35,496 bases of DNA. Source: Planctomycetota bacterium (GTDB lineage: Bacteria > Planctomycetota > Phycisphaerae > Sedimentisphaerales > Anaerohalosphaeraceae). The DNA lies in the NCBI GenBank assembly GCA_016873215.1, contig VGXU01000025.1, positions 1-35,496 of the forward strand, read 5' to 3'. This document shows, one piece after another, positions 1 to 35,496 of this stretch. Under the pieces are notes generated by a model that did not search any database, was not told where the DNA came from, and worked only from the letters and a program-made list of their open reading frames with translations. Made by a program: the position numbers and the translations under genes. How positions within the stretch are numbered: the first letter of the stretch is position 1; every line of letters starts with the position of its first letter.

Positions 1-130
1 CAAGTGACAGTAAAATATCACTGTAGGATAATAGCCAGTTCAAATCGATAACAGTTGTTTTTTGCTGTAATATCATGCAATTAAAATAGTTATATCATAA
101 CAGTCTCAAGTTAATGGGACAGTATTGATT

Positions 131-652
131 CTGCATTCTCAATTCCCCACCCATAAGCCCCATTAGACCCATTAGTCCTATCCCGCCTGAAATTTTCTTG
201 TTTATTCTTTATTTTCTCAATTCTAAATTCTGCATTCTCAATTCGCAATACGTTTTATCCAGATAAAACGTATTGCGATTGCACTATCCTGCTATCTTCT
301 AAAATTCCATAAATTTTTAACCCCTTTTCCCATAAAGACTTACATCTTTTCCGCCCTCCAAAAATCACGACTTTTCGACACGGCTGTGCAAGTAGCGGGT
401 AATTACAGTGGGCCGTTTTTCCGCCCTTGTGGTTCTTTGAAAAGTAAATGCGGCCAGCCTTCACAAAACTGCGGAAACTCCGTGTAAAAATAAAAAATCT
501 GAGTCCTGTTTGTCCTGTAAATCCCGTCCAAAAAGTTTTTTTGGAAAAACAAACCCAATTCAAAAATCGACAACTCATTATACGCAAAGGACTAATCTCA
601 AAAACGCAAAATCAAAGCAAACCCAAACAAACCCATTTGTGGATAACTTTAC
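131..652 (-). repeat. Composite dispersed repeat, left copy
   Basis: Read on the minus strand from 652, this matches 28424 onward on the plus strand. Modules occur in the same order: an AAAGTTATCCA start followed by a GGGTT-rich stretch, a roughly 168-base core (442 to 275), and a short module with a doubled TAATGGGTCTAATGGG-type motif (186 to 131). The core aligns to 28633-28802 almost without gaps at roughly 75-80 percent identity by eye. It is non-coding as far as I can tell; family and mobility are unknown. Confidence 0.75.
243..278. repeat. Perfect 16-bp stem inverted repeat
   Basis: Arms 243-258 and 263-278 are perfect reverse complements around a 4-base loop (CCAG). There is no T-tract on either side, so it is not a standard intrinsic terminator. 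It sits exactly where the left repeat copy stops matching the right copy, so it may be a separate small palindromic insertion. Confidence 0.6.
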
Positions 653-680
653 CTGTACGCTGAACGCTGTCCGCTGGACA

Positions 681-1118
681 CTAAATTTTGTGCGGGACGG
701 CCTGGCCGCGAAACTTGATGAGGTGGACGCAATTGCCGAGCGTGTTGTATTCGACGACGTCCATATAGGCGCGGATGAGCAGTACGCCCCGGCCTTCGGT
801 CTTGTAGAGGTTCTCGCCCTGCCGGGGGTCGGGCACGCTCTCGATGTCGAAGCCGCTGCCCTGGTCGGTGATGGAGATGTCGAATTTTTCGGGCGTAATA
901 AAGCAATCAATCGCGACGGTCTTTTCGGGGTCGCCGTGGTTGCCGTGATCGACGGCGTTGGTCAGGGCTTCTTCAAGCGCCAGATGAATGGCGAAGATGT
1001 CCTGTTCGCCGAAGCGATGACGCTTGACTTCACCGAGCAACTCCCGGCATATCTGCGCCGCCGCCTTTTTTGTGTTCGGCAGTACGCACGATTTGGTATA
1101 GACAGTCCCGGACTGCAT
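681..1118 (-). CDS. RsbW-like anti-sigma factor serine kinase
   Basis: This is a 145-residue single-domain GHKL (HATPase_c_2) protein. In sequence order it shows an N-box (EEALTNAVDHGN), a G1 box (DQGSGFD) and a G2-like box (GRGVLLIRAYMD), the ATP-binding set of the RsbW/SpoIIAB family. Known members bind a sigma factor or another partner and phosphorylate a STAS antagonist on Ser. The start at 1118 has a GAAAGGT-type ribosome site about 9 bases upstream. It lies 63 bases downstream of the STAS gene on the same strand, so the two form a likely partner-switch operon. No sigma factor or PP2C phosphatase is present in the window, so the output of the switch is unknown. The family call is firm; the target is not. 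Confidence 0.88.
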   Translation of the reverse strand: MQSGTVYTKSCVLPNTKKAAAQICRELLGEVKRHRFGEQDIFAIHLALEEALTNAVDHGNHGDPEKTVAIDCFITPEKFDISITDQGSGFDIESVPDPRQGENLYKTEGRGVLLIRAYMDVVEYNTLGNCVHLIKFRGQAVPHKI

Positions 1119-1181
1119 TGTTTGCGATACCTTTCGCGGAACAGAGGCGGGCCCAGCAGATAAAGATAATGCCGTGGTTTC

Positions 1182-1535
1182 TTACAACCCTTCGAGGGCC
1201 TGTTCCCTGTCCTTATAAATTTCAAATACCTTATCGAGTCGAGTGATTTTGAAAATCTCGAGGATTTTCGGGTCAATCGCACAGAGTCGCAGATGGCCTT
1301 CGGACTGAAGAATCCGGCGGTTGAAACGAATCAGCAGGCCCAGCACCGAGCTGGTCAAAAACTGCACATTCGAAAAATCAATCAGCAGGCGCATTCCGGC
1401 GGTCTGCTCAATCAAAGGCATCAGCGTCTTTTCGAGCGACTGAATTTGTTCTTCGTCGAGAATTTTAGAATCGGTCGGGACCGCGACGGCCACGCCGTTA
1501 ATATATTCCACACTTAAACTTGCATTTGTCTCCAT
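1182..1535 (-). CDS. STAS-domain anti-anti-sigma factor
   Basis: This 117-residue protein is a single STAS domain (RsbV/SpoIIAA type). The segment DFSNVQFLTSSVLGLL, around residues 53-68, is the conserved phosphorylation loop; one of the two adjacent serines is the expected site for the kinase encoded just downstream. An AGGAGA ribosome site precedes the ATG by 6-7 bases. In known systems the unphosphorylated form sequesters the RsbW-like kinase and frees its partner. Gene order (antagonist first, kinase second) is typical of such modules. Nothing upstream identifies the stress or signal. Confidence 0.88.
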   Translation of the reverse strand: METNASLSVEYINGVAVAVPTDSKILDEEQIQSLEKTLMPLIEQTAGMRLLIDFSNVQFLTSSVLGLLIRFNRRILQSEGHLRLCAIDPKILEIFKITRLDKVFEIYKDREQALEGL

Positions 1536-1764
1536 AATGAGTCTCCTGTTCCAATTATCATCGAAGTCGAAATCCTACGGGCAAGGCGGCCTGCTGTCAA
1601 GGCGGAAGTCCGGGAAAAAAGAGCAAAAATAACGCCTTTGCGCCCTCTGCCGCATTGCCGGGGCGTGATAACGAGGTATAATTATTCGGCGGCGCCGGGG
1701 CGGTGCGAATGGCGTGCCGGGTGTCCCGTAAAAATATCGGCAGACTAATGATTCGAGCGATTGA

Positions 1765-2382
1765 ATGATTTCTTTTCTGGTGCAGGTGATTTTGATTTCG
1801 CTGACGGGGGTGATGGCTCCGGGGGCGGTGACGGCGGCGACGCTGGCGCAGGGCAGCCGCGACCGCTGGGCGGGGGTGTGGCTGGCCGTGGGACACGGGA
1901 TTGTGGAAATACCGCTGATATTCATACTGATATTGGGGCTGGGGACGGTATTGAAGACCGACGCGGCGAAAATCGGCATTGGGGTTGTCGGCGGGGCGTT
2001 TCTGGTTTATCTGGGGGCGATGACGTTTCGTGAGCCGGCGGCGTCGGGGCCGGGGGCGGAAAAGAGCCGGTCGGCCGGGCCGCTGCTGACGGGGCTTGTG
2101 CTGTCGGCGACGAATCCGTATTTTTTGTTCTGGTGGGCGACGGTGGGGCTGAATCTGGCTTTGCAGGCGAAGGGGTTCGGCCTATATGCGATAGTTATTT
2201 TCGCGGCGGTTCACTGGACGTGCGATTTAATCTGGCTGACGATTTTATCGCTGACGGCGTTTGGCGGTATGGCGATTTTGAGCGTGAAGAATCAGAAGTG
2301 GATTCTGGGCTTTTGCGGCATAGCCATGGCCGCCTTCGGTTTAAAATTTCTTTATGGCGCTATCGCGTTGATGGCCGAATAA
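1765..2382 (+). CDS. LysE family amino-acid exporter
   Basis: This 205-residue integral membrane protein has about six hydrophobic segments. It carries the N-terminal LysE/RhtB signature (GVMAPGAV in place of the usual GxxPGP), a basic or glycine-rich loop, and the mid-protein NPYFLFWWATVG motif where the family has an Asn-Pro in a membrane helix. Length matches the family (about 200). No strong ribosome site is visible before the ATG. It is convergent with the YihY-family gene, and the two stop codons are separated by one base. The substrate cannot be told from sequence. Confidence 0.85.
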   Translation: MISFLVQVILISLTGVMAPGAVTAATLAQGSRDRWAGVWLAVGHGIVEIPLIFILILGLGTVLKTDAAKIGIGVVGGAFLVYLGAMTFREPAASGPGAEKSRSAGPLLTGLVLSATNPYFLFWWATVGLNLALQAKGFGLYAIVIFAAVHWTCDLIWLTILSLTAFGGMAILSVKNQKWILGFCGIAMAAFGLKFLYGAIALMAE

Positions 2383-2383
2383 A

Positions 2384-3820
2384 TTATAAAATGTCTTTGA
2401 GATTAAATTTTGCCAGCTCCGCGCGAACCTGTTCCATTACCTGCCGCAATTTCGGGTTTTGGGTCTGAAAAGACGACTTTTCCACGGCGATACTGATATC
2501 GGCCAGTGTAATATTGGCACCATCAGTTGAAGGTACAAAACCCACAATCGGTTCGGTTGTTTTGCACAATAGATCCGCCCGGGTCAGATTTTCGAGAATA
2601 TGTTCGATAAAATCGGCAGGCAGCGCCGTGGCGTCGGCGATTTCAGAAGGCATAATGGGCTTGCGGCCTTTGTCGTTGAAAGCCTGAAGAACTTCCCGCA
2701 TAATCTGGATAGTTGTCTGTTCAGTCGCGATGAAATTAGTCTGTTTGGCCCGCAGCCGAGCCATTTTTTCGGCTTTTTCGAGCGAATGCACATGCTGCGT
2801 CGCATAGGTCAACTGCAAGCCCATCAGCACAACCCACCAGATAATATAAATCCACAACACCGCCAGCGGGATTAAACCCATAATCCCATAAACCGACTGG
2901 TAAGATGCCTTGGTGACATAAATCCCAAAACCATACTTGGCCGCGGTCCAGAAAATGGCTGCAAACACGGCCCCCAGCAAAGCAGACCGGGGTTTTACTT
3001 TGGCGTTGGGAATGAACATGTACAGAAAAAACATCAATATCATACTCAGCGCAAAGCTGAAAACAGGCTTGATGTACTTAAAAACGCTTTGTAGCAGCGT
3101 CTGTGAAAACGCATATTGTGAACCGTTGGGATCGGAGCTGCTGATGGGACTCCTTACATCAGATTCCTGATGGCTTGGTGGAAACGCATATTGTAAACCG
3201 TTGGGACCGGAGCTACTGATAGGACTCCTTACATCAGATTCCTGATGCGTATGTGGAAACGCATATTGCATGCTTTTTGCGCTCAAATATACGCCCACTC
3301 CTATCAGTAATGGACCCAGTGTCAGCAGTGCCCAGTAGTTGATGGTGCGATGCAGAATGTCGCGAGACTTTGGAACGCCCCAGATGGAGTTAAACGCCTT
3401 TTCAATCGTCGTCAGCAGACTGATCGCTGCCCAGATGGTGAGCAGGCCGCCGATAAATGTTATAGCGCCCGTATTTAGATTGGAAATATAGCTGCCTGTA
3501 ATTTCATCTATTTTTGCCGCCAGTGAAATCTCTTTGCCGCCGGGGGTATCCGAAGGATAACTAATTTTGGTCAGATTGGACTGTTCATAAATAAGCTGCC
3601 TGACTTTATCACCCATATTCTTCGAGGCCGGAAACATCTGAAACACCATCAATATTACAATCGCCAGAGGTACGATACCAAACATCGTGTGATACGCCAG
3701 CGCGGCGGCCTGTGTGCCGCAGCGATTTAGAACCAGCAGGCGGCCGCACTGCCGCAAAACTCGAAAAACCAAAACCGCCTTGTTTGTTTCCGCGTCGTCC
3801 GAGCGAAATTTATCGAACAT
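2384..3820 (-). CDS. YihY/BrkB-family inner-membrane protein with internal tandem repeat
   Basis: This is a 478-residue protein. Hydrophobic segments near residues 40-65, 120-140, 165-185, 250-270, 280-305 and 310-335 follow the YihY/UPF0761 (formerly RNase BN) layout, including an early AALAYHTMFGIVPL motif. A C-terminal soluble tail (about 365-478) resembles a winged-helix segment. Between the third and fourth segments lies a roughly 60-residue insertion built from a 25-residue unit (ESDVRSPISSS...PNG..YAF) repeated twice plus a partial third copy; it is absent from ordinary family members. An AAGGAG site six bases before the ATG supports the start. The gene follows the AsmA-like gene by 32 bases and is probably cotranscribed with it. 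Molecular function is unknown, and the old tRNA-nuclease assignment has been withdrawn. Confidence 0.85.
   Translation of the reverse strand: MFDKFRSDDAETNKAVLVFRVLRQCGRLLVLNRCGTQAAALAYHTMFGIVPLAIVILMVFQMFPASKNMGDKVRQLIYEQSNLTKISYPSDTPGGKEISLAAKIDEITGSYISNLNTGAITFIGGLLTIWAAISLLTTIEKAFNSIWGVPKSRDILHRTINYWALLTLGPLLIGVGVYLSAKSMQYAFPHTHQESDVRSPISSSGPNGLQYAFPPSHQESDVRSPISSSDPNGSQYAFSQTLLQSVFKYIKPVFSFALSMILMFFLYMFIPNAKVKPRSALLGAVFAAIFWTAAKYGFGIYVTKASYQSVYGIMGLIPLAVLWIYIIWWVVLMGLQLTYATQHVHSLEKAEKMARLRAKQTNFIATEQTTIQIMREVLQAFNDKGRKPIMPSEIADATALPADFIEHILENLTRADLLCKTTEPIVGFVPSTDGANITLADISIAVEKSSFQTQNPKLRQVMEQVRAELAKFNLKDIL
3111..3270 (-). repeat. 75-bp in-frame tandem repeat inside YihY-family gene
   Basis: The unit beginning GCATATTG (plus strand) starts at 3111, 3186 and 3261, giving two full 75-bp units and a partial third. 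The period is 25 codons, so the frame is kept. Each unit holds a short palindrome (CATCAG, four bases, CTGATG). The two units differ at only a few positions, so the duplication is recent. Confidence 0.9.
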
Positions 3821-3852
3821 AAGTAACTCCTTATTTTTGATTACACCAGCAG

Positions 3853-6531
3853 TTATTTCAAAATATTTTTGAGTTGGTCCTGGATGATATCTTTGATTAC
3901 CTCTTCACCTTGTCTTTGCAGTGTTTTCGATATATCGAGGTGCGGTTTATCGAGCGTTCCACTCAATGGCAGCATTAATTTTGTTTCCTTATAGGGTATC
4001 TGAACTTCCATATCCAATTGTTTATCCAGTCCAATCGCCCCGCGGAAATGAATAGCATAGTTCTGACCGAAATACATCGCCATATCGTCATATCGCACAA
4101 TACCTTTTTTGACGGTGAACGGCGTCGCCGGGATGGAAAATAAATCCATTCCACCTCCGGCAGCCTGACCGATAATCTGCAGCAGCGGACTTTGCAGCCT
4201 GACATCGGTCAGTCCGACGGAACCATCCAGCAGAATATCATTCGGCGTGCCTTCGGCCAGCGGAATGACCAGTGTCTGGCACGTCAGATTGGCCGTGCCG
4301 CTGACATTGCTGCCGCGTGCGAACATCGGATTGAGATATTGCAGGAGAGTGGCGCTGATGACGTCATCGATTTTGACGTTTTCCACCACCTGCATCGGTT
4401 TTCGCAGCGTCAGGGCCATGGGCTTTGCCGCGAAATCCACATTCCCCGCGAAGCGCACCTTGCCGCCGCTGACGTTGGCGTCGGGGAGATCAATGGCCGC
4501 TTTACCCTGTTTGATATCCAGTTTCATTTCCGTCGGGCCGAATTTCAATCCCATGAAGTCGGCCTTATCAAAACCGACGGCGGCGGCGGCGTTGAGATTG
4601 GCAGCCATTTTTTCCGGCTGCGCCGTCGGGTATGCCGATGAGAACGATATCTTGTCGCTGCGTTTGCCTTCCATTGAAAGCCTCTGCGGCAGGAACGGTT
4701 TTGCCATCGCGGTTAAATCGCGCCAGTCATAGTCGGCCTGAACTTTGCCGTTTATTGCGGCCTGTTCATTTCGGGCCTTTTGAGCGATATTCCCCTGAAA
4801 GTGCATCAGTGACTGGGCCTTTTTGCCCTGAAGGTCGAAGTTGGCCGCGTAGTTTTTCATGTCGGGACTGGCCGTACCATCGGCGGTCAGCGTCAGTGTA
4901 TCCTGCGTAAAAGGTGTCTGGCCGACCTGACCGATAACGAGATTCTGGATTGTGGTGTTGTCGGTACGAAACTGAATTTGGCCGTCTTTGGGCTGTATGT
5001 TCATCTTTGAACGCAATGCGCCGGCCAGCAGCAAATCCTTCGGCAACGCATCGGCGGCAAAGGCTTTGACCAGGGTCAATGTCTTTTGCAAATCCATCGC
5101 GATATCCGCCTGCGCCGAAAGCTGTGTCATTTTCCGCTCGTCCAGCGGGAGAGAAAGGTCTTTCAAGTCAATCGTTCCGGCGTCGGCGACGACGGAAATA
5201 GAAGCAGCCTTGAGCATCTGGGCCGCGGAATCCTGAGTCAGGTCATAATTGACCTTCAATGCCGTGGCGGGCATTCGGTCGGCGCCTTTGGCGACGACCA
5301 GATTCTGAAAATCAGCAAGTCCGGCGGCGGAAATGGTTTCCTCTTTTATACTCACGGTGCCGGACGCATTCAAAGACCCGGCCAGCGTATAGCCGGCAAA
5401 ATCGGTGAACTGCGAAGCGAACGACTGGACGCCGGCCAGATCCGCCTTGGCCTGATAGGCCAGCGACGTCATATCACCCTTGCACGTTGCGGTACAAAAA
5501 GAGGAATCCACGTTCAGATTATCCACCCGCAATCCCTTGTCGGTCATTGCGGCCTGTGCCTGGATTTTGACAGGCTTATCCAAAGACGTCGTTTTACCGC
5601 CGAGGGTCTGTTTGAAATTTTCAACGGTCGCGTCAGCCTGAATTTTTTCAAATTGTCCGTCGGTCAGTTTGACCTCCGCCTGGGCGTTGACTAATCCCGC
5701 GATGTCTATCTTTTGTCCGGCCAGAGCCAGCAGCGGCTTGAAATCCTCCAGGTTCAGGTTGACCAATTCCATCCGCATATCGCCGGAAGCGCCTTCGAGC
5801 ATCATTGTTTTTTTTGGCGTGATATTGGCGCCGGCCTTGATATTGCCCTCCTTTCCCGTTCGGGCCACCGCCAAAGCCAGCGATACTATTGACGCCTGGC
5901 CGGCGGGATTGATATTGACTTGTGTAGAGATGTTTTTGAATTCGAGGGTCTGCGGAGGCTGTTCAGTTTTAATGACCGCATTGCCCTGGCGCAATTCAAG
6001 CGTCAGTTTATCCAGCGGCAGCATAACCGTCGAACCGCCGGAAGAACCGGATGATTCAGACATTTTCGGAGCCGCCGCGGCGGACGACGGCGAAGACGAC
6101 GACAAGGAAGAAGAAGGCGTTTCTGTTTTGGCGGTAAGGAGCAGTTTCATTGACGGCTTATCAATCAAGCCATCGGTCAACCCAATTCGGCCCCGCAGCA
6201 GAGAACCGAGACTCAGTTTGCCGCTGACTTCATCGACGGTAAAACTCGCTGTTCCCGCGTTGTCTTTGAAATTCACGCCAGAGAGCTTCATGCCGGAAAA
6301 CCAGCCGAGGGACAGGTCTTTAATCTCGACCGTGCCGTCCGCAGATTTATTAATCTGCGCGATAAGGATTTGTTTGCCGAATGACGTTGACAGCAACGTC
6401 GGCAGCAGCAGCACCGTCAGCAAAAACAGCGCGAAAACGCCGGCAAGACTCCAGAGAATCCATTTTATTTTTGAACGTTTTCGGGGCTTTTTATTTTCAT
6501 TATCTTCCCCGGGTTCGGTTTGTGTAGTCAT
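3853..6531 (-). CDS. AsmA-like secreted/inner-membrane anchored protein
   Basis: This is about 892 residues from the chosen ATG at 6531. A GGAAAGGA ribosome site lies about 10 bases before that codon, whereas the ATG at 6555 has none. A basic cytoplasmic head (KKPRKRSKIKW) is followed by one membrane helix (about 25-45). A long, beta-rich, Ala/Asp/Gly-rich periplasmic body then starts with the AsmA-type segment around IEIKDLSLGWFSG and LKLSGV-like repeats. A Ser-rich linker lies near residues 145-170. The C-terminal part (LDISKTLQRQ) resembles the AsmA C-terminal domain. AsmA-like proteins are linked to lipid transport and outer-membrane homeostasis. Pairing with a YihY-family gene points to an envelope role. 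The exact role is unknown. Confidence 0.78.
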   Translation of the reverse strand: MTTQTEPGEDNENKKPRKRSKIKWILWSLAGVFALFLLTVLLLPTLLSTSFGKQILIAQINKSADGTVEIKDLSLGWFSGMKLSGVNFKDNAGTASFTVDEVSGKLSLGSLLRGRIGLTDGLIDKPSMKLLLTAKTETPSSSLSSSSPSSAAAAPKMSESSGSSGGSTVMLPLDKLTLELRQGNAVIKTEQPPQTLEFKNISTQVNINPAGQASIVSLALAVARTGKEGNIKAGANITPKKTMMLEGASGDMRMELVNLNLEDFKPLLALAGQKIDIAGLVNAQAEVKLTDGQFEKIQADATVENFKQTLGGKTTSLDKPVKIQAQAAMTDKGLRVDNLNVDSSFCTATCKGDMTSLAYQAKADLAGVQSFASQFTDFAGYTLAGSLNASGTVSIKEETISAAGLADFQNLVVAKGADRMPATALKVNYDLTQDSAAQMLKAASISVVADAGTIDLKDLSLPLDERKMTQLSAQADIAMDLQKTLTLVKAFAADALPKDLLLAGALRSKMNIQPKDGQIQFRTDNTTIQNLVIGQVGQTPFTQDTLTLTADGTASPDMKNYAANFDLQGKKAQSLMHFQGNIAQKARNEQAAINGKVQADYDWRDLTAMAKPFLPQRLSMEGKRSDKISFSSAYPTAQPEKMAANLNAAAAVGFDKADFMGLKFGPTEMKLDIKQGKAAIDLPDANVSGGKVRFAGNVDFAAKPMALTLRKPMQVVENVKIDDVISATLLQYLNPMFARGSNVSGTANLTCQTLVIPLAEGTPNDILLDGSVGLTDVRLQSPLLQIIGQAAGGGMDLFSIPATPFTVKKGIVRYDDMAMYFGQNYAIHFRGAIGLDKQLDMEVQIPYKETKLMLPLSGTLDKPHLDISKTLQRQGEEVIKDIIQDQLKNILK

Positions 6532-6596
6532 ACGCGAACCGTCCTTTCCATACAATCCGTTTTTTTGACGGGTATTTTAGTATAAATAAATGCAGT

Positions 6597-6615
6597 GCGG
6601 CGAAATCCCCGCCGC
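6597..6615 (-). terminator. Stem-loop after frr, weak terminator candidate
   Basis: A perfect 6-bp GC-only stem (GCGGCG/CGCCGC) with a 7-base loop lies just after the frr stop codon. On the minus strand it is not followed by a clear T-tract, so termination would be weak or Rho-assisted. Confidence 0.35.
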
Positions 6616-6622
6616 GTGGTGC

Positions 6623-7183
6623 TTAATTCGTCATCACTTCGTCCGATTTGGCTTTAACGATATGATCCACCTGGTCGGCGTATTTTTTGGTCATATCGTC
6701 GGCTTCTTTTTTGCCCTTGTCGCGGTCATCTTCGGTGATGCGTTTTGCGTCTTCCTCATCGTCGAGCTGCTTGATGGCGTCGCGGCGAATGTTTCGGATG
6801 CTGACCTTGGACCGCTCGCCAAGCTGTTTGACCTGATTGACGATTTGCTTTCTGCGTTCCTCGCTCAGCGGGGGGATATTGAGGCGAATCATTTTGCTTT
6901 CGACAACCGGCGCCAGGCTCAGTTCGCTGGCGCGGATAGCTTTCTCGATGTCCTTGATACAGCTGACGTCAAACGGCTTAATGACCAGTGAGGCCGGTTC
7001 GGGACAGGCAATTGTCGCAAGCTGCCTCAGCGGCGTGGGCGTGCCGTAGTATTCCACCATCAGATGTTCCACCAGCCCCGGCGAGGCCCTGCCTCCGCGA
7101 AGGCTGCGAAGTTCATTACGAAGAACCTCAACCGTTCTTTCCATATTTTTATCATGCTGTGCCAAAATCGCCTTCGAAGACAT
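6623..7183 (-). CDS. frr: Ribosome recycling factor
   Basis: This is a 186-residue protein; the family length is about 185. Hallmarks are the early LRSLRGGRASPGLVEHL helix, VEYYGTPTPLRQLA, the IPPLSEERRKQIV motif and a C-terminal helix ending in ADQVDHIVKAKSDEVM. With EF-G it splits post-termination ribosomes. I chose the ATG at 7183 and not the GTG at 7192 because GGAG sits about 8 bases before the ATG and overlaps the GTG. It follows pyrH by 57 bases, the usual pyrH-frr arrangement, and both are on the minus strand. Confidence 0.96.
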   Translation of the reverse strand: MSSKAILAQHDKNMERTVEVLRNELRSLRGGRASPGLVEHLMVEYYGTPTPLRQLATIACPEPASLVIKPFDVSCIKDIEKAIRASELSLAPVVESKMIRLNIPPLSEERRKQIVNQVKQLGERSKVSIRNIRRDAIKQLDDEEDAKRITEDDRDKGKKEADDMTKKYADQVDHIVKAKSDEVMTN

Positions 7184-7240
7184 AATCTTCACTCCATCAA
7201 AGAATTTCTCTATATCCAGCGGGTCTGCGGTTCAGACCCG

Positions 7241-7963
7241 TTATTCAGAAATCATCGTGCCGACCTTTTCGCCGCGAAAGGCCCGTGTGATATTGCCGTC
7301 GATAAAGATATTCAGCACTACAATCGGGATTTTATTTTCCCGGCACAGGCTGATAGCGGCCGGGTCCATTACCTTGAGGTTCTGCTCCAGGACTTCCTGA
7401 TAGGTGATTTTCTCCATCATTTTAGCCTTCGGGTTTTTCTTCGGGTCGTCGGTATAAACGCCATCGACCTTGGTGGCCTTAATCATCAAATCAGCCCCCA
7501 GTTCCGAGGCCCGCAGCGCCGCGCATGTATCGGTGGAGAAAAATGGATTTCCCGTTCCGCCGGCCAGAATAATAACGCGTCCTTTTTCAAGATGACGTAT
7601 GGCTCTGCGGCGTATAAAGGGTTCACAAATGGACGAGACCTCAATGGCGCTCAAGACCCGTGTGGGCTGTCCCATGCTTTCGAGCGTTTCCTGGAGCGCA
7701 CAGGCGTTGATGACAGTGGCCAGCATTCCCATATAATCGGCGGTAGTGCGCGGGATATGACTGGCCTGTGAGAAATTGGCGCCGCGGAGGAAATTTCCGC
7801 CGCCGACGACAATGGCCACCTGCGGGCCGAGTTTGCAGATGCGGGTGATGCGCTCGGCGATGGAGGCCAGCGTCTCGCCTTCGATGCCGAAGCCGCCGGG
7901 CCTGCAGAAACTTTCGCCTGATAATTTCAGTAATATCCGCTTGTACTTATTCGATTTAGTCAT
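7241..7963 (-). CDS. pyrH: UMP kinase
   Basis: This is 240 residues from the ATG at 7963 and converts UMP to UDP in pyrimidine nucleotide synthesis. It shows the amino-acid-kinase fold signatures: KRILLKLSGESF at the N terminus, AIVVGGGNFLRG, GTGNPFFSTDTCAALRA and KATKVDGVYTDDPKK. Three in-frame ATGs occur close together (7993, 7969, 7963). The last has a weak GGAT site at 7 bases and leaves the usual short N terminus before the first strand. An intrinsic terminator separates it from tsf upstream, so it may depend on readthrough or its own promoter. Confidence 0.95.
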   Translation of the reverse strand: MTKSNKYKRILLKLSGESFCRPGGFGIEGETLASIAERITRICKLGPQVAIVVGGGNFLRGANFSQASHIPRTTADYMGMLATVINACALQETLESMGQPTRVLSAIEVSSICEPFIRRRAIRHLEKGRVIILAGGTGNPFFSTDTCAALRASELGADLMIKATKVDGVYTDDPKKNPKAKMMEKITYQEVLEQNLKVMDPAAISLCRENKIPIVVLNIFIDGNITRAFRGEKVGTMISE

Positions 7964-7983
7964 AAACATTATCCATGCAAATA

Positions 7984-8012
7984 AAAAAGGCAACCCGTTT
8001 TTGGGTTGCCTT
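7984..8012 (-). terminator. Intrinsic terminator between tsf and pyrH
   Basis: A 10-bp perfect stem (7987-7996 with 8003-8012) and a 6-base loop are followed on the minus strand by a short T-tract (7988-7983). It starts 15 bases after the tsf stop and ends about 20 bases before the pyrH start, so it should end or attenuate the rpsB-tsf transcript. Confidence 0.85.
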
Positions 8013-8026
8013 ATTATATCAGAATC

Positions 8027-8887
8027 TTAGCCGATTTCAAACCGGACAATTCGTTTTATTTTTGCCGTTCCGCCGGCGGTCTTGGCCGCCTGTGTCAGGG
8101 CTTCCGAAATGGTCTTGCTGTCGTCTTTGACAAACGGCTGATCCACAAGGCAGTTTTCCTTGAAAAACTTTGCCATTTTGCCGTCCACGATTTTTTCGAT
8201 CATATTGGCGGGTTTGCCTTTGACCTGCTCGGCGGCGATTTCGCGTTCGCGGGCGATGACGGCCGGGTCCACGGAACTGCGGTCCATGGCCACGGGGTTC
8301 ATCGCGGTGACGTGCATCGCGATTCCATCGGCGACGGTTTTGACGGCGGCGGCGGTGTTGTCGTTGGAGGTTTCGATTTCGACCATCGCGCCGACTTTGT
8401 CATTAAAGTGCACATACGAACCGATGACGCCGGGGCCGAAAAGCCGGTAGCGAATATAGTCGCCGATCTGTGTTTTTTCGCCGGTTTTGCTGACCAGTTC
8501 GGTAACCATGTCGCTGATTTTTTTGCCGTTGACTACCTCATTCAGCAGCGCCTCTTCGCCCTGATCGGCGGCGGCATTCAACGCCGCCTGAGCCAGTGTT
8601 CCACAGGCCGCGACAAAATCGTCGTTACGAGACACAAAATCCGTTTCGCAGCACAATGTCGCCAGTATCGCCGTTTTGCCATCAGGACTGAGGGCTTTTA
8701 CCACTTTGCCTTCCGAGGTGTCCCTGTCGGCGCGCTTGGCCATTGTCGCCAGGCCTTTCTTGCGAAGCATGTCCAGCGCTTTTTCCATGTCGCCGCCGGC
8801 ATCTTCGAGGGCCTTCTTACAGTCCATCATGCCCTGTCCACTGATTTTTCGCAACTTCATTACAACTGAAGCAGATATTTCCGCCAT
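8027..8887 (-). CDS. tsf: Translation elongation factor Ts
   Basis: This is a 286-residue protein, in the normal range. The N-terminal domain has the EF-Ts signature around SGQGMMDCKKALEDAGGDM, followed by RKKGLATMAKRADRDTSEG and the core motif LCCETDFVSRNDDF that contacts EF-Tu. It exchanges GDP for GTP on EF-Tu. A GGGAG site lies about 9 bases before the ATG. It follows rpsB by 84 bases, the near-universal rpsB-tsf order, and a strong hairpin terminator follows it. Confidence 0.97.
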   Translation of the reverse strand: MAEISASVVMKLRKISGQGMMDCKKALEDAGGDMEKALDMLRKKGLATMAKRADRDTSEGKVVKALSPDGKTAILATLCCETDFVSRNDDFVAACGTLAQAALNAAADQGEEALLNEVVNGKKISDMVTELVSKTGEKTQIGDYIRYRLFGPGVIGSYVHFNDKVGAMVEIETSNDNTAAAVKTVADGIAMHVTAMNPVAMDRSSVDPAVIAREREIAAEQVKGKPANMIEKIVDGKMAKFFKENCLVDQPFVKDDSKTISEALTQAAKTAGGTAKIKRIVRFEIG

Positions 8888-8971
8888 TGTTAATTACTCC
8901 CAAATCATTTCCGATTTATCGTGCCGCTTGCGCTGCACGTTTTTGTTCGATTGTTTTATTCCCGGTAAAAC

Positions 8972-9799
8972 TTACTGCGGCGTCTGGGTTTCGGTCGGCT
9001 CTGCGGAAGCTCCGGCTTCCTGACCGGCCGGTTCGGCATCCGTGGCGCTGGCCAGAACCCGGCGACGGGAACGCGGCCGGGCGTGATGCGGCTGCGGCGA
9101 GCTTTCTTCCGGTTTAACCATCGTCTTGCCTTCCTGACAGCCGAGGGCCAGTTCATATAAAATAATCTCGATGGCCTTGAGCGAGTCGTCATTGCCGGGG
9201 ATAACGACATCCACTGTATCGGGGTCGGCATCCGTATCAATCAGACCGATAGTGACAACGCCGAGTTTGCGGGCTTCACGCAGTGCAATATATTCCTTGC
9301 GAACGTCCACCACCACCACCGCGCCGGGGAGACGATTCATTTTTCGGATACCGTTGAGGTTTTCGGTGATTTTCTTGAGTTCGCGTTTGAGACGGGAGCC
9401 TTGTTTTTTGCTCTCCGCTTCCATCCGCCCATCGGCCAGCATTCCTTCCAGTTCTTCGAGCCGCTGAACGCGGGAACGAATCGTGCGGAAATTGGTGAGC
9501 GTGCCGCCCAGCCAGCGCTGGGAGACATAGTGCATCCCGCAGGCGGCTGCGGCCCGCTGCACGGATTTCTGGGCCTGCCGCTTGGTGCCGACAAAAACCA
9601 CGTCTTTGCCGGAGGCGACGATATTGGCCACGAGTTTTCTGGCGACAATCAGACCTTTGAGCGTTTCTTTGACATCAATGACATGAATCATGCCGCGCTT
9701 GCCGAAGATGTAAGGCTTCATTTTGGGATTCCAGCGACTGACGGCATGACCGAAATGTACGCCCGCACTAATGAGTTCACGGGCCAGTTCTTTATCCAC
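8972..9799 (-). CDS. rpsB: 30S ribosomal protein S2
   Basis: This is 275 residues from a GTG at 9799. GGAGG lies 8 bases upstream, and the next residues (DKELARELISAGVHFGHAV) fit the family start; the open frame extends further up but without a ribosome site. Family motifs are RWNPKMKPYIFGKRGMIHVI, FVGTKRQAQKSV, QRWLGGTLTNF, PGAVVVVDV and GLIDTDADPD. The last 45 or so residues are a Pro/Arg/Ala/Glu-rich tail beyond the conserved fold. It heads the rpsB-tsf unit, with a long leader (about 150 bases) before it. Confidence 0.96.
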   Translation of the reverse strand: MDKELARELISAGVHFGHAVSRWNPKMKPYIFGKRGMIHVIDVKETLKGLIVARKLVANIVASGKDVVFVGTKRQAQKSVQRAAAACGMHYVSQRWLGGTLTNFRTIRSRVQRLEELEGMLADGRMEAESKKQGSRLKRELKKITENLNGIRKMNRLPGAVVVVDVRKEYIALREARKLGVVTIGLIDTDADPDTVDVVIPGNDDSLKAIEIILYELALGCQEGKTMVKPEESSPQPHHARPRSRRRVLASATDAEPAGQEAGASAEPTETQTPQ

Positions 9800-10188
9800 T
9801 GATACGTACCTCCACAATTTGTAAAAACATTTTTTTATGATCCAGCGTGAAAATTTCGACTTCCGCAAGATTACTGCGCCACAATTACGCTTATGGCTAA
9901 ACCTTGCCAGCCGAACCAAACCCGCTGGATACCCGCCCACGCCGGCGGATAAGAGCTTTGTAAAGTACTCAATACTTTTATCTATGTCAAGATTTTTTCA
10001 GTGGATTACAGCACAATAGCCGAATAAAAAGCATAATCATAGTCGATATTGAAGATGTATTTTTGTTCATACAGAAAGAAATTTCTTGCCTAAATTTATT
10101 AAGAGTGCTTGAATGTACCCCATATAAATTTTATTCGGCGCAGCAATCGAGATTTAAGTCGTTTAATGTAAAGGTCTTAAGAAATACG
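9800..10188. other. Divergent intergenic region rpsB / glycosyltransferase
   Basis: This 389-base gap holds the candidate rpsB promoter and leader. The open frame running upstream of 10189 (plus strand, from 10063) has no ribosome site, and I treat it as untranslated. I see no RNA gene or repeat. Confidence 0.5.
9962..9990 (-). promoter_or_regulatory. Candidate sigma-70 promoter for rpsB
   Basis: A perfect TTGACA -35 (9985-9990) and a TACTTT -10 (9962-9967), 17 bases apart, read toward rpsB. The -10 is only a 3/6 match. Initiation near 9955 would give a leader of roughly 150 bases, long enough for autoregulation by S2, although I did not identify a specific structure. Confidence 0.5.
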
Positions 10189-11661
10189 ATGTCACTTAAA
10201 ACAGTATCTCTGACTTTTGTACTGACCCTCGCTTTAATAACGGGGTTTGCTTTTGAAGGCACTCGAGGACTCTACGAGAGTTCCGAGGGCCGATATGCAG
10301 AGTGTGCGCGGGAGATGGTCGAAACCGGCAACTATGTGGAGCCGCAGGTGGGGTATAGACCTCATCTCACCAAGCCACCGCTGACCTACTGGGCCATCGC
10401 GGGCGGTCTGGAACTGCTGAGGGACAATGAATGGGGCGCGCGTCTTTATAATGCTATCGCTTTTGTTTTAACCGTATTCGTGGCGACGGCTATTGGTTCC
10501 ATACTGTGGGATAAGACCTGCGGCCTGATTGCGGGATTGATTTACGCATCATCGCCGTTTCCGGTGATCGGCGCTTATTTTGTGACTACCGATACGCTAC
10601 TGACACTATGGGTGGCCACGGCGGTTTTGTGCTATCTGAAAGCATGCAAAGAAATGCCGGGCAACTTACAGCGGATTTGGATTTGGGGGATGTGGTTGTT
10701 TTTCGGGATAGCGGTTCTCACCAAAGGCTCCGCGGGTCTGGTTTTTCTCTTCCCGGTTCTGGTGTGGCACATCCTTCAAAAAAAACCGGCGAAAATCATC
10801 CTGTCACCGATAGGTATCCTGTTGTTTTTGGCGGTTGGATTCTCGTGGTACATCACGTTGTGTCTTCGCCGGTCGGGAACATTCGCCTTTCTGCTCAACG
10901 AACAATTCACGGGGCGGTTCACCGGAAATCTGAGAGGACATGAGGCTCCGAATTCAGAGTGGTATAAAGCATTCCTGATGTACCTGCCGGCGTTGACTGT
11001 TGGCGCCGGGCCATGGTTGTATTTTCTGGTCCGTGATTTAAGGATGAGTCGGATATTGGACATTCTTAAATTTCGCCATTATAGAGACGCCAATCGCATC
11101 GAAAATCTGCTGCTTCTGCTGTTAATGCCGGCGGTCCTGTTTTTTATCGCCAAAAGCAAGCTGATTTTTTACGTGCTGCCGTTTTACACAGTTATCTCGC
11201 TGGTTACGGCAAGAAGAATCCGGCAAAGCAACTATAAAATCAGCCCTATTGTCAGGATGGCTTTAATCAGCGGTCTTATACTTATCGCGGTCAAAGGCGT
11301 TCTGGCGTATCTGCCTATCAGAAGTGATATGAAACCGGTTTGTGCGATTTGTCGCGAGGTTCAAACGCCGGCTACGCGATTTGTCGCTTTTGACGAACCC
11401 AAACTTTTCGGCCTGCAGTTTTATCTTCACGGCAATCTTAAACACGTCTTTTCACCGGGCAAAGACGATGAGCATAACGGAGATGAGTCTTTGGAAGAAA
11501 TGATTCGGGATATTCAACAATCGCACGGCCCTCAATCCTGGGCTATAATCGCGAATCAGAAGCATTTTCAGATTCTTGAAAGCCGGTTGAAAGAGGCCGG
11601 TCTGCCGTATAAGACGCGAGCCACGAAGTACTGGATTTTATGTCTGACTGGGCCGGCGTAA
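10189..11661 (+). CDS. ArnT/PMT-family membrane glycosyltransferase
   Basis: This is 490 residues from the ATG at 10189, where a hydrophobic first helix (residues 5-20) begins; AAAGG lies some 14 bases upstream. After helix 1 comes the periplasmic motif ESSEGRYAECAREM, matching the acidic-Arg-Tyr catalytic signature of GT-C enzymes such as ArnT, and then HLTKPPLTYW, the typical KPPL(T/Y)YW motif. About ten further membrane segments run to roughly residue 380, followed by a soluble C-terminal domain of about 110 residues. Such enzymes move a sugar from a polyprenyl-phosphate donor to lipid A, a glycolipid or a protein on the outer side of the membrane. Donor and acceptor are unknown. It stands alone, divergent from rpsB. 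Confidence 0.85.
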   Translation: MSLKTVSLTFVLTLALITGFAFEGTRGLYESSEGRYAECAREMVETGNYVEPQVGYRPHLTKPPLTYWAIAGGLELLRDNEWGARLYNAIAFVLTVFVATAIGSILWDKTCGLIAGLIYASSPFPVIGAYFVTTDTLLTLWVATAVLCYLKACKEMPGNLQRIWIWGMWLFFGIAVLTKGSAGLVFLFPVLVWHILQKKPAKIILSPIGILLFLAVGFSWYITLCLRRSGTFAFLLNEQFTGRFTGNLRGHEAPNSEWYKAFLMYLPALTVGAGPWLYFLVRDLRMSRILDILKFRHYRDANRIENLLLLLLMPAVLFFIAKSKLIFYVLPFYTVISLVTARRIRQSNYKISPIVRMALISGLILIAVKGVLAYLPIRSDMKPVCAICREVQTPATRFVAFDEPKLFGLQFYLHGNLKHVFSPGKDDEHNGDESLEEMIRDIQQSHGPQSWAIIANQKHFQILESRLKEAGLPYKTRATKYWILCLTGPA

Positions 11662-11676
11662 TAATTTTTCGCTTGT

Positions 11677-12576
11677 TTATTGACCGTCAAGCCAGCCGCC
11701 GGTTTTTAGCCAGTCGGCATAGAGATTAATCCATCCCTCGGCCGGGCCGACGCCTTTTTTCATTCCGAAGCCGTGGCCGCCTTTGAGATAAATGTGCATT
11801 TCCGCGGGGACGCGGGCCTTGCGAAGGGCTTCATAAAACATAATGCTGTTTTCCGCCGGCACCCCTTTGTCATCATTGGCGTGAATCAAAAATGTCGGCG
11901 GGGTATCTTTTGTCACCCGAAGGTGGTTGGAAAATTGCCTGATTTGTTCAGCGGAGGCGTTTTTGCCAAGCAAGTTGTTGCGCGAGCCTGTATGCGCAAA
12001 CGGCGTTTCCAGTGTAATCACCGGGTAAATAAGCGCCATAAAATCCGGCCGGCAGCGGATTTTGTCAATTTCATCCTGCGGCTCATATGCCGGGGTTTGA
12101 AAATGCGTCCCGGCCGTCGAGGCCAGATGTCCGCCGGCGGAAAAACCGATAATGCCGATGCGATTGGGGTCGATGGCCCACTCTTTGGCGCGATAGCGAA
12201 CCAGCCGGATGGCCCGCTGGGCGTCGGATAGCGGGGCCGGGTGCTGGTAGCCTTTGCCGTTGTGGCGGTAATCCAGAATAAAGGCCGAAACACCGAGGCC
12301 ATTGAGCCACTGGGCGGTCGGCGTCCCTTCCTTTTCTATTGCCACCCCTGAATACCCGCCGCCGGGACAAATGATGACGGCGCAACCGGTATTTCTGCCT
12401 TTGGCCGGAAAACTCATCAGCGAAGGTCTGTCTTTTTCATCTGTACCTTTGGCCCATGGCGCCTGCTCGGACCACAGATATATCTTGTCTCGTGTAAGAG
12501 ACCGCTGTTTGGCGGCACAGGAACACAACAAACCGAGCAGCGACATAAAAATAACTCCTCTGGCAATAATCTTCAT
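11677..12576 (-). CDS. Lipoprotein alpha/beta-hydrolase esterase (BD-FAE/acetyl-xylan-esterase-like)
   Basis: This 299-residue protein has a signal peptide ending in a lipobox (LLGLLCSC, lipid on Cys20). The hydrolase core has an oxyanion segment (ICPGGGYSG), the nucleophile elbow GFSAGG (Ser near 147), an acidic site in HANDDKGVPAE and a C-terminal His in KGGHGFGM. This layout matches the Aes/BD-FAE carbohydrate-esterase group that removes acetyl or feruloyl groups from hemicellulose. AGGAA about 11 bases before the ATG is the likely ribosome site. A chimeric partial copy lies at 14920-15636 and an internal fragment of a diverged paralogue at 12842-13020. The exact substrate is inferred from neighbours and not shown. 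Confidence 0.85.
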   Translation of the reverse strand: MKIIARGVIFMSLLGLLCSCAAKQRSLTRDKIYLWSEQAPWAKGTDEKDRPSLMSFPAKGRNTGCAVIICPGGGYSGVAIEKEGTPTAQWLNGLGVSAFILDYRHNGKGYQHPAPLSDAQRAIRLVRYRAKEWAIDPNRIGIIGFSAGGHLASTAGTHFQTPAYEPQDEIDKIRCRPDFMALIYPVITLETPFAHTGSRNNLLGKNASAEQIRQFSNHLRVTKDTPPTFLIHANDDKGVPAENSIMFYEALRKARVPAEMHIYLKGGHGFGMKKGVGPAEGWINLYADWLKTGGWLDGQ

Positions 12577-12708
12577 CGTTTTGGCTTTCCTAAATTGTCC
12601 GTTTTAATCATTTTCTAACCGCAGCCTCATTATCTTCTAATTGCAGCAAACCATAATATCTTTGTGACGTATAGAATACAAGAGTGGATTATATGGCAGG
12701 GAACAGCT

Positions 12709-12990
12709 ATGGAAAACAAAAAAACATTAGATCGCAAGACGCTGGTTTCGGAGCGGGTGGAGAATTTGATGCTGATGGCGGTGCTGGGTCAGGAGCCGTA
12801 TCGCGGGCAGGCCCGGCGGGAACTGCGGCGGCGCTGGCTGGTCGCCAGCTTTGCGAAGGGCCTCATAAAACAGAATGCTGTTTTCCGGCGGCATGGCCTT
12901 GTCATCATTGGCGTGAATCAAAAATGTCGGCGGGGTATCTTTTGTCACCCGCAGGTGGTTGGAAAATTGCCTGATCTGTTCGGGGGATGA
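12709..12990 (+). pseudogene. Small conserved gene, copy 1, 3' end replaced by esterase fragment
   Basis: The first 47 or so codons (MENKKTLDRKTL...) match the intact copy at 15754-15945. An AGGGA site lies 6 bases before the ATG. After about base 12842 the frame runs into antisense sequence of an esterase gene and ends at an unrelated stop, so the 93-residue product is chimeric. In the shared part the two copies differ mainly at third positions, so the gene was under protein-level selection before disruption. Whether the chimera is made is unknown. Confidence 0.65.
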
Positions 12991-13020
12991 ATTTTTGCCC
13001 AGCAAGTTGTTGCGTGAACC
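12842..13020 (-). pseudogene. Internal esterase gene fragment (diverged paralogue)
   Basis: On the minus strand this encodes about 59 residues, GSRNNLLGKNSSPEQ to FYEALRKAG, matching residues of roughly 195-255 in the esterase at 11677-12576. It has conservative changes (for example DDKAMPPE for DDKGVPAE and ILFYE for IMFYE). These show that it comes from a different, once-functional paralogue and not from a fresh copy of its neighbour. Start, nucleophile and C-terminal His are all missing. Confidence 0.8.
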
Positions 13021-13070
13021 TAAATGGTCCGCCTGCGGCGGATCGACTACGAGCACTATAAATCGCTGTT

Positions 13071-14618
13071 TTAAGCCAGTCCAGCCTTGCGTAAAACGTC
13101 GATGGGCCTGCCGGGAAAGCCTTTTTCCCGTGTATCCTGCGGAAAGCTTTTATCCGGATAACAATAATATTTTTCAATCTCTTCGACCGGCAGCCCGGGG
13201 TCGCCAAAGTGTTTCTGCCATTGTTGCGTCAGGGCTTCCATCTTTTCCTGAAGCGCAGCGGCCTTTTTTTTGCCGAACAGATTATTCAGTTGATGCGGGT
13301 CATTTCGACGGTCGTAAAGAGCGGCCAGGGTAGTTTTGAAAAGCTCGCGTTTGCCGTCCGGCAAAACACGAAAATGATTAATATGCCCGCGTCCATAGGT
13401 AAAATCTTTCGTACGAACGCCTGCCCAGTGCGGATAATAGAAAAACATCGGCAGCGAATCCACTGCATCGTCATCCCCTTTTTGAATTGCATCAGACAGG
13501 TCTTTGCCCTGCACTTCTTTTGGAATATCCAGGCCCATCAGGCCCAGAACCGTCGGCATCATATCCATCGAGCCAATCAGCAGATCGGACTTGCGATGGA
13601 TTTTCAATCCCGCCGGCCATCGCATCAAAAACGGAATTCGCGACGAGGTGTCTTCGGGATGGCCTTTGGCAATCGCATATCCGTAAGACGACAGGTTATC
13701 CCCGTGGTCGGAAGTAAAGACCACCAGCGTATTATCATCCATACCCTTTTGGCGCAGTTTATCCATCAGCTCGCCAAACGCCTTATCCACGCCGCTGCAC
13801 ATCGCATAATAGCCATGATAGGCTTTGCGTACCTGGGGACTGTCTTTGACATTCGGACGCAGCTGGATTTTTTCAGGATCATACATCGCCATTAATTCCG
13901 GCATCGAATCATACCGATAGACCGTAGAGTTGGGCTGTTGACCCCAGTCATGCGGCGGATGCCAGGAGACAAATAACGCAAACGGCTCGTCATCTTTGCA
14001 CTGGTCAAGAAATTCCAGAGCCTGACGGGTCTGTCCGTAAACTTCCCATTCGTTGAAAAAAACCTTTTCGCCCTGGTCATTCCAGTAGTAACATTTGCCC
14101 GGACGATAATCCACATGGCAATTATTGCTTAAAAATGTCCCGTCGAATCCATATCGCATCGGGCCCGGCGGAATGGGACGTTTTCGATCCCCGCCATACA
14201 AATGCCATTTACCGATATAACCCATTTTATACCCCGCATCTCGCAGGCATTCACCGAAAGTTTTGCCGTTATTGGCCAGCATGGGCCAGTCGTTGGTCAA
14301 AGCGCCATTATACAGCAGATGCTGACCGCTCATTAGCATCGCACGGAACGGCGTACATACCGGGCTGATGGATACGCAATTCTCAAACTGCAATCCATCC
14401 TGCGCCAGTTGATCCAGATTGGGCGTGATAATCTGCTTATTGCCGTAACAGCCGAGCGCATCCCGTGACTGCTGATCTGAAAACACAAACAGCAGATTGG
14501 GACGTTTTTTCATCGCAGGCATTTGATCCGCAACCTGACAACCGTTCATCAATCCAAATCCCGCCGCGGTGATTGCAGCCGAATGCAAAAAATCTCTTCG
14601 TGTCCAATTTTTAGTCAT
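13071..14618 (-). CDS. Tat-exported arylsulfatase-family (S1) sulfatase
   Basis: This is 515 residues from the ATG at 14618, which has AGGTGG about 5 bases upstream. The product starts with a twin-arginine signal (TRRDFLHSAAITAAGFGL) and a possible lipobox Cys (LMNGC). The sulfatase core begins RPNLLFVFSDQQSRDALGCYG. The formylglycine motif is CTPFR (Cys88), matching C-x-P-x-R. KMGYIGKWHLYG and FTSDHGDNLSSYG supply metal and sulfate ligands. Cys-type sulfatases need an activating enzyme, which is not in the window. Together with the neighbouring esterase it suggests desulfation of an algal or host polysaccharide. An open frame extends 25 codons upstream but lacks a ribosome site and would bury the Tat signal. 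Confidence 0.92.
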   Translation of the reverse strand: MTKNWTRRDFLHSAAITAAGFGLMNGCQVADQMPAMKKRPNLLFVFSDQQSRDALGCYGNKQIITPNLDQLAQDGLQFENCVSISPVCTPFRAMLMSGQHLLYNGALTNDWPMLANNGKTFGECLRDAGYKMGYIGKWHLYGGDRKRPIPPGPMRYGFDGTFLSNNCHVDYRPGKCYYWNDQGEKVFFNEWEVYGQTRQALEFLDQCKDDEPFALFVSWHPPHDWGQQPNSTVYRYDSMPELMAMYDPEKIQLRPNVKDSPQVRKAYHGYYAMCSGVDKAFGELMDKLRQKGMDDNTLVVFTSDHGDNLSSYGYAIAKGHPEDTSSRIPFLMRWPAGLKIHRKSDLLIGSMDMMPTVLGLMGLDIPKEVQGKDLSDAIQKGDDDAVDSLPMFFYYPHWAGVRTKDFTYGRGHINHFRVLPDGKRELFKTTLAALYDRRNDPHQLNNLFGKKKAAALQEKMEALTQQWQKHFGDPGLPVEEIEKYYCYPDKSFPQDTREKGFPGRPIDVLRKAGLA

Positions 14619-14919
14619 GAGCCACCTGCAAAACCTTCCGAAACGCGACAGAACCGCTCTGACGCTAACCTTTCGGCAAACCTCATTATTCATACATTAA
14701 CACAGCGACATTTCCGTAGATTGTCAAGTCTAAAATTCGTTTTTTTGAAAAACTCACAAACTCTTTATTTATCTTGTCAATTTTGTGCCGTCCCGATGAC
14801 GAGCACATGGGGACTATTATAACCTGTTCGTCCCCAGAGTATCTGGCTTTCATAGTTTCTTATACTTGACACCTTATACTTAACCCAAAACCAGCCAAAT
14901 CCGGATCGGGTTTTTGAGT
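14619..14919. other. Intergenic region upstream of sulfatase
   Basis: About 300 bases hold the sulfatase upstream region. From about 14885 they also hold sequence matching the bases just after the CotH/LTD gene stop (16578-16615), so the duplicated block starts before the coding part. I see no gene and no convincing promoter. Confidence 0.5.
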
Positions 14920-15636
14920 TTACGTGCCCGGGGTAGGCGTAATTGCCTGCCAGTTATTCGGGTCGTTGCCATATAATGCCGTATTTTTGCGGCCCAGCGA
15001 TTTTCTGCCGCCGTCGGCGTCTATGGGCCACAAGTCAGGCTCAACGGAGTCCTCGCCGGGGTGCGAACCGTCGCTGTAGCCGACCCGTTCAACACGGATG
15101 TATTGGCGGTCGCCGAATTCATCCGTATCACCCGGTTTGCTCAGTTCAAGCTGTTCGCCGTCATTTGCCAGCCCGCCGCTGTATGGTCCGTAGATGATGC
15201 CGATGCGATTGGGGTCGATGGCCCACTCTTTGGCGCGATAGCGAACCAGCCGGATGGCCCGCTGGGCGTCGGATAGCGGGGCCGGGTGCTGGTAGCCTTT
15301 GCCGTTGTGGCGGTAATCCAGAGTAAAGGCCGAAACACCGAGGCCATTGAGCCACTGGGCGGTCGGCGTCCCTTCCTTTTCTATTGCCACCCCTGAATAC
15401 CCGCCGCCGGGACAAATGATGACGGCGCAACCGGTATTTCTGCCTTTGGCCGGAAAACTCATCAGCGAAGGTCTGTCTTTTTCATCTGTACCTTTGGCCC
15501 ATGGCGCCTGCTCGGGCCACAGATATATCCTGTCTCGTTTGAGAGATTGCTGTCTGGCGACACAGGAACTCAACAAACCGAGCAGCGACACAAAAATAAC
15601 TCCTCTGGCAATAATCTTCGTCGTTTTGGCTTTCAT
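14920..15636 (-). pseudogene. Chimeric gene: esterase N-terminal half fused to CotH/LTD C-terminal tail
   Basis: The 238-residue open frame is in frame throughout. Residues 1 to about 150 match the first half of the esterase at 11677-12576, including signal peptide, lipobox (LLSSC) and GGGYSG. From GII onward the remaining 90 or so residues are the C terminus of the protein at 16616-20830 (YGPYSG...ITPTPGT). The nucleophile serine elbow, acidic residue and catalytic His are all lost, so it cannot be an active esterase. The ATG used by the parent is ACG here; the first ATG arises from the former ribosome-site region, so translation is doubtful. A seven-base match (ATGCCGA) lies at the junction near 15200. 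Confidence 0.8.
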
Positions 15637-15753
15637 AACTCGTCCGTTTTAATCATTTCCTAACCGCCGCCTCATTATTCTTTAATTGCAACAAACCAAA
15701 ATACCCTTGTGACGTATAGAGTATGTGTGTGGATTAAATGGCAAGGAACAGCT

Positions 15754-15945
15754 ATGGAAAACAAAAAAACATTAGACCGTAAGACGCTGGCTTTGGAGAG
15801 AGTGGAGAATCTGATGCTGATGGCAGTATTGGGTCAGGAGCCGTATCGTGGGCAGGCCCGGCGGGAACTGCAGCGACGTCGGCTGGTCGCCAATTTCGAC
15901 CGTCTGGGCGACTGCATCCAGACCAACCTGGGTATGGCATATTGA
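15754..15945 (+). CDS. Small conserved 63-residue protein, intact copy
   Basis: This is MENKKTLDRKTL through to DCIQTNLGMAY, 63 residues, basic and helix-rich (an Arg-rich stretch follows QARREL). It has no signal peptide, membrane segment or known motif that I recognise. AAGGA lies 6 bases before the ATG. Compared with the copy at 12709, the shared 47 codons show about ten synonymous and five amino-acid changes, the pattern of a real protein under selection. The intervening DNA with the divergent esterase is also conserved between copies, so the pair esterase(-)/small gene(+) was duplicated as a unit. Function unknown. Confidence 0.7.
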   Translation: MENKKTLDRKTLALERVENLMLMAVLGQEPYRGQARRELQRRRLVANFDRLGDCIQTNLGMAY

Positions 15946-15970
15946 GAGGTCAGCAACAGATGCACCGCTC

Positions 15971-16498
15971 TTAAAAAACGGCGCGTTCATCTTTGGCTGA
16001 AATGACGTTAATTTCGTGTTTTACATATTTTTCGAGAGGAAACTCCCGTCTAAAAGAAATCTTGAAGGATTGAGTTGCTCCGGCAGGGATAATATAAGAA
16101 TAGTTCTCCTCCTGCGCCATATCCACAAGATTTCCCTCTGCGTCAAAAATATCGGCGTGAAATACAACTTCTTTCCAGCCGAGAGGACTGAGGTTATGCA
16201 CTTTCCCGAGAATCACCACTGTGGGGCCGCATTGGTTTTCCCCAAACTGAATTTTCGATTCCACCACTTGTATGGAATCGGAATAATTGGCAAATGACTC
16301 GCCTTTATTAAACATGTTGTTGAACACATATCCCAGAAGAAATCCGTAAACAAGCAACGCAACAAAAATTCCTGTTGCCGGATGGCACAAGAAACCCAAA
16401 AACGATTTTTGCCAGTGCTGACAGTATGGACATTTTTTTGCCCCGGCGGGAATCTCCATACAGCACATCTTGCACAGCTTCTTTGTCGGCAGTTCCAT
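15971..16498 (-). CDS. Zinc-ribbon membrane protein with FxLYD-like domain
   Basis: This is 175 residues from the ATG at 16498; AAGGAG lies 5 bases before it, whereas the GTG at 16504 overlaps the site. An N-terminal zinc ribbon (CKMCCMEIPAGAKKCPYCQHW) precedes one membrane helix (about 35-57, GIFVALLVYGFLLGYVF). A beta-rich outer domain with VVILGKVHNLSPLGWKEVVF follows, the pattern of FxLYD-type domains. The topology would place the ribbon in the cytoplasm. No enzyme motif is seen. It lies between the rearranged esterase block and the CotH/LTD gene, and its link to either is unclear. Confidence 0.7.
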   Translation of the reverse strand: MELPTKKLCKMCCMEIPAGAKKCPYCQHWQKSFLGFLCHPATGIFVALLVYGFLLGYVFNNMFNKGESFANYSDSIQVVESKIQFGENQCGPTVVILGKVHNLSPLGWKEVVFHADIFDAEGNLVDMAQEENYSYIIPAGATQSFKISFRREFPLEKYVKHEINVISAKDERAVF

Positions 16499-16615
16499 AA
16501 TCACTCCTTTTGTGTTATTTCACCTTCATATCAAGCATAGAACCACCATCTGTTTCTGTCAAACGCAATTTTGGCCGCCCAAAAAACCAACCTAATCAGG
16601 GCTTGGTTTCTGCGT

Positions 16616-19600
16616 TTATGTGCCCGGCGTAGGTGTGATTGCCTGCCAATTATTCGGGTCGTTGCCATATAATGCCGTATTTTTGCGGCCCAGCGATTTT
16701 CCGCCGCCGTCGGCGTCTATGGGCCACAAGTCAGGCTCAACGGGGTCCTCGCCGGGGTGCGAACCGTCGCTGTAGCCGACCCGTTCAACACGGATGTATT
16801 GGCGGGCGCCGAATTCATCCGTATCACCCGGCTTGCTCAGTTCAAGCTGTTCGCCGTCATTTGCCAGCCAGCCGCTGTATGGTCCGTAGATGATGCCGAC
16901 AGGAACACTGGGGTATCGCCAGCGAAATGCCGTCGGATTTTTGACAACCAGAATCTTGCCCCCGGCCGGTATCGCAACCACATTCGGCGGGCCTGCGAAT
17001 GTATAGTCAATGCCATTTGTAAATTTCCACGGCTGCTTTTCCGCAGCATCGTAAAGAGTCACAGGTGAACCACCGGCATTATAAAGTTCAATATATTCGT
17101 ACTCGTTATTGACATACGCTCCGCCCGCTGGCCAATTTGGGTGATACATTATTTCCGTAATGACAATCGGTCCAACCTTTGGATACGCATTTGCCGCTCC
17201 TGAGGTATTGTGGTCCATTGACACGAAATTATACGTATTGGTGCTGGCCTTGTAATGACGTCCCAATGACACACCTCTATCAGACGCTCCGAAATCCTCT
17301 TTTGCCCGATAACCGGTAAGTACATCATTGGAGTCTAATGCCGAAGCCAGGCAGACCATCTCGCCGTTCTCGCTGAGTGCGAAAGGAATAAGCCGGCCGG
17401 GGTCGGTTGCCAATTGGCCGAAATTCGCGGTTTCGGTAACAATCCAATACCCATGTCCTGCGATAACAGTTCCTGCCGCGAAGCGATATTTCAGCGGGTT
17501 TGTCTCGTTGTCGCTCAGATACCAGCCGCTGATATCAATCGTATTAGCCGTCGTATTATAAAGCTCAATCCAGTCGGGCGCGCTGTCATCTGAATGAGCC
17601 AGAACTTCATTAATCACAATCGAACCAGGATTGGGAATAATGCCGGAGTCGTCGGTGTCGGGAGAACCGTTCACGTAAGCGCTTGCCCGCCAAGACTCTT
17701 TTTCGCCCCAGCTGTTCACGTCCGGATTGGTCGGCTCTATAATCGTAAGAGAGTAACCATCACCGTCAACAATAGAACGCCAGCCGTCTTTGTATTCAAA
17801 ATCCAGTATTGGATTGCCCAGGGCGTCGTCTAATCGGATTCTTTCGCCGCCGTTGTCTAAGGAGCCGGTATATTGGCCCGCGATGTATTTACCCGTTCCG
17901 TATTTTGCTTCGAACGCATTTTTGTTCTTTACGACAAGGATATACTGATCCGCCGTAAGTATATTGGAGCCGAATGTGAAATCGATGCCTTTGTTAAACT
18001 TCACGCGGTTCAGGTTGATTGTACCAGTGCCGGTGTTCTTCAACTCGACATACTCAGTGCCGGGGTCATTGGGGTCGTTGGGATCATTTGGATGATACAT
18101 AATCTCTGTGATGCGGAGAGAATCTCTGATGTTGCCCACTTCATAGACCGCCTCGATGACTGTGCTCCACTCACTGGTGCTGCTCTTATAAATCCGGGAT
18201 TTAAGTTTTGTGCTTTGATTTATGTTGAAGCCTCCGGAATAAGCAATAGCAGTGGAGGAAACGGCCCCTGTAAATTGGGTGCGAGGGTCATTGCCGTCGA
18301 TTGTGTAGTAGATAGTTCCTCCGGATGCGCCGGGGTCTGTGATGGTGAACGTGTCGCTTGCAGAGACGTAGCCGCCGAATTTATAAGTGCCGTTTACGTT
18401 GAAAACGGGGGCGTCGATACTGGGGAAAAGTTTCGGATTCTTGCTGCGCAAAACTTTGATAATGGCGGATGAGTTAGCCATATTATGAATTTCCGGGATA
18501 TAGTGATTAACAACACAATCCCGCTCCGGAACCCAGGAATCCTCACGTGTGAAATAATAGTTGGGGCCGTGCGGAGGCGTTGGGTAATACGGATCGTCGA
18601 GGTTGTTCGGATTACTCGGTATCGGGAGGGCATTGCTGTAAGGCGTTTTCATCTTTGTATCGCCCCAGCGGGCAGATTCGGCAACGATGGCCTTGTCGAT
18701 CCTATTGGCTGCTTCGAGGTAGCGGTTCTGCGAGTTGGGGATATTGAGGGCTCCATCGTTAAAACAATGTTTCTGGACACGGTCGGCGAAAAGAAGGCGA
18801 AACTCAGCGCTTTTTCGCAGGTTCTGAAAGATTTTGCCGACACCGCTGGTGTTATCTATTCTGGAGGAGGCAAGGGTTTGATTGTCGAGGACTATTTCCT
18901 GGTCCCAGACGAAAAATCGCAACTTGCCATCGCCGCTGACCGGATTAGCGGCAGCAGAGCCGTTGTGGCTGGGCCAGTCCTCAGCGTCGGCGTAAAAGTG
19001 CAGGAACATATAGTCTGCAAAATTTTCAACGTCGATATAATTTTGGATTTCCAGATAACCGGCCTGGGAGGTTGGGTCAATCTGGCTGGCCACTTTGTTC
19101 CAGATGGGGCCCATACTGCCGGAGGAACCAAAATCCTTGTCAATTTCCCAATCCTCAGGCTGGCCTCCGAAATGCTCTGAAAGAAAATCATTGTCACCAA
19201 CCATCTCCGTGAGATTGTAGAGGCCAAAGTAAAGCCCGTTGACATAAAGTTGCACGAAATTACCATAGCTTGAGGGTTGCCCCATATCGTGGAAACTTTC
19301 CTTCATCCAGAAATCGCGGAGATACTGTGAATCATTGGGACGATAGCGGCTCGCCATCCAGGAAACAAGCCCCCATGAATCGGTGAAACTAGCGCGAAGG
19401 AGCAGTTTGTTGAAGTTCTCTACGGAAGATTCCGGGAAGAGCGGATAATTCAACTTGGCCGGACCGTATTGACTGGTGAACGTAAGCCTCAGGCTGTGTT
19501 TCTGCATACGCCAGGGTCGTCGGCTGGAACCGCCATGATTTTCGATTTTGCAGTCGTACTGAAAACCATGGGTACCGTTAATCGGAATGTATTCTATTGA

Positions 19601-20830
19601 GCACTTGTACTCGGTGAGTATGCTTGGGTTGGCCCAGAGTCCACTGGCATCACTGATAAAGTCGTCAGGCTTCATCGAGATACAGAACGTGGGGATGTCG
19701 AGCAGGGCATCTCGAATGGAGTATCCCGGCAGCGTGCTGGTGACGACCCGCTGGTCCATCTCGTAGTCGGATGGGACAATTCCGTTTCCACTGCCGTCAT
19801 TGTTGTTGACCTCTGCATTGTAACCCCAATTGCTCGGCCAGCCGGGTGGATTTGCCGGTTGCTGAGCCACGTCATCGATGAAAATGTAGGTATGAGTGAC
19901 TCGACTGGGCTTTTCACCCGCCTTATACGCTATCGCACGAAGACTCGTCGTGGTTCTAATCGGAATTCCGACACCGGGGGTATAGACCGTCCCGACCGTT
20001 TCACTGGGTTCTGTTCCATCCAGTGTATAGCGTATCGCAGCTCCATTGGTTTCACAGGCCAGCAATAAATCAAAATCGTTCTCATAGAAACCACGTTCGC
20101 GGCTGACCTCTATTTCGCTGACAAAATTGAAGTACGTATTGTCGTTGCCCGCCAGCGGAGTTGTAACGGCAAAATATCGCAGGTTGTCATCCGCATCGGG
20201 ATAACGCCCGTATGAAATGTTTGTTGCTTGTTCACCAAAGGTGATACTATCAATCAGCGTACTGCCATCGGCGGCAAACAATCCGATATCTTCGCCGCTG
20301 GCAGAGAGTTTGAAATTAGCGTGAAGCGGCCCGTCCTGAGTATCTTCGTCCGCCCATATTACTACAAAGCTCTTGGCCGGTACTGTGGTCTGCGCTGAAT
20401 ACCCCGAGGGAATCTGCCATTTTATTGGGTTACCAAGGTCATCTGTCAGATACATCCCTGCAAGGTTTATCGGTGTATCGCCGAAATTATAAATTTCAAT
20501 CCAATCGGCATACTCGCCCTGCGGGTCTTTAATGCCGCTGGCACTATTGTTGGAAGCCGCAAACTCATTAATAACGAGAGGAATGCCGCATTCCTGCCAA
20601 TGGACGGCTAAAACCGAAAAATCGACAATATCAATACCGTTTATTCCGTCGAAATCAGCGCAGCCGGGTTGAGGGCAATCGTCTATGTTAAGCCACTGGT
20701 CTGCGAAGACTAAAATGTCTTCCAAATTAACCTCACAGTCGCCATTGAGATCGCCTTCCGGGCATAGCTTGGCTGCAGCGAAATCAGCTAATAAGACAAG
20801 CACCGCCAGCAAAAGGATAAGTTTTCTCAT
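16616..20830 (-). CDS. Secreted CotH-domain protein with dockerin-like and lamin-tail domains
   Basis: This is 1404 residues. A signal peptide (1-20) is followed by two EF-hand-like dockerin repeats (about 26-80: GDLNGDCEVNLEDILVFADQ and ADFDGINGIDIVDFSVLAV) and a lamin-tail domain (about 85-225). A chitobiase-type beta domain (245-320, RYTLDGTEPSE) precedes a CotH domain (about 380-760, with FFVWDQEIVL at 639-648 in the position of the metal-binding motif). A second chitobiase-type domain (820-895, YYTIDGNDP) leads to three more lamin-tail domains (about 903-1010, 1070-1175, 1225-1345). CotH proteins include protein kinases, and lamin-tail domains are linked to surface or DNA binding. No C-terminal anchor is visible. 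A good promoter lies 28-57 bases upstream. Its C-terminal 95 or so codons are duplicated in the chimera at 14920-15636. Confidence 0.88.
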   Translation of the reverse strand: MRKLILLLAVLVLLADFAAAKLCPEGDLNGDCEVNLEDILVFADQWLNIDDCPQPGCADFDGINGIDIVDFSVLAVHWQECGIPLVINEFAASNNSASGIKDPQGEYADWIEIYNFGDTPINLAGMYLTDDLGNPIKWQIPSGYSAQTTVPAKSFVVIWADEDTQDGPLHANFKLSASGEDIGLFAADGSTLIDSITFGEQATNISYGRYPDADDNLRYFAVTTPLAGNDNTYFNFVSEIEVSRERGFYENDFDLLLACETNGAAIRYTLDGTEPSETVGTVYTPGVGIPIRTTTSLRAIAYKAGEKPSRVTHTYIFIDDVAQQPANPPGWPSNWGYNAEVNNNDGSGNGIVPSDYEMDQRVVTSTLPGYSIRDALLDIPTFCISMKPDDFISDASGLWANPSILTEYKCSIEYIPINGTHGFQYDCKIENHGGSSRRPWRMQKHSLRLTFTSQYGPAKLNYPLFPESSVENFNKLLLRASFTDSWGLVSWMASRYRPNDSQYLRDFWMKESFHDMGQPSSYGNFVQLYVNGLYFGLYNLTEMVGDNDFLSEHFGGQPEDWEIDKDFGSSGSMGPIWNKVASQIDPTSQAGYLEIQNYIDVENFADYMFLHFYADAEDWPSHNGSAAANPVSGDGKLRFFVWDQEIVLDNQTLASSRIDNTSGVGKIFQNLRKSAEFRLLFADRVQKHCFNDGALNIPNSQNRYLEAANRIDKAIVAESARWGDTKMKTPYSNALPIPSNPNNLDDPYYPTPPHGPNYYFTREDSWVPERDCVVNHYIPEIHNMANSSAIIKVLRSKNPKLFPSIDAPVFNVNGTYKFGGYVSASDTFTITDPGASGGTIYYTIDGNDPRTQFTGAVSSTAIAYSGGFNINQSTKLKSRIYKSSTSEWSTVIEAVYEVGNIRDSLRITEIMYHPNDPNDPNDPGTEYVELKNTGTGTINLNRVKFNKGIDFTFGSNILTADQYILVVKNKNAFEAKYGTGKYIAGQYTGSLDNGGERIRLDDALGNPILDFEYKDGWRSIVDGDGYSLTIIEPTNPDVNSWGEKESWRASAYVNGSPDTDDSGIIPNPGSIVINEVLAHSDDSAPDWIELYNTTANTIDISGWYLSDNETNPLKYRFAAGTVIAGHGYWIVTETANFGQLATDPGRLIPFALSENGEMVCLASALDSNDVLTGYRAKEDFGASDRGVSLGRHYKASTNTYNFVSMDHNTSGAANAYPKVGPIVITEIMYHPNWPAGGAYVNNEYEYIELYNAGGSPVTLYDAAEKQPWKFTNGIDYTFAGPPNVVAIPAGGKILVVKNPTAFRWRYPSVPVGIIYGPYSGWLANDGEQLELSKPGDTDEFGARQYIRVERVGYSDGSHPGEDPVEPDLWPIDADGGGKSLGRKNTALYGNDPNNWQAITPTPGT

Positions 20831-20857
20831 AGTTTCGAAGTCCCCACAGATTTTCCT

Positions 20858-20887
20858 ATTTTAACAAATTCATGACAGGAAAGTCAA
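20858..20887 (-). promoter_or_regulatory. Sigma-70 promoter for CotH/LTD gene
   Basis: TTGACT (20882-20887) and TAAAAT (20858-20863) are 18 bases apart on the minus strand, a 5/6 match in both boxes. Initiation near 20851 would leave a short leader of about 20 bases before the ATG at 20830. Confidence 0.6.
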
Positions 20888-21077
20888 CCCAGAATACGAG
20901 ATTTTTTGTCTATTATAGTTAAGATAAAAAATTGCCCTGCAAAATGTATAAAAAAAACAAGACAAGTGCTTTGTTGACAACCCCTTATCACACAAACGAT
21001 GGAATCCATAATACACTTTAAAAAAGTCTAAAAACAGCGATGGCCGGCAAGGGGAACCTTGCAGGCCGTCATAAAAT

Positions 21078-21111
21078 AGGAGAGCCTCGGTACTTTTCAG
21101 TACCGAGGCTC
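21078..21111 (-). terminator. rRNA operon terminator
   Basis: A perfect 12-bp stem (21082-21093 with 21100-21111) with a 6-base loop lies immediately after the 5S gene on the minus strand, followed by a modest T-rich run (TCCTATTTTA). Confidence 0.8.
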
Positions 21112-21116
21112 ATAAT

Positions 21117-21223
21117 CCTGGCAATCACCTACTTTCACCCCGAAGGACTATCATCGGCCGTACGGGCTTAGCTTCTGAGTTCGGAATGGGATCAGGCGTT
21201 TCCCCGTATGTAAGGTCACCAGG
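21117..21223 (-). rRNA. rrf: 5S ribosomal RNA
   Basis: About 107 bases on the minus strand. The ends CCTGGTGACC and GGTGATTGCCAGG pair to form helix I. The middle contains the conserved CCCATTCCGAACTCAGAAG loop and the GGTGAAAGTAGG-type 3' region. It follows 23S by roughly 110 bases in the usual 23S-5S order. Confidence 0.95.
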
Positions 21224-21334
21224 AAGTTTGGTATCGGTCGCGGAGACCGAAAATTTCAAAACATAGCGGATGCGACTTAAGCGCTTACTGATGCCACACC
21301 TGTGTGCAGCGTCAGCGCACAATCTTTGATTGAT

Positions 21335-24287
<2,953 letters not shown>

Positions 24288-24474
24288 ATATCAATCGAAG
24301 ATTGACTGGCCGCCGCTGACAAACTCAGTTGAGCTTGTCGTGCACAGGTTTATGGCACATAATTAAGCGCTAATTGTAGATTGTTGAAGATAAACAACCC
24401 GGTAATACAAAACACAACACAAAAATGAGAGATTGTCCATCTTACAATCTAAAATATCGCATCCGCTATGTACT

Positions 24475-24486
24475 TGTCAAAGAGCA
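24475..24486 (-). promoter_or_regulatory. boxA antitermination site before 23S
   Basis: On the minus strand the sequence TGCTCTTTGACA closely matches the bacterial rRNA boxA (TGCTCTTTAACA), to which NusB-S10 binds. It lies between tRNA-Ala and 23S, the conserved spacer location. Confidence 0.75.
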
Positions 24487-24549
24487 ATCTATATTCGTCG
24501 GCTTCGTCAAAAACCCGAAACCGTCCGATTCTATTTCATTGCTTCCAAA

Positions 24550-24622
24550 TGGAGACGATGGGAGTCGAACCCACGACCTCTGGCTTGCAAAGCCGGCGCT
24601 CTCCCAACTGAGCTACGTCCCC
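24550..24622 (-). tRNA. tRNA-Ala (anticodon TGC)
   Basis: A 73-base cloverleaf. The acceptor GGGGACG pairs with CGTCTCC (one G-T), the D arm is GCTCAGTTGGGAGAGC, and the anticodon stem-loop is CCGGCTTTGCAAGCCAG with TGC. The T arm is GTGGGTTCGACTCCCAT, with discriminator A. CCA is not encoded. It is second in the spacer pair upstream of 23S. Confidence 0.96.
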
Positions 24623-24636
24623 GAACCCTTGATTCA

Positions 24637-24688
24637 GTTTTGAGTTCTAAGTAAGTTTTTAGTTTTGAATTAATTAGGAACTCAAAAC
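24637..24688. repeat. 11-bp inverted repeat in tRNA spacer
   Basis: Perfect arms 24637-24647 and 24678-24688 flank a 30-base AT-rich loop between the two tRNA genes. The text (ACTCAAAACTCAA-type) resembles the AT-rich filler seen near 27970 and 28870. It could form a processing stem in the precursor. Confidence 0.5.
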
Positions 24689-24707
24689 TCAACACTCAAA
24701 ACTATAC

Positions 24708-24782
<75 letters not shown>

Positions 24783-24863
24783 GACTATTCAGCCGTTTTC
24801 GACTCGAACACCGCTGTCTTACCGACCAGTCGGCTCTCAAGACTCAACCATCCTATCCACTTA

Positions 24864-24874
24864 TTCAAAGAGCA
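24864..24874 (-). promoter_or_regulatory. boxA in rRNA leader
   Basis: On the minus strand the sequence TGCTCTTTGAA matches boxA and overlaps the last T of the hairpin's T-tract just upstream. It lies about 80 bases before tRNA-Ile, the leader position where antitermination complexes load. Confidence 0.65.
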
Positions 24875-24911
24875 AAAAAAAATGTCGCTGCTCATGCGGG
24901 TCAGCGACATT
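24874..24911 (-). terminator. Leader hairpin with T9 tract (attenuator candidate)
   Basis: A perfect 10-bp stem (24881-24890 with 24902-24911), an 11-base loop and nine consecutive T on the minus strand form a textbook intrinsic terminator. It lies downstream of both candidate rRNA promoters, so rRNA transcripts must pass it. It could also stop readthrough from metX-metW. Confidence 0.75.
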
Positions 24912-24925
24912 GCTGAAAGTTCGAG

Positions 24926-24954
24926 AGTCTATTGACTCACCGCTAAGCAGTCAA
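24926..24954 (-). promoter_or_regulatory. rRNA operon promoter P2
   Basis: TTGACT (24949-24954) and TAGACT (24926-24931) are 17 bases apart on the minus strand, preceded by an A/T-rich tract that resembles an UP element. Initiation is expected about 15 bases before the leader hairpin. Confidence 0.6.
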
Positions 24955-25135
24955 GTTAAAAATTTCGTTTTTCTCAGGATTTTTCTCAACCCTTTATTCG
25001 TCCCTTGTTTTTCTTCCCGACGCCTATTGCCGGGCTTGCGAGGCCTACTCCCTTACTGTACGGCCAATCGCAGGACGTTTCTATTTCTTTCCATACCCTT
25101 ACACCCTGTTTTTACAATTCCTGTCGAGAAATAAC

Positions 25136-25163
25136 AGTTTATCCAAACGCGGACATACGTCAA
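25136..25163 (-). promoter_or_regulatory. rRNA operon promoter P1 candidate
   Basis: TTGACG (25158-25163) and TAAACT (25136-25141) are 16 bases apart on the minus strand, with an A/T-rich stretch just upstream. With P2 this would give the tandem promoter layout common for rRNA operons. Confidence 0.45.
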
Positions 25164-25334
25164 GCGATTTTTTATGAAAATTTCATCAAAATTTTTGCCG
25201 AAATCTTAACTCTTTATTTCCAATATAGTTAAGACATATTTCAAAAAGACTGTTCCCAGAGTCCCCCTTTCTCCGATTCAGATACCCGCATATCCTTAAA
25301 AAAACGGAGTCGGCCGAAAAATTCCCCTCCTGTT

Positions 25335-27146
25335 TCAGCCGTTCTGGTATTTGCTGGTCACATACACGGCCTGGGAGGCCAGCAGATTGGGCCATAACTT
25401 GACCGCGATAGTGCTGAATCGGCTCAGCGGAATTTTCTTTTCAATATAAATATTCAACTCGGCGCAGAAGCAGTCGAAATCCTTAATCGAGAAGAAATGG
25501 ATGTTCGGCGAATTATACCAGCGAAACGGCAACTGTTTGGTCTGCGGCGCCCGGCCGGTCAATGCCAACTGCAGCCGGCAGCCCCAGTGTGCAAAATTGG
25601 GAAAGCTGACAATGACTTTTTTGCCGATACGCAGCAATTCCCGGATGACTTTTTCCGGGTCGCGCAGCGTCTGCAGCGTCTGCGACAGAATCACGTAATC
25701 AAAAGTGTCCGTCGCAAATTGCGATAACCCCCGTTCAATGTCCCGATGCAAAACCGACAAACACCGCCCGACGCAATGCACCACGAGGTCTTCGTCCAGT
25801 TCGATGCCCAGTCCGTCAACATTTTTATCCGCAATCAGACGTGACAGCAGTTCGCCGTCGCCGCAGCCCATATCCAGTACCCGGCTGTTCGGCGTAATGA
25901 CCGCATCAATTAATTCATAATCCACACGCGCCCTTTTGGAACATTCAAAGGTTTTCAAATGCTTAGATGGAGTTTTTTCGCAAAGACACTTCTGTCCCGT
26001 GCGGATGCGATATTGCGTGGACTTCAGAAATCCCGCGATGAGTTTGTCCTGCGACGGACATTCCAGCAGAAAGGCGTCATGGCCGTAAGGCGAATGAATA
26101 TTGCAGTACGTCACATCTTTGCCTTCGGCGCTCAAAACATCAACAATTTCTTCGGATTGCGTTGGCGTGAACAGCCAGTCACTCGAAAAACTGATGACCA
26201 GAAACCGGCTGTGAATCCCGGCAAACGCGTTTTGCAGCGTCCCATACGCGCGTGTCAAATCGAAATAGTCCATCGCCTTGGTAATATACAGATAACTGTT
26301 GGCGTCGAACCGCTCGACAAAACTCTGACCCTGATAATCCAGGTACGTCTCGACCGCAAATTCGGAATCAAAATCGTATTTATATTTTTCCGCCTCGTAG
26401 AGTTCCCGTCCGAATTTTTCGCGCATCGACTGCTCGGACAAATAGGTGATATGACCAATCATCCGGGCAATGCCCAAGCCGCGGGCGGGAGCTTTATCAT
26501 CGCGATACTGACCGTCGCTGAAATTCGGGTCGCCGAGGATGGCGTTTCGTCCCACCGCGTCGAATGCGATGGATTGGGTGTTGAGCCGCGTCGTTGCGGC
26601 AATACAGATTGCCGAATCCACCAGTTCCGGATACGCAATCGCCCATTGCAGCACCTGCATCCCGCCCATGGACCCGCCGATGACGCTCAGTAGGCGAGGG
26701 ATGTCGAGTTTGTCCAAAAGCAGTTTCTGGACTTTGACAATGTCTTCAATGGTAATAATTGGAAAGTCCAGGCCGTACCGCTTTCCTGTGGCCGGGTTGA
26801 TATCGGATGGGCCGGTCGTGCCGCTGCATCCGCCGAGGAAGTTGGAACAGATGACAAAGTATTTATTGGTATCGATGGGTTTTCCCGGCCCGACCATAAT
26901 ATCCCACCAGCCGGGCTTGCGGTCGTTGGGACTGTGATAGCCCGCAACATGGGCGTCGCCCGACAGCGCATGGCAAACCAGCACAACATTGTCTTTTTCC
27001 GCCGACAACTGCCCATACGTTTCATACGCCACATCGATCGGGCCCAACGTCTTGCCCGATTGCAAAACAAGCGGGCTGTCCTGCTCAATTACACGAACCT
27101 TGCGACTTTCGACGATGCCAACAGAATTTTTCAGGTCTTTTTCCAT
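25335..27146 (-). CDS. metXW: Bifunctional MetX-MetW: homoserine O-acyltransferase fused to methyltransferase-like domain
   Basis: This is 603 residues from the ATG at 27146; another ATG at 27221 is possible and neither has a clear ribosome site. Residues 1-375 are MetX: YETYG, HALSGDAHVAG, the nucleophile elbow GGSMGGMQ (Ser159), Asp in SSDWLF (323) and His in GHDAFLLE (356). Residues of roughly 405-603 are MetW: SAM-type motif LDMGCGDGELLSRL, then FDYVILSQTLQTL and SFPNFAHWGCR. MetX acylates homoserine in methionine synthesis, using acetyl- or succinyl-CoA, which I cannot decide. MetW is usually a separate adjacent gene that supports MetX activity, so the fusion fits that partnership. The gene is upstream of and codirectional with the rRNA operon. 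Confidence 0.93.
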   Translation of the reverse strand: MEKDLKNSVGIVESRKVRVIEQDSPLVLQSGKTLGPIDVAYETYGQLSAEKDNVVLVCHALSGDAHVAGYHSPNDRKPGWWDIMVGPGKPIDTNKYFVICSNFLGGCSGTTGPSDINPATGKRYGLDFPIITIEDIVKVQKLLLDKLDIPRLLSVIGGSMGGMQVLQWAIAYPELVDSAICIAATTRLNTQSIAFDAVGRNAILGDPNFSDGQYRDDKAPARGLGIARMIGHITYLSEQSMREKFGRELYEAEKYKYDFDSEFAVETYLDYQGQSFVERFDANSYLYITKAMDYFDLTRAYGTLQNAFAGIHSRFLVISFSSDWLFTPTQSEEIVDVLSAEGKDVTYCNIHSPYGHDAFLLECPSQDKLIAGFLKSTQYRIRTGQKCLCEKTPSKHLKTFECSKRARVDYELIDAVITPNSRVLDMGCGDGELLSRLIADKNVDGLGIELDEDLVVHCVGRCLSVLHRDIERGLSQFATDTFDYVILSQTLQTLRDPEKVIRELLRIGKKVIVSFPNFAHWGCRLQLALTGRAPQTKQLPFRWYNSPNIHFFSIKDFDCFCAELNIYIEKKIPLSRFSTIAVKLWPNLLASQAVYVTSKYQNG

Positions 27147-27399
27147 TTGAGAAATTGTAAATCGCTTTCGGTCGCTTGTAAAGAGAGTAGCTTTGTTAAT
27201 AGAGATTGGGAATAGTTGCATTAAACGCGATTAAACACAACAATTCATACCCACTTTCAGAGCTGTAAAGTTGAAAATTCGAACGTTATCTCTGAATTTT
27301 CAATATGCCTCTCATACCGCCAAAACAACGCCAATACAAGATATGTGTAGTCTTTTTAGTTAAATATTTTGTTTTTCGACAAAATTTCCCTTGCTACTC

Positions 27400-27427
27400 T
27401 TGAACTTTTTTCTGATAATTATACTAT
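27400..27427 (+). promoter_or_regulatory. Candidate promoter for Rrf2 gene
   Basis: TTGAAC (27400-27405) and TACTAT (27422-27427) are 16 bases apart; an overlapping TATACT gives a shorter spacing. Initiation near 27435 would leave about 120 bases of leader. Confidence 0.35.
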
Positions 27428-27507
27428 ACAGAGGAAGCTAAGATAGAATTCGACGTTTGCCCGTTAAAAATCGACTCAGAAGACAACGTCCGATAGAACG
27501 TAGAAGT

Positions 27508-27523
27508 TTGTAACGGTTTACAA
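27508..27523. promoter_or_regulatory. Palindrome, possible Rrf2 operator
   Basis: TTGTAA, four bases, TTACAA form a perfect inverted repeat 34 bases before the Rrf2 start codon. Rrf2-family regulators bind such palindromes and often regulate themselves, so this is a candidate autoregulatory site. Confidence 0.45.
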
Positions 27524-27556
27524 TAACTTTATTCCCTATATTCAGGAGGTCTGAAT

Positions 27557-27958
27557 ATGAAAATCAGCAGATCAACCGGTTACGCTCTCGTAGCGGTTGG
27601 CTACATCGCAATGAACTATAAAGAAGGTGCGGTGCTGGCGGCCCGAATCTCCAAGGAATACACCATCCCGCTCGAATACCTGCTCAAGATTCTGCAGCAG
27701 CTGGTTCGGGCTAACGTGCTTCGCAGCAAGCGCGGCCCGCGCGGCGGATTTTTCCTGGCCCGCCCGGCCGAGAATATTACGCTTCTGGAAATCATCGAAG
27801 CCGTGGATGGCCCGCTGCACAGCCATCTGCATCTGGCCGAGCAGACGAATAATGCGCCGTTCAGCATGAAAATGGAAGACGTCTGCCGCAAAGCCACCGA
27901 CGAGGTGAAAGCGATTTACGAAAGAGCCAAACTCAGCAAGATGCTCGGCTGGGAATAA
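27557..27958 (+). CDS. Rrf2-family transcriptional regulator
   Basis: This is a 133-residue protein with AGGAGG 7 bases before the ATG. The N-terminal winged helix shows the Rrf2 pattern: MKISRSTGYALVAVGYIA, IPLEYLLKILQQLVRANVLRS, then the wing RGPRGGFFLARPAENITLLEIIEAVDG. IscR and NsrR use three clustered Cys in the next segment for an Fe-S cluster. Here that segment is His-rich (LHSHLHLAEQ) with a single Cys (EDVCRKA), so a classical cluster is unlikely. Targets are unknown. The MazG-like gene lies downstream beyond a strong terminator, so the gene is probably monocistronic. Confidence 0.9.
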   Translation: MKISRSTGYALVAVGYIAMNYKEGAVLAARISKEYTIPLEYLLKILQQLVRANVLRSKRGPRGGFFLARPAENITLLEIIEAVDGPLHSHLHLAEQTNNAPFSMKMEDVCRKATDEVKAIYERAKLSKMLGWE

Positions 27959-28016
27959 CGAAAAATCAAAAGTTAAAAATCAAAACTCAAAATTCAGGAC
28001 AGCCCTTTGGGCTGAA
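27958..28016 (+). repeat. AT-rich AAAGTTAAAAATCAAAA repeat segment
   Basis: The segment has AAAAGTTAAAAATCAAAA, then CAAAATT, then GGACAGCC and a short GGCTG complement. A clearly related segment lies at 28862-28920. Both end in the same small GGACAGCC...GGCTG hairpin. Confidence 0.6.
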
Positions 28017-28083
28017 CTATAATAACGGGTTTTTGATCTTGATTTTAATTTGCCTGTGGCTTTATAACTGTTTCGACTAATGT

Positions 28084-28112
28084 CAGGTGGGCATTTAGCC
28101 CACCTGTTTTTT
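28084..28112 (+). terminator. Intrinsic terminator after Rrf2 gene
   Basis: A perfect 9-bp GC-rich stem (CAGGTGGGC/GCCCACCTG) with a 5-base loop is followed by six T on the plus strand. Confidence 0.85.
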
Positions 28113-28158
28113 CGTTTTTACTTGCAGGCAAAACTCACTATCCGGAAACGATCCATTT

Positions 28159-28422
28159 ATGGAAATTTGCGAATTTCAAAAGTTCATCGATAAAAAATAC
28201 GGCAAGCGCGATCGTGAACGCGGCACCGCGGCGACATTTATGTGGTTCGTCGAGGAAATCGGCGAACTGGCCACGGCCCTTGCCGGCGACGACCATGCCA
28301 ATAAAGAAGAAGAATTCGCCGACGTCCTGGCGTGGATGTGCACGTTAGCCAATGTCAATAACGTGGACCTCGAAAAGGCCATCGAAAAATACACCAAAAA
28401 AGGCGTCGAAGGATACAAATAA
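28159..28422 (+). CDS. MazG-like nucleotide pyrophosphohydrolase
   Basis: This is an 87-residue single all-alpha domain. The metal-binding signature is FVEEIGELATAL (EExxE) followed by EEFADVLAWM (ExxD), as in MazG and the iMazG/dUTPase-like group, which hydrolyse NTPs or dNTPs to the monophosphate and pyrophosphate. Length fits the single-domain members. A weak GGAAA lies upstream of the ATG. It stands alone after the Rrf2 terminator. The repeat copy begins directly after its stop codon. The nucleotide preference is unknown. Confidence 0.85.
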   Translation: MEICEFQKFIDKKYGKRDRERGTAATFMWFVEEIGELATALAGDDHANKEEEFADVLAWMCTLANVNNVDLEKAIEKYTKKGVEGYK

Positions 28423-28423
28423 A

Positions 28424-29087
28424 GTTATCCATAATTGGGTTCGTTTCGTTTTTTTGCCTCCATTTCTCACATTCATTTCTGGGTTTTTGATATTGATAAC
28501 GCATATTCGGTCGTGAAAAAATTGGGTTCGTTTTGTAACAGGTATAAAGGGATACAAGTATGCAAGAATTAGAATGGTCCTTCGGCGCTGCTCAGTGCAG
28601 GCTCTGCGGCCGGGGTAAAATTCAAAACTATATTTCAAAGAATCACAGGGGCGGAAAAAAGGCCCTCTGTAATTACCGGGGACTTGCACGCCGGTGTCGA
28701 AAAGTTGTGATTTTTCGGGCGCGGGAAAGCTGTAAGTCTTTATGTGGAATGGGGTTAAAAATCTATGGAATTTTATAAGACAGCAGGATAGTGCAATCGC
28801 AACTGTGACTAAGTATGCAGGTATGGAGGAATGCAGGTATGCAGAGATGGAACAAAGACAAAGGGCAAAAGTTAAAAATCAAAAGGCAAAATTAAGGACA
28901 GCCTATGAGGCTGGACTAATTAAAAAAAGGGGGGGGGGGGTACCACGAAAAACACAAAATATATTTAGACCGGATTAACAAGATAAGAAATTATTTTACC
29001 ACGAAGAATCGAAGGATACGAAAAGAAAGCGGGATAAGACTAATGGGTCTAATGGGTCTTATAGGAGGAAGGTTGAGAATTGAGAAA
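28424..29087 (+). repeat. Composite dispersed repeat, right copy
   Basis: This is the same module order as the left copy, but inverted relative to it in the window: the AAAGTTATCCA start, the core (28633-28802), and the TAATGGGTCT-type module (29029-29087). Between core and last module it carries about 225 extra bases, including a G12 run and an AAAGTTAAAAATCAAAA-type segment. The open frame at 28560-28778 covers the core but has no ribosome site. Confidence 0.75.
28862..28920 (+). repeat. AT-rich AAAGTTAAAAATCAAAA repeat segment, second copy
   Basis: This matches 27958-28016 in module order: the AAAGTTAAAAATCAAAA tract, CAAAATT, GGACAGCC, a short loop and GGCTGGACTA. It lies inside the extra DNA of the right composite repeat. 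Confidence 0.6.
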
Positions 29088-29537
29088 TTGTGGAGTGTAA
29101 AGGGCGGGCGTTTTAATTTTTCATTTTCAATTTTCTATTTTCAATTCAAGAGGGGGATTGTATTATGTGGGGCTGTAAGGTGAGGCTACATAAATTCAAA
29201 AGGGGAAACCCAAAACGCAAAATTAAAATTTTAAATTCAAAGATATTTCGCGGAAGAAATCCGCTTAAAAAAGCTCGTTGTTCCCACCGTCGCTAAAGTT
29301 ATGACGGACAAGAAATGCAAAACTCAAATCCAAAATTAGGCGAAAAATGTACCTGACCCCTTTATCTTTCCTAAGGGACCGCCGTTGGCGGCTGTCCCTG
29401 TTTCGTTCACCCCGCAAACGACCCAAAAAAGAAAGAGTGCCACTATAATGATTCCTGCCGCTTTTTACTTAACCCGTATAATGAAGTCGTGTATAATCGT
29501 ATTTAAACGGCAATAAATGAATATTCAGGAGGTCTTT
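29088..29537. other. Non-coding decayed stretch upstream of phosphoesterase
   Basis: I see no gene. The sequence is AT-rich with TTTTCAATTTTC-type runs. An 11-bp imperfect hairpin (29374-29399) without a T-tract lies before the next gene. The AGGAGG at 29527-29532 belongs to the phosphoesterase gene. Confidence 0.5.
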
Positions 29538-30998
29538 GTGTTGAGAAGAAAACTGTTTTTAACTGTGTCGTCAATTCTGCTGTTAACAATTTCGGGCATC
29601 GGTTTTTGCGGGAAGATAGTTTATCCCTGGCGGGCGACAACGGCAATTGTAAAATCAGGAAAAAGTTTTGAAGCATGGTTTGATGCAGACAATGGTCAGA
29701 CGGTTAATTCTGTAGAGATGAAAGGGCCGTATAATCGCGTTATCGCCTCTTTCAAGGTTAAAAGTGGTGACTGGAAATACGACCAGTGGTCGGGTAACAC
29801 TTACAATCGCAAAATTACTGTAAAAGTACCGGTTGACGCGCCGGCCGATCGTTATGGTCTGATCTTGAAAACTTCAACCGGCGATGAAATATCCTTCGCA
29901 GCGGTCAAAGTTATTAAGGACTATAAAAGCAGCTACTATGTTATGCACTTTTCAGATCCGCACAGATGGCAGAGACCTGAAATTACTCCGTCTATTATCT
30001 ATAATGAGCAATCAACAGTGATTGATATTGCTAATATTATAGACCCTGAAATATTTATTGAAACAGGGGATAGTTTCTGGATGAGTACCGACAGTAGTAC
30101 CAATACGGCACGATTAGCAGAATTCATAAATGGTACGGGAACTATAAAAGGTTTGAATGATCTGTATGCCCCGGTATTTATGATTCCGGGCAATCATGAT
30201 ACGCCTGCTCATAACTATTACAAGGAGCCCAACCTGGTTGTCCCGGCCCGGGCGTGGAATGAAAATTTTGGACTTACCTGTCAAAATTTCACCTATGGCA
30301 AAACACGCTTTATTGGGGTAAATAACTCGTGGTGTCCGGCTACCGGGGGTGAAGCCTCGGATTATGCAGCAAATTATCAATGGCAACTGGATGCGGCCAA
30401 AGACTGGATTAACACCGCAGGAAAAGGAAATTTCAGGGTCGGATTTTTTCATGTCCCGCAGGAAAGCGTTCCTCCGGTATATAACGCCCTTAAGTCAGCC
30501 GGAGCCTCTTTTGGTTTAATGCTGGCCGGACATATTCACAGAACCAACAGCAATCCGTTCACAATAGACGGAAAGGCTATCGTTTATGCGGCAGGCGGTG
30601 TTAAGAACGGCGATAACGGCGCCCCGTTTAACCTATATAAAATAGATCAGATTAACGGTACATACGAACCTGTAGGCAATTCATCCGCGGCTCATTCAGG
30701 TCTTGAGGTTGCAAAGGATTACAGTACCAGCAAACTTAAACTGACCTTTGCCGGCGTAAACGACGGAACCCATGCAAAGAATACTGCAACAATTGTTAAT
30801 AAATTCGATTTTCCGATTGAAGGTGCTCGGGTGCGTTTTGTTGTGCCGAAGGGTGCTGTTTATGGCGTGTCACAAGGTACCGTAAAACAGCAATTCGAGG
30901 GCGATTCAGTTCGTGTCGTCGATGTGAGTGTTGATCTTAATGCCAACAGCACTACGAAGGTAATAATAGACCCTTTGAGGGCTTCCCGGATTAAGTAA
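29538..30998 (+). CDS. Secreted calcineurin-like metallophosphoesterase
   Basis: This is about 486 residues. The ATG at 29517 lies before the AGGAGG (29527-29532), so translation should start at GTG 29538 or TTG 29541. A signal peptide (RRKLFLTVSSILLLTISGIGF) follows. After a beta-sandwich region (about 20-130) comes the phosphoesterase core: DPH (in HFSDPHRW), GD (ETGDSFW), the PGNHD motif, FFHVPQ and GHIH (LAGHIHR), a complete dinuclear metal set. A C-terminal beta domain of about 110 residues ends the protein. It probably acts in the periplasm; the substrate is unknown. It lies 169 bases upstream of the sugar permease on the same strand. Confidence 0.9.
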   Translation: MLRRKLFLTVSSILLLTISGIGFCGKIVYPWRATTAIVKSGKSFEAWFDADNGQTVNSVEMKGPYNRVIASFKVKSGDWKYDQWSGNTYNRKITVKVPVDAPADRYGLILKTSTGDEISFAAVKVIKDYKSSYYVMHFSDPHRWQRPEITPSIIYNEQSTVIDIANIIDPEIFIETGDSFWMSTDSSTNTARLAEFINGTGTIKGLNDLYAPVFMIPGNHDTPAHNYYKEPNLVVPARAWNENFGLTCQNFTYGKTRFIGVNNSWCPATGGEASDYAANYQWQLDAAKDWINTAGKGNFRVGFFHVPQESVPPVYNALKSAGASFGLMLAGHIHRTNSNPFTIDGKAIVYAAGGVKNGDNGAPFNLYKIDQINGTYEPVGNSSAAHSGLEVAKDYSTSKLKLTFAGVNDGTHAKNTATIVNKFDFPIEGARVRFVVPKGAVYGVSQGTVKQQFEGDSVRVVDVSVDLNANSTTKVIIDPLRASRIK

Positions 30999-31167
30999 AT
31001 CGCCGGACCGGTGCATGCCAACAGAAAAATATTGATATGCCGCCTTGAGTATGCTACAGTCCATTGAGTCAAAAATGTGTATTTTGAGATTGAGTACGTT
31101 GCTCAATACCCTCAAAATGCCTGTGAACGGTTATCATTTACCAATATCATCAGGAAGCACCAATTTT

Positions 31168-32331
31168 ATGAATACTAACAAAAAAGCAGTTGCTGTAGTT
31201 ATGGTTTCATTCATTGTCATGAGTTTTGTAGATTTGGTTGGTGTTGCGACCGATTATGTAAAGTCAGATTTAAACCTGTCGGATGGGATTGTTCAGTTTA
31301 TTTCTTCAGCGGCATTTCTGTGGTTTTTTGTTTTTTCGGTGCCGACCGGATTGATGCAGGCCCGTTTTGGCAAGCGAAACGTTTTAAGCGCCGGCATTTT
31401 GCTCTCGGCAGTCGGTTTGATACTGCCGTTTTTAAGTTATGGTTTTACCTCTGTATTGATTGGATTTTCATTCCTGGGCATCGGCAACGCCATTATTCAA
31501 GTGTCAGCCAATCCATTGCTTATCAGCGTTTCGGGCAGTGAGAAAGCGGCCAGCTGGATGAGTTTATCGCAGTTTATTAAATCAGTCGGTTCGATGGCAG
31601 CTCCTTTTTTAGCAGGTTTCCTGGCATCTCAAGTCGGTGATTGGAAATGGACGTTTGTTGTTTTTGCGGTTGTATCTGTTCTTTCGGTTGTGCTGTTGTA
31701 TTCCGTGAATCTGAAAGAGGACAAGAGCGGCCAACTGTCCAATACCACGATCGGTTCCTGCCTGAATCTGCTCGGGAATAAATATGTTGCCTTGATGGTG
31801 CTGGGCATTTTCCTAATCGTCGGTATCGATGTTGGGATCAATGCTGTTTCGGGACAATTTATGATAGAGAAATTTCAGATGAAACCCGATGTGGCCGCAA
31901 AAGGCAGAAGCCTCTATTTTTTTGGCAAGCTGATCGGATGTTTTCTTGGTGCCGTACTGTTAACGAAATTTAAACCGCGTACGTTTCTGAATTTGACGAG
32001 TACGCTGTTGTGCGCAGCGTTGCTGGTGTTTGCTTTTTATCCGGTGGCCGGCGTCTCTGTTGCACTTTTGGCCGTAATTGGTTTCTTCGGGGCCAACATC
32101 TTTCCGCTGATCTTCACCCTGGCGGTGGGCAACCTGCCTGAAAAGTCAAATGAGATTTCGGGCTTGATGATGATGGCCATCAGCGGAGGGGCGGTGATTC
32201 CGCCGGTGATGGGATTTATCGCGGGCAAATTCAATTATACGATAAGCATGTTATTTCTGCTGGCGTGCGCGGCGGTCATAGTGTTGATCGGATTGACGAA
32301 TAAATCACAGGAACAGGAGGTTACGGCATGA
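31168..32331 (+). CDS. FucP/FHS-like sugar:proton symporter (MFS)
   Basis: This is 387 residues from the ATG at 31168, where the first helix begins; AGGAAG lies about 10 bases before it. Twelve membrane helices are predicted by eye. Family marks are VDLVGVATDYVKSDLNLSDG after helix 1, GLMQARFGKRNVL in the loop between helices 2 and 3, and FLGIGNAIIQVSANPLL. These fit the FHS (L-fucose/N-acetylglucosamine/glucose) group. Its stop overlaps the ROK kinase start by four bases, so uptake and phosphorylation are translationally coupled. The sugar itself cannot be named. Confidence 0.87.
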   Translation: MNTNKKAVAVVMVSFIVMSFVDLVGVATDYVKSDLNLSDGIVQFISSAAFLWFFVFSVPTGLMQARFGKRNVLSAGILLSAVGLILPFLSYGFTSVLIGFSFLGIGNAIIQVSANPLLISVSGSEKAASWMSLSQFIKSVGSMAAPFLAGFLASQVGDWKWTFVVFAVVSVLSVVLLYSVNLKEDKSGQLSNTTIGSCLNLLGNKYVALMVLGIFLIVGIDVGINAVSGQFMIEKFQMKPDVAAKGRSLYFFGKLIGCFLGAVLLTKFKPRTFLNLTSTLLCAALLVFAFYPVAGVSVALLAVIGFFGANIFPLIFTLAVGNLPEKSNEISGLMMMAISGGAVIPPVMGFIAGKFNYTISMLFLLACAAVIVLIGLTNKSQEQEVTA

Positions 32332-33428
32332 GTTACAGCGATGACCAGCGAACAGTCGCCACCCTGGACGCAGGGGGAACCAATTTTATGTTTTCGGCGA
32401 TTCGGGGCAATCAGGAGATTGTTGAACCGATTCGGTATGATGCCCACGCCGAAAACCTGGAGTTGTGTCTGAAAACCCTGAAGCGGGGTTTTCGGGAAGT
32501 GATCTCCAGGTTAGGCGTTCTGCCGGCCGCCATCAGCTTTGCCTTTCCCGGTCCCGCCGATTACCCGCGCGGCATCATTGGGGATTTGCCCAACTTTCCA
32601 TCATTTCGAGGCGGTGTGGCTCTGGGGCCGATGCTTAAAGCTGAATTTGGTATTCCTGTCTTCATCAATAATGACGGAAGTCTTTTTGCATATGGTGAAG
32701 CACTGGCCGGGGTTCTTCCCGATCTCAACGACCTGCTGAAACAGAAAGGCGTAAAAAAACAATATAAACACCTTCTGGGAGTTACGCTGGGAACCGGGTT
32801 TGGCGGCGGTGTCGTGATAAATAATGAATTGTTAATCGGCGATAACAGTTGCGGGGGAGACATTTGGTGCTTTCGCAATAAAAAATATAAGGATTGCATT
32901 GTTGAAGAAAGCGTCAGTAAACGTGCTGTTTGCAGAGTCTATGCAGAGCTGTCAGGAGATAGGACAGAAATGACACCGGAAGACATTTTTTACATTAGTG
33001 AGGGGAAAAAATCCGGAGATCAACATGCTGCCGTAAAGAGTTTTCAGGAAATGGGGGAAATGGCAGGAGATGCCATTGCTCATGCAATAACTTTAGTGGA
33101 CGGTATCGTTGTCATTGGCGGTGGTCTTGCAGGGGCATACAAATACATTATTCCTGCGATAGTTAAAGAACTCAACAGTCAGCTTGGTCTGATGGACGGG
33201 ACACGATTCTCCCGCCTGCAGGCCAAGGCATACGATCTGACTGACAGAGAGCAGTTAGATGCTTTTTCCTCTTCTGCGAAGCTTGCAGATATAGCGATTC
33301 CGGGAACAGGTGAAACACTATCGTATGAGCCGGAACGAAAAACAGGAGTTGCTGTTTCCCGACTGGGTACAAGTACATCGATAGCGTTAGGTGCCTATGC
33401 TTTTGCATTGCGCAGTTTGGATAGTTAA
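32328..33428 (+). CDS. ROK-family sugar kinase-like protein
   Basis: This is 366 residues. AGGAGG lies 7 bases before the ATG, inside the permease gene. The phosphate-binding motif is LDAGGTN (13-19). The catalytic Asp lies in NNDG (114-117), and GTGFGGGVVIN (155-165) is the second glycine motif. VVIGGGLAG is the adenosine motif. The usual ROK zinc site (His, then CxCGxxGCxE) is not kept; a shorter stretch with GDNSCGGDIWC and KDCIVEES replaces it. Roughly 60 extra residues near the C terminus lie between the last glycine motif and the final helix. It probably phosphorylates the sugar brought in by the permease. No DNA-binding domain is present. Confidence 0.85.
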   Translation: MSYSDDQRTVATLDAGGTNFMFSAIRGNQEIVEPIRYDAHAENLELCLKTLKRGFREVISRLGVLPAAISFAFPGPADYPRGIIGDLPNFPSFRGGVALGPMLKAEFGIPVFINNDGSLFAYGEALAGVLPDLNDLLKQKGVKKQYKHLLGVTLGTGFGGGVVINNELLIGDNSCGGDIWCFRNKKYKDCIVEESVSKRAVCRVYAELSGDRTEMTPEDIFYISEGKKSGDQHAAVKSFQEMGEMAGDAIAHAITLVDGIVVIGGGLAGAYKYIIPAIVKELNSQLGLMDGTRFSRLQAKAYDLTDREQLDAFSSSAKLADIAIPGTGETLSYEPERKTGVAVSRLGTSTSIALGAYAFALRSLDS

Positions 33429-33589
33429 TCCCCCTGAATTAAATGAATTGTGATTGTCTGAAAGATGATGCCGTAGACTGCGAGATGGCGGCTCGAAGAA
33501 ATCGAAAACCGGTATGAAAAAAATATCTAAAACCCGTTGAGCCAGGGTTATTAATGAACCGGCAAAAGCGTTATGTTTAGTAATTAATA

Positions 33590-34595
33590 ATGACACAAAT
33601 GACACATAGAGAAAGGATAAAAGCTATATTTTCCGGTGAGCCGGCAGATCGCTGCGGCCTATGGCTTGGGAATCCTCATGAGCAGACCATCAGAATCTAT
33701 TGCGACTATTTTAAGGTAAATTCTGAAGAGCAGGTCAGAGAAACACTGGGCGATGACATCCGCTGGATCAGGCCCGACAGGATCGGCCGTTATTATCATG
33801 ACCCTGCGGGCAAAACCCGTTTTGACAGGGGCTTTACGAAGCATACTTTTGGGCAGCCCGGACCTCTTGCCGACTGTGAAACCGTCGACCAGGTGGATGA
33901 ATTCCCCTGGCCTGATCCTGATAACCTCAGGTTCGATGATTGCATAAAAGTCCTTGAGAATACGGGCAATTACTACCGCATGGGCGGTTTCTGGACAGAC
34001 AGACCTTTTTGGCATGGAAAACTATTTAATCAAAATGTTTACCAATCCGGATGTGGTTCATGCCGTTACGGACAGAGTTTGTCAATTCTACTTACAAGCC
34101 AATGAAAAGTTTTTTGACCTGGCCGGTGATCAAATGGACGGGTTCTTTTTTGGAAATGATTTTGGAACTCAGCTTGATCTGCTTATGGGGCCGGACCAGT
34201 TTGATCAGTTCATTTTGCCCTGGTTTAAGAAATTTATTGAACAGGGACACCGTCATCATTACCATGTTATTTTGCACTCCTGCGGTTCGATCTATAAAGT
34301 CATTGACAAGCTCATCGCCGCAGGCGTGGATTGCATCCATCCCCTCCAGGCCAAAGCCGCAAATATGGATGCCAAGACTCTTGTACAACATTTCAAGGGG
34401 TCGGTTGTGTTCATGGGTGCGGTGGACACACAGGACCTGCTGGTCCACTCGTCACCCGAACAGATCAAAGCTGAGGTAAAGCGGTTGATGGAAATACTTG
34501 GTCCTCAATTTATAGTCAGTCCCAGTCACGAAAAAATATTGCCTAATATACCGCCTGAGAATATCAAAGCAATGGCCGATGCGGTAAAGCGATAG
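33590..34595 (+). pseudogene. UroD/MtaA-family protein, frameshifted
   Basis: Two overlapping frames together cover one uroporphyrinogen-decarboxylase-like protein of about 335 residues. The first frame (33590 to about 34005) has MTHRERIKAIFSGEPADR and runs to NYYRMGGFWT. The second (from about 34008 to 34595) continues DLFGMENYLIKMFTNPDVV, then FFFGNDFGTQLDLLMGP, HSCGSIYKVIDKLIAAGVD and FMGAVDTQDLL. The break is at a GACA tandem repeat (about 34003-34014). The HSCG motif is the metal-binding type of corrinoid methyltransferases (MtaA/CmuA), not true heme enzymes. It could be a real pseudogene or an assembly error in the repeat. It follows the ROK kinase by about 160 bases. Confidence 0.82.
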
Positions 34596-34734
34596 ATGAA
34601 AATTGATAAAGGTCAATAAAATGTAGCTGATGCCGGGAGACAGTTACGAATGGCGTTTGCTTAAGGTTATTAAGTAAAAAAGTCTCCTATGGTAAAACCG
34701 TAAAACCGGGGACAGCCATCTGGTTTTATAATGA

Positions 34735-34964
34735 TGTTATAGGCTATGCGGCGTCCCTTTTGGTCAAGTTGGGCCAAGAAGGCTCGCCATGCATCAAGCC
34801 AGATATCTTGTTCCTCCCAGTCGCGTAGTCGTCTCCAGCAGGTCGAAGGACTTGGAAATTGTTTTGGCAGGTCTGCCGCCGTGTTTGGATGTCTTGAGCT
34901 TCGGCAGTAATGGCTCGATTTTTTGCCACTGGACATCCGTCAGTTTCCACCGTTGTTTTGCCAC
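34735..34964 (-). pseudogene. IS5-family transposase N-terminal remnant
   Basis: A GTG start (34964) with AAGGAG 6 bases upstream leads into KLTDVQWQKIEPLLP and KTSKHGGRP, the IS5-type N terminus. The match then continues in another frame with DLPKQFPSPSTCWRRLRDW and WLDAWRAFLAQLDQKGR, the next part of the same family, so about 30 codons and the frame were lost. The DDE catalytic domain is absent. I could not find terminal inverted repeats. It is a dead element. Confidence 0.82.
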
Positions 34965-35162
34965 CCTTGACTCCTTAAAAATAAAGACTTTGGAGTCAAG
35001 TTTACATAAGTCCTTGCAGTGCGCAAGGTTAAATTATACAAAATTTAGGTTATGAAATGGCTTGTATGAAAAACGAAATTTTCCATAACCATAACCAGTT
35101 GTATTTATTCGACTTATAACCGGACAGTAGTGATGTAACATATAAGAGTAAGATAAAATGAT

Positions 35163-35496
35163 TCAATTGGCTTTGTGCATAATCCGACGTAAACGGGGGA
35201 TTTCTGTATAGGCGGAAAAGAGCAGAAATACACATGCGGCCAGTACGAAATACAGCAAAGCGCCGTCACGCAGGATTTCGATATAGCCGGGCCATTGCGG
35301 ATGGCCTATAAAGTCCCACAGGCCTAAAAGCCATGGATTTCCGCAGAGATGCCAATAGAGCAGATACACATAACCCCCGGCCAGAATAGTGGCCGGTATT
35401 GCTATGCGAACAGGGGCAAAAAACCAGAACGGAATTGACCACGAAAGGTACTGAAAGGACCAGTAATTGGAAAAGCCGTTGATAATCATATAGACG
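35163..35496 (-). CDS. Membrane protein, C-terminal part (runs off window)
   Basis: At least 110 residues with two or three hydrophobic segments (around FWFFAPVRIAIPATILAGGYVYLLYW and GALLYFVLAACVFLLF). The frame stays open to the window edge beyond the ATG at 35489, and that ATG has no ribosome site, so the real start is probably outside. The end is a basic cytoplasmic tail (RLRRIMHKAN). I do not recognise the family. Confidence 0.6.
   Translation of the reverse strand, partial: VYMIINGFSNYWSFQYLSWSIPFWFFAPVRIAIPATILAGGYVYLLYWHLCGNPWLLGLWDFIGHPQWPGYIEILRDGALLYFVLAACVFLLFSAYTEIPRLRRIMHKAN

Follow-up and report, generated by a model that had tools for sequence, protein, structure and literature searches.

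Two composite repeats and their surroundings

The window analysed here, that is, the whole stretch of 35,496 nt on contig C25 of a Planctomycetota bacterium (Phycisphaerae), contains two composite repeats in opposite orientation, neither of which carries a transposase, as the original prediction had said. A repeat search of the window gives three inverted pairs, 129-186/29029-29086 (83% identity), 273-442/28633-28802 (87%) and 619-657/28414-28452 (82%), with all remaining inverted pairs no longer than 35 nt, and this confirms the predicted three modules on opposite strands, kept in order and separated by unequal spacers. Among them, only the middle module is a constant block, called the leader below; the first is part of a variable stretch and the last is part of an array of the 14-nt motif AAACRAACCCAWTT. 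The motif has four exact occurrences in the window, all within the two copies, and none in 100 shuffles of the window. The features are listed in Table 1, where HGL denotes the protein family described below.

Table 1. Coordinates of the features of the two composite repeats in the window
Feature	Position	Strand	Evidence or remark
Copy 1, variable 5' low-complexity text with ...ATTCTGCATTCTCAATTC... words; includes module 129-186	129..242	+	Similar words in other elements of the genome
Copy 1, 36-nt palindrome TCGCAATACGTTTTATCCAGATAAAACGTATTGCGA	243..278	.	Some copies have it, copy 2 does not; BLAST matches on both strands
Copy 1, leader (conserved module B)	276..435	+	Leader alignments; profile model match 283-432
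Copy 1, filler unique to this copy, separating leader and array, without HGL gene	436..546	+	
Copy 1, motif AAACAAACCCAATT	547..560	+	Exact motif scan
Copy 1, motif AAACAAACCCATTT; GTGGATAACTTT comes next and is the 3' end of the element	625..638	+	Exact motif scan
Copy 2, last motif of the array, AAACGAACCCAATT; a MazG-like gene (28159-28422) has its stop codon 10 nt away	28433..28446	-	
Copy 2, motif AAACGAACCCAATT	28520..28533	-	Exact motif scan
Copy 2, leader (conserved module B)	28640..28799	-	Leader alignments; model match 28644-28786
Copy 2, variable 5' low-complexity text with the counterpart of 129-186 and a poly-G run	28800..29086	-	

At its 3' end the element reads TTTGTGGATAACTTT (636-650), with TTATCCATA as the counterpart in copy 2 (28423-28437); on the opposite strand TTTGTGGATAACTTT holds TTATCCACA, which we take to be DnaA-box-like. 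The rRNA operon supposed to lie between the copies is there in part: two tRNAs, 23S and 5S form a tRNA-tRNA-23S-5S cluster at 21116-24782 (minus strand), but no 16S gene lies upstream of it. A partial 16S gene (model positions 9-741) is located on contig C60 instead, being either unlinked to the 23S-5S cluster or split from it by the assembly. The window also has long direct repeats at 12148-12447/15193-15492 (99%), 14887-15186/16583-16882 (94%) and 11808-11994/12840-13026 (88%), as well as a tandem duplication of 75 nt (88%) at 3103-3252.

A family of dispersed elements

In the genome as a whole (2.69 Mb in 123 contigs; G000 below), BLAST finds 64 matching pieces, which can be grouped into about 24 elements. 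What was taken for a pair is thus actually two members of a genome-wide family, whose existence had been suspected and is hereby borne out, and the case of only two copies in the genome is excluded. The layout of the elements is variable low-complexity text, then the leader of about 160 nt, then usually no gene, and then same-strand copies of AAACRAACCCAWTT. An HGL gene sits between leader and motif in two copies of this genome, on contigs C1 and C7, and the 36-nt palindrome precedes the leader in some of its copies only. The distance from the last motif to the start or stop of the next gene is mostly no more than about 100 nt, and the orientation of that gene shows no clear bias (14 of 23 convergent, by our own reading). 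By eye, neither terminal inverted repeats nor target duplications are seen in the 24 copies of this genome.

The expectation that KTNPIQ-type translated text recurs in relatives holds as well, since the motif is present in 112 of the 161 genomes of the order. Its copy number ranges from 0 to 286 across these genomes and from 2 to 286 inside one genus. In the genus of G048 and G049, the element is compact, at about 155 nt, and frequently holds two motifs at a distance of 101-102 nt, some of its positions being shared and some different; the comparison of these two genomes, too divergent at about 75% identity, yields neither a clean empty site nor a target duplication. Degenerate arrays of short words, such as GAATTCTAAATTCTGCATTCTC, CCTGCATACCTGTATACC and TTCACTATTCACTGCTCACT, adjoin the motifs in many genomes, with words differing between genomes, and are found in the window for example at 187-242 and 28803-29028. 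At locus L189, a word block of about 70 nt stands at the place where locus L181 has a hairpin repeat. Among the papers listed in our literature searches, none was found to describe the element, the motif or the HGL protein family.

A leader shared with phage-type genes

Blastn of the leader in 40 relatives gives two short weak matches outside the genome studied, so that a profile was needed. The profile built from its 24 leaders also matches leaders outside its own family within the order; after iteration it comprises 72 sequences. With a model that uses sequence only, the leader is detected in 29 of the 40 relatives (G000 included), and the leader-bearing genomes include some with neither HGL nor motif. 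Overall, the motif follows within 1200 nt on the same strand in 70 of 121 unique leaders, namely 19 of 24 in G000 and 51 of 97 elsewhere (the 97 may include the portal leader of G000, through locus L343); none of the 121 has it on the opposite strand downstream, or on any strand upstream; five of the 24 have no exact motif within 1200 nt.

Two blocks of the leader are conserved: TTTTTACYCCTTT-N8-AAnGACTTAC forms a partial dyad, while TTTTCGnnnC...GCAAGTC looks, in G114, like a putative -24/-12 promoter. A structured RNA was considered and rejected: RNAalifold predicts 0 conserved base pairs for a set of 24 leaders and likewise for one of 54, and an Rfam search of ten leader loci up to E 1 returns nothing relevant, only two tRNAs and one sub-threshold match to plastid-ycf2. 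At locus L056 (G009), a perfect dyad GTAAGTCTTTGTTAAGTAAAGACTTAC at 393-428 lies right after a tRNA-like 3' end and resembles the leader dyad, and it is possibly an integration site.

The leader heads genes other than HGL. An HNH signature is present in ORFs at 10 of 29 leader loci in one set, eleven proteins encoded by HNH_3/AP2 endonuclease genes behind the leader have a Pfam HNH_3 match when two locus sets are combined, and further HNH look-alikes, judged by appearance, are found in a set of 40 loci. A DnaB-type helicase gene and a DnaD-like loader gene also stand behind it. In six genomes (G000, G003, G005, G033, G034 and G037, with the G033 protein assigned by eye) the leader precedes an SPP1-type phage portal gene; at the G000 locus, on contig C2, scaffold and SU10-type capsid genes come after the portal gene, and no large terminase is found among the 8 ORFs scanned near it. 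At further leader loci no gene is recognised; none of four scripted features is present at 30 of the 40 leader loci, part of which are portal and HNH loci. A gene for a small sigma-70 region 4-like protein (L344:11154-11603; G000:C2:90168) lies just before a match to the 3' module, at a distance of some 12 kb from the portal cluster.

Portal leaders resemble the dispersed leaders of their own genome (0.63-0.83) more than they resemble other portal leaders (0.50-0.58), and this is so in all five testable genomes. Such likeness within genomes points to one trans-acting regulator or to copying inside each genome.

The HGL protein and its link with the motif

HGL is named after the start of the protein, ANRxNAxKSTGPRTxxGK...NAxxHGL, and represents an all-helical family without a name. 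Its ORFs are found at three places in G000. At C1 and C7 the ORF follows the leader and has a ribosome-binding site, and at the third place, on C32, no leader is seen by eye. HGL is present in 15 of the 40 genomes (G000 included) and in 76 of the 161 genomes of the order; beyond the order, tblastn finds it in records of Bryobacterales, other Acidobacteriota, Dehalococcoidia and Peribacteria. It was found in one plasmid record, from Planctomyces, and in no viral contig or phage searched.

An AlphaFold model of a Dehalococcoidia HGL protein is all-helical, with mean pLDDT 78 and pTM 0.61. No Pfam family scores above cut-off, and transposase models give no match up to E 1; NCBIfam gives no match, and neither the PDB (by sequence and by fold) nor BFVD gives a significant one, so that these database searches recognise neither a known fold nor a known domain or catalytic motif; the best VIA-align Z is 7.9, a value that common helical arrangements also give. 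Against small terminases, matches are weak and limited to phrog_1889, at E 0.046 and 0.048, so that HGL is a weak candidate for a small terminase, considered further only in the packaging reading below.

The presence of HGL and that of the motif go together. At least three motifs are found in 67 of 76 genomes with HGL versus 19 of 85 without it (Fisher 9e-18, a value which treats genomes as independent, which they are not), the median count being 17 and 0, respectively. By genus the figures are 33 of 40 versus 8 of 44 (p 7e-10, one value per genus), and where a genus holds both states, the mean is higher in genomes with HGL in 10 of 12 cases (sign test p 0.039). The motif pattern read backwards is nearly absent from the 161 genomes. 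Exceptions exist in both directions: three genomes have HGL and no motif, while G059, G128 and G071, in which HGL is not detected, hold 87, 44 and 44 motifs.

The position of the motif relative to HGL tells more than these counts. When 800 nt on either side of 35 distinct HGL ORFs are scanned, with one mismatch allowed, the motif lies downstream sense in 16 and downstream antisense in none, versus upstream sense in two and upstream antisense in one, where the strand is the informative part, because many loci were fetched by motif or leader and their fractions are biased. In six of the 35 it falls inside the HGL open frame. The same link is seen across phyla, as in Dehalococcoidia, where the HGL gene is followed by TTTTACCAAACAAACCCAATTTTC; the motif is present in Acidobacteriota and Chloroflexota, and among 11 genomes reached via HGL loci seven have exact motifs and four have none.

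Motif arrays as cassettes

In G114, which has 286 motifs, long same-strand arrays come after a leader that is a homologue of module B. There, 109 motif-delimited cassettes from 16 regions measure 31-285 nt (median 72); 31 of them belong to 10 families common within or between arrays, in differing order and neighbourhood, and the other 78 are unique. This sharing suggests that cassettes are exchanged at the motif. A CRISPR array was rejected for G114, given units of 31-285 nt instead of near-constant spacers and cassettes that recur across arrays.

Interpretation and alternatives

The observations point away from a simple inversion hot spot and towards an undescribed mobile DNA family. In our main reading, to which we give a probability of about 0.68, the family consists of selfish modular interspersed elements with a phage-type control region, and the window repeats are ORF-less copies. 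It builds on the family itself, on the order and strand of its modules, on the link between HGL and motif, on the leader common to phage genes and on the resemblance of leaders within genomes. The complete form would comprise a leader, an HGL gene and a sense-strand array of the motif; most copies would have retained leader and array, with the gene lost or replaced, and those in the window would be decayed or gene-less. Because leaders of the same genome also head portal/capsid and HNH/AP2 endonuclease genes, its likeliest role is transcriptional control of a phage type, through a promoter and a dyad operator. HGL most likely binds DNA and acts on the motif. The arrays seem to change by swapping motif-delimited cassettes between copies, and the whole element may multiply as selfish DNA within genomes, by active transposition or copying.

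The original prediction saw in the two window copies a means to invert the region between them, in keeping with their opposite orientation on one contig. The analysis lends this no support: the two leader-bearing copies are 87% identical with a longest exact shared stretch of 21 nt, and some 22 other copies lie elsewhere in the genome. The left flank is absent from the contig, which starts 128 nt from copy 1, so that synteny on this side is unreadable; the neighbouring phosphatase gene has distant matches in relatives (34-51% identity) and no usable orthologues. We regard an inversion hot spot as very improbable, hardly above an artefact of assembly or binning, which we set lowest of all. The latter would agree with contigs C12, C21 and C34 ending at or near copies, as repeats make contigs do in draft assemblies, but the longer pieces differ (74-95% identity) and adjoin many different genes, and the same architecture is found in independent genomes.

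A non-autonomous transposon of the REP/MITE type, with its transposase encoded elsewhere and HGL as a passenger gene, fits the fact that most copies have no gene, and AAAGGGGTCAGGTAC and GTCATTCCGGCGAAGGCCGGAAT, in or beside copies, are what we recognise as RAYT-like text. We consider it unlikely, however, in view of a motif that is not palindromic, of the lack of a visible terminal inverted repeat, and of an HGL-motif link which spans the families of the order and other phyla, more than a passenger should show. Slightly less probable again is a regulon without mobility, in which the leader would be a domesticated phage or GTA-like promoter and the arrays regulatory or packaging targets under selection. 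It would account for the leader in front of the portal-scaffold-capsid cluster of G000 and for the likeness of portal and dispersed leaders within genomes; against it stand the wide range of motif numbers, in the order and even in one genus, the mosaic make-up of the elements with decayed fillers, and the lack of a clear bias in the orientation of the next gene. About as doubtful as the transposon is the idea that the arrays are packaging-start (pac-like) sites recognised by HGL as a small-terminase-like protein. The motif in or just after the HGL gene, its indifference to reading frame, its strict strand polarity, the shared leader and the two weak small-terminase matches gave rise to this idea, and pac sites lie in or by terS. 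The portal/scaffold/capsid module under the same leader would then complete a system that packages chromosomal DNA from start sites which are dispersed, oriented by strand and number dozens to hundreds, and host DNA adjoining each element would be preferentially exported.

Comparison with known systems

Several known systems share features with the selfish elements proposed here. BOX elements are laid out as boxA-boxB-boxC. In Streptococcus pneumoniae they are described as intergenic interspersed repeats of many copies, judged parasitic and some with ORFs (PMC3049150), and by that description the elements here are likewise interspersed, intergenic and multi-copy, with ORFs in some copies. Compared with this description, the differences are an associated protein family, a leader common to phage genes, and a spread over an order and further phyla, while BOX is known in few species. 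REP/REPIN sequences are short, dispersed and tied to the RAYT gene family, and both systems have a gene beside the repeat and many gene-less copies (PMC3116915); REPs are palindromic and RAYTs are tyrosine (HUH) transposases, whereas AAACRAACCCAWTT is not self-complementary and HGL shows no such domain.

Phage-inducible chromosomal islands (PICI) and gene transfer agents (GTA) combine a small terminase with a pac site (PMC6854486, on the GTA small terminase), and in the elements here the gene of a possible DNA-binding protein likewise adjoins a repeated site with a direction. A probable phage-type control region and portal/scaffold/capsid genes on the chromosome are a further likeness, with the phage head genes on C2 of G000 standing behind the same leader as the dispersed elements. 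The lack of a large terminase among the 8 ORFs scanned around the portal gene and the marginal E values of HGL against small terminases set them apart. In integrons, a head element is followed by same-strand cassettes, which are delimited by a recurrent site and reshuffled between arrays. The leader-headed arrays show the same plan of head element and reshuffled same-strand cassettes, but their cassettes are too short for ordinary genes and the site is not palindromic.

The analysis joins three unexplained things, namely the KTNPIQ-type intergenic text of Planctomycetota assemblies, a nameless widespread protein family, and a leader that phage head genes have in common with the elements. Should the elements be mobile, they would represent a bacterial repeat class with its own protein, across several phyla. 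If the arrays are packaging or regulatory targets, they would offer directly testable predictions on how genes are transferred in a phylum for which genetic tools are scarce.

Follow-up and report, generated by a model that had tools for sequence, protein, structure and literature searches.

Among described systems, possible functional parallels to the protein considered here include very small proteins that act on kinases. Sda of Bacillus subtilis, a helical hairpin of 46 amino acids, inhibits the kinase KinA (PMC7430163). Small DUF1127 proteins of the YjiS type, in turn, bind the sensor kinase PhoR (PMC12501420). The locus discussed below contains a small gene (15754-15945) in the window, which is the whole stretch of 35,496 nucleotides that was analysed and represents an entire contig of a 2.69-Mb draft planctomycete genome.

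The protein encoded by this gene may work in a manner comparable to both. With Sda it would share a small helical hairpin, a hydrophobic binding face and a tie to two-component signalling; it differs in that no sequence match to Sda was found, the Pfam Sda model matched neither the window protein nor ten of its relatives, and the candidate partner is at best a degenerate receiver. The likeness to YjiS-type proteins would lie in very small size, two predicted helices and the ability to exert an effect by contacting a sensor kinase, whereas the Pfam DUF1127 model likewise matched none of these 11 proteins, net charge varies among the members described here, and the latter were found in Phycisphaerae only. 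By the tests made here, the protein is not a member of the Sda or DUF1127 families, and it perhaps works similarly to them.

Conservation and selection of the small gene

The product of the small gene is a 63-residue protein, MENKKTLDRKTLALERVENLMLMAVLGQEPYRGQARRELQRRRLVANFDRLGDCIQTNLGMAY. By length alone its frame is unremarkable, as 88 ORFs of at least 40 amino acids overlap the surrounding 10 kb; the weight of the case for a real gene rests on conservation, not on ORF length. The first-pass annotation had described the gene as duplicated, with a related copy at 12709, and this was confirmed, 47 codons being common to the two copies without any indel. Its counts made by eye, about ten synonymous differences and five amino-acid changes, agree well with the 12 synonymous and 5 nonsynonymous differences computed over the 47 codons (Nei-Gojobori). 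Over 46 codons, 11 synonymous and 4 nonsynonymous differences give a dN of 0.040, a dS of 0.407 and a dN/dS of 0.10 (P = 1.3e-4 versus neutrality, by site counts), while the other five frames range from 0.27 to 1.58. No convincing third copy was found elsewhere in the genome, which holds one whole small gene and one truncated remnant.

Relatives of the protein are present within the taxonomic family of the window (Phycisphaerae, Sedimentisphaerales). Searching 98 related genomes with the single sequence, and so without profile bias, recovered two genomes of the same genus (G001 and G002, at about 2e-11 and 2e-12) and weaker matches in the family. In a profile search, 11 of the family's 39 genomes, distributed over genera g1, g2, g7, g13 and g14, were found to encode the protein at 60-66 amino acids; two of these, G003 (1e-18) and G008 (9e-7), were detected although absent from the profile used. 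Across 161 genomes of the order, the same type of search gave no convincing match beyond the 11.

The alignment of these 11 proteins reveals ten invariant residues (M1, E15, L20, L22, A35, E38, L39, R42, T57 and N58) and a core, E-x2-E-x-L[ML]L ... EL-x2-R, kept in each member. A C-terminal TN[LF] motif, limited to this taxonomic family and present in the window protein, has T57 and N58 in all members and L59 in 10 of 11. Every member starts with ATG, and the positions of their ends differ by only a few residues. The ribosome site, reported as conserved between the two copies, proved to be so more widely, with a GGA/AGG-type purine-rich motif before the ATG in 11/11 members. Pairwise dN/dS values are 0.07 (G018/G025), 0.10 (G018/G027) and 0.07 (G001/G002), with far higher values in shifted frames. 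The earlier proposal that the small gene is real and selected at the protein level therefore stood up to the two checks suggested for it, dN/dS over wider homologues and conservation of the frame in relatives. As frame, start, Shine-Dalgarno site and end are kept among relatives, with dN/dS at about 0.1 or less, the frame is almost certainly a real gene.

Beyond the order, the first match was a 63-aa ORF in G213 (E 8.6e-5 with the 11-member profile; one of 392 genomes). Adding it to the profile led to G818 (1.1e-8), and adding both led to small ORFs of about 60 amino acids in G191, G356, G388, G275, G210 and G453. These wider members have the hairpin core in common with the window family and lack the C-terminal TNL, most of them ending in -AA. 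In the G356/G388 pair, dN/dS is 0.14 with far higher values in shifted frames, indicating that these two are genes as well. Homology between the proteins of other Phycisphaerae families and the window protein is likely, although it rests on a short core of about 25 residues, and after G213 the others were found only once G213 and G818 had joined the profile. Matches in G392, G233, G312 and G265 were rejected because their frames lie inside other genes or lack a proper start, and that in G392 was clearly false at similar scores; the match in G211 is doubtful.

Taken together, the alignments of family and wider members define proteins of about 58-69 amino acids with the core E-x-L[ML]L-x-A-x2-G-x4-R-x6-EL-x2-R, which the window protein carries. 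No relative was found outside Phycisphaerae in a phylum sample of 334 genomes, and the family appears restricted to this class, as far as sampled. The -AA ends (L038, L072, L073, L074, L075, L076 and L077), absent from window-family members, recall C-terminal degradation signals. The small gene of G275 (L074) is followed by a second small ORF, MKRMINWMKQLPEDRLYELAALLDGELERRH...QRLAA, located 164-481 bases after the point where the small gene begins; it has an -AA end as well.

Two broken units of a jointly duplicated pair

The small gene is accompanied by a divergent lipoprotein esterase gene, and the first-pass annotation had held that the two were duplicated together. This is borne out by equal synonymous divergence, dS being 0.41 in both the small gene and the C-terminal fragment of the esterase, with dN/dS values (0.10 and 0.14, respectively) that reflect purifying selection. 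Self-comparison of the window revealed three direct repeats: 12148-12847 with 15193-15892 (700 bp, ungapped, 93.3%), 11808-11989 with 12840-13021 (88.5% identity) and 14887-15203 with 16583-16899 (94% identity). The three agree with a putative head-to-tail duplication of a unit in which esterase and small gene point away from each other. The features of both units are listed in Table 1.

Table 1. Features of the two esterase/small-gene units in the window
Feature	Position	Strand	Remarks
Intact esterase, unit 1	11677..12576	-	299 aa; BD-FAE / alpha-beta hydrolase; lipobox-like signal peptide; PF20434 E 1e-24
Divergent intergenic region, unit 1	12577..12708	.	132 bp between esterase and small-gene starts; counterpart in G001 171 bp
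Truncated second small-gene copy	12709..12849	+	first 47 codons; frame then enters esterase fragment
Second-esterase C-terminal fragment	12840..13021	-	frame kept; versus unit 1 dN/dS 0.14, dS 0.41
Sulfatase-like gene within split second esterase	13071..14693	-	from ORF list; assigned by eye from sequence features
Copy of 3' end of large protein gene (16583-16899)	14887..15203	-	94% identical; overlaps esterase match by 11 bp (15193-15203)
Second-esterase N-terminal half, fused in frame to last 93 residues of lamin-tail-domain protein	14920..15636	-	without GFSAG nucleophile motif
Shine-Dalgarno-like AAGGA of intact small gene	15743..15747	+	six bases 5' of ATG
Intact small gene	15754..15945	+	63 aa, 63 codons; ATG start; Shine-Dalgarno site; orthologues in 10 further family genomes; dN/dS 0.10

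The earlier picture of the pair needs amending, as neither unit contains both genes whole: unit 1 consists of a whole esterase and a cut small gene, and unit 2 of a whole small gene and a broken, fused esterase. The small gene of unit 1, which lacks the conserved TNL, breaks off at codon 47 against the C-terminal piece of the second esterase, and eight base pairs (12840-12847) are common to both matches. The N-terminal piece of the second esterase (15193-15636) contributes to a predicted chimeric product of 238 residues that is devoid of the catalytic region. The large protein supplying the tail of this product is a 1404-aa lamin-tail-domain protein, of which the last 93 codons are duplicated, with a dN/dS of 0.19 between the copies. 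Between the two pieces of the second esterase lie the sulfatase-like gene and the duplicated 3' end of the large protein gene.

The low dN/dS values of the small gene and the esterase fragment at this dS imply that both copies stayed in use under selection through the greater part of their divergence, whether within a single genome or in two strains. A tandem duplication truncating both genes at birth would be a simple account of the junction at 12840-12847; these values in the shared parts speak against it. Either the unit breaks would have come late, or the second unit would have come from a diverged relative. The esterase stretch 12148-12470 has 2 differences between copies, and this near-identity points to later conversion.

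Several further features of the contig were recorded. A 25-residue repeat (QYAFP..HQESDVRSPISSS.PNG) occurs at 3103-3268 as two in-frame tandem units of 75 bp, inside an ORF for a YihY/RBN-like membrane protein (2384-3820, minus strand; named by eye). Inverted stretches at 129-442 and 28633-29086, near the two contig ends, are 82-87% identical, and the former includes a near-palindrome (243-278). By eye, a 628-aa ORF at 25335-27221 resembles a fusion of homoserine O-acetyltransferase (MetX) with a MetW-type methyltransferase. A uroporphyrinogen-decarboxylase-like protein at 33590-34595, also named by eye, is seemingly split into overlapping frames (33590-34105 and 33954-34595), which suggests a frameshift or an assembly error.

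Predicted fold, gene neighbourhoods and possible function

No known family accounts for the small protein. Neither Pfam scans, which covered the window protein plus ten relatives, nor NCBIfam scans returned a family, a PDB sequence search with the profile gave nothing significant, and no description of such a family was found in the literature; the family is previously undescribed. An AlphaFold2 model from 11 sequences contains four helices (mean pLDDT 74.6), among which the central hairpin helices, 17-26 and 31-41, are best supported (block mean pLDDT 86-88). Foldseek searches (PDB, BFVD) and VIA-align gave no convincing fold match to this model. The best comparison was with the NOT-box domain of CNOT3 (PDB 4c0g), which aligned across 51 residues with a Z of 5.2 and an rmsd of 2.6, but its Foldseek E-value was about 5 at 8% identity, and Z values of this order are common among small helical models. 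Inspection of the 11-member alignment revealed neither a catalytic residue pattern nor a signal peptide or transmembrane segment.

In other Phycisphaerae families, the surroundings of the small gene may point to signalling. In G213 and G818 (family f20) and in G453 (f18), a same-strand gene for a receiver-like protein ends 34-60 bp ahead of the small gene. The Response_reg match of the G453 protein (1.5e-5) falls short of the curated cut-off; this protein also matches PDB receivers, including Spo0F, CpxR and PhoP, and is homologous to its G213 counterpart (38%, 1e-20). Aligned to a receiver-like design, it has other residues in place of the phospho-acceptor Asp and of the conserved Lys. When the three receiver-like proteins were combined in one profile, no PDB chain matched at 1e-4, though the G453 protein alone did match. 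G210 and G275 encode, 17-45 bp upstream of the small gene, another pair of proteins homologous to each other; their kinship with receivers is unsupported, including by comparison of the G210 protein with the receiver-like proteins at profile level, and the G210 model, with a pLDDT of 40, was set aside. None of the loci examined within the window's taxonomic family has a receiver gene beside the small gene.

A tentative proposal, which has a real but minority chance of being right, is that the product serves as a small, soluble helical adaptor in signalling. In such a mechanism, a helix-turn-helix hairpin (about residues 17-41) would bind a partner through its conserved hydrophobic face, E-x-L[ML]L-x-A, and hold or block it without catalysis; the hairpin would be followed by a tail that varies but keeps a conserved end. 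A protein-binding adaptor appears the likeliest role as the protein is small and soluble, with a conserved hydrophobic face and no catalytic pattern, and has receiver-like neighbours elsewhere. The likeliest partner class would be a signalling protein, given the degenerate receiver gene directly upstream in three genomes of two other families. In the window genus, the small gene is transcribed away from the esterase gene and need not relate to it. A more speculative extension, with lower odds, is that across the class this would be a regulatory protein which makes up a two-protein module together with a degenerate receiver unable to be phosphorylated; in Sedimentisphaerales it would have become uncoupled from the receiver gene and work with that partner in trans or with another one.

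Two other roles are unlikely, and equally so. One is that of a small, Arg-rich regulator that would bind RNA or DNA and be comparable in its action to the DUF1127 protein CcaF1. The window protein is indeed rich in Arg, with a net charge of +4, and several members across the class have basic tails (net +7, +8); however, charge varies among members from -7 to +8, and conserved positions are occupied mainly by hydrophobic or acidic residues, in addition to the missing DUF1127 match. The other is that of an accessory gene borne by phages or mobile elements (a moron), settled at fixed chromosomal sites in some genera. In G034, the small gene lies between a phage integrase gene and genes for an SU10-type adaptor and a spanin-like protein, and presence is patchy in g13 and g14, with one positive genome each beside several negative ones. 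The 72-position phage family phrog_30626, whose function is unknown, also resembles 4/11 family members (E about 1e-3; 9.6e-4 for window residues 18-43). However, this match covers a 26-residue stretch (profile positions 7-32) instead of the full length, and the phrog_30626 search also finds matches in 4/14 well-known control genomes (E up to 10), so that the likeness may reflect a common amphipathic pattern. Furthermore, phage genes adjoin in one case only, no relative was found in viral contigs or phage records, and synteny is kept in two genera: in 3/3 genomes of the window genus g1, and in g2, where the small gene lies between an opposite-strand thioredoxin-like (AhpC/TSA-type) gene and etfBA, with etfB adjoining in 5/6 genomes and mcsB nearby in the loci read.

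It is improbable that the small protein is a functional partner or regulator of the esterase in a co-regulated divergent pair. The head-to-head order claimed earlier for both copies does stand as far as joint duplication is concerned. It is found in all three genomes of g1, with a spacing of 132-171 bp where measured; the G001 esterase is 64% identical to that of unit 1, and the G002 contig ends inside the esterase. As a functional unit, the pair did not stand: in unit 2 the small gene stayed whole while the esterase broke and became fused to another protein's tail. By tblastn, the esterase adjoins the small gene only in two loci of the same genus, and in other genera the small gene has no esterase beside it, adjoining a beta-propeller protein gene in G022 and lying between large surface-type proteins in G008. 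The esterase link is therefore local to the genus. Finally, a chance open frame or an untranslated relic of a larger gene can be dismissed with near certainty, for although the ORF is short and a scan for sigma-70-type promoters found none (the unit 2 equivalent of the esterase/small-gene intergenic region included), the frame, start, Shine-Dalgarno site and end are kept over deep divergence, with dN/dS at about 0.1. A terminator scan found none either, and an Rfam scan of 11-17 kb gave no RNA family.

Implications for small genes in Planctomycetota

Small genes are easily omitted from annotation, and Planctomycetota are poorly covered. The locus illustrates that the apparent duplicate of a small gene can be a remnant, each unit having kept one intact gene. 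A strongly conserved family with no Pfam, NCBIfam or PDB match represents a usable target for work on function, and the receiver-like neighbour in other families provides a first concrete candidate partner.
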